This document shows, piece by piece, positions 1 through 64,000 of a stretch of DNA of 64,000 nt (positions within the stretch are counted from its first letter, which is position 1; each line of letters begins with the position of its first letter). A program made the translations under genes and the position numbers. Under the pieces are notes generated by a model. That model did no database searches. It was not told the origin of the DNA and saw only the letters and a program-made list of their open reading frames with translations. Location: NCBI GenBank assembly GCA_001599595.1, contig BCHH01000003.1, positions 3,965,224-4,029,223 on the forward strand, given 5' to 3'. The DNA is from Beverwykella pulmonaria (lineage: Eukaryota > Ascomycota > Dothideomycetes > Pleosporales > Melanommataceae).

Positions 1-2206
1 CCCGTGTCGAGCAGCAGCTTGACGACGGCTTCGTGCCCGCTCTCGGCAGCCCACGACAGCGGCGTCTGACCGTTGGAATCCTTCGAGTCGACTTCGACTC
101 CGACACTTTGAAGAATCCTCTCAATTGATTCTGTAATTCCAAGATTCGCTGCTAAATGCAGCCCCGTCATTTGCCTTGGAACCTTTTGACTGTAATTTGC
201 ATCCCAGGAACTCTTGCGGGCTAGCATTGCTTGAACTGCTGCTTCAACCTTAATTGTGCATTTCAAAAAGGTCAAGACTTCCGGATGCAGACTTGACGAC
301 TGGCAGGCATGGTATCCCCAGTAGCGTGCAGCGTAGTCATACAGAGGGTTAAGCAGCAGCCGCTCCTCAAAGGAAGAATCTGTAGGACAAAACCCGCTTC
401 CAAAGACGGTAAATGAGAGGTATGTCACACAGATTGTCGTGATGTCGACTTCTGCAGTTGAAAACCATCGTTTTTGCGTTCGTTCAAAATATTTTTGCGT
501 GGTGTAATGAACCAGACGAATAATACGGCTTTCTTCATCAACAGTGACCAGGCCAGCACAAGCTGAAATCACATCTTCTATTGACGAAATATTTTCCTCA
601 TCCAATTCTGCTTCACCGACCTCAACGGCAAGAGCGTGCTGAAGTTCTAAAGTAGTCAGTGGCCTTTTTGCACAGGTGATCCATGATAGAACCTGCTTAG
701 CAAGTTCTTTTTGATCACCCAGTTGCCCTTCAATGCGCTCCATAGCAGTATCATATGCATCGTCATATGATGCAGAGCCAGCAGTATCATATATGCATCG
801 TCATATGCTGCAGAGCCAGCAGGCAACTTTTTCAAAGCAGATTTAACAGCTTTGATAGATTTCTTTCCAATCAAGGAATCAAGATAAAGCTGTGCAAGTA
901 AGAACCTAGTAACTTAGTGCGTGATTAGAAAAGGTACAGAACAGCACTTACATGCCATCGACTGCTTTGACTATTTCAGTCTTAATTTCTTGCTGTAGAT
1001 CTGGACTATTTCTGACAAAAGATGGCAGATCAGTAATACGCCCATTAATATATCTCCCTACGTCTTGTTCGCTAGCGCGAATTTCCAAAAATAGATCCTG
1101 TTTGAATTCTTCGATTATTTCTGGAATGAATCGTGATGTTGCAAAAAGGTTTATCCCGCACTTGCTTTGGAGGTCACGCAGCCTTTTGAGCATCTGCACC
1201 CGGCAACCACCTTGTTCTTGACATTCATCCAGCGCGTCAATAGCAACAAAAACCTGAGAATACTCAGCGGCTACTGACTGAAGGGCCGTGGAGATATCAT
1301 CCACAGAGGGCCGAGTCTTCTTAACTTTGTACCGGTCATGGAGGGATTTGACGCTTTCTGGTAGAGAAGGTCTGCCTTGAGCTAGCTGCTTTAGCAGACT
1401 TGCAAGGAGATCTTCTAAACTTTGCTCAAATTGTCGCTTGAAATTGCAGTAGATGTACGCAGTGATAACGTTGTCATCATCCTGGAAGCGTGCAGAAAGC
1501 TCTTCAACTACAATTGATGTGAGGATCGTCTTTCCGGCTCCCGGAATACCTGGGCAAAATAATGTCTGTTTGCTGGTTTCTGTCCAGCTTTTGAATTCCG
1601 CTGAATCTAGAAGCCACTGTCCAGTTCCAGCTTGCCGCTTCTTAAGAAAGTCATGCTGCTGAGGAAAGTAGTCCACCGGAGTTAGCCAGTCGAGGATCTC
1701 CTTCTGTTCATGATTTTCATGGTATCGCACCAATTTGGTAGTATCGTCTCTTGTCTGCCGTGAAGTAAAGGCATTCAGCAAGGTGATGTTGTCGTTAATG
1801 CGACTCCGAAGATTGCGGATGTCCTCTGGCTCCATAGACAGTCGCTTCCAGGCCCTTCTAACCTTGCGGTTGATGCCTGTTTGTCGTGATTCCAGCTCAG
1901 CATACTTGCCCAATATGCGCTCCAGCTCGCCAAGGACGTTCTGACAGCCATGGAGGATAGTCCGTAAATCCGATTCCTCTTTAGGGCTGAGGTCTCGTTC
2001 CGATGCCGCTACTTCGGCATCTGAAAGGACAATCGAGAGGTTTCGGACCCTAGATATACATTAGCAACGACCAGCCCTGGGTTCATGGTTACTCACACAT
2101 CGGATGCACTCTTGAATTCGCCAGGAGCGCCAGCGAAGTCCTTCCTGATCTTGTTAGCTAACTTGATAACGGCTAAAAAGTCGCCGAAGCTGAACCCAAA
2201 GCTCAT
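1..2206 (-). pseudogene. STAND NTPase with NACHT and ankyrin repeats, frameshifted, 3' end outside window
   Basis: Fungal NLR-like protein; such proteins act in non-self recognition and heterokaryon incompatibility (family knowledge). It starts at the ATG at 2206 with the N-terminal segment typical of these proteins (MSFGFSFGDFLAV). The exons I read are 2206-2097, 2049-952 and 905 onward. The two introns are GT-AG, and the second (906-951) restores the frame exactly. The NACHT P-loop GIPGAGKTIL and a Walker B-like IDALDEC are present, and positions 1-180 encode ankyrin-type repeats (NGQTPLSWAAESGHEAV). Around 765-835 a block of 36-38 bp is present twice. The second copy is 2 bp longer, so the extra sequence is not a multiple of three and throws the ORF out of frame, giving a stop at 656. 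The downstream reading resumes in another frame. The allele is probably inactive unless an unseen intron removes the duplication. Confidence 0.85.
765..836. repeat. 36/38-bp near-perfect tandem duplication inside the NACHT gene
   Basis: Two adjacent copies each contain agcagtatcat, gcatcgtcatatg and tgcagagcc. One copy has an extra AT in the middle. It lies within the coding sequence just after the GSAAYDDAY motif and causes the frameshift described for the host gene. Confidence 0.8.
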
Positions 2207-2423
2207 TGTAACATGAGTGTCATGGTCTTTTTTTAAGGGGATGAAAATAAAGCTGGTCAGTCAGCGGAGTGAACTGGCCGAGAGCAACTGAGGCTGAGCT
2301 GCTGCGTACTAAATTAACCGAAGATTTTCCGGGAAGTGAAGACTCCTCCCATTGCGTGTCATCCTGTTGTACTGTATGCATCAGCACATCACCCTCACAT
2401 CTACTCGAATTGTACCCAAGAAC

Positions 2424-3401
2424 ATGGCACCACGCCTAGCAGCATTTCGGCACCAGCTCATCAGTGATATGATACTTAGTGGCACACTCAAGCAGGCTGA
2501 CATTGCTAAAGTAGCAGGTTGTGCTAAACGCTCAGTCCAAGCCATAGCTTCCAACCTTTGACACTTTGGTACGACGAGAGCCCCATCGAACGGCGCCGGG
2601 CGATGACGACGAATCACCCCTCCTATGCTTGAAGCCCTCCGTGGATACTTGCGAGTAAATCCTGGCCTATGCCAGGATGAAATGACCGTCTTGTACGACG
2701 ATTTTGGTATTCTTCTCAGTATATCTGGCATCAGCAAGGCTCTGGAGGATATGGGATGGAGTAAGAAAGTTACGCGACATGCGGCCCAAGAGCGCAACGC
2801 AGATCTTCGTGATTACTACACACACAATATTTCCGAGTTTCGTTCATAGCAGCTTGTCTACGTCGACGAGTCTGGGTGCGATAAACGTGTTGGCTTCAGG
2901 GGAACCGGCTGGTCTCCCCTTGGAGTGACACCCGTACAAGTAGCTCGTTTCCATCGTGGTCGTAGGTATCAGATTCTGCCGGCATACACTCAGGACGGTA
3001 TACTTCTTTCACGGGTATTTCAGGGATCCACCGATGGTAACATGTTCGAGGACTTCATCGAACAACTTCTACAACACTGTAACCCATTCCCGCAGCCGAG
3101 GTCAGTTATTATTATGGACAATGCATCATTCCATCACACCGAGCGAATCAAGCAGGTGTGCCAGGACGCAGGCGTCATACTGGTGTACTTGCCGCCATAC
3201 TCGCCAGACCTTAATCCGATCGAAGGGTTTTTGGCAGAGTTCAAAGCCTTCATCAAGAAGCAGTGGCACGAATTTGAAGATAGCCCCCATCAGGACTTCA
3301 AGGCGTTCCTTGAATGGTGTATTGGTGTCGTTGGTGGCAGAGAGCGGAGCGCGAGAGGACATTTCAGGCACGCAGGAGTGGACATAGAAGAGTTCAAGTG
3401 A
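2424..3401 (+). pseudogene. Tc1/mariner-type (DD34E) transposase, dead copy
   Basis: One continuous reading frame of about 325 codons is interrupted by three in-frame stops: TGA at 2559, TGA at 2604 and TAG at 2847. There is no frameshift. The N-terminus looks like a helix-turn-helix (KQADIAKVAGCAKRSV). The DDE catalytic triad is intact: YVDESG, then MDNASFHH, then NPIEGF, with 34 residues between the second D and the E, which is the Tc1 spacing. The two TGA codons most simply come from CGA, and the TAG from CAG or TGG, all transitions, as expected from RIP (inference). The ATG at 2424 starts the HTH region. I could not find convincing terminal inverted repeats around 2300-2420 or 3400-3480, so the element borders are not defined. 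Confidence 0.85.
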
Positions 3402-3430
3402 CATGAATTACAATACTAATAAATCCTACT

Positions 3431-4963
3431 CTACTCTAGTTCTGCACTGTGAGACCGCTTTTGCCGCTTGGCCCATTCTGGGATATCATGAATGAAGCGT
3501 CGGGTAACTCCACGCCTTACACCCTTCGAGATGAAGAAATTAGGATCCTGGTCCGAATATATATGCTTTAGATCTAATCCATTGTCCAGCGCTGCCTCGC
3601 AAGCTTTCGTGACATCTGCTTTTAAAACTTCTCCAGCAAATTTTGACTGCTGTCATTCGCTATAAAGCTGGACAGCTTTATCATTGAAGCCTGAGATGTT
3701 GAGTAGACTAAAATTACAGCAGTCCACTTCTGGCTGTGTTGAGGATTCCGCGGAACCGGCAATGGATGGCTGGTGGGAAGAGGGGGGAACGTTTATGATG
3801 TTAATAGGCGGAAAAGGGGTGGGGGCATTAACTGGTACGTCTGTCTGCCGTTTGAGTCGTTGTTGCTCTTCTGTCACCAGTTGCTCGCGGATATTATCTG
3901 GGACATCATCATGGCTCTCCACCGAGTGACCTCGCTCTACTCAGTCGATGATACCTTTGAGATGAGGTGTCCGCAGTTTGTAACGCTTCTTGCTATTTGA
4001 ATCCTGCCAGCAGTAGGGGCCTATATCGCATGGAGAGCCAGGGCATCGAAACAGGGCATATATATCCCGCCAGACAGATGGATGGCCACTGCTGTCTTCC
4101 TCTGCATCCAATTGTGTAGCGCGATCAGCGAGCATTCGCTTTGTGGCAGTCGAGCCTCGCTTAGATCCTCGTTTCGTCGTGTCAGCGGATGGCTGAGAGT
4201 CTGCGTACTTGAACGAAATGCTGAGCCTGAGTTTCTTACCGCTTCGGAAGAGCTCTTCCCACCGTAAAAGTTGCTTTTCTGTCACCAACCAGTCAATGTT
4301 AGTGCTATTAAATCGCTTAGTAAGGTCACGCTCGGAGCGATCGTTCACAGATGCAACCACTGTGGTATCATCACATCGGATAGGCCTATTATGAGCCACT
4401 TTGTTCTGCAACAACTCTTCAAGGCTAGGCTTAAAAGACTCATGCCAGTATTCAGTAGGTGCCAGCACCAAATCCTGATCCGTGTCCCTTGAGATCGCCT
4501 TCTTGTTTACCGACACCTTCCACTCAATAGAGTAGTGTAGGCAGGTCGGTACATCTTCCTCATAGGTATTGTGTGGGTCCCATTAGTCGAGTCTAAGGAA
4601 TCAAAGCTTTTCTGACCCTTGCGGTAGCTGACGGGAAAGGCGGTCGGCGGAGCGGGCTGGAGATCGGCTTGAATGGTAAAGGGCAGGAGTTTCCACACCA
4701 TTCGTGCATGCTTCTATCGTCTGAGAAAAAGTGAGTTCATGGTCAGGGAAATCATAAGCCATCTTTGAAGCTGCATAGAGGAATGGTTGGCGAGTGTTGC
4801 AAACAGGTGAGGAACAGGCGGGAAAAAGCTGAGACGGTGGAGGAGGACTGGCGGAACTCCCAACAACGTTGTCTAAATTTAGCTGCGAGTCGGCGCCTGT
4901 GGAGACGGCCTCTAGCCAGTCAAGGATGCTGCTCGACTTCTCCGTCTCAAAATGTTTCTCCAT
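3431..4963 (-). pseudogene. degenerate copy of a multicopy fungal gene of unknown function
   Basis: Reading from the ATG at 4963 (start MEKHFETEKSSSILDWLE), the protein can be followed to a stop at 3431. It needs two frame changes, near 4700 and near 4570, and has two in-frame TGA codons, at 3941 and 3653. Recognisable stretches are YEEDVPTCLHYSIEWKVS, the run around RFNSTNIDWLVTEKQLLRW, GPYCWQDS and, at the C-terminus, YSDQDPNFFISKGV. From memory these belong to a dispersed, often repeated fungal gene family with no known function; I cannot name it. The 3653 stop sits where relatives have Trp (TGG to TGA). This again suggests RIP and that the gene behaved as a repeat. Its stop codon lies only 29 bp from the end of the convergent transposase frame. 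Confidence 0.7.
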
Positions 4964-5366
4964 GTTGGAGTAAGAGTAAGAGTACTGCAATACTGGAAAT
5001 GGAAGCTGTCGGTAGAGAAGTGTCAGTCAGATTGTGGAAATAAAGTTTGAAGCTGTCAAGCTTCAGCCGCGGATCGTACAGCTGGTCAGGCAGTATTTGC
5101 GGGGAAAGGGGTAAATAGCCAATGATAGAATGGATAGGTCGATGCCACGTTTTGTGTGGCTGTGACAACGTTAGGTTTTTGTTGGAAGGTCTTAAGCGCT
5201 AAGCGCGGCACAAGGGGCTATTATATACAATTAAAACCAACTCATTGAAGGCCAGATAAAATGCCAGTAAGTCTTGGCAAGGATCCGTGCATAGAAAGAA
5301 CACGCGCATATGAAAAAGCCAAAGGTGATTTTGCAAGTCTCTGTACCCCCAAGTCTCCTCATCTTC
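4964..5366. other. intergenic, nothing recognised
   Basis: About 400 bp between the dead repeat gene and the GT8 gene. I see no ORF with family features and no structured repeat. Confidence 0.6.
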
Positions 5367-6473
5367 TCAGGATCCTCCATCATCCCCCTTCCCCTCTCCA
5401 TAATACCCCTCCATCTCCTCGACCAACCCCTTCCACACATCTCTATACCTTTCATTCGCTACATTCCCCCCCTCGGCGCCCTCCCACCCCTTGACATGCA
5501 AGCACCTCACCCCCTCACCCCCCTTCTCCTTTACCACATCATCCATCTCCCCATCATTCGCGCTCCACTCGACCGGAATCCTCTTCCAGGGCATCTGCCC
5601 CTCCATCCTATGCACATAAATCAACAAATCTTGCTCCGGGTACGCCGCATTTGGGGGGGCGTTCGGTCCAGTGAGGATGTACAGGTAGTAGTTGAATAAG
5701 GTGAGTGAGGGGGAAATCAGCATGAAGCACGCGCAGAGGTAGTTGATATGGCCTGGCTCTTCCCATTCTCGTTGCGAGCCGTAGGTATCGGAGGATGCTG
5801 CCATTAGATATGTTTCCGGCGGCTCAGCTCTTCCCTCAGTTTCCTCCATTTCTGTTGAGTTCGAGGGTAGGGTCTTCATGGGCGTACTTAATTCCGGGTC
5901 CGTGAATATCCCATCTAGGGTTTGGAGCAAGAACGAATCAGCGTCCAGGTATAGGATCTTATCCCAGTCCGTTAGTTGCCATAGTCGTAGCTTTGAGAGT
6001 ACATCTCGGAAGCGAGAGTTTGCGATGAAATCCTTGTCGAAGGCGTCTGGGAGGTCAAGCGGTTCAATGGGGATGATTGTTGCGCCATCCGCTTTAAGAA
6101 TAGATATTTGGGATGCAGGTACCGCTGGTAGGACGAGCACCAGGAAGGGTACGTTAGATAGGTTTGTTCGCGTCTTCTTGGCGTGCTTGATTTGGTAGTT
6201 TAGAAGTCGGACGGAGATGAAGTACGGGTCTTTGATCGGATCGGCCGTTGAGTCAGTGTCGGTAGAATTGTCGTGGTTCGGCTTAGATGTAGGAGGGCCC
6301 AAGAATGTTGCATATGCAAATTCCTCATGTCTGTAGTTGCTGATTGAGGGAGAAAAGGGTAGATGCAGGCCTGGGAGTGGCCATGCTGGGGTGAGAAGGT
6401 AGATGTAGCCTACAGCGCTCAGAAGCGATGCAACAACGATGAAAACGCAGAACCTTCGCGCCTCGGGCTGCAT
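5367..6473 (-). CDS. GT8-family glycosyltransferase, type II membrane protein (Gnt1-like)
   Basis: A 368-aa intronless ORF. Residues about 9-28 form a single hydrophobic anchor after a short cytosolic tail, which suggests a Golgi type II enzyme. The catalytic region opens with AYATFLG, has conserved DPYFISVRLLNYQ, and contains the nucleotide-sugar and Mn-binding DxD motif as YLDADSF (D177-D179). Later GT8-like stretches are AACFMLISPS-type text (here LCACFMLISP) and AYPEQDLL. The layout resembles yeast Gnt1-like N-acetylglucosaminyltransferases and glycogenin relatives; the exact sugar transferred cannot be told from sequence. The start ATG at 6473 directly precedes the anchor. The C-terminal tail is charged and glycine-rich. 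Confidence 0.85.
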   Translation of the reverse strand: MQPEARRFCVFIVVASLLSAVGYIYLLTPAWPLPGLHLPFSPSISNYRHEEFAYATFLGPPTSKPNHDNSTDTDSTADPIKDPYFISVRLLNYQIKHAKKTRTNLSNVPFLVLVLPAVPASQISILKADGATIIPIEPLDLPDAFDKDFIANSRFRDVLSKLRLWQLTDWDKILYLDADSFLLQTLDGIFTDPELSTPMKTLPSNSTEMEETEGRAEPPETYLMAASSDTYGSQREWEEPGHINYLCACFMLISPSLTLFNYYLYILTGPNAPPNAAYPEQDLLIYVHRMEGQMPWKRIPVEWSANDGEMDDVVKEKGGEGVRCLHVKGWEGAEGGNVANERYRDVWKGLVEEMEGYYGEGKGDDGGS

Positions 6474-6916
6474 TTGTTGACCGTATCAAAAAGTGCTAAT
6501 GCTCGAAGATTGAAGTAACTTCATTCTTAATGATCATCAGCGTGATGAGTGGGCGATCGACAGATATAATTATTGTACGTGGCTGGCACCGTTCAGCCGT
6601 AATGGACAGGTGATATATTTTGGGATGCCCCGGTTACACGTGCCGGTAATCAAACGGATACGAGACTTATGCACATGCGCACATACGGTCAGAGTGAGAA
6701 ATGTAGTAATTGATTTTGCATTTTGTGATCGGTATTTGTAGGTTGTCACTGCATATGCCAGAGCATCAGGTTCCACTACCAACACACGACCGAAGCTGGA
6801 TTCTCCTAACCCAAGAGATGCGAGTCTCTAGAATCAGATACTTGGTCACAGCCTAATTTTCCGTGGGATGCTTTTCTATGAAAGTCTTGACTCCTCCGAT
6901 AACCATCGGTCCAACC
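6474..6916. other. intergenic between GT8 promoter side and RPL7 3' end
   Basis: 443 bp. It must hold the GT8 promoter and the RPL7 3' UTR. No further element was recognised. Confidence 0.6.
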
Positions 6917-7854
6917 CTAATTCATCTGGTGGATCAAAGCGTTGATGTGAGTCTCACGGTTGCCGAGATCTCCTCCCTCGACGAAGTGCTTGAACTTCCT
7001 GGGACGGAAGCCACCGGTAGGGTTAGAGAGCTTGAACGGCCACAAGAAGTTGGCGGCCTGCTTGAAGTTGGGACCAACAGTGTAGATCTCGTGGATGAGG
7101 TCCTCGATGCAGACGATGCCGTACTTTCCTAGGCTCTCCTCAATGATGGCGTTGTCGGTGAGCGGGATGCGCTGCTTGTTGATCTTTCCGTTTCCACGCT
7201 TGTAGATAAGCTCACGGACGGACTTGAGGTTGGGGTATCCGTAGGCGATGAAGGGCTCGACGATCTTGAGCATCTCAACAGTAGCCTTGGTCAATCGGAT
7301 GAAGACGCCGTTGTTGATCTGGAGAAGACGGAGCAATTGCAGGGTCTTGCGCTTCTTGGGGTCGATCTTGTTGATACTGGTAGACAGGTTAGCACGCCGC
7401 TCTCCGATTGAATGTGCTCCACTATTGACAACTCACCCCTTGATACGAATAGCGAAGACAAGCTTAGGCTCGGCAGGCACGAAGAAGGAGCTATCCCGCC
7501 TCGCAGCGCGCTTGGCCTCGATAACATCGCGCTCTGCTTTGGCGTACTCGGCCGTGTATTTCTGCGCGCGCTCGAAGATGACGCCACGCTTCTTTTTGTT
7601 GGCCTAAGAGAGTCTTAGCCAACCGTGATGTTCCTAACTGCAGATGCAGATCTAGGGAGACGGGTATCGCACCTCGCGTTTCTTCTTCAGTTCGGCACCG
7701 CGGGCCTCGGTGACCTTTGCCTGCTGCTTCTGCTTCTTCAGCAGCGTCTCGGGGACGGCGATGTCATCGTGGGTGGGGACGCTTCTGTGTGTGATAGGTG
7801 TAAGTTTGGCTCTATGCGAATGGAATTGTGTGTGGTGGCTTACGACTTGGCCAT
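6917..7854 (-). CDS. rpl7: 60S ribosomal protein L7 (uL30)
   Basis: Four exons (7854-7844, 7784-7673, 7603-7437, 7376-6917) join exactly to 250 codons (249 aa), the normal length for eukaryotic L7. The first exon encodes only MAK and part of the next codon, a common arrangement for fungal ribosomal protein genes. The basic N-terminal extension is followed by the uL30 core [20 protein letters not shown], then [20 protein letters not shown] and the conserved C-terminal [12 protein letters not shown]. It is a structural component of the large cytosolic ribosomal subunit. All introns are short GT-AG. In yeast, RPL7 introns host snoRNAs; I looked for box C/D motifs in the intron at 7604-7672 and found none. 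It is divergent from NCL1, sharing a 268-bp promoter. Confidence 0.97.
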
Positions 7855-8122
7855 TGCTGCTGTTAGTTCCGATGGAGTTGGAGACTGTCGAAGGAGTGTT
7901 GAAGTTTGGAGTCCGCGCGAGCCTTGCAAAAATCGATCCCCAGGTGTGTGGCCAAGAGTTTTCGGCATTACGTTAATCCAGCCGGCGTTAGGCCGAGCTG
8001 CCCCGCCAATCGCGCCCATGTTTCGACGGAGCTTCGAACTTTTCGCGAACCTCTGCTCTACCGCACCTCTGACCTCTCAAGTCGGCGCTCCAAGAACGCC
8101 ATTCAAACCACCAACAATAACA
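7855..8122. promoter_or_regulatory. divergent promoter shared by RPL7 and NCL1
   Basis: 268 bp separate the two start codons, which point away from each other. Both genes serve translation (ribosomal protein and tRNA modification), so joint regulation is plausible (inference). I did not identify a specific binding site. Confidence 0.6.
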
Positions 8123-10736
8123 ATGAGAGGAGGCTCACGTGTAAGTATCCTCCTACGTTGCTTTCGTTGCATTCTCACTGTCATAGGGTGGCCGCGGCGG
8201 CAAAGGCAAGTCGTTTCGAGGAAAAGGCGGCAAGAAAAGCGGCGGGCGAGATGTGCGCACTGAGCCATGGGCCGAGACAACGCGGAAAAACGATTTGTTC
8301 GAAAGCTACTACAAGCTGGGCGGATTCCTAGACGACGATGAATTCAGTGAGATGTGGAAGACTTTGGCCACAGACTTGCCCAACAGCTTCCGCTTCACGG
8401 GAACGAAGGCCGATGCGCTTGCCGTGCGCGAGATTTTCAAGCAGAGGTACATTCCCGGGATTACCTCCGTGAAGTTTGAGGGAAAACCAGTGCCCCCCCC
8501 TGAGCCGGTGCATGCCTTTCCAGACGAGCTGGTCTGGCACATGAAGACTCACAAGAAGATCATTCGCCGATTCGCGCCCTTCGCCGAGTTCCAAAAGTTC
8601 CTCGTCGCAGAGACTACCTCAGGAAACATTAGCAGACAGGAGGTTGTGAGCATGATTCCACCACACTTTCTCGACGTCAAGCCCGGCATGGTTGTCTTGG
8701 ACATGTGCGCCGCGCCTGGAAGCAAATCGGCGCAATTGGCTGAGATGATACATGGAGACGAGGAGGAACGGGTTAGGAAAGCAGCGAACAACGAGAATCC
8801 TAATACCGACGGCGAGGGCGACTACAGCGACGACGGACGGTCGACTGGCCTCCTGATCGCAAACGATACCGACTACAAGCGTGCGGGTATGTTGGTCCAT
8901 CAAGTCAAGCGACTCAATTTTCCCAATCTCATCGTCACACAACACGACGCAGCGATATTCCCGTCCATTGAGCTGCCAGTTCCAGAGGGCGAGAAGAAGC
9001 AATACCTCAAGTATGACAGGATCCTAGCCGATGTTCCTTGTTCCGGAGATGGCACGGCGCGCAAGAACGTTAACGTTTGGCAAAAGTGGACACCCAAAGA
9101 TGGCCTTGGTCTGCACAACCTACAACTACGGATCCTCTTCCGCGGCCTCCAGATGCTCAAAAAGGGTGGTCGCCTCGTCTACTCGACTTGCAGTATGAAC
9201 CCAATCGAGAATGAAGCCGTCATTGCCAGTGCGATTGAGGCATGTGGTGGAGTGTCAAGAGTTCAACTCGTCGATTGCTCCGATCGTCTCCCTAACTTGA
9301 TCAGAAAGCCTGGACTTAATACATGGAAAGTGCTTGACACTACACAAGTTCAAGGAGGAGAAAAGACTGCGCATCTCTTCACCAGTTGGGAGGCGTTCCT
9401 GAAAACTAAGGAGAAGTACGAGAAAGAGGAGCCGGACCGCCAGTTCTCAAACAAGATCTCTCCAGGAGTATTTCCTCCTATTGCAGCGAAGGAAGAAGAG
9501 CGCATACCACTGGAACGTTGCATGCGAGTCTACCCACACTTGCAAGATACTGGTGGTTTCTTCATTGCAGTTCTCGAAAAACTGGGTGACATCAAAGTTA
9601 CACAAATAAAGAACTCACACAACGCGGCGGAGGATCTGAATGGAAAGAAAACAGTAGAGAGCGCGACTTTGGCCACTACTGAACCTACTGCAGAGGACGA
9701 AATAGATATCGTGCCAGAAGTCGAACCTGCAGGAGAACCGAGTGGGGCCAGCTCGTCGGAGGCTACCCCTTTGAAGCGTAAGTTGGAAGATTCAGACGAG
9801 CCAGCACCGACAAAACGGGTAAAGATCGTAGTTGGGAATGGGGATACTGAGACTACTCCTGAAATTTTAGGCGATGGCGAGGACTCCATTCCACTTATCG
9901 ACGAATCACCAAAGGAAGAAGAATCCAACATACCAGCAAACGGCACCGCCAAACCCCCAACCAACACCCTCAAACCCACCAAACTCAAACCCGAAGCCCA
10001 GAACAACAACAAAGAGTACTACGAATACCTCCCCTCCGACGACTCCGTAGTCGACGGCATCCTTTCCTTCTTTGGCATATCCTCGCGCTTTCCTCGCGAC
10101 CGATTCATGGTCAAGAACAAGCAAGGCCTCCTCCTGAACAAAATTTACTACACTTCTGAGCTCGCCAGAACCATTATATCGCAGAACAAGGACAGAGGCA
10201 TGCGCTTCATTCACTGCGGCGTCGTCATGTTTGTCGCACACAAGATAAAATTACAAGACCACGTCAAAGCACCCTGGCGACTCCAAAATGAAGGGATACG
10301 GATCTTGGAGCCATGGGCTACAAATCGCATCATCACGTGCAAGTCGCGCGACACACTTTTCAAGCTCCTAATCGAGATGTTCCCGAAACTACCCAAAGAC
10401 GGGTCCCACGAGCTCAATGAAATTGGCGACCAGTTGATGGACATGGACATTGGCTGCTGTTTCCTCAAGATTGAGCAGGATGACGAAGCCGGGTTCCCAT
10501 TCTCGATGGTGTTTCCACTCTGGAGACACCCGGGGAGCGCGAATCTGATGGTAGATAAGGATGATCGGAAGGCAATTCTGCTCAGGCTGTTTAATGAGAG
10601 TAATCCGAATATTATTAATCATGTGGCGGAGCAGGCAGCGAGGGCGAAGGAGGAGGAGGAGAAGAAGTTGGAAGAGAGGGGGGACGGGGTGGAGGAAAAG
10701 GTGGATGATGATGAAGCGCTGATTGTAGAGCTGTAA
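8123..10736 (+). CDS. ncl1: tRNA (cytosine-5)-methyltransferase, NCL1/TRM4 (NSUN2 family)
   Basis: Exon 1 (8123-8140) encodes six residues. A 46-bp GT-AG intron precedes exon 2 (8187-10736), giving 855 aa. The N-terminus is RGG/Lys-rich (RNA binding). The SAM-binding motif is VLDMCAAPGSKS (about residue 175). The NSUN motif IV is DVPCSGDGT (about 287) with its product-release Cys, and motif VI is YSTCSMNPIENE (about 337) with the catalytic Cys. An acidic, Ser/Thr-rich low-complexity linker (about residues 500-610) precedes a conserved C-terminal domain (DDSVVDGILSFFGIS). The enzyme makes m5C in several tRNAs, mainly in the nucleus (family knowledge). Both motif Cys residues are present, so it should be active. 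Confidence 0.96.
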
Positions 10737-11216
10737 GGCAGTCGAGGGAGGGAAGGACTTTGGGATTTGGGCTTTTTTTCAAGTTATCCGCTTCAGGAGG
10801 ACTCACTGTATGTAGTAGCATTTACGAATATCTCTTCAAGTGTGCGCTTTCTGCATTGTACGCTGAGCTTTGAACGATTGTCCAAGAGATCCAATTAATT
10901 ACAGTTCAGTGTGATGATAACAGAGACGTACCTGTATTGCGTTCTTTCCCTTGGGCTGCAGTTTGGCGAACGATGGATTGCCGCGAACAAGTTTCTTTGT
11001 GCGGTCTGGTGGAGAGGTGATAGTTTATAGTGATGGATACAGCATGGATCAAATGAATCGCTTGTCTGAGCTAAAGTCTTCATTTCAGTTGACATATCCG
11101 AGCTATTGCAGAGTCCCCATGAAATCCCGATTGTCACTCCCAAAAGTCCTGCGCATATATCAAACTTTTCTCCGTTTTCCGTCCTCGGATCATCATCCCC
11201 TGCATCACTCCCATAT
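10737..11216. other. convergent 3' region between NCL1 and the NAD+ synthetase gene
   Basis: 480 bp between two stop codons, so it holds two 3' UTRs. No element recognised. Confidence 0.6.
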
Positions 11217-14200
11217 TCACCATGACCCCCTCGACACCATCGCCGGCGCATGCTTCTTACGCTCGACCTCTGCTGCCTCACTATCCGCATCCTCGAGTTT
11301 CTGCACTAACTCATCAATCTTTTTGAAGGACCAGGATTTATAGAAGGCAGGGTAGCAGAACGGCCTCAGATCATACCGATTATCATCGGGCGAGTAGGTC
11401 TCGAGATGCAGACCCGGCGTCATTGTAGTCATCTTATGTCGATTGATAGCCCAGTAGTGGAAAAATTTCTTGACTGTGGTGGCGATTTCGCGGGGAGTTT
11501 TTTCCTCACCCCAGACATGCAGAAGCTTAGTGAAGGCGGAGTATGGGCCTGCTTTTTCTTCTTTGCGGATGCTAAGTAGTTTTGTTAGTTCGAAATAAAG
11601 AGTTGTTCATTGGTTGTTGGAACTCACCGTCCAAGCACAGAAAGCTCGGCATAGGTGAAGCCCATGTCTATCTCGTCAGTCTGCACGTAGTCTTCCGTGA
11701 TGGGCTCGAGTTCTGCTGTTGGGGCAGCGGTGACGAATTCTTCGAGGATAGGGAGGGAAAACTCGGTTTGGGCCCAGGTTATGAAGCGAACTAGGTCGAT
11801 TTTGGAAACGCCGCCTAGTTACCAAGTCAGTATGTTTCTTCGTGTGAGAGGGGGAGAATTAGGTGAATCATTATGTGTCTGAGGTAGCTGAAGTGTCCTG
11901 AATGCCACGAAAGAGTATTAGTGACTTACCAATCGGGTTGATATCTGCGCTGCTGCAATCATATCTAACTCTGTTAGTGTACTGACCCGAATTATATATG
12001 AATAGATATTACAACTTACTTGGTCAAATAGCCACGAAGGCACTCACTTGAGGCAGGTGGTCAAGATCAGCCTGGTTCTTCAAAGTGTATAGAAGCAAGG
12101 AATGGAGGGAGGATGCCGCATCAGTGACATGTGCAGAGTTGTGAGACACCACTTGGGGTGGTGCCTCACCCACTTTGCAACAATACATTGACCTTGCACC
12201 CCGGGCTTACATACTCAACGTTGGCAGTTCCAAGAACTAGCAGACTTCCACCACCTGGTCTCTTCCGTACTGTGGGCTTAGGAGGTACAAAGTTAGTGCC
12301 GTTCAAAATAGGATCAGGCAAGATATGGGCTGTGAACTCACAAGCATTTGAGCAAAATAATAAGCCGTCACCATGCGCGTGCGTGCTTGTATATTCTGGA
12401 GTGCCAGATTCTCTGAGTCAGTGCCGCCATGGACACGGAACTGGGGGTCAAAGCCTGTGGCCACAGGGAGGAAGTTCTTGATACTCTTGAAGCCTTCATC
12501 GATGTCGGCTTCGAGGAAGTAGGCGCCTGTTGCTTCGGAGAGACGTTTGGCGCGTGAACGGGTTGCAGAGCTGGATTGCATTTTCATGCCCATGTAGACT
12601 GTGTGCAAGATGCGATTGCAGAGATCGGTGGGCGAGTCGGGGGTCCAGTCTTGTGCTTCGCCGGGGCGGGCTGCTATGCGGAAGCAGTCTTCTTGGACTT
12701 GCTTGTTTCCGTCTTTGATGGCTTGGATAACAATGTGGCACATGGAGTACACGAGGGTTGCGGTGGCGCCTAAAGGGAGTTAGTGGGTCTGCTTCCAGGT
12801 CGAAATCAAATTGTGACACGCAAAGGGAAGATTAAAGAGGGGTGTTTAAATCACGAATACATGATCTGAGAACGTACATGAGTCGATGCCTCCACTGAGT
12901 GGGACCAAAAACCCAGCCTGCTGCGAGCGGCGCAAATAGTCCCTTTGCCAGAGTTAGTCTTGGTCCATTCATTTCAATATGGAAAGACTAACCACATCCA
13001 GCACGCCGCCGAGAGACTGATTTCCTCCTCCGGTTTGTGGATTCTCAATTGTTGGGCCGGAGTAGGCTTGACGTGGAGATCGAAGTCAGCGTTATCTCCC
13101 GAGAGGCTGAAATCAACTTCGATTCTCTGATACGATGGCGCCGACAGACTCTGCAGACCTCGACTAGGTGCAAAGCGGAATGAGCGGACGCTTTCGATAT
13201 CCTACTTGAGTTGTGAGATTCCGAGTGTACCAAGAGCAAGAGAGAGTCCCATACCACAACCGCAGTAACAACTTCCACGTCATTCAGGGACTAAAATTGA
13301 GCACAAGTCTTAGCAAATTTTCAAATGTTAGCAACCAATGCAAAGGAACACTGCTTACTGCAGAGCAGTTAGCAGATGTCGTAAATGTTCGGAGAGGTAC
13401 AAGATTAGCGATTGTCTGAACCGTTCAAAGATTGAACAGGACGTCAAGCTTAAAACGTGTACCTCGACTTACGGACCAAATTGGCTACCCTGGGCAACGA
13501 TGGATCCATTTACGATAATCATCGCGCAGCCGTCACTTAAATTGGGAGTAAAAGACTCAGCAAAGGTCCTAAGGTTAAGGGTTAACGCAAAGGAGGGATT
13601 TGCTTACTAGTAGAGACGATCTCCATCACCTCCTTGCTCTAAGTGGAGGACCAAGGTCAGCGTAGTTCTTCAAAATAAGTGAGGAAGACGGGGGATGCCA
13701 CAATTGTGCCATGTGAAAAATCGCAAGACAACACCCTAGTGGGTGGTGCCTCACTCACTCTGCAACAAGACAATGATCTTGCAACCTGGGCTTACTAACG
13801 ATTTGAGTAAAGGTACACCTAGTTTGAGTTAGCTTCATATGTGAAACAAGAATATCAGACCATACCCCTCCATTCTTCCTCGTAGCCTCTTGGATGAGCG
13901 ATATTCTCGTGTCCAGCTTCCTTAAGTTGTGATGAGAACCTTTGAGGTAGAGGGCCAAAGTCAGCGCAATTCTCCAAAATAGAGGGGAAGAGGAAGTTAC
14001 AGGCCTACAGCCATGTACTGTAAAAGAGTTTAAGGTGCTCAAAGTGTTTAAGGTGTTTAAAATGATCCGAAAGGGCATTTCGCGTCAACTTAGGCACACT
14101 GTCGACTTTGACAGCTTATTGACTCTGACAGGAGACATGAACTGCGCACCCCCAAGTCACGTACCGCTGCTATTCGAGATCACCTCTACTCCATTGAGGG

Positions 14201-15724
14201 ACATATCGGTCTTAAGAACGGGTTAGAGTGAGCCGGTTGTTCAATAAGACAAGAGTAGACACATCTATTTAAAGTCTTTGCAATAAAACGCAATACTCAC
14301 TACGAAAAAGTCAGCAAGCAATCACTAAGAAGGGATGAGGTACAGATTCTAGACATCCTAGGATATGTACCCCGACTTACGTACCGTGAGGTGACTTCGG
14401 GATCCAAATCTCCTCCTGATTAGAGGTACAAATTTTAGTAAATGTTCAAGGCTGAGTGCAAAGGATGGCTTTGCTTACTACAAATCAGTCAGCAGATATT
14501 TTGGTGATGGGGAATACACAAGTCAGGGACTTGTCTGAACTGATCAGGAGGTTCTGTAACAGAATCTGAACCTGTACCGAGTTACGTACCACAGGACTCG
14601 GCGCCAAAGCAGGTGTCATAGGTAGAGATGACTGCATCTCCGATAGGTACTTTGCGGGTGCCTTGAATCTTGTAGATCATGTCGGGAAGAAAGTACTCTT
14701 CCACGTGTTGGGGACGGTTCCAGGGTCTAGAGGTGGGAGCTCACTTAGTAGGCAGCTTAGATGGAAGAGGTGATACTTAGTGTCAGAAATCCGGTTGAAC
14801 CACCCTTCCGAAGTGTTTCAAGCGGGGATATAGAGAAAGGCTTTGCCTACTGCAAGTCAGTTAGTAAAGGTTTGAAAAAAAGGGAAGAGGTACACCTGAT
14901 TTGGGTACCCCGGCCTGCATACCATGAAGAATCGTGCCTCGCGGTAGTTTCCTAGGATGGTTAGCCATTGTCGAGATACTGAGAAGCAATGATGTGGAAT
15001 GCTAGGGAAGACACTGCGAACTAGATGGGTCCACCGCTCAAGGGTGCTTTGTTTCCTATGTGAGCAGAACACAAGGGGGATCTTACCGTCGTTGGCGAGG
15101 CTCAACTTTGGCCTGATCAAAACGATCTTGGTCAGTTAGTATGCTAAGATGAACCCAAGGGGATGGGCTCAGCTTGCCTTCCCGTTGAGTATGATGATCC
15201 GGCTGCAAGATGTCAGATTCAGGCAGAAGTGGGGGAGGCCAGTACACTGACCAGTTGAACCTATTGTTTCGATGAATGACAGGTGCGCCAATATCGAGAA
15301 GAATGCCATGAAGAGAGGCATCTGTCATGAGCCGGCTAATCATCTGCCATGTGTGCAAGTACGTATCTCCCTCGAGGAAATGGTCGAGACATCCATAGCC
15401 CGTGATCTGTGCTGTATTAGGATCAATGCTACGCGTTTCGCCCACGTAGCCCGCTATTTGGACGGAGAGTGGACTTCGAACCGAGGATGGAAGACATATA
15501 TATGGGAGTGAAAGCAATGAAGCATACCTCAAGTTCAGGCCCAACGCGCAGGGTGGCCCCTTTGGACTTGGCAATCAGAATGCTCTCTTTGATGCGTGCC
15601 AAGTTGCCCTCCCAGTCTAGGACCCACTGGTTGAGCTGTATTTGGTAAGTAGAAGGACGCCCGCAGAGGCAAGGGCGAAGGAGTAACCAACCGAGCATGT
15701 CGCTACTGTCATCAACCGACCCAT
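11217..15724 (-). CDS. qns1: glutamine-dependent NAD+ synthetase, 22 exons with four twin introns
   Basis: Last step of NAD+ synthesis: ATP-dependent amidation of nicotinic acid adenine dinucleotide, using ammonia from glutamine. Exons: 15724-15692, 15635-15528, 15406-15252, 15202-15178, 15126-15087, 14951-14924, 14726-14591, 14415-14386, 14210-14165, 13939-13866, 13818-13800, 13638-13608, 13535-13478, 13290-13255, 13201-12993, 12942-12878, 12769-12342, 12276-12215, 12046-12020, 11964-11930, 11814-11628, 11571-11217. They sum to 729 codons (728 aa), the usual fungal length. The nitrilase-type glutaminase half keeps its Glu (GPELEITGYG), Lys ([11 protein letters not shown]) and Cys (ESCEE). 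The synthetase half has the P-loop [10 protein letters not shown] and [10 protein letters not shown]. Intron 4 starts with GC. Introns 6, 7, 8 and 13 fit only as [D1,2] stwintrons. Exons 4-14 are tiny, and 21 introns is exceptional for such a gene. Confidence 0.93.
12047..12214 (-). other. intron 18, paralogous to intron 11, with an internal hairpin
   Basis: 168 nt. It starts GTATGTAAGCCCGGGG and shares its central and 3' blocks with intron 11. The centre forms a near-perfect inverted repeat, GTGAGGCACCAC / GTGGTGTCTCAC, separated by five bases. Splicing as a single GT-AG intron is in frame and gives [12 protein letters not shown]. Confidence 0.8.
13291..13477 (-). other. stwintron 4 of the NAD+ synthetase gene, type [D1,2]
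   Basis: Exon 13 ends AGC CAA TTT and exon 14 starts TCC CTG AAT GAC (the conserved [10 protein letters not shown]). Between them is G^GTCCGTAAGTCGAGG...CTGCTAACTGCTCTGCAG^TAAGCAGTG...CAATTTTAG. The internal intron (13476-13358) is 119 nt and its donor GTCCGT is weaker than in copies 2 and 3 (GTACGT). The re-formed external donor is GTAAGCA. Confidence 0.82.
13536..13607 (-). other. canonical intron 12, sister of the external introns of stwintrons 2 and 4
   Basis: 72 nt, GTAAGCAAATCCCTCCTTTG ... CAATTTAAG. Its 5' part matches the external portions of stwintron 2 (TAAGCAAAGCCATCCTTTG) and stwintron 4 (TAAGCAGTG then TTCCTTTGCATTGG). Its donor is uninterrupted, so it looks like the same intron without an internal passenger. 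Confidence 0.75.
13639..13799 (-). other. intron 11, paralogous to intron 18 of the same gene
   Basis: 161 nt. It starts GTTAGTAAGCCCAGG, has the central block GTGAGGCACCACCC, and ends with a block around TTTTGAAGAACTACGCTGACC before CCACTTAG. The same three blocks occur in order in intron 18 (12047-12214). The 3' block is also seen in intron 9 (13940-14164). Confidence 0.8.
13940..14164 (-). other. intron 9, 225 nt, mosaic of the two intron types
   Basis: The 5' end GTACGTGACTTGGGG resembles the internal introns of stwintrons 2-4, including the preceding G. The 3' end (TATTTTGGAGAATTGCGCTG then ACTTTGGCCCTC) resembles introns 11 and 18. The frame requires it to be removed as one unit from GT at 14164 to AG at 13940 ([11 protein letters not shown]), so it is not a [D1,2] stwintron. 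Confidence 0.65.
14211..14385 (-). other. stwintron 3 of the NAD+ synthetase gene, type [D1,2]
   Basis: Exon 8 ends CCT CAC and exon 9 starts ACC GAT ATG (SPHTDMSLNG). Between them is G^GTACGTAAGTCGG...TTGCTGACTTTTTCGTAG^TGAGTATTG...CGTTCTTAAG. The internal intron (14384-14300) is 85 nt. The re-formed external donor is GTGAGTA, the best of the set. Total length is 175 nt, the same as stwintron 2. Confidence 0.88.
14416..14590 (-). other. stwintron 2 of the NAD+ synthetase gene, type [D1,2]
   Basis: Exon 7 ends GAG TCC TGT and exon 8 starts GAG GAG ATT, which gives the conserved CEE of the glutaminase active site. Between them is G^GTACGTAAC...CTGCTGACTGATTTGTAG^TAAGCAAAG...CTAATCAG. The internal intron (14589-14478) is 112 nt. 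After its removal G joins TAAGCA to form the donor GTAAGCA of a 63-nt external intron. Single GT-AG splicing would leave an extra G and destroy the active-site frame. Confidence 0.88.
14727..14923 (-). other. stwintron 1 of the NAD+ synthetase gene, type [D1,2]
   Basis: Exon 6 ends TTC AT. Then follow G^GTATGCAGG...TACTAACTGACTTGCAG^TAGGCAAAG...CTCTAG and exon 7 starts A CCC TGG. The internal intron (14922-14850, 73 nt) has a perfect TACTAAC branch point. Its removal joins G to TAGGCA, making the external donor GTAGGCA; the external intron ends with branch CTACTAAG and CTCTAG. A plain GT-AG removal (14922-14727) leaves one extra nucleotide and breaks the frame before PWNRP. Confidence 0.85.
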
Positions 15725-16593
15725 GATGTTAGCTTGGAGTGATGGTCGTAAGGCAAACCGTCGGCACGGCTAGTGCAAGATATAAAGCTGGAACAGCGAA
15801 AGCTGGCGAGGTCGGTGACGTGTTCAAAGGCGTTGGTAAGTCTGGTAGCGAGTCTGATAGCTGTGCAAAGCTGAAGCTTGGATCACATGGGGTCGGCAAT
15901 TGAGGGGGAACAGAGGACGGAAGTGTGAGCCGACGTGGGGACCACAAAACACCAATTCAGCTTGCATACAGCCTATCGTGAGCATACACAAGAGAAGAGT
16001 CGCACGCAGTTAGCATGTCTGGCTAGTATTGAATTCGCCTCTGACCGTGTCCAGAGCACCCGTAAGACTAGTCGAGCGGGGCATTTTCTTCTGCATTTCT
16101 CTGCAGGTGGCCGGCCCTCGCTTCAGACCGGAGGCGCGCTCTGTGTCTTCACGCATGCTTGCTAGAGCCGCGCTAGACAGAGACATCCGCACCGCTTCAC
16201 CGCTTCGCCGCTTCACCAGGCCGCTGGCTGGCAGAAGAGCCCGGCCATGCCAGCCCCAGCGAGCTCACCCGGGTGACGGCAGTGATTCGCGCGCTCCGCT
16301 CCACCCATGACATCATCCACCGCTCCGAAGCCATTCACAGGGCGCAAATTACGGGCGGACCACGCCTGCGACCGCATCATCGAGTACCCACTTCCGCCCC
16401 TCCTCCGCCCTGCGCATGCCAGGCCTCCTGCCAAAACTAGACGCCCAAGCGGATTCCCAATCCCGACCGCTGAGCTCCCCAGACCTCCCACCGCGCCCCC
16501 GCCGTCTCGCCTTCACGCCTGGTGGGCTCCCGCGCGAGGCATGTCCACGCGCATTTCCTGTCCACACCACCCAGTCCCTCGACGAACCGCGCC
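15725..16593. other. divergent upstream region, NAD+ synthetase / histidine kinase
   Basis: 869 bp between two divergent start codons. The half next to the kinase is GC-rich and open in several frames by composition. No family-level ORF or defined site was recognised. Confidence 0.6.
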
Positions 16594-19500
16594 ATGACGG
16601 GCCCTCGGGACCCTCGACGAGGAGCCTCACCGCGCCCGGCGGCCACGGCCACGGCCGAGAAGGAAGAAGCCGCCAAAGAGCGCGAGTTCTACAGGCAGGC
16701 TCTGGCCCGAGAGAACCTCTGACATGGCCCCGACTGACGCGGACTTCGCAGATACTACCACCAGTCGCAGCGACCCAAACCACAGACGCCCACCCATGTC
16801 GAGCCCGCGCCCGTCGTTCCCTCTCTCCAGGCCCTCCCGACCCCGCCGTGCTCTACCGAAGCACCCAGTCCCATCCCGTGCGATGATAAGGCCTTGACGG
16901 CGTTTGCCCAGCTCGGCGCTTTGCGATTGAATGCGCGCCGCTGCATGATCTCCTTTTTCGACCGCAAGCATTGCTACATTCTTGCTGAAGCCACTCGAAC
17001 CCTCTCTCTGCAGACGGGCCAGGCGTCATTCCAGGAGGACAGCTTGGCCTGGGGCACCACCATGATTCCTCGAGGAGAAAGCATCTGCCGCTTCACCATC
17101 CAACTCCCTGTCAAGCGAATCGGACAGCCGCCTGGCGACCAAAGCGCATTTGTAGTCACAGACCTCTCCCGCGACAATCGCTTCTCCCTGTGTCCCTTCG
17201 TTGTGGCCTCCCCGCGCGCGCGGTTTTATGCCGGAGTGCCTATTAGGAGCCCACAGGGACATAACATCGGCACCTATTGCGTAATGGACGAAAAGCCCCG
17301 CAAGGGAATCTCTTCCTTCGAGCTGTCTTTCCTCGAGGACATGGCTTTGACCGTCATGCGGCATCTCCAAATGACTCGAGCCACCGACGACCACAGGAGA
17401 GGAGGAATCATGGTACGAAGCCTAGGCTCTTTTGCAGAAGGAAAGTCCAGCCTCGAAGACTGGTGGCAGGAGTCCTGGGAACCTGAGCCTACATCCCTAA
17501 CGTCTGCAGCGCTTCCCGATAACGTATTAGCGCCCCGCTCGCGTCGTCCAAACACAGCCTCGGCGCGAATGAACTCACAAGAGCCTGCTATTGTGATGAA
17601 CAGATCCGATAGCATCAACTCGAGTCATCCAAGTGTGACGAGCCCCAATCCCACGTCTCCAGCCAGCGGGCCATCGGGCAGTATTGTCACGCCCGGCTCT
17701 GATGTCGTTCCCGACCTGCGTCCTGCAGAGGTGATAGTCAGGACTGCATCCTCCACGACGAAAGAGGGGCTACACCAGAACCAGTACTCCCCGGAAATTC
17801 AAGCGACGTTCAGTCGAGCAGCTAAAAGTGGGTACTCAACTACGCGAGGCCCTTCTCGAAAATGTACTGACGATACTCCTTCTCTCAGTGATTCTTGAGG
17901 CAACCGAGGCGGATGGCGCTGTGTTCCTCGATGCCAAGGTGAGTACATTTGGCGGTCTTATCGAGGAAGACTTCATGCCCGAACAACCAGAGCTTTCAGA
18001 GCAGGGCAAGCCATGTGGTGTTCTCGGTGCTGCCCTATGGCAAAATGCCAACGATTTGCCCATGTCGTCCACTGTTCAATATTCTATGCTCGAGGGCCTG
18101 CTCAGGCATCTTGTGCGGACTTACCCTCATGGCCAGATCTTCAACTTTGACCAAGACACTACACCAGCAACTCAGCCAATCACAGAAATAATTGAATCGG
18201 GACCTTTGGCGGACGCACCAGCGTCGCCCCCATCCAGGAGATCAGATTCTCCGAAAAGCCAAGATGATGAGAACCTTTTGCGGGAAGTGTTCCCCGAAGC
18301 CCGCAGCCTCGTCCTGTATCCATTATGGGATGCCCACCGCGATCGATGGTTTGCCGGTGCCATTATTTGGTCGTCTGATCCCATGCGTGTATTTACCAGC
18401 GAACAGGAACTGAGCTATCTCGCGGCCTTCAGTAACAGCGTCATGGCAGAAGTAGCTCGACTCGATACACAGCTAGCAGACGCCGCCAAGGCAGACTTCA
18501 TCTCATCTATCAGTCACGAACTGCGTTCCCCACTTCATGGCATCCTGGGGACGACGGAACTTCTCAGAGACACGCAGATTGATCCTCAGCAATCCAACAT
18601 GACGCAAACCATCGAAACGTGTGGCAAGACGCTGTTGGATACAATCAATCATGTGAGTCAAGAAGCGAGATTGATTTCACTTGCATACTAAACAATCCCA
18701 TAGGTCCTTGACTTTGCTAAAATCAACAACCTGACACGAGGAGCCTCGAAGCGCTCCAAGAAACGATCTCATGGTACCAAACAGGTCATCAGCCCTGGGC
18801 AAGGTCATGCCAACAATATAATGACGTTGATTTCTGATGTTGATCTGAGCATCCTCACCGAGGAAGTTCTTGAAACTGTCTTCGCTGGCTTTAACTTCCA
18901 GAAGACGTTAAACCATACGTTGACTGAGACATTTGACAAGACCCCCACAATGGCTAGCATTCCGCCGATTGCCATCATTGTCGATATTAACAAGACCGAC
19001 AATTATGTCTTTCGCACGCAGCCCGGGGCCTGGCGTCGTGTCCTAATGAATTTGTTTGGGAATGCCCTCAAGTACACTCCGGCGGGCTACATCAAAATCA
19101 AGCTCCAGGTAACACCAGGCAAATCATCGGACGACTTCTCGGAACTTCGTTTCATAATCACCGACTCTGGAATTGGGATGTCGGAAGACTACGTCAATAA
19201 TCGACTGTTCCACTCTTTTGCTCAGGAGAATTCTCTGTCTCAAGGAACCGGTCTTGGCCTCAGCATCGTCAAGCAGATTGTGGAGTCGTTGGGTGGGGAT
19301 GTTGAAGTGAGGAGTGAGAAAGGCCACGGCACCAAGTTTACTGTGTGCTGCCCTCTGAAGCACTCTATAATGTCTCCAGCTGTACATGCCTCAACCGAGC
19401 TCCGTTCAGTCGCTAAACGAACCGAAGGCATGAATGTGTGTTTCATCGGGTTCGATGACAAGGACGATTACTTTCCCGTCAAAAGTCTCAAGAATAAGAA

Positions 19501-20560
19501 CGCAAGCAGAATGATAATCAAGGCTCTCGACAGCCTCTGCTCGGACTGGTTTGGAATGAATGTCCAGGACTACAGCGCCGAGACTGCTCCCAAAACAGAC
19601 CTGTTTGTGGCTACTGAGTCAGGCGCAAAATGGCTGCGTGCTCAGTACAGCAAGAGCCCGAGCGCCGTCTTAGCAGCGCCGGTTATTGTTCTCTGTCAAG
19701 GCGCTGCTTCCGCACAATCAACTACCGCCATCACAGTCCCAGGGCAAATCTTCGAATGCATAGCCCAACCCTGCGGTCCGCACAAACTCGCCAAAGCCTT
19801 GACATCGTGTTTGGATCGGCACGCAAACAGAACCACTGTTCAAATTACAGGCCCAGACATACACCTACCAAGTATTTCCGAGCTTAGCCTGCGCGAGAAC
19901 ACACCGCCGATGAGTCTCACATCTAGCTCTTCTCTCGATGTCCATCGCCCACAGTTCGTCTCTGCCACCAGCGCGCCGGAACTACGGTCCGTGAGCTCTG
20001 GTCCAGTCAAGATGATGGTGGGTCCACATCGCACACTGCACTGCCTTGCCGTGGACGATAATCCTATTAATTTACGTTTGCTGCGCATGTTCATCGAGAA
20101 GTTGCAACACAAGCACACACTCGCGGTCAATGGTCTCGAGGCGCTAGAAGTATACAAAGCGTCCAGCCTCGCCTCCTTGTCCTCCTTTTCTTCTTCTTCC
20201 TTCTCCTCATCCGAGCTAACTTCAGATCGACCCCAAAGCCCGCCCAGTCCACATATCGACGTCGTTCTCATGGATATCAACATGCCTAAGATGGACGGGC
20301 TGGAAGCCACGCGCCAGATCCGCGCACACGAAAGAGAGCATGGGCTACCTCCGGTTACTATTATTGCACTGACGGGGGTGGCGAGCTCTGAGGCGCAGCA
20401 AGAAGCGCATGTGAGTGGGGTCAATTTATTCCTGATTAAGCCTGTGACGTTGGCGGATTTGGAAGTTGTCCTCAAGGGTGTAGTTACGGGGGAGGAGAGA
20501 GGTGCCGGTGCGGGTGGTTTGAGCGAGGCATCAAAAGGCGAACGGATCGGGGGAGTGTGA
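16594..20560 (+). CDS. hybrid histidine kinase with N-terminal GAF-like region
   Basis: Exons 16594-16694, 16752-17827, 17889-18652 and 18704-20560 give 1265 aa. Intron 1 is GC-AG (AG^GCAGGCTC...TTCGCAG) and is required to join EREFYR to YYHQSQ. A GAF-like sensor (from LTAFAQLGALRLNARRCMIS) is followed by a Ser/Thr-rich linker. The H-box is FISSISHELRSPLHG with the phospho-His near residue 602. The ATPase N-box is FGNALKYTP (about 762) and the G-boxes are DSGIGMS and GTGLGLSIV. The receiver starts LAVDDNPINL (about 1093), has the acceptor Asp in VLMDINMPKMDG (about 1168) and the Lys in FLIKPVT (about 1224). All phosphorelay residues are present, so it should be active in a multistep His-Asp relay. 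The receiver carries a Ser-rich insertion (about 1132-1158). Confidence 0.93.
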
Positions 20561-21142
20561 TTCTCTGCCTAGACAAACGGCAAGACGACAACGAAGTTTG
20601 ATTTTTCTGCTGGAGTACATGATGTATGGCGTTATGGCATCCTGCATCTTTTCTCTTTGGGAAAATTCCGGGCGTTGGATATGGAGGGAGGGAGGGATGG
20701 CGTCTATACCCATTTTTATTCTTGGTCAGCGAGCGTGGCGTGCATAGAGCGGCGTTGGCATCTTGGTCATTACACGAAATGACTTAGCATATATACAGAT
20801 AGACGAGTGCATGATTGCATGGATTGAGAACCTTTCTGACATTGTCGTTGTTGTGATGTGAGTAATAGGCTTGGAAGAACTCGGAAATGGGGGGGTTGAT
20901 CCCAAGCATAATGGTAGGGGATGATGATGCATATCGTCCATGAAAACATTTTCCCCCCTGCAACATGTATTCTGATGATAGAGCTACGGAACAAAAGAGA
21001 GCTTGGTAACCACAATTCCTATCCGACTCCGTATCCTACAGCGCCACAATAATATATCCCGACATAAATCCCTAATCCAAATCGATCAAACGGCTCTCCT
21101 CTTAGCCCCTTAGTAGATGTCTTCAAGCGTCCGACATCCGTC
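20561..21142. other. convergent 3' region, nothing recognised
   Basis: 582 bp between the kinase stop and the stop of the downstream minus-strand gene. No element seen. Confidence 0.6.
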
Positions 21143-22341
21143 TCAGCGATGATTCCAAGCTTTGAAGCCCGAGTGCGTTCGCTGGTTTTGCACCGCCTTA
21201 CTAAAAGCCGGGCCCAAAATAGCCCAGGTCTCGAAAAGCAAAACAGAAACCAGAGCGATGAGCATACCAGTAATGATGAAAAAGGCCTTGACGTAGATCT
21301 TGATCAATCGGATACGTGCCTCCCAGTTGAAAGACCTCCACGCATCCAAGAAGCCAATGTGGCCAGCCCCACCAAGAATCTTAGGAACAACCTTGCCGTT
21401 GAAGGTGCGGTCAAAGGGAACAATAGTGTCTTGATCTTCGGGGAGGATGGAGGCCTCGACGCGGATCTGAGTGACCATGGCTGGGAGGCATATGAAGAGG
21501 GTGCAGGCGAGAGCAATGACGATCATGAGGACGAAGCGGGTAATCAGCCAGACCCACTTGGCGCCGGAGATGGTTTCCTGCTGCAGGCGGTCGAGGCCGA
21601 AGAGCACAGCAAAGCCTTGGATGATGTAGAGGGAGATGTAAGGCATGGCAGCCTGGACAGCGGCGGGGAGCGCAAGGACTTTCCACTCGGCGCGAGACGG
21701 GAGACGCTTGTGGAACCACTTGTCGGTGGGCATAGCGATGACCTTGTGGGTCCACGAGGCGTGGAGATTAGCCAGTAGAGCACCGGATAGGGAAACAGCT
21801 ATGACGACGCTTCCTGGGAAGCGTGGGAGGATGGCTACGAAGAGGTTGGAGACAAATCCGAAGCACAGGGTGTAGAGGTAAAAGGTCAAGATGCCCCTCA
21901 CACGAGACCATGCACCGGCGAGAGAGACAAGGTGGCGGAGTGTAGCACGGATGCCCGAGGTGATGGGCTTCTGGTGGACGAGCGTGATTGTAGGACCGGT
22001 CTCGAGGAGGGGTTCTTTATCGTCCTTGGAGCCCTCTTCGGCCTGGGAAGCGGACACGGTGATGGCGGCGGAGGGGGTCTCAACCATGGCGAGAGTTGCG
22101 ACGACATCTTTGAGTGAGTAATCGACCTGCAAGGTGTCAGTTTGCTGTTTCCTGGGCTGCGAGGTATGAGTGAGCTCCGACTTACAAGACTCAAGAAGAC
22201 AATAATAACCCAGAAGGTAGCCCCCAGCGTAAAGATACCCCATCCGGGGATCTCGACATCTGGACCCTCCCGAACGGCACGCTTAATGAACTCGATCGTG
22301 TTGGGGTGTTCGAGCCCACGACGAACAACGTGCTCGATCAT
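21143..22341 (-). CDS. predicted multi-pass membrane protein of unknown function
   Basis: Exon 1 (22341-22186) and exon 2 (22126-21143) join through a GT-AG intron in phase 0 to give 379 aa. The N-terminus is MIEHVVRRGLEHPNTIEF, then an amphipathic stretch and a first hydrophobic segment (GIFTLGATFWVIIVFLSL). After a soluble Ala/Ser-rich loop come about five more hydrophobic segments, for example TFYLYTLCFGFVSNLFVAIL, ISLYIIQGFAVLFGL and AFFIITGMLIALVSVLLF. I believe close relatives exist in other Pezizomycotina, where they have no established role; I do not assign one. Confidence 0.8.
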
Positions 22342-23737
22342 GGTGGACGTATGAAATAAAAAGGTTGTAGTGTAGAAGAGCAAAAGAGGGGAAGTGGTGT
22401 GGTGTGGACAAAGGAAAGAAGGGTCGGTCGTCAGCAGGGGAAGGAGAGCACGTCGTTCGCTCTTGAGGGGGCAACCTGAGGCGCAGCGGGACGCCGTCTG
22501 CCTAGATGCTCGGGCCACGCAAATCCTGGCAAGGCTTAGCGCACCCGGTCATTGGCTGCATGAGAATCCTTCACGAGAACCTGTGTTGATGTCGCCGTCA
22601 GCCAATACTCTCGTGATATTCCTAGACAGTTGGCAGTGAGGTACTTCGTATTGTTTCATTGCTTGCGGCGCAATTGCTTGGATTTTGATTGCGGCAAAGG
22701 CATCCTCTTCACCGGTCGACGTCAAACGATTTGCTCGCAGTGAAGTACCATTTAGGCTCTCCTTAGCCCAGGTCCCCAGGGGAATGTGCGCCAAATTTCC
22801 TATTTTCGTCCTCCACGTTGCCGCACTGTGACGTTCTCTTACCCTACACTTGTAGCCTACTCGTAGGTGCCGAGCCGGACGAGACAAGTGTCTTTAAGTA
22901 AAATCGATCATGCCGCGGACTAAATCGTGGATTTCACTCATACGATTTCTCCCTAACACGTGTTGCATACGTCTTCGATGCCCGTAAAGGACACTGTTTT
23001 CTAGCCTGATACTGTACGTGCCGCCTTGAAACAGCCCAAGCATGCCATGCCATGCCGCTGACCGAAACCCTCGCCTCAGAATGTCCGTCGGAGCCCTTAT
23101 GGTCCCGTGCCGACTACTTGTGTAGGTAAGCTCCTTTTGGCCATGCATGTCAGCCATGAACATCAAAGTTGCACTTGGACTGTAGAAATGAGTCGAATTG
23201 GAAGAAACGATTCACAGTGCAGTTTTCATAGGCTTGCAAGCAAAAGATATTATGATACCATCCTGAAACACCTATCTAGAATAAGAGGAAAACAACTCCC
23301 CTCGTTATGACCGAAACCGTAGATCCCAACTTGTCCGTCCTCCATGCATGCCATGTACGAGACCTTGAGCCAGCAGCCGAAGCTAATTCCTCCATAACGA
23401 CGATGTGGAAGAGAAGAGAAGGAGAGAAGAAAGAGATAAAGACGTTGGACAGATTAGAGGGGAAGCTTTTTAAGGAGATGATGATACACAAACTGTGGAA
23501 TGGCTATGGGTTTCAATTTTGCACCAATGCGTGTCGAGCGTCGAGCACCAGACAGCAGGGAAAGGTAATCGTGATTGTCGTCTTCAGACCACGCATTAGG
23601 GATCCTATACGTAGTGGTCTTTGTGAATAGGTGAGAGGTAGTGTGTGCGCAGATAAATCGGATCTATGTCCTAGAAACATGCAGCCTTCGGGTAGGTTGT
23701 CGAGTGAAAGCCTGTTCCTTGCCGATTTTGTGCGCAT
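22342..23737. other. intergenic, nothing recognised
   Basis: About 1.4 kb. It must hold the promoter of the membrane protein gene and the 3' end of the reticulon gene. Small ORFs on both strands show no family features. Confidence 0.6.
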
Positions 23738-25248
23738 CTACGATGCAGGCTCGGCAACCGGTTCCTTCTCTTTGATCGGCTCGTGCGTGGGTGCAGCGGG
23801 GAACTCCCTCTTGACTTCCGGAGAAGTAGAGCGTCCACGGTAAGAGTTGATGGTCTCTTGGGCCTTGTGTGTGTACTCTTTTGTGTAGCCCTGAATAGCC
23901 TGCGCGGCATTCCCAGTACGTTGGCTGGCAATATCCTTGATCTGCGTTGCTTGCTTGTTGACTAGCTTATAGCCCTGCTCAAGCTGAGCATCAATCACCT
24001 CCTTGTTCTTAACGTAGATGAGAGGGCCGAGGTAGGCAACCGTGGTGGCAATCAGGGTCAAGCCCCAGAGCGGAACGAACTTGATGAGGAAGTACGAGAT
24101 GAGGGATGCGAAGAATGCCTGGACGAGAAAACGTCAGTTAGCCATGTTTCCTTTTGGGCATCGGATGCATTTTCAACGTACTGCACCAGTGGCGTAGACA
24201 TTCTCGGCGAATACAATCCGCTGGGACTCAATGACGAAGAAGTTGATGAACTGCTCAACATCGTCTAAGAGGCGCTCGAGGGAAGCCTTCGGGATGGTGA
24301 AGTACTTCCGGGGGCGGAACTGAGAGGTGAGGCCACGGCCAAACGCCAGCTTTCCGCCAAGCTCCGCACTCGCAGTCACTACCGCCGCTGTGAGTCTTTG
24401 GTTTGCACACGGCAGTGCAGAGGGAACATACCACCCAGAGTCAGGTAGACAATCTTGAAAATATAGCGGATGACGTTGAGATATCGCGCGGCGAAGATGA
24501 AGAGAACGGAGACGGCGAAGGCGATGGCAGTCGCGCGCGGGTTCTTCCACTGTGCCGGGATCAGTGCATGCCCGTCCAAGGCAGCGGTAATGCAAACTCA
24601 CACTCAGAAGTCGGTAGAACAAGCTGTGGTAGTCTGCTCCACATTAGTCCCAGTGTGGCAATTGCGCTCGTGAGGGCTGCCTACGTGTGAGGGGCTGGCC
24701 TGTTGCGGCCGGCTGCTCAGGCGTCGTTCGCGCATTCGCAAGGTCGGAGAACTCGTTGCTTGTCTTTGCAGCCTCTGCCTTCACGTTCTGTGCGACGGGA
24801 CCTAACGACGTCAGTTGTGGGCGGGACCGGGTGTTTTGGGCATCTGTCACGGAAGCGCTGTTAGCTCCGAGCTCGCACCCCAGATAAGGCGGCCAGATTG
24901 CACTTACCTCACCGTTGTTCACCGTGTCCTTGAGGCTCTGGGAGGCCGGGTGGTTCGAAACGGCGGCCATTGCGTTTTGTGCGGACTGTGCTGCTGCTAT
25001 GAGGTGGTTAGGGAGAGAGGCCGGTGGTGTGCGAGCTGCAGATAAGACTGTGATGCAAGGTGTTAGGTGCGTCTCGGCAAGGGTCGGAGGGGTGTTTTTG
25101 TGCGTACCTCACAATTCAAGATGCCACCGTTCTGTGTGCTCTGCGGCTTCGTGCTGCCGTTGGAGTAGCTGCCCGCGTTGGAAGGCGCTGATGGGTCTAG
25201 GTCAGGCAGGTGGGTGTTGTTAAGCTCGAGATGCGGAGCTTCCGACAT
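23738..25248 (-). CDS. reticulon-like ER-shaping protein
   Basis: Seven exons (25248-25108, 24985-24913, 24801-24685, 24633-24602, 24549-24432, 24387-24182, 24118-23738) give 355 aa. The hydrophilic N-terminus is followed by the reticulon homology domain, starting at YHSLFYRLLSWKNPRATAIA. Two long hydrophobic hairpins are present: from ATAIAFAVSVLFIFAARYL, and from AFFASLISYFLIKFVPLWG. Between them is the charged loop with LERLLDDVEQFINFF. Reticulons insert as wedges and tubulate the ER (family knowledge). The second intron (24802-24912) contains two nested donor/acceptor sets and may be a [D5,6] stwintron. The C-terminus is longer than in yeast Rtn1. Confidence 0.92.
24802..24912 (-). other. 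candidate [D5,6] stwintron in the reticulon gene
   Basis: The exon ends AAC G, then GTGAG^GTAAGTGC...GAGCTAACAG...CCGTGACAG^ATGCCC...CAACTGACGTCGTTAG. The internal unit has a consensus donor, a CTAAC branch point and a CAG acceptor. Removing it leaves GTGAGATGCC...CTGACGTCGTTAG, a normal 47-nt intron. A single 111-nt intron using the outer sites gives the same mRNA, so the frame cannot decide between the two. Confidence 0.5.
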
Positions 25249-28200
25249 TGTTCGTTTGGGGTTGGGAGAGCAAATACAGGGCACTGGAGCTGGTGGCAGG
25301 AAGATGGAAGTGGATTTTTTGGTGCAGAAAGTTGGCAACGGAGCAAAGGGCAGACGGACGAGGGGAAGAGTGTGCACTTGGATGAGGTGACACGCTTTCT
25401 TTGTTGGCATGAACCTTCTCTGGCATTGCTCGTGTGCCTGCCCGCACACTAGGCGAAACTGAAACGTCATCGGTCCTGGCGGGCTAGCGCGACCACACAA
25501 CAAACAATGATTTCATCCTGCCAACTCCACTTCCAGCGCTGTCACAGGCATATCGTACCGCCTCGCAGCTCTTAGCACGCGCAGAGGGCCTTTGAAGCTG
25601 GGTCGGTGTCGTGTGTGGCTATTCCTCCCGCACACTGTGTCGCCTCTGCTCGAAATTCCTCGTCATTTTCACGATGCAGCATTTTAGGGCTGGAAGTTTT
25701 GTCACATGTGAAAGGCCCTCCGCTCCATGACAAGTCACATTCCGATGAGGCGACATGGGATTCTTTTTCAATAGAACCACGCGGGCTGATGCACCATGTG
25801 CATCTCTTGGGAAATTTGTGGAATTCCATGTAGAAGATGGCGAGTTTCCTTTTCCTTTTCCACGTGCACACGGCAATGGCTTGCAGCGTTGCCAACCGTA
25901 CGTATTTCGCTACGTTTCATATTTTTCGTGCTTGCTATTTCTCGATTTTTAAGCGCGTACGTACGTAAAGGATGAATTAAAGGCAAGTACGTAGCGTAAA
26001 AGTAAATGTTTGACATTGCTGCTAAGTTCGTACGCGCTAAAATATTGAGAAATAGCAAGCACGAAACGTAGCGAAGTACGTACGGTTGGCAACGCTGATG
26101 GCTTGCACGGTGGTCACGGTATTGGGGCAACTATAAGAAGTGCAGGCGCTTCGGACACTGTGGCAAAAACTTTCACTCGGGTTTGGGCATGCCTGTGATG
26201 CTGTCTTAAGCACGGGCCGAGTGATTACGTTCATTTCTTCACAACCAAGCTTAAAGTCTCGATGATCGAGTTCCAGGCTCCCGTGATATAGTGACTTCTG
26301 TCTGGGAAGAAATGAAATTTCCATTCAAAAAACTTTCCACTGTGCTAGGGAAGTGAATATGAGGTCCGTGCAGGTAGATATGAACGCCGCGACCTGAAGA
26401 TACGTCCTTAGAAAGGAATTCTAGTCATATTCGAATTGATAGAGCATAGATCGCCAAGCCTACGGGACGTGGAAAGAGGACCCGTAAGCAACAACTTCAA
26501 CAGTAAAAAATGAGGCTCGGAAAGGGAAAACTATGATGCTCCGCTCAGAGCTTTTTGCCATGATCCAATCACGTCTCTAATCGTACAAAAGTCACAGGCG
26601 GGGGGAACTGATTCGTATGTTCAGTCTATAGTTGCTGCGAGAAAGTACCGTGATGATTAACGCACTACGGTCTAGTACACAAATGCGCATCGACCAGTAG
26701 GGTAAAGGGCCAACAAGGCCGTGCTCGCAGATGCAGGTGTAGCTCACATTGAGTCCTGGTGGAAAAGGCGAACGAGGCCCGCAGGATGTGGTCCAGGACC
26801 AGAGAAGAGGCTGTGAAAGACGAAAATTCCTTGGGTACTGGTGGGAAGCATTGGACCTATTGGACGAGATATTGGAGAAGATTTGGTACTTATTCCCAGC
26901 GCAGTGGAAACTCTCTCTTGTTGGTGGTCTGAAGAGAACCTCGTCCAGAGGTTCATCGAATGTGCAAGGCTGAAGCGCACTGTCCTCAAAAATCAACCCA
27001 CGTGGGAATGCAAGAAATAGGTCCGTGGACCGCTCAGACCATGAGCGCTTTCATTATCTACGACATCTGAGGATCAAATGATTATGGGAAGAGACCGACT
27101 CTTAAAAGAAACGCGAATGTTTCTAAGGTTGGGTCTCCAGAGCCCAGGGAACAAGATCAGGCCCAGAACGCGGCCTAATCTAGCTCTTTCTGACTTCGTA
27201 CATGCGGAGAAGCCGGTTCCGTATCGTTGGACGAAGTTCACACCACTTCACCAATAGGTCGAGTCGACAGCGCAGTCTTGAATTTACTAGAATCCGGAAG
27301 AAGGGTTGAAACTTGATTGTCGATCAGACAGGCATTCCCTAGCTGGAGGAGTTCGGCCAACGATCAGTGTTTCGATACTTATGGTCAGGCGAAGGATCAT
27401 CTGGGAGTGTGAAAAGGCGTGAGGGTGTACTTGACATCCGTCCGTTTCATCAATAGTTTTGGTGCATAAGAGACTCGTACATGCGTCGGGAACGCGGTTC
27501 CTGTGTCGCTATCGCACATGCCAACTGCCGCTGGTGGCTGGAGCAGAAGTGTTGGTGGTTGATATCTCTGTATCTTCACCACGCCAGCATTTGGAATGGC
27601 AGGACCAAGAAGGCGAATCCTTGTAGGTGGCTTTCCAGGTCTGTGGTCTTGATCCGCCTGCGGGATTTTGATTGCCTGCAGTGGGCTCAGGGCAACGCCT
27701 AATAGGAGAACCTCCGCAACCTTTGCTCTGTATCCAGCTGTCCAAGGCATCAAGTAAGAACGAGAGGCGAGCACTGGGAGCCATGATAGGCATCGTGACA
27801 GCCTCGTTCATCAGGAGCAAATGTGGAAGGCAGGCACGAGCTTGAGGAGAACAGCGGGGCAAAACATGGGTGACTCGGACGTCGGACGTTGGCGCAAGGA
27901 TTTGCCACGGGAGAGTGGGGGTAGCCATCGCTCTGCGAATTGGCGCAAGACAGCCCCAGCAGCCCATCAACCTCGGAGGACTGCGAGACTGCGCGCTTGT
28001 AGCGAGATGCGCAGAGGCAGGGTCTCGACATCCCTCGCTGCTGCATCGGCCCTGTAACTCGGGACGCTGCGACACCAGGGTATCATGCTGAGCAGAGAGG
28101 TTGCACGCAAACCTTGGATCTCAGGACTTCAGGTGGGGCTGTCATGGTTGGCGGTCAGCCTCGAACGTACGTACATCCAGCAGTCACGTCCGCCGTCATC

Positions 28201-29158
28201 ACGCTCACAGATGATTCACACCTCCAAGTGACTATTGAGAGCGCCGTGGCCGACCCTGCCGCCGCGGACAGCGTCGCTAGAGACGGTCAGTTCGATACGG
28301 ATGCAGCCACTCAGATGTCGTCGGGAAGCCGAGCTGCGTGTTGGTGCGGGATCAACGAGACTGAGACGGCCATCACAAGGAGCAAGCGAGTGCTGGCAGC
28401 CAGCCCGTCACGCCTCTCTGGCCAGCTGACAGGGATGCCAACGGCAGAGCTTCGTGATGGAGGTGCTAGGCACGACGCCTGCTGTGTTTGCGAGTCCTCG
28501 CGTCGCTGGTATAACCGTCAAGCCTGCGCTCGAGGCAGCCAGGAGACTGATTGCAACGCCGCGCTGTCTGCGACGCGACCCTTTTCCTGATCCAAAACAC
28601 ACAACCCCCGCCGCACACACCTACACGTGTTTTATTGTCTCCATTTGTCCAGCGATCCTCTAGTCTTCGGTTGCGGCGGGCTCTGGCTTTTGCTTTGACG
28701 CGGCAGCCACGCTGAGCTTAGGGCGTGCACACCGAGTCCCAAGGTACGGCGTTATCATCACCGCCACCCGTTTCTGCATCAGGAGCGTCCTCCTGCGCGA
28801 GCGATAAGTGTCTTGGTCCGCTCACGAGGCCCATAACTGCAGTGTCGACGCCTTCACTTCAGCCTCCTCCTCCCTTTCTCTTCCTCACACAGCGCCCGTC
28901 AACGCCTGCACCGCGCCCAGCTCGCCATATTGCGCGCGACGTGCCCTGAAGTCATACCCACTCTATCCCGCGCCCTCGGTACGGCGCCCACGCCCCACGA
29001 CGTACTACCATGGTCCATGCGCCCAAAGATCGCCAGCATCGATCCACCGCCAGCCGCCGCCGTCATCACCGCCGCTCTAAACCAACACTGCGCTCGCGAC
29101 AGTCCAACAGCTCGCCCTCTGCGGAGGTGGGAGTCTGTGTGGCCTCCCCGTTCACACC
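25249..29158. other. 3.9-kb gene-poor interval
   Basis: Between two divergent genes (reticulon and PTH11-like). Apart from the MITE at 25884-26097 I find no ORF with recognisable family features. Open frames around 27.4-28.6 kb overlap on both strands and look compositional. The last 500 bp are CT-rich, as expected for a fungal promoter. Confidence 0.55.
25884..26097. mobile_element. hAT-type MITE, 214 bp, with 8-bp target-site duplication
   Basis: Near-perfect terminal inverted repeats of about 75 bp begin CAGCGTTGCCAACCGTACGT on the left and end with the reverse complement on the right. The repeats differ by an 8-bp insertion in the left arm and a few substitutions. The direct repeat ATGGCTTG flanks the element at 25876-25883 and 26098-26105. 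An 8-bp target duplication with CAG-starting ends is typical of hAT transposons. No coding capacity, so it is non-autonomous. Confidence 0.88.
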
Positions 29159-30836
29159 ATGATATTGCCTCGCACCATCTACAATGAATCGCCGCCCGAG
29201 CGCCGCTCGCGCGTCTCCAACAACCCGACACTTCTCTACAGCTGGTGGTGCACCCTCTTCTCTCTCGTCATCATCATCATCCGTCTGTGCGGCCGCTGGA
29301 TTCGCAATGAGCAGCTCTTTCGCGAGGACAAAATCATGGCATGGAGCATTATTCCTCTTTTGGCAAGAATGGGCTTCGTGCATGTCGTGCTCCTCTACGG
29401 TACCAACAATGTCAATACCGAAACTCTAAACCCGTTGACAGATTCAACTCTGATCAATCATCGCATCATTGGCTCGAAACTGGTCCTCGCAGCCAGGATT
29501 TTCTACGCCCTTTTGTAAAACTCCCACATTGAGCTCATGTGTGTTATTCTCGCTGATTAAATGTAGCATCTGGACGGCCAAGTTCACCGTCTCCGAGTTC
29601 CTCAAGCGAATGACAGAGCGATTCTGGAAGAAAGGCTACGAAATTGGGCTGAAGGGAATTCGCGTCTTTCTCGTCGTTACCTTCCTAGCTGTCTTCGTTG
29701 CCACTCTTGCCGAATGCCAACCATTCAGTCATTACTGGCAGGTCATCCCAGATCCAGGACCGAGATGCCGCCAGGGCTATGCCCACCTGCTCACCATGGG
29801 TATCACTGATATGATCACCGACATTCTCATTGTCATCTTCCCGATCCCAATCATCCTCCGCTCAAGCATGGGCCTAAAGCGGAAGATCTCACTTATTTTG
29901 CTCTTTTCCATGTCAATAATGCTCATTGGACTCACTGGTGCTCGCATCCCACTGGTCATCGAGCGACGTGGGCTTCAACAATTCCGAACCATCTTCGCCT
30001 CGTCTGAGATTCTCGCTGCGACCTTCGTCTCCAACGCTATCGTTCTGGGTTCTTTCCTGCGTGATAGAGGTGTGAAGAAAGCAAAGTATAGAGGTGGTTC
30101 TACGTCCGACAGCATGGACCGCAGGTCTTCAACGCGTCGGCATACGCTTCAGCAATGGGGAAGTGATGAAGACCTCGCCCGCTCACTCGGCTACCGAACG
30201 AAGCCTGAGCTTGCGGACCTACCAGACAGCGCGCCAAGACTAGCACCAGTTGCTGATCTAGGTCTCCTAGCAGCTCATGGACCTACGGTGCCCTTTCCGG
30301 ACGCCAACTGGCAGTTCCCCAAACGAGAGTCACAGTCGAGCGGGGACTCTGATTTGAAGCTAAAGGTCCCCGAAGAGCCATTGCCAAGTCCGCGTGGAAG
30401 CAGACGGGTATCCTTTTACGATGTTGGCGGATTACTTGAAAGTGCTCCTCAACTAGGTGTGGCCCCATCTCTTACCGAAACCGTTGCCACTCACGACTTT
30501 GCTGCGCCGCATTCCAGAAGAGGGTCGAGAGCATCTACTTCGATCATATCCAACGGTCGAGCCTACCCTCTTTCCCCACGTCGCTCTTCACGCATATCTC
30601 AACAATCTCAAGAGCACGATACGGCTCATCGACCAAATCAGCCGGGCGATTTACTTGAAACCGATGTCGAGGAGCATATTTCCTCTTCTTCAACCACTCC
30701 AGCATCCATATCTGAATCCACAATACAACCACCACCGCCACCGCCGCCACCACAATCCCCACCAATACCCAACCTCCCGTCCTTGCAGGACGCCGGGGGG
30801 TTGCTCACTTCTTCTCTTTCTAAACCTTCAGCTTGA
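29159..30836 (+). CDS. integral membrane protein, PTH11/fungal rhodopsin-like
   Basis: Exon 1 (29159-29514) and exon 2 (29567-30836) give 541 aa; the GT-AG intron fuses ARIFYAL to FIWTAKF. The N-terminal half has about seven hydrophobic segments, including LFSLVIIIIRLCG, VFLVVTFLAVFVATLAE and LILLFSMSIMLIGLTGA, with the conserved CQPFSHYWQV and DMITDILIVIFPIP of this family. The C-terminal half is a long hydrophilic Ser/Arg-rich tail ending in a polyproline run. Members of this broad family act as surface receptors or sensors in some pathogens, but most are uncharacterised. No CFEM domain is present. Confidence 0.8.
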
Positions 30837-31408
30837 TACCCACGGCCCAAATTTTTGGCCACTTTTTACACTGCATAATCTGCTTGTTTCCTTCTGTCGA
30901 GATATCCCCATGAGAGTAGCGTTCATGGTTCTAACGATTTATGTGTCATGAATGAATCTGTATGGGAACATATACCAGGTTTTTAGGCCTGTCAGCATGG
31001 GTTGGACAATTTTTTTGGGCATATGGTCTGCGGCCATTTTGGGAATATGCATTGTACAATAGTATCGCCCGAGGAGTCGCTGCGATACATGACGTGCAGG
31101 ATCTTGTCTGGATGGTTTAAGTCAGGCCGACATATTGAATGCATAGGAAGAATTATATCAATCAAGCCTAGCTCTGCAGTGACGCCTCTTGAGGCAGCCA
31201 AACGAAACGAATCGTTGACAGATCTCTTGTCTGTAAATAAAGTTCAAGCCCCGATCTTCCGAACGATCGCACCCCCACGTCAGGAGTCCAAACCTAGTTT
31301 AGCGCGGTCAAAGCTTAAACTCCAGCTCACCGTGAACCTTGTCTTGTCTCCCTCATAATACGCATCAACAACGCAAGATTGCACTGCGCGCCATACCGGC
31401 CTCACACA
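30837..31408. other. intergenic, nothing recognised
   Basis: 572 bp between two tandem plus-strand genes; the promoter of the JmjC gene lies here. Confidence 0.6.
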
Positions 31409-32929
31409 ATGATAGCTGCAGCAGACGCGCCCACGCTTACCGAGATTGTCGAACTAACCCGTAGCATACTTACTACAGCACAGGATGACGACGAAATTCA
31501 CAAGTGCGGACACCCTGCTCTCAGCATCCTTGCGAGAAACCCGGATATGTGCATCCAGTTGGCGTACCAAAAACTGCATGATGTACCATATAAAGAGGTC
31601 GGGACGTGTTGGAGAAGGTTGTATACTGATGCGGTGTTGTGGAAGGTGTTGGGGATACTAGAGAAACAGAGGAGAGGAGAAAAGAAGGAGAATGGAAGGG
31701 AGAGGATGACTGGGGACGAAGGGGAAGAGCAAAAGGAGGAAGATTGGATCACACAGACAGTAAAGGGACTGGATATGGCGCTTATCCTCACTGGTGCGCC
31801 GATGAGGGAGGAAGTTGTTGAGCTGGTGTTGTCTGCGCTGGAGCGTTGGATTGCTGAGCGAGACCGAAAGGCTGAGTGCCGGGCGACGAAGAGGCGGAAA
31901 CTCGAAATTGCCAAATCTCACGCCCCCTCCACATTTCTATCTACAATTGCATCCCCGCCAAAATTACACTGTCCGATCCCCCGGGTAGCGAACCTCAGCC
32001 TCGAGGCTTTTCAAACACGCATCTCGAATGTAGAGACTCAAATACCGGTTATTGTAACGGGGGCAATAGATCATTGGCCAGCACTTGATGAAAGGCCTTG
32101 GAATAGAGTGGAGTATTTGATGGAGAGAACGTTAGGCGGACGGAGATTGGTGCCCGTGGAGGTGGGGAGGAGTTATACGGATGCAGGGTGGGGGCAAAAG
32201 ATTGTTAGTTTTGGGGAGTTTGTGAGTGAGTATATGGTTAGGGATGATGGTCACCATACCGATACTCCACGGCGGATAGCAATGGACTATAGCAACGATT
32301 CACCAGTCGACCAGGCTGCAGACCTCCCGCAAACAGGCTACCTAGCCCAGCACGACCTCTTCGCGCAAATCCCCTCTCTACGTGCAGACATTAGCATACC
32401 GGATTACTGCTATGCCACTCCACCTCCCACGTCCACTATAAAACCAACTCCAAGACTTGAAGACCCCATGCTAAACGCTTGGTTCGGCCCCGCGAACACC
32501 ATCTCTCCTCTCCACACAGACCCATACCATAATATCCTCGCCCAGGTCGTGGGCAGCAAATACATACGCCTTTACAGCCCGAAGGAAGGGGAGAGAGTGT
32601 GGCCGAGGGGAATGGATGAGATGGGTGTTGATATGAGTAATACGTCGACTATCGACCTCGATAATTTTTTCTCAGTGTATCCAGAACTTTCGCCCTGGGG
32701 GAAAGAGGGGGCGGGGGGTGGGGGAGGAAGGACGGAGAGGAGGGAGGATGGGAAGGGGCAGAATATGGAGGAGAGAAGAGAGTTCGAGGAGAGATTCAAA
32801 GGGTTCAAAGATGCGGATTTTGTGGAGTGCGTGCTGGGACCGGGGGAGTGCTTGTATGTTCCCGAGGGCTGGTGGCATTATGTGAGGAGTTTGACGCCGA
32901 GTTTTAGCGTGAGTTTTTGGTTTAATTGA
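31409..32929 (+). CDS. JmjC/cupin-8 protein, JMJD5-like
   Basis: Intronless, 506 aa from the ATG at 31409. The JmjC (cupin) core shows PVIVTGAIDHWPALDERPW, the iron ligands HxD in ISPLHTDPYHN (about residues 369-371) and the distal His in VPEGWWHYVRSL (about 489). The cosubstrate-side residues of the YLAQHDLF segment are also present. These are 2-oxoglutarate/Fe(II) dioxygenases; JMJD5-type proteins act as protein hydroxylases and have been linked to chromatin (family knowledge). The N-terminal 180 aa are helical and not recognised. A Gly/Glu/Arg-rich low-complexity insertion (around 32700-32790) sits before the last core strands. Confidence 0.87.
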   Translation: MIAAADAPTLTEIVELTRSILTTAQDDDEIHKCGHPALSILARNPDMCIQLAYQKLHDVPYKEVGTCWRRLYTDAVLWKVLGILEKQRRGEKKENGRERMTGDEGEEQKEEDWITQTVKGLDMALILTGAPMREEVVELVLSALERWIAERDRKAECRATKRRKLEIAKSHAPSTFLSTIASPPKLHCPIPRVANLSLEAFQTRISNVETQIPVIVTGAIDHWPALDERPWNRVEYLMERTLGGRRLVPVEVGRSYTDAGWGQKIVSFGEFVSEYMVRDDGHHTDTPRRIAMDYSNDSPVDQAADLPQTGYLAQHDLFAQIPSLRADISIPDYCYATPPPTSTIKPTPRLEDPMLNAWFGPANTISPLHTDPYHNILAQVVGSKYIRLYSPKEGERVWPRGMDEMGVDMSNTSTIDLDNFFSVYPELSPWGKEGAGGGGGRTERREDGKGQNMEERREFEERFKGFKDADFVECVLGPGECLYVPEGWWHYVRSLTPSFSVSFWFN

Positions 32930-34358
32930 CTGTCTGGTAGTTGATCGCAACGAGTGCATGTTCGCGAGTCCTCCTAGCCATTCCTCTTCGAAGCATGAGT
33001 ACAGGTCAGCGTATACTATGCCTTTGGTTAAACACCATATGCTGGACACAACCCGTTCTTACTAGCTGCTTTGGTCTAGCTGTACGCTCTCGTGGCGGAC
33101 GCTGTGGTTCGGCGGTCATATGTAGATATCTGCTAGAACGGTTGCAGGAACGGGGAGGATCGGAGAGGAGGGATCGGGGATCGGAGTAGGGAGGATTTGA
33201 GCGTGGTGCGAAGACGGGAGCATGATAAGTAGGCAGATGTGGAAAGTGGGTTGGTGTATAGTGTCGCTGGGGAGGAGTCTAGGACTGATGCGTTAATTGC
33301 AGGCGTTTCGTAGCCCTTCTCTCTTTCGATATTAATAAGTGGAGAGCGACCTAGTCCTTGTGCGTGGAGTGAACTACTGTTTGTACGTGCTAAGCTGGGT
33401 TATCTCACTTCGCATGTGCATGGCCTGCTGCCGGCACGGGCGAGATCAGATTTAGAAGGTGTATATATAAACAGACAGGGGATCGTGGAGTTGTCATGGA
33501 CGTCTTCCATGCCGGAAGATATGTGAATTGTCCACACGAGGGCTGGACCTGATACATGACATCTGTCACCACCACACTTGACAGCTGTCAACCACCATCC
33601 ATCCACCCACCCTCTCTTCACTATCCCCAAAATGCCATTGAGTCACCACCTTTCCCCTGTCCACGGCCCACAGCTCACGGTCTTCCTTTGGTATCCATTT
33701 CCGCTTTTCAAAGTAAACTCTAACCCTGCCCTCCAATCTGCGAATACTACCGTAATCGATCCACTGTTGATGGTTCGCCAAGAAGGTGACACACTAGAGC
33801 TAAAGAAGAAGGTTGAAGATTGAAACTCTATACCCAAGCCTCACCAAGCCCCATCAAGCGTCAGCGCCTTGCTTGGGCGCTATTGGAAACATCAGAAGAA
33901 ACCAAATTTGTTAGATTGTCAAGGTTCAATTCAAAAAATGGGTGGCGTAGTGTAGTGGAATCTTCCATCCATTTCATTTTTCCCCGCGCGCCACAAGTGT
34001 ATCAGAAGACCTATCAACCCAAACCATAGCAACGGCAAACCCCGCGAATAGTCGATCAATCATGGAAATCACATCGATCCGAAACCCCATGCTTTTCCGG
34101 TCCAATCCCATGTTCGCCACATCCGGCTCGGTCTAGCTCGTTCCGTCCCGCTCGCGCTACACATTTATCTGACAATGAACCTCCCACCCGCGTATCCAGA
34201 CCTTCTATATTCCATCCAGACCATGTCTCATGAATCATCCACATTTCTCATTACATATCTCGAAGATCGTGTAAAGTTTAATATCGTACATCTTCCACTT
34301 TCCCTCCCCTAGCTACGCATCGGCGGAGCTCGCCGCTCTCCGCCTCTTCCCTACCCCC
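32930..34358. other. convergent 3' region, nothing recognised
   Basis: 1.4 kb between the JmjC stop and the stop of the Zn2Cys6 gene. I see no repeat, tRNA or credible ORF. Confidence 0.55.
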
Positions 34359-37300
34359 CTACACGCCCCCACTCCCATTTGGCCCAAAGAAAAACCCATC
34401 AAAGAGATCAAACCCGTTCCCATCACTCCAATCATGCGTGCCGTCCCCAAACCCCATGCCGAAGCCCAAATCCTGCAATCCCCCTGCTGCATCACTATTC
34501 GCATTTAGATTGTTCGCCCCCTGGACCGGAAAACTGTCGAGAAAATCCAGGTCCGAAAACCCCAAGTCAGGGAAGGTAGATGTGATGTTCTGCGCGAAAT
34601 TGTTGTAAGGTAGTTGGTTGGAGATTTGGAATGGGGAGGTCATGGGGGCGGGCGGGGAGAGGGTGGGAGGCGCCGATGTCGAGTATTGTTGTGGCGAGGG
34701 TATGGTTTGCGGGGGCCGGAGATTGGGGTCGAAGGCGAAGCTTTGGGGTTGGTTTTGTAGACGTGGGGAGATTTTAAGGTCGGAGGTGAAATGTTGGGGT
34801 TCTTGTTTTATTGGCTGTGGCGGTGGTGGTGGTGGACGCATACTGCTCAGTTGGTTTGAGATACGACTGAATGACCGCTTGTCTGTTTCGTCGTCCGAAA
34901 ATAGGTCGCGCAGGTTCATATCGAACCTTGGAGTCTGTTTTCTGGCTTGTTGGAAGTAGCTGTTATTCGCCGGGAAGCCTGTCATTTCAGTGTCTGACCG
35001 TGCATCTGCGTCAGACGTCGAAGTGTAGGTCGTACTAGGGGAGTACGACTTTTGCGTGGGAGCATATTGTTGTTGCATCCCACGGAGGGCGTCAGGTCCA
35101 AAGCCTGTTGTCGACATGCACATTTGAATGGTTGCTTTACTCATCCGGTCGAAGGCGTCACGACAGGCTTCTGCTGGTGGACATTTTTCGATCAAGTCGC
35201 CTAGCACGGACGTCGCGGCTAGAACAGTAAAGTCGACATCGTCAAGAGACTAGTAAAAGTTAGACCATGGAGAGGAATATCGAGGTGGTGTTCCAATGTG
35301 GCATAAGTCGATAAAAGAGCTGAACTTACTAGGAGAGACCGTACGGCAGGCGAATGCCACACAGCATATAGGAATGATATACCTAAATGGAATTAGCGGT
35401 GCGTCTGAGTCTGTAGCCACCGAACTAACCAGCCATGAATAAATGATGTGTTGCGAGAAAGGTATAGTTGACGAGATGCACGCGATGTAGCTGCCGATAT
35501 AACTTTAGAACCTTTTGCCCAGCTTCGGCTACTTTGAGGAAGACGAGCTCTTCATCTTCCCTCTCCTCAACCGTTACCACAGATGGGCTTCTCACATTGC
35601 CATCAGTGTTTCCCAGCTCTTCCATTAAGCCGGATGGAACCACTAAGCTCTGACGGTACAGCATAATAATAGCTTGCCAGTAATTGAGCTCCAGGAACAA
35701 GGGCGAAAATTGTACACCGGCGTCCAGTTGTGTAGGCGCCGAGTCCTTCCATTCGAGCAACCGTCTGTCGATGTCGATCCGCCATGCCCGAAAAGAATCG
35801 AAATTAACTAGGAACGGTGAGGGTAGCTTCGTGTGCATGAAGTCGTTTCCCTGGTTTGCCCCGCTCAACCTGGCTTGCTGCGCCTGGCGATACTGTAAGA
35901 CTTGGAGGATCTCAGATTGTAGAAGCCTTAATCGAAAATAATGGTGTGCGACCACCTTGTACGTCGACTGTTCAGAGTATTCTGGTGGATCAAGGAATCC
36001 CTCTTTTGTGATGAACCGGTCGTCGAGTGTCGAAGGGAATTCGGTTGTGACTACTTGATCGGTGATACCAAACGGTCTCCCCACGCTGGAGGTACAGTTA
36101 GCATGTGTTTCCATTAAGAAAAAAATAAATGGCACTACTAGAGCCCGATTGGAACCTGCAACACCTACTGCCTTATGGCGCCCAAAGTCAGACAAAGAAG
36201 AGGCAAGCGGATCCTTCTTCCTTGCGAGCTGAACTTCCTGGAAGGCAATAGGATGTCGTTGCTTGTACCAAAAAAGGTCCTAGCATTTGCGCAAAGGGCT
36301 TCGTACCATGTGCTCACAAGGCGGTCAAACGAGTAGACACACCACCACAACCGTCGTCGGAGATCGCGGACCCACTGCCTTCGCCCTCTTTCCTTCGCAT
36401 CCACTTTTGCGCCGCTCGCAGCCGTTGATCCATCTCCTTCTGTTTGTTCCAACTTCCCAGTAGTTTGGTCTTCCGATCCTGAACCATCGATTCCCACACC
36501 ATCCTCGTAGTGTAACCCTAGATCAACGCCTAAACGGACAGCAACGCCCACGATGTACCACAACCCGGGTGCAACAGGTCTCAACAAAGCGAACCCTGCT
36601 AGTAGCAAAACAGCCTGTAGCTCTTCTAGACCCCCACCGAAGCCGTCTGGGCTAGCGGGTGTGGATCCAAGAAAGTTTTCTAGATGGATAATTGCAGACG
36701 CGTGATACTCTTCAGGTTGATGCTGTTGGCCTGCGAGTCGCCGCTTCTTGCTGCTCGGTGGAGAAGATCGTGATTTCGTTGGGGAGCTGTCCGAAGTCGG
36801 AGAATCACCAGAATCTGAGCTCCCCATGATGATGCCAGCGCCAATAGCAAAAACGATGTTGAGCATATACGACTCTCGTGATGTCCTGTGCCGCTCGCCT
36901 GACGTGTAGACCCGCTCAAACATCTCCATGAAATCGCCGCGGTGCAAAATGGGGATCTGCGGATTCGCATGTTCAAAGTACAGCTCAACAAGGCGGGACC
37001 CCAACTCGCGGTCGGGGAAGGGAGCTTGGCGGATGGCAGGCTTTGTATGTAGCCCGAAGAAGGAGTCTCTCATAGAGGTGCCACCGTCTGCGACGGTACT
37101 TGCAACATTGCTAGTCAACGACTTCCCCCCGCGCACACTCCCACGCTCTGATGACGAGCCCGACACCGAGCTCTTGACGGCAGCAAACACAACTCTTGCA
37201 AACGATATTCCCGATGTAGATCCTAGGAACCGCGGGTCGCTGGCGCCCTGGACAGAGACCATCCCGATGTTGGACACCAGCTTCGTGAGCTTCTCGCGGT

Positions 37301-37793
37301 CGTACTTCTCGCTCTCTTCCTTGGACGGACCGCTCGGGGGCGGTTTGGCGGCGCCATTGCGAGGCTGGAGAGCGCCGCCAGTAGCCGCGGACGCTGGCCT
37401 GTTCTCAGCGGAGCCGTTGGTGGGCTGTTCGAAGCTCGGATTGAAGTCTTCGGCGGGGGAAAATGGGATGGAGTTCTTCTGGAGGAGCGATTCCAGATGC
37501 GCGACGCGCGTCTCGAGATAGTAGACGTAGCTTCGCGGTATCTGCCTCTTGGTAATGGGGTCGTATCCAACACACTTGACGCTGGCCTTATCGCAGGATG
37601 CGCACGAGGGGAGGCGCTGGTCGCATCTGTTTTTGCGCAGACGGCAGCGGTTGCAGGCGCTCACATTGCGGAACGACGAGGCGGACGAGTTTGAGTTCGA
37701 CGTGGCCGATGTGGTGGGCGACGCAGGCTTTGCGAGGGCGACATCCTGCGGAGAGCTGCCGTCGCCCTCTTCATGAGTTCGCTTGAGACTCAT
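34359..37793 (-). CDS. Zn2Cys6 transcription factor with fungal-specific regulatory domain
   Basis: Exons 37793-36307, 36085-35430, 35382-35330 and 35249-34359 give 1028 aa. I chose the ATG at 37793 (MSLKRTHEEG), just upstream of the zinc cluster, although the frame stays open further upstream. The zinc cluster CX2CX6CX6CX2CX6C spans about residues 47-74. It is followed by the linker YDPITKRQIPRSYVYYLE and a coiled coil (LETRVAHLESLLQ). A fungal_trans middle homology region follows, including WWCVYSFDRLVST joined to CVGRPFGITDQV across the first intron. The C-terminus is Pro/Gln/Asn-rich and ends in an acidic-aromatic stretch (DLGFSDLDFLDSFP), a likely activation region. The first intron is long (221 nt) for this gene set. 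The target pathway is unknown. Confidence 0.92.
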
Positions 37794-39117
37794 GGGTGGA
37801 CTGTGGGTATCGGAGCATGGAGGCGCATGGGGACGGCGACGGTTGCAGGGCAGGGCTGGCGCTCGCGGATTCGGCGCGTCTGCGGTGCACGAGGTCAAAC
37901 AAACAAGCGGTGGTCGAGCTTCCCCCGCACAGCTCTGAGATCGGATCCCGGTGGGAGTAAGCGACGAGGCGTGGAGGAGCAGGACATGGTTGGCGTCCAA
38001 AAGCAACAGCTTGGAGAGGGGCTAGCGAGCAAGGCTGTATCTCTCTTATCAGGGCCCGATGCGCTGTGCTAGGCCTCGGTTGGTGGTGGTGGTGGGGAAA
38101 CTCCGAGCCTGCGTGGGCCGCAGAGTGGGCGTGTGCGTGCGTACATTATGTATGTACCGCAGGTGATGCCTCTTTACCCGGGGGCACATCACATCTCACA
38201 TCTCACAGCAAGGCCAGCCTCTTGCTGGAGGGAACGAACAAGTGAGGGGTAGACTCTGGGGGAATACGATAGGTGCTGCACTGGGCCATACTACAGCACA
38301 TATGCCATTTTGGCAGACGCAGCAGGCTTTTGCCGGCTGCCTAGATTCAACTCCTAAACTACCACCAGTATGTACCGGTCATTCAATCGACCCGCTGACA
38401 GCCGCGCAGTGTCATTGCCTGCATGAACCCTGTGTCAATTCACAACCATCCTTCGATGTAAGTGCGAGCAGGATCGTGGAGAACCCCGTGGAGGACCGCA
38501 TGGCCCCCCCCACGACCCAGGCACGTGCTGCTCGCCGTCTGCGCCTCAGCACGCACGCCTCACGCATGCTCAGCACACCGATCAGGATAATAATGCAGAG
38601 CGGAAGGGATGCGGTTCTGCCCTTCCCTTCCCTCCCGAGCCTTCCAGTGCCCTGTTCCAGTCTGACGTTGCTCTATATGCCCTCTTTGGCGAGCGCCGTT
38701 GTCCGTCAGACTGCAAGCCGAGTCAGAAGATTCACTGTGCTGTGCCGGTTTCAATATTAAAAGATCTTATTGCATGCGCATAACTGTTCTAAGGTACTGC
38801 AAAGGAAAAGGCTAGCTAGTACTATACTGGGTATTATCTTTTGAACCAACGCCGAATCATGTTTATCCAGGCACCGTCAAAGAAACGTAGAAAAAATGCT
38901 GGCTCCCAAAAAGCCGCCCAAATATCATGTCCAAATAGAAAATTCCCCATCTGAGTGCGCCAGGCGAAATGCTAGTCCCGACAAAGCCAATAACGATTGA
39001 CCGATGTCTATAATGCTCTTCCCATTGGTTGCCCCAGAAAACTCCAATATTCTTTTTTTTTCGAAATGTCCAATGCTGAAATCCTTCGACACCGTGTCAT
39101 CATCCTAAACTCGTGTC
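37794..39117. other. intergenic, nothing recognised
   Basis: 1.3 kb that includes the promoter of the Zn2Cys6 gene. An open frame at 38242-38760 (plus) has no family features. Confidence 0.55.
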
Positions 39118-41077
39118 TTATTTTTTGAGCACCGTCTCGACCGCCTCCTCAGGTGTGAGCGTGATGACGGACGCTGCGTCTGAGTCAGGGCCAGCCAACG
39201 CCTCGGCCAATGTGTTCCCAAGGCAGGTTTCTTCGTCTTCGTCGATACCCCGGAACCCTGGGCGCCTTCGCTCTTCTTTCATAAGACAACCTGGGATCCA
39301 TCCAATTGCGGCAATACCGGCACAAGTCCACCATGCGAGGCCTGACATTCCGAGCCCAGTGCCGAAAGTATCCATGGCACCTGATACGGTGGGTCCAAAA
39401 CCCCTGCAAATACTGGCCGAGGATGCTGCTGCGCCATTTAAGGTACCTAGGACTTTCTTAGAGGGAGCTGCGTTTGCAAGCATTATGGCCAGAGAAGGGT
39501 ACGATAGTGACTGGGCTGTGACTTTCCAGATCAGCAATGTGATAATGCCTGGGATGCGGAGGCTTTCGGGTAGCAGAGCAAGATATGGCGCCACGAGATA
39601 GAGGAATGGGTACAAGGCGATAGTGATCCAAAAGGTGTGTAAACTGCCGAGCTTCTTGCTGGCCCACGGGAAGACGACAACTTGGGCGAACATCTGGAGG
39701 CCGCCCTGGACTGCTAGAAGACCACCAATCTGTTGTGTCGTGAAATGAAAACCGCCAGTGAACTGAAAGGGTAGGTGTGGTGCATCACTGGATTCTGGTC
39801 GGGACATTAAAATCGGTAATAGTTGCTCTAGTGAAATCGTATGGCTGCAGCCTTGATAAGCAATTGGTCGGCTGAGGGTAGTTAGTACTTACAAGGCCAG
39901 AATACCATAACCAACAATGCTCAAGCAAACCTGTTTCGTAAAGGCTTCGCGGATTTTGGGGGCAGCTTTGACATCCTCGTCCAGAGAGTATGGTGGCGGT
40001 TCAGCAATAGAAGTCCGAGAACTGCAAAGTGTAGGGGAGACGTCAGTGCTCCGGTACACCCGGGGCCCATGGGCATCAAGCATGGATCTCATCTCGTCCA
40101 AAGATCCATCCTTGTCAGTCAAGGGTGCGTCGACCTCTCTTCTCCACATTTTGCTGAGCATCCATTGCCCAAGTTCGCGACCACGGTCTCGGTCGAGCTT
40201 CCTGTCCTCATGTGTCTCTTCGAGAAATAATATTCCGATTGCAAGTCCGAAAATAACGACCGCAGCGCAGATCAAGTTCGGAAGAAGGTACGGATACGTT
40301 TGGAAGATGGTATCTTTGAAAATGGAGGGGTATGCGTGGGCGGGTCGTGCGAGCACTCCGCCGAGAGAAGCGCCGATAATGGTACTACATGAGGTCAATA
40401 GGCTGTAAAAATGAAGGGGAGCCATTCGGCAGAAAACGTACCCAAGACACCACACGAATGGCATAATGGAATAGGCCCGAGCTAAATAGTCAGCGTTATG
40501 TTTTGTGGTTCAGATCTACGAGAACCTTACGCTGGTGCGCCTCTACTGTGATCAGCTCTGCAACCGTGGTTTGAAGGACACCGATGTTTCTGCAAAGAGT
40601 TTTAGCGAAAGTTACCACAATGCTACCACAAATGACCTTACCCATTGAGCAATCCCCCAAGCGCTCTGGCAAATAAGGCCACTGGTAGGCTTCGTGCGAA
40701 TCCAAAGAGCAGCATGCTCAACCCTGTGCCGAAAAGACCTCCCAGCAGCACCTTCTTGCGCCCAACCTTATCGCTCAGACGACCCCAGAACACACCACTG
40801 ACACACTCTGCAAATGCAAATGCAGAAGTCACCATGCCGACGTACATGGAAATCTGGGCTGCGTCGTCGGCGATTCCGAAGTCTTCAACCATGAAGTAGG
40901 CGTAGGGAAATATGGACATGAACGCAATTGGCTCGCATATGCGGCAGAGGGCTACAATGAATTAGCTCGATCAATTGCGACGCACACGACCAGAAACTCA
41001 CCCAGTATGGCCATCTGTCTTGTGGGAAAGGGTGTTTTGTCCCTCCGTAGGGCAGCTGCCCCGCCATGGCGAGCCAT
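39118..41077 (-). CDS. major facilitator superfamily transporter (DHA1 / ZIF-like)
   Basis: Six exons (41077-41002, 40951-40642, 40589-40531, 40481-40442, 40384-39893, 39844-39118) give 567 aa. The N-terminus has RICEPIAFMSIFPYAYFM, typical of the YCR023c/zinc-induced-facilitator-like branch. The MFS loop 2-3 signature is GRLSDKVGRKKVLLGG, and loop 4-5 is GGLLNGNIGVLQTTVAEL then HQPRAYSIMPFVWCLG. A long cytosolic loop lies between the two six-helix halves. About twelve membrane segments in total. A plasma-membrane or vacuolar proton antiporter is likely; the substrate is not predictable. Confidence 0.92.
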
Positions 41078-44000
41078 TGTGTGGTGTAATATGGGTGCGG
41101 AGAACAGAGCTAGCCAATGAGGTGTGAGGCGCTGCACAGTAAGCTACGAGTTTGAATGGGAGAGAGGGAAGAAGTATTGTCGAAGTAAGCAGTACATATG
41201 TGTATCTGCGTCCGAACAGACCACAGTCACCAGGGTTTTAAGGGGAGGATCAGTTTGATATCGGCGCGAGCGTCACAAGATATAAGGGAAGAGCAAGATT
41301 TAAGTGGCGTCCTGAAAGCGGATAGCCTGCTGCGAGGGACAAGGATGGCAGCCGCGGGGAGGAAACGGAGACGCAGGCGCAGGCGGTGATTGCTGTGGAT
41401 GCGGATACGTCGTAGTGGGCGGATAGGGACTGCCTGCGGAAGGACCAGCACTGTGAAAAGGACCCACGATGCCACGGCTGCGACAAAGCGGGCACATGGT
41501 GCTAGTGACAAGCGACCAAGAACCGGCAACTGCTGTGCTGGCGGTCCTCCACCTGGTTGCATGGCACCTGTGGCTCCGAGGCGGTTGGATGTGAAGGGAA
41601 GCTGTGCGCCCGACCAGACCAGAGAACCAGCACTGTGACGGCAGCCCCTGAGCGAAGGCCAGGGCCGTAGAAGCTTCTGCGCCAGCCAGGGCCGCAAGGC
41701 GCCTGAACAAATAAGGGCAACCATGGCATTGGGCGTACAAGAAGCAGCCGAGTAAGGCGGACCGGGGCAGCGTGAGGGAGCGTTGAAGGAGGATGTGCCA
41801 TGACTAGTCTCTCGCGAGAAGATCACCGCGCACGTCCCGGCAAAAGAATGTGGGCACTCCACTAGCCAAACCCGCGGATGCGGACACAGGCACTAGGCTG
41901 CAGGAGGGCCTCTGGGCACCACGCAGCGCCCGGGCCCCCCTTGCCGAGAGCGTGAACGTCGTGTCTCCCAGCGGCGGTCGCAAACGGAGCCGGAAGCATC
42001 TCCAACTTCCCCGGGGGCAAACAAAGGACCGCTGTCCGGTCCCGCGGCAGCCATTCATATTCCATGCCCAGCCCTCGCGCGCTCGAGTCAAGCCGCAGAG
42101 CAATCGTCCCTAGGAAGCGCACGGCAAGCAAATCAGCGCGCCCCGTCATTTGCACATTATCCGCGACTGAGGATAGGCAGCGTGGCTGCATCAAGCAGCC
42201 GCAATTGCTCCGACCAGCCCAAAAGGGCGGTGTATAGCGACAGGGCTCTAGCAAAGCACCAGCACGACGTCCGGGTTCGGCACGCGGCGGTGCGCATATC
42301 CGCGACTCTTCGGCACCTTGCTACCATCTATAGCACCCCATCGTCATGACGAGACAGGTCATCATCAGCAACGCGACTCGCCAGCTCCATCCGCCTGACG
42401 CCTGACGGCGAGCTTGCAGCATGTTTCGTGTCCTCAACAAGTCCTATTTGCTGCCCCAGGCATTGTCATTCGATTCATTGTACCGTCCTGGTCAGCGTGG
42501 TTTCGCTGCGTCCAACAGGGCGGCCTTGTCATGGGCTGTCGTCCATGGGCTCCACCCGAAACGAGAAGGCCATGGCTGTGCCCACGCCGCGGGCTGCATG
42601 GATTTGTCGCCCTCCTCACTCTTCAGTCATCATCACGACAGCAGGGCACCAATTTGAAATGCCCCATCCAGGGCCGCGGCCCTCGCATCAGCTGATGCTA
42701 CGCCGCGCCTGTTGATAGCGACACCAAAGGCCTTGCTGGCAACGACTCATCGTCTGCTCGCCGTCCTCCTCCTGGTGGGGCCGGCTGCGATTCCGTCGCG
42801 TGTCGCAAGCTGAGCTGTCGCAGTCGACGATAGTTTGCGCGGCGCGCTGATCAGAAAGCGGTAAGCATAACGGTCGTTTCGATGCAAGCGTGCCCAGGGA
42901 GCAGCACGTCGCGGCGGTGTGGGCATAAGGCTGGGTATTGCAGCCATTGGTCAGGGTGGCTTGCATTTCCCACGCGAGATTGACGATGGACAGGGGCAAG
43001 AGAAGACTTTGAGACGGCCAGTCTTCTTAGTGGCTTCTGGTCTCGAAACCACAACGCTAGGCCAATGGCCCGCGGCCTCCTGATTGATCCAGGCGAATCC
43101 TCCGATGAGGGGCCACTAACCTTAACGCCGCTACTATACTTCGCAAGCTTCATGGACGAGGAGAACTCCATGAAATTGTCTGCGCAAACGGGCGCTGGGG
43201 CCGGGGGGGGGGAGCTCTGGTAAAGCGGCCCCTGTCGGCCCAGCGTTGGTCCGACTTTTGGATTCTGGGAGAGGGCGCAGAAACGAAGTGCCCACGTCGA
43301 GACTCGAACCGCTGACCGCTGACCCGGTAGCATGGTTCGAATCTCTCCGATTGATCTCTGTTCGAACGTCATACCCACCATGCTCCCCGCGCCTTCGCAC
43401 CGCCAGCACCACGTGAGTTAGGCCCTCCCGCGTGCGGCAGCAACCTTCGCATCAGCACGACGATGTCCGCGTTGCGGCGATGCTCGTTTCACGTTGACTA
43501 GAGCCAGAGGATTTTTAGAATGTTGGGGTGTCACGACAGGTGTCGCATCGCTAGAGTCCCGTCCGCTCCACCTCAATGCGTCCCGTAGGTGTGGGAGACA
43601 TTGTTGTACAATATATGGCAGACGCATCCGAGCGTGTCGCGTTGCGAGTAGCACTCCGTCCTGTTCCTTTTTGCGCCCAACTGCAGCCGTTTGGCCAATC
43701 CGCATAGGCGACTACACCACAACCTAGTCCGGGGAAGGGGGAAGAGAGGCTTGGAAACCGGCACTGCATCCATGACTGCAAAATGCGGACTCCAGAGCGC
43801 AGACTACAGAGTGCCGACAAACAAAGTGCAGAGAACAAAGTGCAGACAACAGAGTGCAGACAACAGAGTGCAGACAACAGAGTGCAGACAACAGAGTGCA
43901 GACAACAGACTGCAGAGTGCAGGCGGCTATGCTGGGTCGGAACCTAATCATGGACCATCATGGACGACAATACCCGTAAAATGGGGAAGCAGTTTTCTTC

Positions 44001-44383
44001 AGTACAAGGCGGGTCGATCAATTATCGTGATGCTACGGGAGGCTCTGGTGATTGCATGCGAGGCCGTCTCGACGGGAGAAGCTTCAGAGTCACCACTGTT
44101 GCTCTGCCACGTAAAGATCAGGCCGTTGTCGCAGCACCCACATGGGCCGCGTCTGCGTGCAGAATCCGGTGAGTATGTGAGATGCGAGTGAGATGGAGAT
44201 GAGCGATGCGAGATGAGAAGTTGGTGTTGTGCGTTGCGGTGCAGATGGGCGGTGGACAGAGGAGACGATCATGGCCTGAAGCGGCCTAGCCTTGCTCGAT
44301 CGGCGCGTAGTCACGTCCACTCTGCGTCGTGAGGTCCTCCAACAGTGCCTGCGGCCCCCGCCCACATTTCACCAACGCCCACG
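41078..44383. other. 3.3-kb gene-poor, GC-rich interval
   Basis: Between the MFS start and the UEV gene. Several open frames on both strands overlap one another and reflect GC composition. Only a 14-bp minisatellite (43811-43922) was recognised. Confidence 0.55.
43811..43922. repeat. minisatellite, 14-bp unit, about seven copies
   Basis: The unit gtgcagacaacaga recurs head to tail from about 43826 to 43910, with diverged units at both ends (gtgccgacaaac..., gtgcagagaacaaa and ctgcagagtgcagg). There are no spacers, so it is not CRISPR-like. It lies about 460 bp upstream of the UEV gene start. Confidence 0.9.
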
Positions 44384-45598
44384 ATGCCTCTGCCCAACTC
44401 CTCGCCGGACCTCCCGTCATTTTGGAAGCAGCAGCTTTTGGTTGAGTTGTAGGTCGCGGCGTCGCGTCGCGTCTTGGCTCGGAGGTCTAACTTTTTGCAG
44501 CTCCAGCCTTCGACACGCACAGCTGGATGGCGTTTTCGTGAGCATCACGCCGGGAGACCCTTCGCTGTGGGTAGGCGTTATCTTCGTACGAAAAGGTACT
44601 TCTCTCTGTAGAAGAACTTCCAAGGCGGTGCGCCCTTGCTGGAGTGGCTTGAGCGAGCCAGTTCGAAAAATATCCGCACCTTGATGCCCGTCTGCTGTCC
44701 AAAAATGGCCATATGTTCACACGCGGACAGGTTCCTATGCTCCTGCAGTCCTGCGCTTTCAAGTATCTTTTCCGGCCAACTACCCAACGCTGCCCCCCCT
44801 CGTGACCTTTTCCACCGACGTCTTCCACCCGCTGCTCACGCCACTCACAACGTACACTTACACGACTGGATCGTCAGACACAGATACCGTCAGTGCGACG
44901 GATGAGGAAAGACTTCCCCCCGGGGGCTTCAGTCTTCGACACGGGTTCCCGCAGTGGTTTGGCCGAGCTCGAAGATCTGCAGCGAGCTCCCGCAACGTCA
45001 GCGGATCAGGCGTCGGGAGTCCGACTCAGAGTTCCACGCCTATGATCCCAGAGTCCAAGGACGCCGCAGTAGGCGCTACTGAACTAACCTTGGCTGCCGC
45101 TGCTCCCGGCAAAAAAGCATCCATTGTCACCGTCCTAGAGTATATTCGGTCCACCTTTTGCGAGGAGGCGGTTCTAGACTCAATTCCACTTGAGGCCGCA
45201 GCAAATCCAGGAGCGTACCACGCATGGCGAACGTACCGCGGACTCTCTGTAGAATCTGGCCCCTCATCGTCACACATCCCACCTACTTCTGACTCTCAGC
45301 ACAGTACGACTGGAACTGCGCCTGAAGTCTCTACGCTTGGAAGAAATCGCCGCCCAGGGCAGTGGAACTGGGAAGGCGTCTGGGAGGAGCGTGTGAAGAA
45401 GGCCGTCAAGGCGAGCCTGTCAGAGTCTGTCCTGTTTGGTGGGGGCGCGGGAGAGGACATTGTATGCTACTTTGCGCTTCTGACTGGCGGTGGGCGCTAA
45501 CGTACTTACAGATTCGATTCCGAAATGGAGATGATGAGAGTATGGAGAACATGAAGAAACAGCTTGAAACCGTCATCTCAAGGGCTGGAGAGGCGTAG
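44384..45598 (+). CDS. UEV-type protein (E2 fold without catalytic Cys), AKTIP/FTS-like
   Basis: Exons 44384-44448, 44501-44595, 44731-45461 and 45512-45598 give 325 aa. The start is MPLPNSSPDLPSFWKQQLLV. The E2-fold core reads VFVSITPGDPSLWVGVIFVR, then FQVSFPANYPTLPPLVTFS and DVFHPLL. The position that carries HPN...C in active E2 enzymes lacks the Cys, so it should bind but not transfer ubiquitin. The arrangement resembles AKTIP/FTS, which works with Hook and FHIP in early-endosome transport by dynein (family knowledge; the role here is inferred). A long Ser/Thr-rich insertion separates the core from the C-terminal helices. Confidence 0.85.
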
Positions 45599-48030
45599 AG
45601 TTGATTGATGGGGCCTCGAGAAATCCTTAACTCCACATGATACCCTTAGCTACCATTAGCAAAGAGAATATACTTCGCATGCAGGCTTTGCAGCAGCCCA
45701 TGCTCCGTACTGTAACCTCCAAGTGAGTACTCCTGTGCCTTTATACAAAGTTCTTTTGTCAGTTACAACAACGCTTCCTAGGCTAAGCGAATACATTCGC
45801 CCCTTTGCTACAATATGGTATCCTGCATAGAGTCTTGTTCGCAATTGAAACGACGCATTACTGGTCTTTAAAGGTTGCGCATCTGTAGCGCAATAAGAGC
45901 ACTCAATGAGATAGGCACGTACTGTGTAGAACCCAAGTTGCAGTTTCCCCTTCCATTTCAATCAAGTTTCAATCCTTAGAGTCTCTCCAGGCTCATTCAT
46001 GAGCTCTTCTCAATTCCATTATCTAATCGAGTATCTTACTTTCCATTCTGATAAGCTAATTTTGTGCTTCGGCTCGCTCAACCGGCTGCAGCATACTCTC
46101 CCCCTTGTTCCTCAGACACCAAATTCGGTGACAGCCAAAGTTGCGTTTGACAGGCAGACCGCGAGACCAAGGCGAGCCCCAATGCCATTCACTCAGTAAT
46201 CGTTCCGACTCACACCAAGCAGAACCTAGACACGGCTATGTGTAACGAGAACAGCTGTGCCAACTTCACTGTGCACAATTGGCCCCATTAGTCGATTCCC
46301 GGTCCCATGAAGCAAATTATTCGACATGTTCGTTCCGATGCCTCGATCAGCGAGATCACCAACATCAGTGTTCAATTATGGGAGGGTCGCCACATTTTGA
46401 GTCGCGAGGGCCCCAAGGACGTCCGCTGTCTGCGCCCTGGCCAGGTTCATAGATTCTTCCACCGAATTCGTGTTGCGCGGTCCGAGGTCCGGAAGTCGAT
46501 CCCAACAAGGACGACCCGATTCTACAATCATGTCTAAACAAGGACAAATTGAGACAGGACCTGCAGAACGCTTCGGTGACGGGAGCTGCTAAGTTTCGTC
46601 TTCTGACTGCCCAACTCTTCCACCAAGGCTTTCTCGACGCGGTAGCGAGTCGGCACTACACCGAGCCTCATCTCTTTGTCTCCAGGGAGCTAGGAAATCT
46701 AGCACACCCGTAAGATGTGTCTTCGGGTCTCTACAAACGCCTCTTCTTCTTCTTCTTCTTGTTGTTGTAGAGCCATATCGAGGCCAACAACGCCGAGGAA
46801 GAGACCAAGAAGCTGGAACCCCGTCTGACCAGCATGGATTCAGTTGTCAGGAAGAGCGTCGAGCGTCTGTAGAAGGAGGTTGGCTAGCACAAAGAAATCG
46901 CCAAGTACAGACCTCCCGGCAGAAGCTTCCGGTCTGTTATGGGCCGATCTACGTTCCGGATCTGCATGTGTGGGCAATTGCTCGGAGTACTTAATACGAA
47001 AAGGAGAGCAACAAAAGTGATACGTAGATGAGTACCTAGACTTGAGAGTATTGGGTCACGAGGGGATTTGCAGTACTATAACAGAAGAAAAAGATGGCAT
47101 CGGGAAAGCCAGTCAAATTTGAGCAGTTAGTAACCTTACCAAATACCATTGTATCTGCCAGCCTGTCTTTGACATAACTTGACTTTCCCAGATGGACTCC
47201 TTCCACCCCCAAAATGATGATGCCGCCCCCGTGAAGCACAACCACTGGTCTCAAAGGCCTGAGCAGTGGGCGAAAGCATCAAATCAGTCTTAATAAACAC
47301 TACTGTAACTGCCCGTACCATTTTGAATGGTTAGACTACTCCAATTGCCCTCTGCATGAGGAGATGAACAGCAGTCCTGCCCTTATTAAGCATAACCGCT
47401 CGTGCTGAAGCACGGAGACATGCCACCGAACATTCAAACAGTCCCAAGCAGAGGTCAAAATGATCAAGTCACCTTGACTAAATATAACTAAATCTGCCAG
47501 TATGACTTTTACATAGTTGGAGTAGCACTCAAAACTACTAGTCTCAAAGAGACTTAGCGCCCCTTACTAGAAGCACCTCTACCCTCACTTCCCCTCAACT
47601 GCCGTCATTATCATACCTTCATCTTTCGAGAATCAAGATAAAGTCCTCCTATGCTATCTCTAATCCCACTCTCATGGTTTCGACATGATGCGACAGACCT
47701 CGGGCGGCCACCCCAAAATGCCTAAACGGCTAAAGCAGGGTACCAGAAACAAGACCCACGATTCGTGGATGTATTTGTTAGACGAGTGGACCAGGATAAT
47801 CACAATGCACTATGAAATTGAGGTAATCCCCACTCGGCCGGTTCCCCTGCCTAGACTTGATCTACGAAGAGAGGAGTTATCGTTCCCGGGAATACGAGCA
47901 CTCTCGAATGCTTAAATGCAATTACTTCAACTAGACTAAGGCCAACTATGGATAGCACACGATCATTGATATTGGTCCAGCGACATCTTCCCGGGTTGCC
48001 GGGGCGGTTTGCTGAACGTATAAAGGCGTT
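45599..48030. other. 2.4-kb interval with possible decayed coding sequence
   Basis: No intact gene. Between about 46310 and 46870 (plus) there are fragments of charged, coiled-coil-like sequence (for example HIEANNAEEETKKLEPRLTS). They are broken by stops and a TCT microsatellite near 46742 and could be a pseudogene. I do not recognise the family. The rest shows nothing. Confidence 0.4.
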
Positions 48031-50160
48031 ATGAGCTTGCTCTCCGACCCTGCGCCCAGTGTCCGTTCCAATCGGACGTCATACGCAATGGCAGTCCTCA
48101 CTGGCATTGTTGCTATTTTCACGGCTCTTGTACCCTTCACCAATTCTAAGCCCTTGGAACCAAGGGCTACACTCGAGGTTTCCAACGCTAAAACCTCTTT
48201 GTCCCTCCTCTACCAAAACAACTTGAACGCATCAGACGACAAGAATCACGTCGGGGCCCTCCTTCTCAGCCCAGTTCCGCGCTCCGACGCCTCTGCAGCA
48301 TGCGCTGCTCTCAACGAAAAGCTTCTTCCAAAGTCGACACTCCAGAAATATAAGTCTGATTTTGTCCGCGCTCTCGCATACCAGGACTACGCTGAATACT
48401 TCAACGCCGCTGGGGGCTTCGAGATAGAAAATGGCACTGTTGTCGCCGGTGATCAGCTTAGTTTCTCCGCGAAGCCTACGTCATTCAAGATAGACCTACC
48501 TGTTTTGTGCACGCAGTCTGCGAACAATGGGTCTTCGAAGGCTGGACCAGTGAACGGAAGCGAGCTCGTAATAGCTTCGGGAGGAAACACCTACGTAGGA
48601 TATCGAAACCAAAAGTCCTTCCGTTTTCTTGGCATTCCATATGCCGACAGCCCTCAGCGATGGAAGTACTCCAACCTCTATTCAAAGAAGGGACAAACTA
48701 TTCAAGCTACTGCATATGGTTCTCAATGTGCTCAAGGTAGCTCTGGCAGCGAGGACTGTCTCTTCCTCAACATACAAACACCATACATCCCCAAAGCAGG
48801 CTCAAAGCAAAATCTCCGACCGGTTATGTTTTGGATTCATGGTGGTGGCTTCACAGGAGGCAGCGGAGCGGATTCTCTATCTGATGGTGGGAATCTGGCA
48901 AGCAAAGAAGATCTCGTGGTTGTTAATGTCAACTACCGCCTTTCAACGCTGGGGTTCCTTGCTATACCTGGATCAGATATTAGTGGGAATTATGGGATTG
49001 CTGATCAAATTGTGGCCTTGGACTGGGTTATTACGAATATTGCGTCTTTCGGTGGAGACCCGAAGCAAATAACAATCATCGGGGAATCTGCAGGTGCCGG
49101 CTCTGTACGCACACTCCTCGGCTCACCACAAGCAATTGGAAAGTACCAAGGCGCAGTCGCCATGTCCAACTTGGGAGGAGGCGCGGCTCTAGGCCTGAAG
49201 GGAGACTATGGGACCACCTATTCCAGCTACTACACCATCAACGAATCATACACCGTGGCCGGTTCACAAATATTCGCAGCGGCTGGGTGTGATGGCATCT
49301 CCCTCTCCACCCAAATAGCCTGTCTCGAGCAGGTCCCCGCCCTCAAACTCGTGTCCCTTCCCACTGTAGCCCGTTACGTTGTGCAAGACGGCAAATACGT
49401 CAACACACCTAACCTCGTCGTTTCCACCCGCAACGCCAGCACCGCCCACGTCCCCGTAATCTTCGGCATCACCCGCAACGATGGCGCCTCCTTCTCCACG
49501 TACCCGAAAACGCCCATATCAAACCATTCCCAGGGTCTCCAAGCCGCACTAGGCATAAATTCCACCTGGGCACAGAAGATCATCGACTCAAACCTCTTCC
49601 CGCTCTACTCCACTGGCAACCTAACCCTTGACTCCTTCAACGTCTCTCAGCGCATCGCAACAGACAAGACATTTCGCTGCGTGGACCAAGCCACCATGTA
49701 CGCAGCGTCCGTATCCGGCGCCTTCGATACGGCGTACTACTACCAGTTCGAGCGCACTATCAACGGGTACGATCCCAACGCGCTTGGCCAGCCTGCCAAC
49801 AATGATCCAAAGAATCCGTACTTTAGATTTCATGGCGCGGATATGCCGTGGGTGTTTGGCACGTTGGGGGCGATTAGAGAAGAGGAGGATTTGTGGAGCG
49901 TGCAGTTGGTGAGTAGTTATTTTGCGAGTTTTGTGCGGGGCGGAAATCCGAATCCGGAGCCGGACTACTTGAGAGTTAGAGGGTATGCGAAAGTGAGCGA
50001 GGGGGTGAGGAAGACGGGGGGGTGGGGACAGGTTAAGGAAGGACAGAAAGGGGAGATTAGGTTGCTGGATTGGCCGGGGAAGAGGGCGAGTTTTGTGGAT
50101 GCGGAGCAGTGCGAGTGGTTGGGGTATGGTCTGGATTACTATTTGAAAGGTGGGAAGTAG
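48031..50160 (+). CDS. type-B carboxylesterase/lipase, secreted
   Basis: Intronless, 709 aa from the ATG at 48031 or 690 aa from the ATG at 48088. The second start gives a clean signal peptide (MAVLTGIVAIFTALVP), so it is probably the true one. The alpha/beta-hydrolase features are: YRNQKSFRFLGIPYADSP, the disulfide-bearing SEDCLFLNI, the oxyanion hole WIHGGGFTGG, the nucleophile elbow GESAGAGS, and the likely catalytic His in RFHGADMPWVFG. An N-terminal extension of about 150 aa before the esterase domain is not recognised. Several N-glycosylation sequons fit an extracellular enzyme. The substrate is unknown. Confidence 0.92.
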   Translation: MSLLSDPAPSVRSNRTSYAMAVLTGIVAIFTALVPFTNSKPLEPRATLEVSNAKTSLSLLYQNNLNASDDKNHVGALLLSPVPRSDASAACAALNEKLLPKSTLQKYKSDFVRALAYQDYAEYFNAAGGFEIENGTVVAGDQLSFSAKPTSFKIDLPVLCTQSANNGSSKAGPVNGSELVIASGGNTYVGYRNQKSFRFLGIPYADSPQRWKYSNLYSKKGQTIQATAYGSQCAQGSSGSEDCLFLNIQTPYIPKAGSKQNLRPVMFWIHGGGFTGGSGADSLSDGGNLASKEDLVVVNVNYRLSTLGFLAIPGSDISGNYGIADQIVALDWVITNIASFGGDPKQITIIGESAGAGSVRTLLGSPQAIGKYQGAVAMSNLGGGAALGLKGDYGTTYSSYYTINESYTVAGSQIFAAAGCDGISLSTQIACLEQVPALKLVSLPTVARYVVQDGKYVNTPNLVVSTRNASTAHVPVIFGITRNDGASFSTYPKTPISNHSQGLQAALGINSTWAQKIIDSNLFPLYSTGNLTLDSFNVSQRIATDKTFRCVDQATMYAASVSGAFDTAYYYQFERTINGYDPNALGQPANNDPKNPYFRFHGADMPWVFGTLGAIREEEDLWSVQLVSSYFASFVRGGNPNPEPDYLRVRGYAKVSEGVRKTGGWGQVKEGQKGEIRLLDWPGKRASFVDAEQCEWLGYGLDYYLKGGK

Positions 50161-50399
50161 GACACATGTGCAATGAGCATCGATATTGGCGGATGTGCAA
50201 GAAAATGGTTGTGTGAACAGAGGGAACCACTTGGACATGATGTTCCAAACGCTATTAACACGCCAATAGGAGGCAAAAGGCATAAAAGAGTGTAACGAGA
50301 GACGAACAATATTATAATTCTATACTCAACCATCTTAAAACAGTACCAACTCCATTTCGTGCGTACATGCAGACTAAACGCCGTCTAGAAGCCTTGTCC

Positions 50400-51604
50400 T
50401 CACTCCGATTTCCCAGTAGTCCGGTTCCTGATCTCCGTCTGCTCTACCTTCAGCGTCGTAGCACCCTTTTCCACGCGCACAGCTCCAATGTAGTCCTTTG
50501 CATCGTTTCCGGAAGTGGTTGCGTAAGGGGTTCGTGGTCGGCTGGTGACATTGATGCCTTCAACAAGCACTGGCTCTTCCTTCTCGGACTCAGCCTCAGG
50601 CACACGAGTGCCGAATGGTGGGTCGAAGCGCTTGCGAAGCGTCTCGATCATCTTGCCGAACCAGTACCAGTTCAAGCCGTTCAGAGTAAAGTTGGCGCCC
50701 AGGTAGCAGACTGCGAGCCATGCGGGTACGGGTGAGTCGTTTGCAAAGCGCATGATTTCGCTTTGCGGTGTGGCTGCTGTGCCGTTGTACAGCTTCCCGA
50801 GCTCTTGGGATTCGATTGAGGCGTGGCCAGCGTTGAGAGCGCGATAGACGTCGTAGAAAACGCGCATGGACTGGTAGCTGCCCCATAGGAGGCGACAGGA
50901 GAAGAAGGTGAAGAGAAGTGTGACGCCGTTGTAGAATTGTATCTTGGTGCCCGTCATGTTGAGCTTATCGCAGAACCAGTGGATATTCAGGAAGGGCGAG
51001 GAGAGCTCGTAGAGGATGAATGTCGGGGCGTAGAAGTTGACGAAGGGCCGCTGGAAGTCACATATCAGCATCTCCATTCGTTCTGCGCTACTTGGCGTGG
51101 TGGCTTCAGGTCTTGACTTACGAATCCCAAAGAGAAGACAAAGAGAGCTGAGACGGCATGGGCGAGCATGCCAGGCCCAAACATGCGCACATTCTGCAAT
51201 GTGACCATCAAGTCCCAGACAAAATACCCTCCTGCAAAGGCCTGGATCAGCCCCGACGCGCCCGTGTATCCCCAGACCTTGCTCTCCCAGTCCATCTCCG
51301 CGCGCTCTCGATCTGTCCACATGACGTACAGTGCCAGAACGCAGATGACCGTGCTCTGCACGAAGGACACGATGTGCACATCCCAGTTCAACTTCGTCCG
51401 CGGGTTGAGGGTGGGGTAGATCCGGGGGAAGTAGTAGTGCGATATCGCGGGCGAGATATATATATTGAGGACATGGTAGAAGGCGAAGGCGAGCGTAACC
51501 TCGTGCCAGTGCAGCGGGAGGGTCCTCAGGCCGATAGAATTGGCGAAGGGCTCGATGTATTTTGCCAGCGCTTCTGGTGCAGCAAACGGAAAGGGGTCGT
51601 GCAT
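50400..51604 (-). CDS. TLC-domain membrane protein (TMEM56/TLCD4-like)
   Basis: Exon 1 (51604-51122) and exon 2 (51050-50400) join in phase 0 to give 377 aa. Six or more hydrophobic segments are visible. The TLC core includes NWDVHIVSFVQSTVICVLAL, AFAGGYFVWDLMVTL, MLAHAVSALFVFSLGF and FLNIHWFCDKLNMTG. A conserved His follows the DL segment, as in the family. It is not a ceramide synthase by overall length and lacks a Lag1 motif that I can see. Members handle or sense membrane lipids. The C-terminal 70 aa are hydrophilic. Confidence 0.88.
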
Positions 51605-52793
51605 GGTGCGGGCGGGGCGAGCTGCGGAGGTGCGATGCAAGGGATGCGGGAGACGGTTGGAGTGGTACAGCAGGTGGGCTCGACGGATGCGGAGGCGGGA
51701 GCGGGAGGTGAGGGACGAGGCGGGAGATGTCGGTTTTTATGTGGGTGCTGGGTCCAGGCAGAAGGCAATGCGGCGGACGTGAAAACGGTCAGCCCCAGCT
51801 GTGTGTGCGTGTGTCGTGTTGTCATCCAAGGTTGTGCGGCATCCTCCTAAGCCACGGAAAGCGGCAGAGCTGCCTGGCAAAGATGCAGTCCGAGAGACTA
51901 GTCACACTGCACACTAGGTACACAGGCACTCATGGCGAAGGCGCACGCGACTCTTTGATTATGCAAATCATTTCCTTTGCCAATGTTGGCGTCACCAGGG
52001 CACATCATTTTTGCATATTGTCTCGCACCGCCACAGGTGAGGCGTAGTATTGTGTGAATCGCCAAAAGAATCTTGACTCCTATGGTTCACGGAGCGAGGA
52101 ACGAGCGTCGTGAATATACAGTCTCAAGGCCTCAAGATTCTGTGGCTAAACTTCGGGCCTAATGTGACTATTTCTTATTTCAATATCAATCCGAGCTGTT
52201 TTTCCGACCCGAGGAAAATCAAAAGTGGGGAGCTTAATGCCCGCACAATAATTACCATCCGTTCCCGCTGGCAATGGATACCATCCCTTCTTACCAACAA
52301 TGCGACAGTCGAAAGCGACAGAATCTAGAAGACCCGCACTCTGAATGCCCGTCGCCAAAACAACCTTCCTACCAGAGCAATTCACCTCCTCGCAATCTTA
52401 ATCCGCTTAGCTCTATGCTTCAAAGCTTCTAGTCACGCGCGCAATTACTACCGCCTCAACCTTCCTACTAGAGCATTTCACTTCCTCTCAACCTTAATCC
52501 TCTTAGCTCTATGCTTTGAAGTTGTCACACCCACTTCATCTTTATACTGCTCTACTCTAGCTATCTACCTATTTTTGAAATCTGGTGCATTACGACGACT
52601 TTTCTATTAACAAAGAACCTTGCTCTTAACTCGAAGATACTTAGCCCGCGACAGTATACACTCTGAGTTTCTCCGGGTAAAAAGGTGGGACATATGTCTT
52701 GGCAGAAAGAATTACGTAGTCACGTATTGCATTCAAGACTATGCCAGAAGGCCTTGACATGTGGCATAGCTTATTTTGGAGCAGACTGCGTGC
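51605..52793. other. intergenic with a diverged direct repeat
   Basis: 1.2 kb. It holds the TLC gene promoter and a 70-bp direct repeat (52361-52526). A short frame at 52146-52385 (minus) encodes 79 aa without a recognisable family. Confidence 0.5.
52361..52526. repeat. two diverged 70-bp direct repeats, 96-bp period
   Basis: The copies at 52361 and 52457 both run caaccttcctac.agagca...cttaatcc.cttagctctatgctt. Many of the differences are C/T. Confidence 0.7.
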
Positions 52794-54837
52794 TTATTGT
52801 TGTGTAGAGCTGCTTGTTACTGGCATCTTGACTAACTGCCAGCCCATCCCTGCCCGCCTCAATTTCATTCGACTCTCCTTCGCCTCCTTTCTGACCCTAT
52901 CCTCAGATCCCACGCCACTCGTTTCCTTCATCGCACGCAGCAGTGGCAAAGGACTCGACTTCCACATCGGCGTATTCCTCGTCGTGCATATAGTCGCCAC
53001 GAAGAAGATAGTAATAATCCCATAAAGCATTACGGGGAAGATCAACCAACGGAAATCGACAAGTAAAGTCGTATCTTTATGTTTGTAAGCACCGAAGACT
53101 GTTTGCGTTTGGTGAAAGTTATTTCGGAAACTGTGTTTGGTTAGAAGTGTACGCATAGTAGAAAGGATGTCATTGGGGGAGGTGGCGTACGCATCGGAAA
53201 GGCTGTGAGCGATGTCCGCGAGAGTCCTTTGGAACCCATATTCTCCACCCGACACATATGGATCTGGGTTCTGCCCACCGCTGTTGCTCTTTTGTTCAAC
53301 AGGACAGATTGGCGCTGTCTCACTACCTATTCCAAAAACAGGACCGGCCAGAAGGGCCCCATTCGGTACTATATCTGATATCCGTGCGATTCAGGTCGGA
53401 GAAGAATGCCGTGGTATTGAATATAGAACTCATTTGGATGGACAGGCTTTGCATAACCGATTCCGCAACACAGAAGTCCTCCTTTTCCGACTCGACTTTG
53501 GTGCAGAACGCCGATTCGTTGTACTTGGTCGTTTTGTACCAGTCAAGGTCTGCCGTCGAATTAAGAAGTTTGGTGTTGCTATAGCCGGAGGCGAGGGTAT
53601 TGGCTTCCTGTTTCTGTACGCAGAATTGGAACTGGCCTTTGAATGCTGTCCAATGCCTCGGATTCGTTTTGTTAAACCCAGACTGTCGATCAATGCAGAC
53701 ATCGTAATAGAGGTAGTATATCTCTGCTAGGTTGGGTAAATTAGTTCCATGGCTAACAGAAGTTGCGGGCATAGTGGTCGCAGCAGATTGACCTTCCATA
53801 ATGTACACATGAGATCCGGACTGGAACGATGGAGGGTCCTCGCCCTTTGGTAGGAAGCTTTGCAGGGCTGGTAGAGTGACGTGGTCTCCGATTTGGATGA
53901 TATCGTGAGAAATGTTGTACATAGAGAAACACAGGGCCAGGGTATTGAAAGGTGACCATGAACACTCTCCGCTCAAACATATGCCAGGTATACCACTATC
54001 ACCATCGATATTTTCTTCCATACTATATCCGGTGACGCCAGTTGTAAGGGCAGTGCTAAGGTCCATGTCTGTCTCATTTAATGCTGTATATCAATTAGTA
54101 TAGGCTCATTGATATAAGCTGACAGTTTCTACTTACAGATTGAACCGTTACTGGCGAGCGAGAAAGGCTTTGTTTTTGTATTTGGGTCTTGGAATATATT
54201 GATTGAGCGCGGAATAGTTGCCACATCGCTATTATAGTCTACAAGTTCTTTCTCGCCTACGTGGACGGACTGTTGGACGAAGGTTGGAAATAACAACATC
54301 AAGATCGTTGCCAGGGCTCCTAGGGAAACGAGACGCTGTCTCCAAGAAAGATAGAAAAGCAGCCTTATGCTACCGTCCGGTCCACGGCTCGCCAGATCAA
54401 AGTGGTCAAGATCAACGGTTCGTTTGCTGCGCTGGAACCATTCCCTACGAAGCACCCATTAGTACACTTTCTCGTATGTCGCTCGCAACCCAAGAGGTAT
54501 ACCACTTCAGTTGCCCGATGCAGTACGATATCGGAACTAAAAAAGCCGACTGCGCAACCTGTGCCAGCGCTGCTATGATGGCCGTGAGCTGGATTCTTTC
54601 ATTGCCGAGTGGTAAGTTCGGAGGCGGCTTATCTTGAAACCGGAGAAGCAGAGCGAGGATAGATGCGAACGCTCCTGTTCCGAGGGAAAAGGGGAAAATT
54701 TCCCATCGCCAGTGTCGTACGAGATGTCGGAATTTTCGTTGTGGATTTTCATTCTTCTCTTCCATCAACAAGTGGGAGAGTTGTTCCTCCGAAGCGTGAA
54801 GAACTTTAGGTGCGCCGCGCTCTGTAAACCCAGGCAT
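52794..54837 (-). CDS. DUF3176-family membrane protein
   Basis: Exons 54837-54503, 54444-54137, 54083-53370 and 53314-52794 (625 aa). The first two junctions are clear: intron 1 has a TACTAAT branch point and creates QLKWEWFQRSKRTVDLDHFD, the conserved family core. Transmembrane segments are FSLGTGAFASILALLL, IIAALAQVAQSAFLVPI, LVSLGALATILMLLFP and, near the end, WLIFPVMLYGIITIFFVATI. In between is a Cys-containing extracellular domain (ICLSGECSWSPFNTLALC). The last junction is uncertain: a 55-nt GT-AG intron restores the frame, but I see no branch point, so it could instead be a frameshift in a decaying copy. Function unknown. Confidence 0.75.
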
Positions 54838-54987
54838 GTTTTTAACGCAATTGATGTGTATCGTGAGAAGTCTGGAGTCGTGCGCAAGCGGCAATAGAAG
54901 ATATGAGCGTCTCAACGGCCCATCTCATTCTATTCGACTGTGCCGCATAGCTAAAGATTTGTGCCCTGCATAAACTGCGGTTTCAGT

Positions 54988-55665
54988 CTAAGCGCTGCGG
55001 TCGTGCACGTCTAATTTAGGCATAACTGTTCCGGCGTCGGATTTTATATATTCAGAGAGCCTACAGGAGCCCAGCCACTGTACACCATCATGATTATGGG
55101 GGACGAGGATAACCACTGGTGTTGTTGGGGGATGTGTGTTGATGCTAGGCACCAAAGGCGTTGAGCTTGGGTTGTCCCCACAATCGCGCTTGGATGTCGC
55201 CTTCACGAGCTGGTGGGGCTCAACACATGAGACTTTAGACTTAGAGCAATTATAATAAGGCCTATTGCTATCCCATTTTGTGTCGCAGCGTGGGTGTTGG
55301 CGGCGGCGGCTCTTGTTGGGAGACGTTGGCGGAGTGATAATAGGCGACGTAGCCCCGGAGGCCGGCAGCAGCGGGTTTACTAACGTGCCGTCCTTCAGGC
55401 CATTATCCAGAACCCGTTGGGATGGTAGACCATTCAACGATGGCATTTGATCCAGAGTACCATAGCATGTCGAATCCTGAGGCCACACTGTCTCGGTCCA
55501 TTCCTCTCCCGCCGATACTGGAGCATCGCCCGTTGTTACAAGCAGTGAGGAAAGAATGGCATCAAATTGCTCTTCAGATGCTGGAGGAATACCTCTAGTA
55601 CTCTGATCCCCATCGTCTTATAGAAGGAATGTTCTATATGGTGGGAATTTCGGCTGGGAACTCAT
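54988..55665 (-). pseudogene. damaged Zn2Cys6-type regulator fragment
   Basis: One frame of 226 codons starts at the ATG at 55665 (MSSQPKFPPYRTF) and has an in-frame TAA at codon 16 (55618-55620). The remainder contains Ser/Thr/Pro-rich sequence and a zinc-cluster relic, CDTKWDSNRPYYNCSKSKVS. Spacing and Cys number do not fit a working CX2CX6C half. The TAA could come from CAA by one transition. I judge it a pseudogene; an undiscovered intron is the alternative. Confidence 0.6.
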
Positions 55666-56714
55666 TGTGAGTGTGGTAGAGTTATATAGTAAAATGTAGA
55701 AGTTATGTGTATGTTTTGCGGTGGGAATGGCCTAGTCCCCTTTTTACGTTGGGACCGACATATAACGTCCCCCTTCATCCCATGCCGCTTGTTATATAAT
55801 AGATGCGTTGAAACTATTAAAGATCTCCCTCATTAATCCTTATTTGGTTCCTCCAGCTGAAGCCTTGCAACTGGGGTTCGGAGCACGGAAAAGGGGCAGC
55901 TGAACTGTCCAACTGAAGGGCTACGAGTGATTCACGATACACGGTATGACAGATCGCTGTCAAGAGCAACAAGAGTTGTTGGTCTGGTCTTTCTGGTTGC
56001 TATACTGGATCTTTCTTAGAAGCGAAAAAGGATGTTATGATGCTGCTTATAGCTATTGTACAGTACCTAAACCCTACAATAATCTTTTGATATCTTGAAC
56101 TTCGTGAAACTTGTTAAAATCGTCTATAGAAGCGGCATAGACTTTTCATTCTGGTCCCTATCCTCTTAGTGAAATTGAGAAATAGGAACGCCGTGTCGTC
56201 AAAGCCAACATCTTCGCGTCCGTATAACCATGTTGCATGGCTAGCTATTGGCCCTGCTAGGATATCTGACATTCTGCGGGCCTGCATGGCTGTTGCCGCA
56301 GATATTGCACGCGCAGGCACGGCACGCGCATGATTGAGGTGTCTCGGAATGAGGGTCATCGGCGATGTTTCTAGCGTATAGCGCAAACGTGTGCTGCTTG
56401 GGAGTCCTCCGCTACGGGAGTTTGCGCTGCCCAGTAGTAGATGCAATAGCCCTCAAATATCTAGATCAGCTGCCCAAGTAAATTTCAATTTGCATGTCCT
56501 ACCCTTAAAAGCATGACCAGGGCATTTCCACTGATACGAAAATTGAATAATAGAAAGGATGAAAGACTAAGCGCTAAACCACTGCCACTCCCCTACCATT
56601 GCTTCAAAAGCCTTCGCATACAATATCTAGCTATTGGGATGATTCACGTGGCTCTCGCATTGAGGTTGATTTGGCCGGGGCTCCAGAGTGTCCTATACTC
56701 AATCAACACCAAAC
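55666..56714. other. AT-rich intergenic, nothing recognised
   Basis: 1 kb. A 110-aa minus-strand frame at 56114-56446 has no family features. Confidence 0.5.
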
Positions 56715-57119
56715 CTAAGTGCAACTTCTCACCTGAAGCGATTCTTTGATTTTTTCAGCAGAGTAATGCGCAAAACCATTCTCCTCTAGTTCACTTGCCC
56801 AGTTCGCCGCGCTTTCTCGGTCTGGCGCCGTAGTCAACGGGTATATAATAGATTTCATGTCATTCAGTTCCTTCTCAAGTCTCCTAACACAGGCTCGTAA
56901 CTGTGTCGTAGTCTTTTCATCCTCAGCAACCTCGTAGGTACAAGAGAGGTTCTTCAATCGGCAGGTATTGCTCCTTGGCCTAACACCATCGCACTAAGTT
57001 GGGTTTAGGATAGTAAACTAAAACCGAAACGAGCTATTACCTTAGAATTCCGCTTCCTGCAACTCTCGCAGGCTATAGAAGTAATTTTCCTCCGAGGGGT
57101 TTGCAACGCATAGGTACCT
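56715..57119 (-). pseudogene. truncated Zn2Cys6 DNA-binding domain
   Basis: Two exons (about 57119-57041 and 56993-56715) join across an intron placed in the middle of the zinc cluster, as often in this family. Together they read ACESCRKRNSK then CDGVRPRSNTCRLKNLSC, followed by a coiled coil (LRACVRRLEKELNDMKS). The fourth Cys ligand is replaced by Ser, so one of six zinc ligands is missing. The frame stops soon after the coiled coil and no middle homology region follows. I found no clear start codon. Probably a remnant. Confidence 0.6.
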
Positions 57120-58318
57120 GAAATTGGAGACTCATGCTAGTACTTTGTGTTCTGGAGGGAACCTGCGAGACCCTGTTTCAGCGCCAAAGGAGCTTTCAAC
57201 ATCAGTTTGTGGCCGAGCGAAAGACGTATGTGCAGTGCCAACCGGAAAATGAAGAGAGTATGTGTAGATTTCAACGAACTGTGCTGATTATACGTAATGG
57301 ATTTGCGGAAAGAAGTAAATAAATGTCTGCACGTATTCATGAAGGCCAGCCGAATGGATTACGGGCTTAAAAACTCGCTGTGTTATCTGAGGATTTGAGC
57401 CCTCCTGCGATAACCCTTTAAAGGTATCTGGGAGGCTGCCGCTGCTATGCTAGAAGTTTGCCCCTAGAATGTTAGTTAGTGGTCAATAGTGTGCGACGAC
57501 CGTTGTGTGTTTACCTGGGGATGAGTATGCTGATTCTGATGGATGCATGAATATCTTGGGCTACCGAGAGCGAAGGAAACGTTTATAGGCTTGACCCGTA
57601 TCCACATATCGAAACGGAGTGTGGGACGAAATGCCGCTTTTATGCATCAAATCTTTGGTGGCGGACGTAGGCTATCGACATGTCGGCAAATAAATCATCT
57701 TATGCCATCCCCACTTATTCCCTGCCGCTTGGTTTTGTGTGGATGTGTTAGCACTATTGGATTGCGAGAACCCTAGGTGGCGACAATCCAATTGAGGGGC
57801 ACGACGCATTTGAAAATAATAATGAGAGTACTGGGATCTATTTTAGGACGTGTCTAAGGATGTGTTCATATATGTATGTTCATCCAAGTCTCTCCAACTC
57901 TAGGCGACATCGATTGCGCATCTTCTGCATGCCTATTCATAGACTCAAAATCAGTTATAAATGTGAAACACGATCAGTAGTACGAGGAGAAAGGAGAGAT
58001 GTCTTGGCTTGGAGCTGCCACTTCTCAATAAATTCTGAGCATAATTAATTGTTTTTCCAAAGTATTTGTTCTGGCTAGATTAATTCCTTCTCGAGAGGGA
58101 TAAGTATACGGCCATGGCCTAAAAGCTATGAGCCCTCGGACTCCCGTTACGAATCAGTGACAGCAAACCCCTAGAGCCACAACCTACCGAGATCTGCTCA
58201 TCAGGCATCTGAGCTCCTGCGATCAGCCTTTGGGTTGCTGTTCCTGATGGCCAGCATCATTACCACCGCACTGTCACGCTCTTCGCAAGATGTTGAGACA
58301 CCACATCAAGACTTGTTG
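57120..58318. other. intergenic, nothing recognised
   Basis: 1.2 kb, AT-rich, only short frames without family features. Confidence 0.5.
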
Positions 58319-59995
58319 CTATTCAGACGAAGATGCCGACATCCTGCTCGCCACAGTTGTTGTCGGACTCAAGTTCCACCCCAGCGGCTCGGTGAACACT
58401 TCGGGCAAATCTGGGCGCGGCCCACGATCGCCCAAAGGCGTTTTATTGCTCTTGCATTCATCGAGTATTTCTTTAATCCTATGGTAGAGCGGGCCTCCAT
58501 GGTATCGTTTTTCCGGATTCAGTTGGAGCAAGTTCTTATCAACAAGATCGACGAGCTTTCCCATGGCCGAACCCTTGCACCGCTCATCGTTCTTCAAATA
58601 CTTGATGGCCTCGTCGACCTTTTCATGTCGCTCGCATATTTGCCAGCATTCCGTCATCCCGTCATCGGGATAAATCGGCTTTGGATAGTAAAAAGAATAG
58701 GAATCGTGTGGACCGTCGCGACGCTTCTCAAAATTCCCCACGGCTTCAAAGTCGTACAGTAGCCAAATGACGAACTCGAGAATGATACAGCCCATCGACC
58801 AGCAGTCGTAGGTACGAGACCTGGGCTTTGTGGATCCGTCTCTTTTGTACGCCTCTGGGCCCATGTACGCTTTGGTGGATGCCGTGGTCATGGTCACGCT
58901 GCTCCGCAAGACTGTCGGTTGAGTGTGAATTTTGGAGACACCGAAATCCGCAATCTTCAAAAGACCTCTGGGTGAATTCCTTTCAGTGAAGTGGAGGATG
59001 TTGCTGGGCTTCAGGTCTCCATGGCGGCAGTTCATGTCCTCCCCGTGGAGAGCATTGAGGCCATCTGCCAACCCGCAAAGTTGTTCTATGGCCCATAAGA
59101 AGAGTTCAGATGTTCGGTCGCACGTGGAATTGCTCTCCCAGAAAACCCCCAGGTCGCCCCCGTTGGCCCACGGGAAGATGATACAGGGAATTTGTTTACA
59201 GATGGCCAAGTGCTTGATGAGGTGCTCAGTATTAAGCTTTCGGATACCATTGAGGTTTTCCAGCTCGTCTTGATAATTCTTCATCGCTCTATTTCCCCTG
59301 TCGAGGAATTGCTTGACAGCCACAACTGTCGGAGGTGCTGTAACATCCGGACTCCCGACTTTGTCCTTCGGCTGTCTATTAGCCTCGTATTATCATAACC
59401 AACTACGGCGTTGCTGTATTGTTTCCCACTGGACGGGTTATGTACTTGCCTCGGGCATGAGCTCAGCCTTGAATACCTGGCTGAACGTGGTAGGATTGCC
59501 AACTGGTTCGCATGATGCAAACTCAAATCCACAACGTTCATGGACGGTGATCTCCACAACATTGTCGCCGTCCAGCTTCACCAAGGGCGCCATGATAAGC
59601 CACTGCACCCGCTCAAAGTTATCGAGCGAACAATCTGTCCAATCCTCAAATTCAAATTCTTCACCAGAGTCGCGGCTCTTCAACAAATTGCCTTTCCCTT
59701 TTAGAGGCAGATGCTTGTCTATCAGCCCAATTTCCATAACGTGTTCGATCGACTCTTGGTTATACTTGTCGATGAGTGCCAGGATTGCGATAATCTTTTT
59801 GGCGCAGGCAACATACTCGTTGAGCTTTCGATCACTAGTTTCTGGATCTACTTTCCTGTCTGCCCGGATACGTTGAGCTGTGACTTTGTCCTGAATCAAT
59901 TGGGCTGGAACGTATTCCCTGCCAGTAATAGCGCATATTTTCTTTTTTAACTCCGAATACAAACTAATTTTCTTGTTAGACTTCTGGGACTTCAT
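58319..59995 (-). CDS. divergent protein kinase with N-terminal domain of unknown function
   Basis: Exon 1 (59995-59450) and exon 2 (59371-58319) give 532 aa. They join in frame only through a GC-AG intron (GAG^GCAAGTACAT...GACAG). The N-terminal 140 aa are not recognised. In the kinase domain the glycine loop is degenerate (VGNPTTFSQVFKA), the ATP-binding Lys is in VVAVKQF, the catalytic loop is CRHGDLKPSNIL (HGD instead of HRD) and DFG is intact (IADFGVSK). The APE motif reads MGPEAYK. The catalytic Asp, DFG Asp and Lys are all present, so weak activity is possible. Similar kinases occur in large, variable sets in filamentous fungi, some near incompatibility genes (general knowledge). Confidence 0.85.
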
Positions 59996-61180
59996 TTGAA
60001 TAATATTAAAGTGGTCTTGTGCAGAATGAGAATAGTGGCGCAACGAGGCCTCATGCTAACTCGGCCATCAAAATCCCGCTGGTTGCACTGCATTTTTATA
60101 GATCGACGACCTGCCGACTGGGTACACCTCCGTTTTGGGACACCGGTTAGATACGAGGAAAGAAGGTAGGCCTAGTAGGCTAGCATCCTTCGGTTCTGCT
60201 CGTAGGCATCAATAATGTGGCGCCAGGCAAACAGGCTGAAGATGGTTGGAATTCATTGTGGTTGGCCATTTTGAAGGTGGGGGCCAAGCCACTGGATGTC
60301 AGCTTCCATCTATTTGATGCCGGTGTATTGAAGGGTATGATCACTAATGAGGGTAGATACATACGACTGGCATGCAAGATTTGGCCCAATTAGATGCCAC
60401 ACCAGCTTCGGCTGGTCGACTTTGAGCTGCAATGGTCAGTCAATTAGTTGGAGCGCTGTTGCGAGCGATGCACAGCTATGAAGTGGAAGGTCGAGACCAT
60501 CATCTCTGGCCGTTCGTTTGTACATGATCAGGTGCCATGTTTTGGTTTTTGGAATCAGATCGAATAAATCGCTCATGGAAACGGTCCCGGTTTTGAAAAT
60601 TGATATGGATGACCGAGATGAAAAGAATACAGCTAAATGTGACAACAGTGTACCTACTCAGGCCTATTCCTTTGGCCACAGGACTCAACCGCTCATGATT
60701 TAAGCTCATCGGAGGTTCGTTAATTGGACCCCATCCTGAAGGTACTTCATCCGATGTGCTGAGCGCCGGCAGGTACTAGTTCTAAACTATCTCGACTTAA
60801 TCGCCAACACCACACTTTATCTTCAAATCTCAGCCTCATCTCCTATCAAATATTTATCATCGCGTTGATTGAGGGGGAAGAAGAGCATTGCAAGGGCGTC
60901 AATTTTGATGAGGAAGAAGTTTATATAAGGCTCAACTCGATTAAGGTCACTATTATGCTGAGTCCATTTCGGCGCGGTCCGTTATGCCCCTAAATACTAA
61001 GTTGGGCAATCTGGCTGGCCTCGGATGGCGAACCCTTAAACGGAGGACTCGCTACATTTGTTGGGCTAAAATAACGAACAAGCCGGTATGGCCCTATCAA
61101 GCCCGTCGGCCACACTCCATCCGACTCACCGGACTGGGTCTTAGTGCTGCCTCTTCCGCCCTTCCGGGCTTCCCCTCCTC
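59996..61180. other. intergenic, nothing recognised
   Basis: 1.2 kb between two tandem minus-strand genes. Confidence 0.5.
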
Positions 61181-62800
61181 CTACGTCTGGTGGTACATGA
61201 TTTTGGGTGCCAGTCTCCATGCGCCATCCTCTTGTTCGAATTTCATTACCCTTTTGAGGAAAGCAGCGTAGAGCTGGAGTCCCTCTTCCGTCTTAGGCGC
61301 TTGGACTTTTGCGAACTTGCCTCGATCTGTATTCACATCCCTGCCTGGAGAGCTCCATTGGCTGAACAGTGCATACTCGCTCTTATGGTCCAATCGGTGC
61401 TCATTTAGATGGCGCGACGCAGCTGGAGAGTGCCATTGAACCAGACCAGTTCTTGCTGGACCTTCGAGCCAAGACGTCTTCCAGTTTTTCAGCGGATCGC
61501 ACTTGTTGTTGTTCGCTGCCATGCCGAGGCGTACTGTAAAGTGAACTTCGGCGGGAACCGTGGCAGGCATTCCGAGATACGAGCTTCGCGATTTCCAGCC
61601 TAGAAAGAGCCAGTACCAAGCTTGTCGCTTCGCATGACCTGTCCCATTTCAAAATATTAGTACTGCGCGTAAGCTAATTGAGTAAAAATAGTGGTGTCGC
61701 TTGCGCTTGCATGGCCATGAGAAACTGAGCTGCTGCTCACCTGAGTGTTGCATCGTGGACAAGACTCGGGTATCATCAAAGGATCGAGAAAGGCGGTTGA
61801 CGGAGACCGTCCAATCCAGGAATCTGTGCTTCAAATGTTTTTCGATTTCAGATCTGACGAACAAAACACCAATCTTTTCATGGAGCTTCCCAACCATCCA
61901 CAAAAGGGACACGGCTCCAAGCGCGGCATCGCCATTGCCGCCCACATCCCCATGGGATCCGAGGAACCAGCACTGGCAAATATTATCGCTCTCTTTGTTA
62001 GGGTCATCATTCCCGGCCGTGCTACTGGCATCCTCTTCTTGGAGAGGCGTATTCTGCCCCTTCACTATCCATATTCGCGGTTTGAACTTGCGTCTCGTCT
62101 CGTCCAAAGCAAGCGCGTGGAAGGCGTGCTGGACGCGACTCGGGATCTCATGGCCAACAAATTCCAACGGTCGTGGACGGAGCTGAAAGAAAGTTCCCAG
62201 AGCACAGACTGTGTCATACACAGCACATGCCGTTATGAATACCTGCGGTAGCACGTCCTTCATTTCTTCGAGTGTTTTCTCCAATACTTCAATACCACCC
62301 TTGACCTTCTGGTTTGCCCATATCGTGAATAAGCCTCGAAGATAGTATAGATGCTGTTTCTGGAGGAGCCCAGTCTGGCTGATGAAGGACGCGAGGCACT
62401 GAACTGCAAAGGCTCCGCGCGAAAAGCCGACAAGAATAATCTCATCGCTACGCGTCCTGAAGTTATAGTTGTGCGAGAGGAAACTGTACGCATTGCGAAT
62501 CTTGGCTGATATACCTATCCACGTGCGAATGACCAATTTGTCAGGGATTTCAAGTAGACAGAGGTTGTGGCGCCCTCAGTACTCACCTCGACCCGTTGCA
62601 GCGTCGATGAACTGCGCAGGTAAACTGGTCGTATTCCCAACTCCACCATCATAGTAAGCTATTTGCTCACAGCCATATTTATCGTAGGGCGCGATACAAC
62701 GAGCCAGAGTAGCCACATTGGTGAGTGGGGTGCTGTTGTTGACACCATCTTGCCATGTGCCGTCGCAGAAAACGAAAAGCCGCTTCTTTCTCGCGTTCAT
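61181..62800 (-). CDS. DUF2235 alpha/beta-hydrolase-like protein
   Basis: Exons 62800-62587, 62514-61741 and 61638-61181 give 481 aa. The start MNARKKRLFVFCDGTWQD carries the conserved opening of the DUF2235 domain. Then come YYDGGVGN, the nucleophile elbow ILVGFSRGAFAVQ and the His-bearing WFLGSHGDVGGNGD. The C-terminal exon (HAKRQAWYWLFLGW...) is family-like. DUF2235 proteins are related to Tle1-type phospholipases and are widespread but mostly uncharacterised in fungi. The likely catalytic Ser and His are both present. It lies upstream of the divergent kinase on the same strand. Confidence 0.9.
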
Positions 62801-63449
62801 GACGTAGCAACAAGTCGCGATACTAGCAGTAGAGGATAATCAATAGTTGTAATGGGGCGAAAGTTGCTGGCGAAAAATTGAAGCCGACGCGCAACTATGT
62901 GTCGAAGCACCAAACCACCTCATTACACTACTATAAACTACGGTCCCAACGCCTACCGGTATGGGCTGCCGCGCTAGAACCCCGCTTTCTTATTAGTGAA
63001 AGGAACTCTAACTACGCTCCACATGGCCATAAAGGAGCGATAGCTGGCAGCCTCGCAGAGTTTCCAACTACAACGAAGAGGCGTGGAAAACGAGCATCAC
63101 CTTTAGAAAAAGAATGCTAGTTAAGGAGACAGATGCTAAACAGCTTTTAAAATCCCATACACCTTCTACTCTGATTTTTTCTCCTGTTTTTTGCGCATTA
63201 AGAGCGTTGAAAGGAGCGTTGCCACGAGGTCCCACCATCGCCAATTCCCCTCAGCCGTATTGCATCTGCATCTTCTTTGACGCCAAGTTAATTTTCTAAG
63301 AAGGAAGACGCCCATCGACTTTTCTGCCTGCTTTCGGTCGATGCCGCATGAATGACAGGCTTCCTTGTTGCTTGACGGCCGCTGATTACGAATGTCAACC
63401 GGTGTCACCGCGTGGGTGGGTAATTGGTTATGCAACCGCAAATCATCGA
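62801..63449. other. intergenic, nothing recognised
   Basis: About 650 bp holding the DUF2235 promoter. Confidence 0.5.
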
Positions 63450-64000
63450 CTAATTCAACCCTCCTTCGCAGTGAGAACCGGTCACCGGCTGGATGTCGGC
63501 AAGTAAAATTTGATGATTTACCCGCGACCCATTTGGACGGACAAACATGACTACCAATCGATTATCTTTTTCTATCAGGCCATCACTGACGAATTTGCCA
63601 TTGCGCAATTGCGTGATGCGCCATCGTGCAAGCATAACCTGTCAGGTTTGATCAGACCACGCACATGCTGCAAGTAGTGAGCTACGCCAGCAATTGGTCT
63701 CCTCGGAATCTTTATATTATCTTCCTCCTTGGACGATGAATTGTTTTTGCTTTTCGCCCGAAAAGCAAGATTTGAGCCACTATTCCAGCCATTCACAGCC
63801 TCAAGGCTAGAGAACAGGGAATTTCCTGCCAAAGAGGCCATCAGGAGGTTATCCTGCACCAGAGGATCGCCAGCCTTCCTCTAAAAGAACCGGCCTAAAA
63901 CCAATCGTACGGCGATTAAGCAAACAATCACAGAAAGACTCACATAAACCAACCGAAAACTCCAAGACATGGCTAAAGAGCTCAGAAATGAGGTCAAGGA
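63450..64000 (-). CDS. partial gene of unknown function running off the right edge
   Basis: On the minus strand a frame enters from the window edge (SLTSFLSSLAMSWSFRLVY). A GT-AG intron appears to end at 63882, just before codons for RKAGDPLVQDNLLMASLAGN. That frame runs to a stop at 63575, and a second frame (63635-63450: KFVSDGLIEKDNRLVVMFVR) overlaps it. Either another intron lies near 63640 or the copy is frameshifted. I do not recognise the family. Confidence 0.4.

Follow-up and report, generated by a model that had tools for sequence, protein, structure and literature searches.

The closest described counterparts of the introns reported here are the [D1,2] spliceosomal twin introns (stwintrons) of the Xylariales, in which an inner intron lies between G1 and U2 of the donor of an outer intron. 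In the open text of the papers concerned, propagating families are described, including genes with more than one such intron (PMC12403724, PMC8469720), and splicing intermediates are reported (PMC12403724). The sister stwintrons of Hypoxylaceae and Xylariaceae (PMC8469720, PMC9024468, PMC12403724) occur, according to the same texts, as similar copies of about 185 nt at many loci per genome, with near-terminal inverted repeats, no general target-site duplication, and a distance from branch point to acceptor that is short in the inner and long in the outer intron. Excerpts of a study of the Dothideomycetes Fulvia fulva and Dothistroma septosporum describe introner-like elements, repeated introns that many genes have gained; four genes hold two gained copies (PMC4457414). 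Nested introns that split a donor are also known from single loci, such as the [D5,6] stwintrons of rtnA, two of which lie in the one gene of Helminthosporium solani, a member of the Dothideomycetes; in the available text, these have another split point, sit at positions common to many taxa and form no repeated family (PMC6616335).

We analysed a window of 64,000 nucleotides from Beverwykella pulmonaria, whose reverse strand carries a glutamine-dependent NAD+ synthetase gene (11217..15724), presumably of the QNS1/NADSYN1 type. Our hand-built model of this gene has 22 exons and 21 introns, the latter of 47 to 225 nt, and its translation of 728 aa contains no internal stop. The protein has Pfam matches to CN_hydrolase (2.1e-39) and NAD_synthase (6.1e-23), and human NAD synthetase (6ofb) aligns without gaps to its first 272 residues. 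The top full-length relatives, among the best 120 of 4215, are the proteins of Melanomma pulvis-pyrius (80%) and Pleomassaria siparia (79%), both Pleosporales, the order to which the fungus itself would thus belong; a neighbouring gene, an NCL1-type tRNA methyltransferase, likewise has Pleomassaria (85%) and Melanomma (80%) as its top two relatives. Among the matches listed, the closest proteins are thus from Pleosporales and not from Xylariales, the source of the published propagating [D1,2] stwintrons. A candidate for a second NAD+ synthetase elsewhere was rejected, as the sole PF02540 match sits, judged by eye, in a GMP-synthase-like ORF; a split paralogue may nevertheless exist, because this search also missed the window's own intron-split gene.

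Four introns of the gene, all on the reverse strand, are well-supported candidates for [D1,2] stwintrons on the evidence of their sequence. Intron 6 (14727..14923; 197 nt, phase 2) is composed of the outer donor G at 14923, an inner intron at 14922-14850 and the rest of the outer intron at 14849-14727, with a joined donor GTAGGC. In intron 7 (14416..14590; 175 nt, phase 0), the G at 14590 is followed by an inner intron at 14589-14478 and the outer rest at 14477-14416 (joined donor GTAAGC), and in intron 8 (14211..14385; 175 nt, phase 0), the G at 14385 precedes an inner intron at 14384-14300 and the outer rest at 14299-14211 (joined donor GTGAGT). Finally, intron 13 (13291..13477; 187 nt, phase 0) comprises the G at 13477, an inner intron at 13476-13358 and the outer rest at 13357-13291, and its joined donor is again GTAAGC. 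All four start with GGT and finish with AG, so that removal as ordinary GT-AG introns leaves one surplus G, and the frame is kept only by excising the entire GGT...AG stretch. Excised in this way, the protein shows no gap at residues 129, 175, 185 and 261 against the six best full-length proteins listed, all of them from Dothideomycetes and five from Pleosporales.

The inner splice site has a recognisable form, an acceptor [C/T]AG followed directly by T[A/G][A/G]G[C/T] and preceded by a branch point, which occurs exactly once in each of the four introns; the distance from the branch 5-mer to the inner acceptor is always 7 nt. None of the seven other introns of at least 108 nt in the gene contains it. 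Among 2000 shuffled versions of introns 6, 7, 8 and 13, the pattern was held by 17, 22, 11 and 8, respectively; as it was defined after inspecting the four, these rates describe its rarity and are no formal test, and their product of 2e-9 is no true probability, since the pattern is post hoc and at least two of the four introns are related by descent. The earlier note on this DNA had placed four nested introns in an NAD+ synthetase gene, three of them in adjacent introns; the gene model and Pfam agree with this placement, and introns 6, 7 and 8 are indeed consecutive. Its further claims, that each leaves one surplus nucleotide under GT-AG splicing, that the same cause, an inner intron between G and T, operates in all four, and that removal of the inner intron builds an outer donor, are borne out by the surplus G at all four intervals, the single inner site and branch point of each, and the joined donors.

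Similar elements are present elsewhere in the genome. A DNA search with intron 7 returned intron 7 alone and one with the copy at locus L016 returned three places including itself; because such searches gave few near-identical copies, the family, which we call family A, was reached via short patterns. Patterns for the 5' end, for the inner junction and for an inner hairpin matched 19, 10 and 9 places (own gene included), against 6, 0 and 0 for their reversed controls. The first search pattern was overall no better than its control (25 matches against 27 for the reversed pattern), its low-mismatch matches being the useful ones. Eleven copies served to build a sequence-only model, which gave 26 matches in 194,600 bases of examined loci, 14 above 70 bits and 12 weaker. 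Two of the 14 strong matches lie in the NAD+ synthetase gene and 12 elsewhere, 11 of the latter with intact ends; 11 of the 14 are seeds of the model. These counts are lower bounds, with the best candidates scored and the model run on selected loci. Membership of the family is clear for introns 13 and 7 (134.5 and 84.8 bits) and weak for introns 8 and 6 (23.3 and 18.8 bits, the match of intron 6 spanning model positions 77-138). Sequence-similar copies are thus found in unrelated genes of one genome.

Thirteen of the 26 matches were aligned (alignment A3). All 13 copies, 11 of them at other loci, start with GGT, several having been recovered by a pattern that itself begins with GGT. The nearest pairs are 79% alike, and the family therefore looks old or fast-changing; introns 6 and 8 share 45-57% identity with the remaining copies, and a tree groups these two with weak support. 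Local duplication as the origin of the four introns was considered and rejected: introns 7 and 13 are each nearest to the copy at L024 and not to each other. By eye, the copies at L059, L063, L073 and L015 form a subfamily apart from the main family, with a common inner hairpin and the continuation TAAGCA. Another copy, L082:1391-1566, has no recognisable GGT start and lies close to the end of an open frame; it is possibly decayed or noncoding.

Every one of the 21 elements examined possesses the inner site, and its acceptor is preceded at 6-8 nt by a branch 5-mer; a pattern covering that site had been used to recover at least three of them (L066, L069 and L073). In the 13 aligned copies of family A, a candidate for the outer branch point precedes the outer acceptor by 15-18 nt, and some of these copies have further candidates; the nearest is at 8 nt in intron 8 and at 14 nt in intron 6. 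Family A thus has the layout of a long outer against a short inner distance from branch point to acceptor.

We compared the reading frames at 17 other loci: L041, L013, L016, L020, L021, L024, L025, L029, L044, L069, L053, L059, L063, L066, L015, L073 and L028, the last found by pattern. L082 (donor unrecognisable), L079, L060, L062, L017 and the five elements in the NAD+ synthetase gene were left aside; the ends of L066, L028 and L073 were placed by eye, that of L073 starting 3 nt too early with no effect on the frame. Judged by ORF length, removal of the whole stretch was the best of three offsets at 9/17 loci, beating ordinary removal at 11/17 and the third offset at 12/17. ORF length is a weak guide and does not decide the frame at these loci by itself: L066 prefers ordinary removal (391 nt against 89), and at L016 and L069 it contradicts whole-stretch removal, yet Pfam backs the stwintron frame. 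Pfam was run on 12 of the 17 junction-spanning peptides, that of L013 in trimmed form. A domain extends well across the junction in six of them (L041, L016, L020, L069, L015 and L053, the last below the cut-off). The other six give no real Pfam support for the junction: in L024, L044 and L013, the domain begins at most 2 residues from it, in L059 it begins after it, and the peptides of L063 and L025 match no Pfam family.

Each half of the element was also found on its own. Intron 12 of the NAD+ synthetase gene (13536..13607, reverse strand), an ordinary intron of 72 nt, matches only the outer-intron half of family A (31.9 bits, E 1.6e-8, model positions 115-189, match 13612-13536). Conversely, an ordinary 115-nt intron at L079:1463-1577 corresponds to the inner half alone (58.6 bits), and with its exons joined a sugar-transporter domain runs across the junction in Pfam. 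Both halves can therefore stand alone as introns. In Hypoxylon, loss of the outer constituent intron is described and loss of the inner one called equally attainable in the available text of PMC8469720; the intron at L079 looks unlike such a loss of the outer constituent, because the G and T that flank it are coding.

These observations bear on how the four introns are removed. Were they single introns cut one base upstream of GT, that is GG...AG introns with their inner AG-T sites unused, the mRNA would be identical and all four frames would fit. We nonetheless consider this unlikely, as it leaves unaccounted for the inner site and branch 5-mer in 21 of 21 elements, the lack of that site in the seven other long introns, and the solo halves, and the [D1,2] stwintrons of the Xylariales, with splicing intermediates reported in the text available, speak against it as well. 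Another reading would have two ordinary introns flanking a tiny exon, or a single ordinary intron that uses different splice sites. We enumerated, region by region, every in-frame intron of 40 nt or more (GT/GC...AG) and every pair separated by an exon of 1-60 nt with GT as the second donor, and scored the peptide of each splice choice against the Melanomma protein. There are 1-5 single and 17-56 double in-frame solutions per region, but every one scores below removal of the whole stretch (best alternatives 198, 210, 212 and 224 against 209, 217, 223 and 235 for introns 6, 7, 8 and 13), and most of those listed add or drop residues, which makes this reading very improbable. The best scores and ungapped protein matches at all four introns also agree with the claim that the outer intron joins the exons exactly. 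Errors of assembly or sequencing that put one G at each site, or a broken gene, are hardly credible: one base per site is the typical size of an error, but the frame of 728 aa is unbroken and conserved and the GGT start recurs in the family-A copies. The earlier note had likewise thought sequencing error unlikely, on the ground that one rule fixes four independent junctions.

We therefore regard it as very probable that the gene holds four [D1,2] stwintrons, spliced in two steps and acquired as separate insertions of a sister family. The spliceosome would first excise the inner GT...AG intron, an order that is presumed for the cell. This would unite the outer G with TAGGC, TAAGC or TGAGT to form the donor of the outer intron; in intron 7, the G of 14590 would be joined to 14477, giving TGT-GTAAGCAAAG. 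The outer intron would then be excised, joining the exons exactly. The elements probably arrived in the gene one by one from an introner-like family of sister stwintrons spreading in the lineage, most likely via an RNA copy, as proposed for the Xylariales, and their insertion would have left behind no general target-site duplication.

At the exon ends of the 21 elements, we found no general target-site duplication of the kind that is the criterion for DNA-transposon introners: identical flanks of 2, 3, 4, 5 and 6 nt occur in 2, 0, 1, 0 and 0 elements, with 0.85, 0.48, 0.05, 0.10 and 0.00 expected. The exon base preceding the element is T in 11/21 and G in 1/21, and the second base past it is C in 12/21 and T in 0/21, a bias that possibly reflects an insertion preference.

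Near-terminal inverted repeats are seen in many copies, for instance L041 (16 nt at 94%) and L016 (12 nt at 92%). Eight of 13 family-A copies, including introns 7 (p 0.021) and 13 (p 0.044), have a terminal helix that beats shuffled sequences (p<0.05, uncorrected); none of ten further introns of the gene, which include stwintrons 6 and 8, has one. Of the aligned cells, 76.9% pair, against 24.3-46.3% when the structure, derived from one copy in the alignment, is slid. Compensatory changes in the helix were not above shuffles; the helix looks inherited, and its maintenance finds no support here. Folding z-scores are modest (-2.1, -1.8, -1.2 and -0.8 for introns 13, 7, 8 and 6).

The gene also contains members of a second repeated family, family B, of ordinary introner-like introns. 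Searches with intron 11 (13639..13799, 161 nt) and intron 18 (12047..12214, 168 nt), both on the reverse strand, gave 8 and 9 places, each including itself, and together 12, of which ten lie outside the gene, as candidate introns, at L004, L006, L007, L008, L009, L010, L085, L087, L089 and L090. Several copies show a short inverted match by eye, with AAGGTCA close to the 5' end and TGACCTT close to the 3' end, but neither intron 11 (p 0.46) nor intron 18 (p 0.29) has a significant terminal helix. The 3' end of intron 9 (13940..14164, reverse strand, 225 nt) resembles family B by eye, and a DNA search with this intron returned itself alone. At least seven introns of the gene (6, 7, 8, 11, 12, 13 and 18) match one or other of the two families.

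Family A resembles the Hypoxylaceae and Xylariaceae stwintrons in the position of the inner intron, the similar copies at many loci, a length of about 185 nt, the short inner and long outer distance from branch point to acceptor and the lack of a general target-site duplication; near-terminal inverted repeats are seen in part of its copies. It differs in its class, the Dothideomycetes, in the number of stwintrons, four, in one gene and, as far as the open text of PMC12403724 goes, in the sequence of its repeats (GGGGTACAAGTC/GACTTGTACCCC against GUAUAAAAAC/GUUUUUAUGU in Xylariales) and the likeness of its copies (at most 79%, against more than 97% in the youngest Xylaria clusters). The introner-like elements of Fulvia fulva and Dothistroma septosporum share with the present ones their class and their gain in many genes, but are described, in the excerpts available, as ordinary introns, whereas here one family is nested. 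In the main texts of the open-licence stwintron and introner literature, Xylariales were the only group for which we found a propagating [D1,2] family. Nor did we find a report of four stwintrons in one gene in that literature, in which the tables for Xylariales sit in supplements. The earlier note had called stwintrons rare single cases or small families and four in one gene remarkable; the second point stands, within that literature, but the first understates what is published, namely propagating families and genes with several stwintrons. Introns of this kind have been described before; what looks new is their lineage, their sequence family and their density within one gene.

Tentatively, and with rather more doubt than confidence, we suggest a second origin of propagating [D1,2] stwintrons, this time in the Dothideomycetes, from a sequence that is unrelated but has an identical layout, with an extra G, near-terminal repeats and a long outer gap between branch point and acceptor. 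It would then be this layout, and not a shared ancestral element, that confers mobility, and two families at once would have the NAD+ synthetase gene as a hot spot of insertion. The origin of new introns is an open question, for which a second, distant lineage with the nested layout offers an independent comparison: features common to the Xylariales families and family A are candidates for what enables spread, and those that differ may be dispensable. With four stwintrons in one enzyme gene, Beverwykella pulmonaria would provide a natural test bed for two-step splicing.
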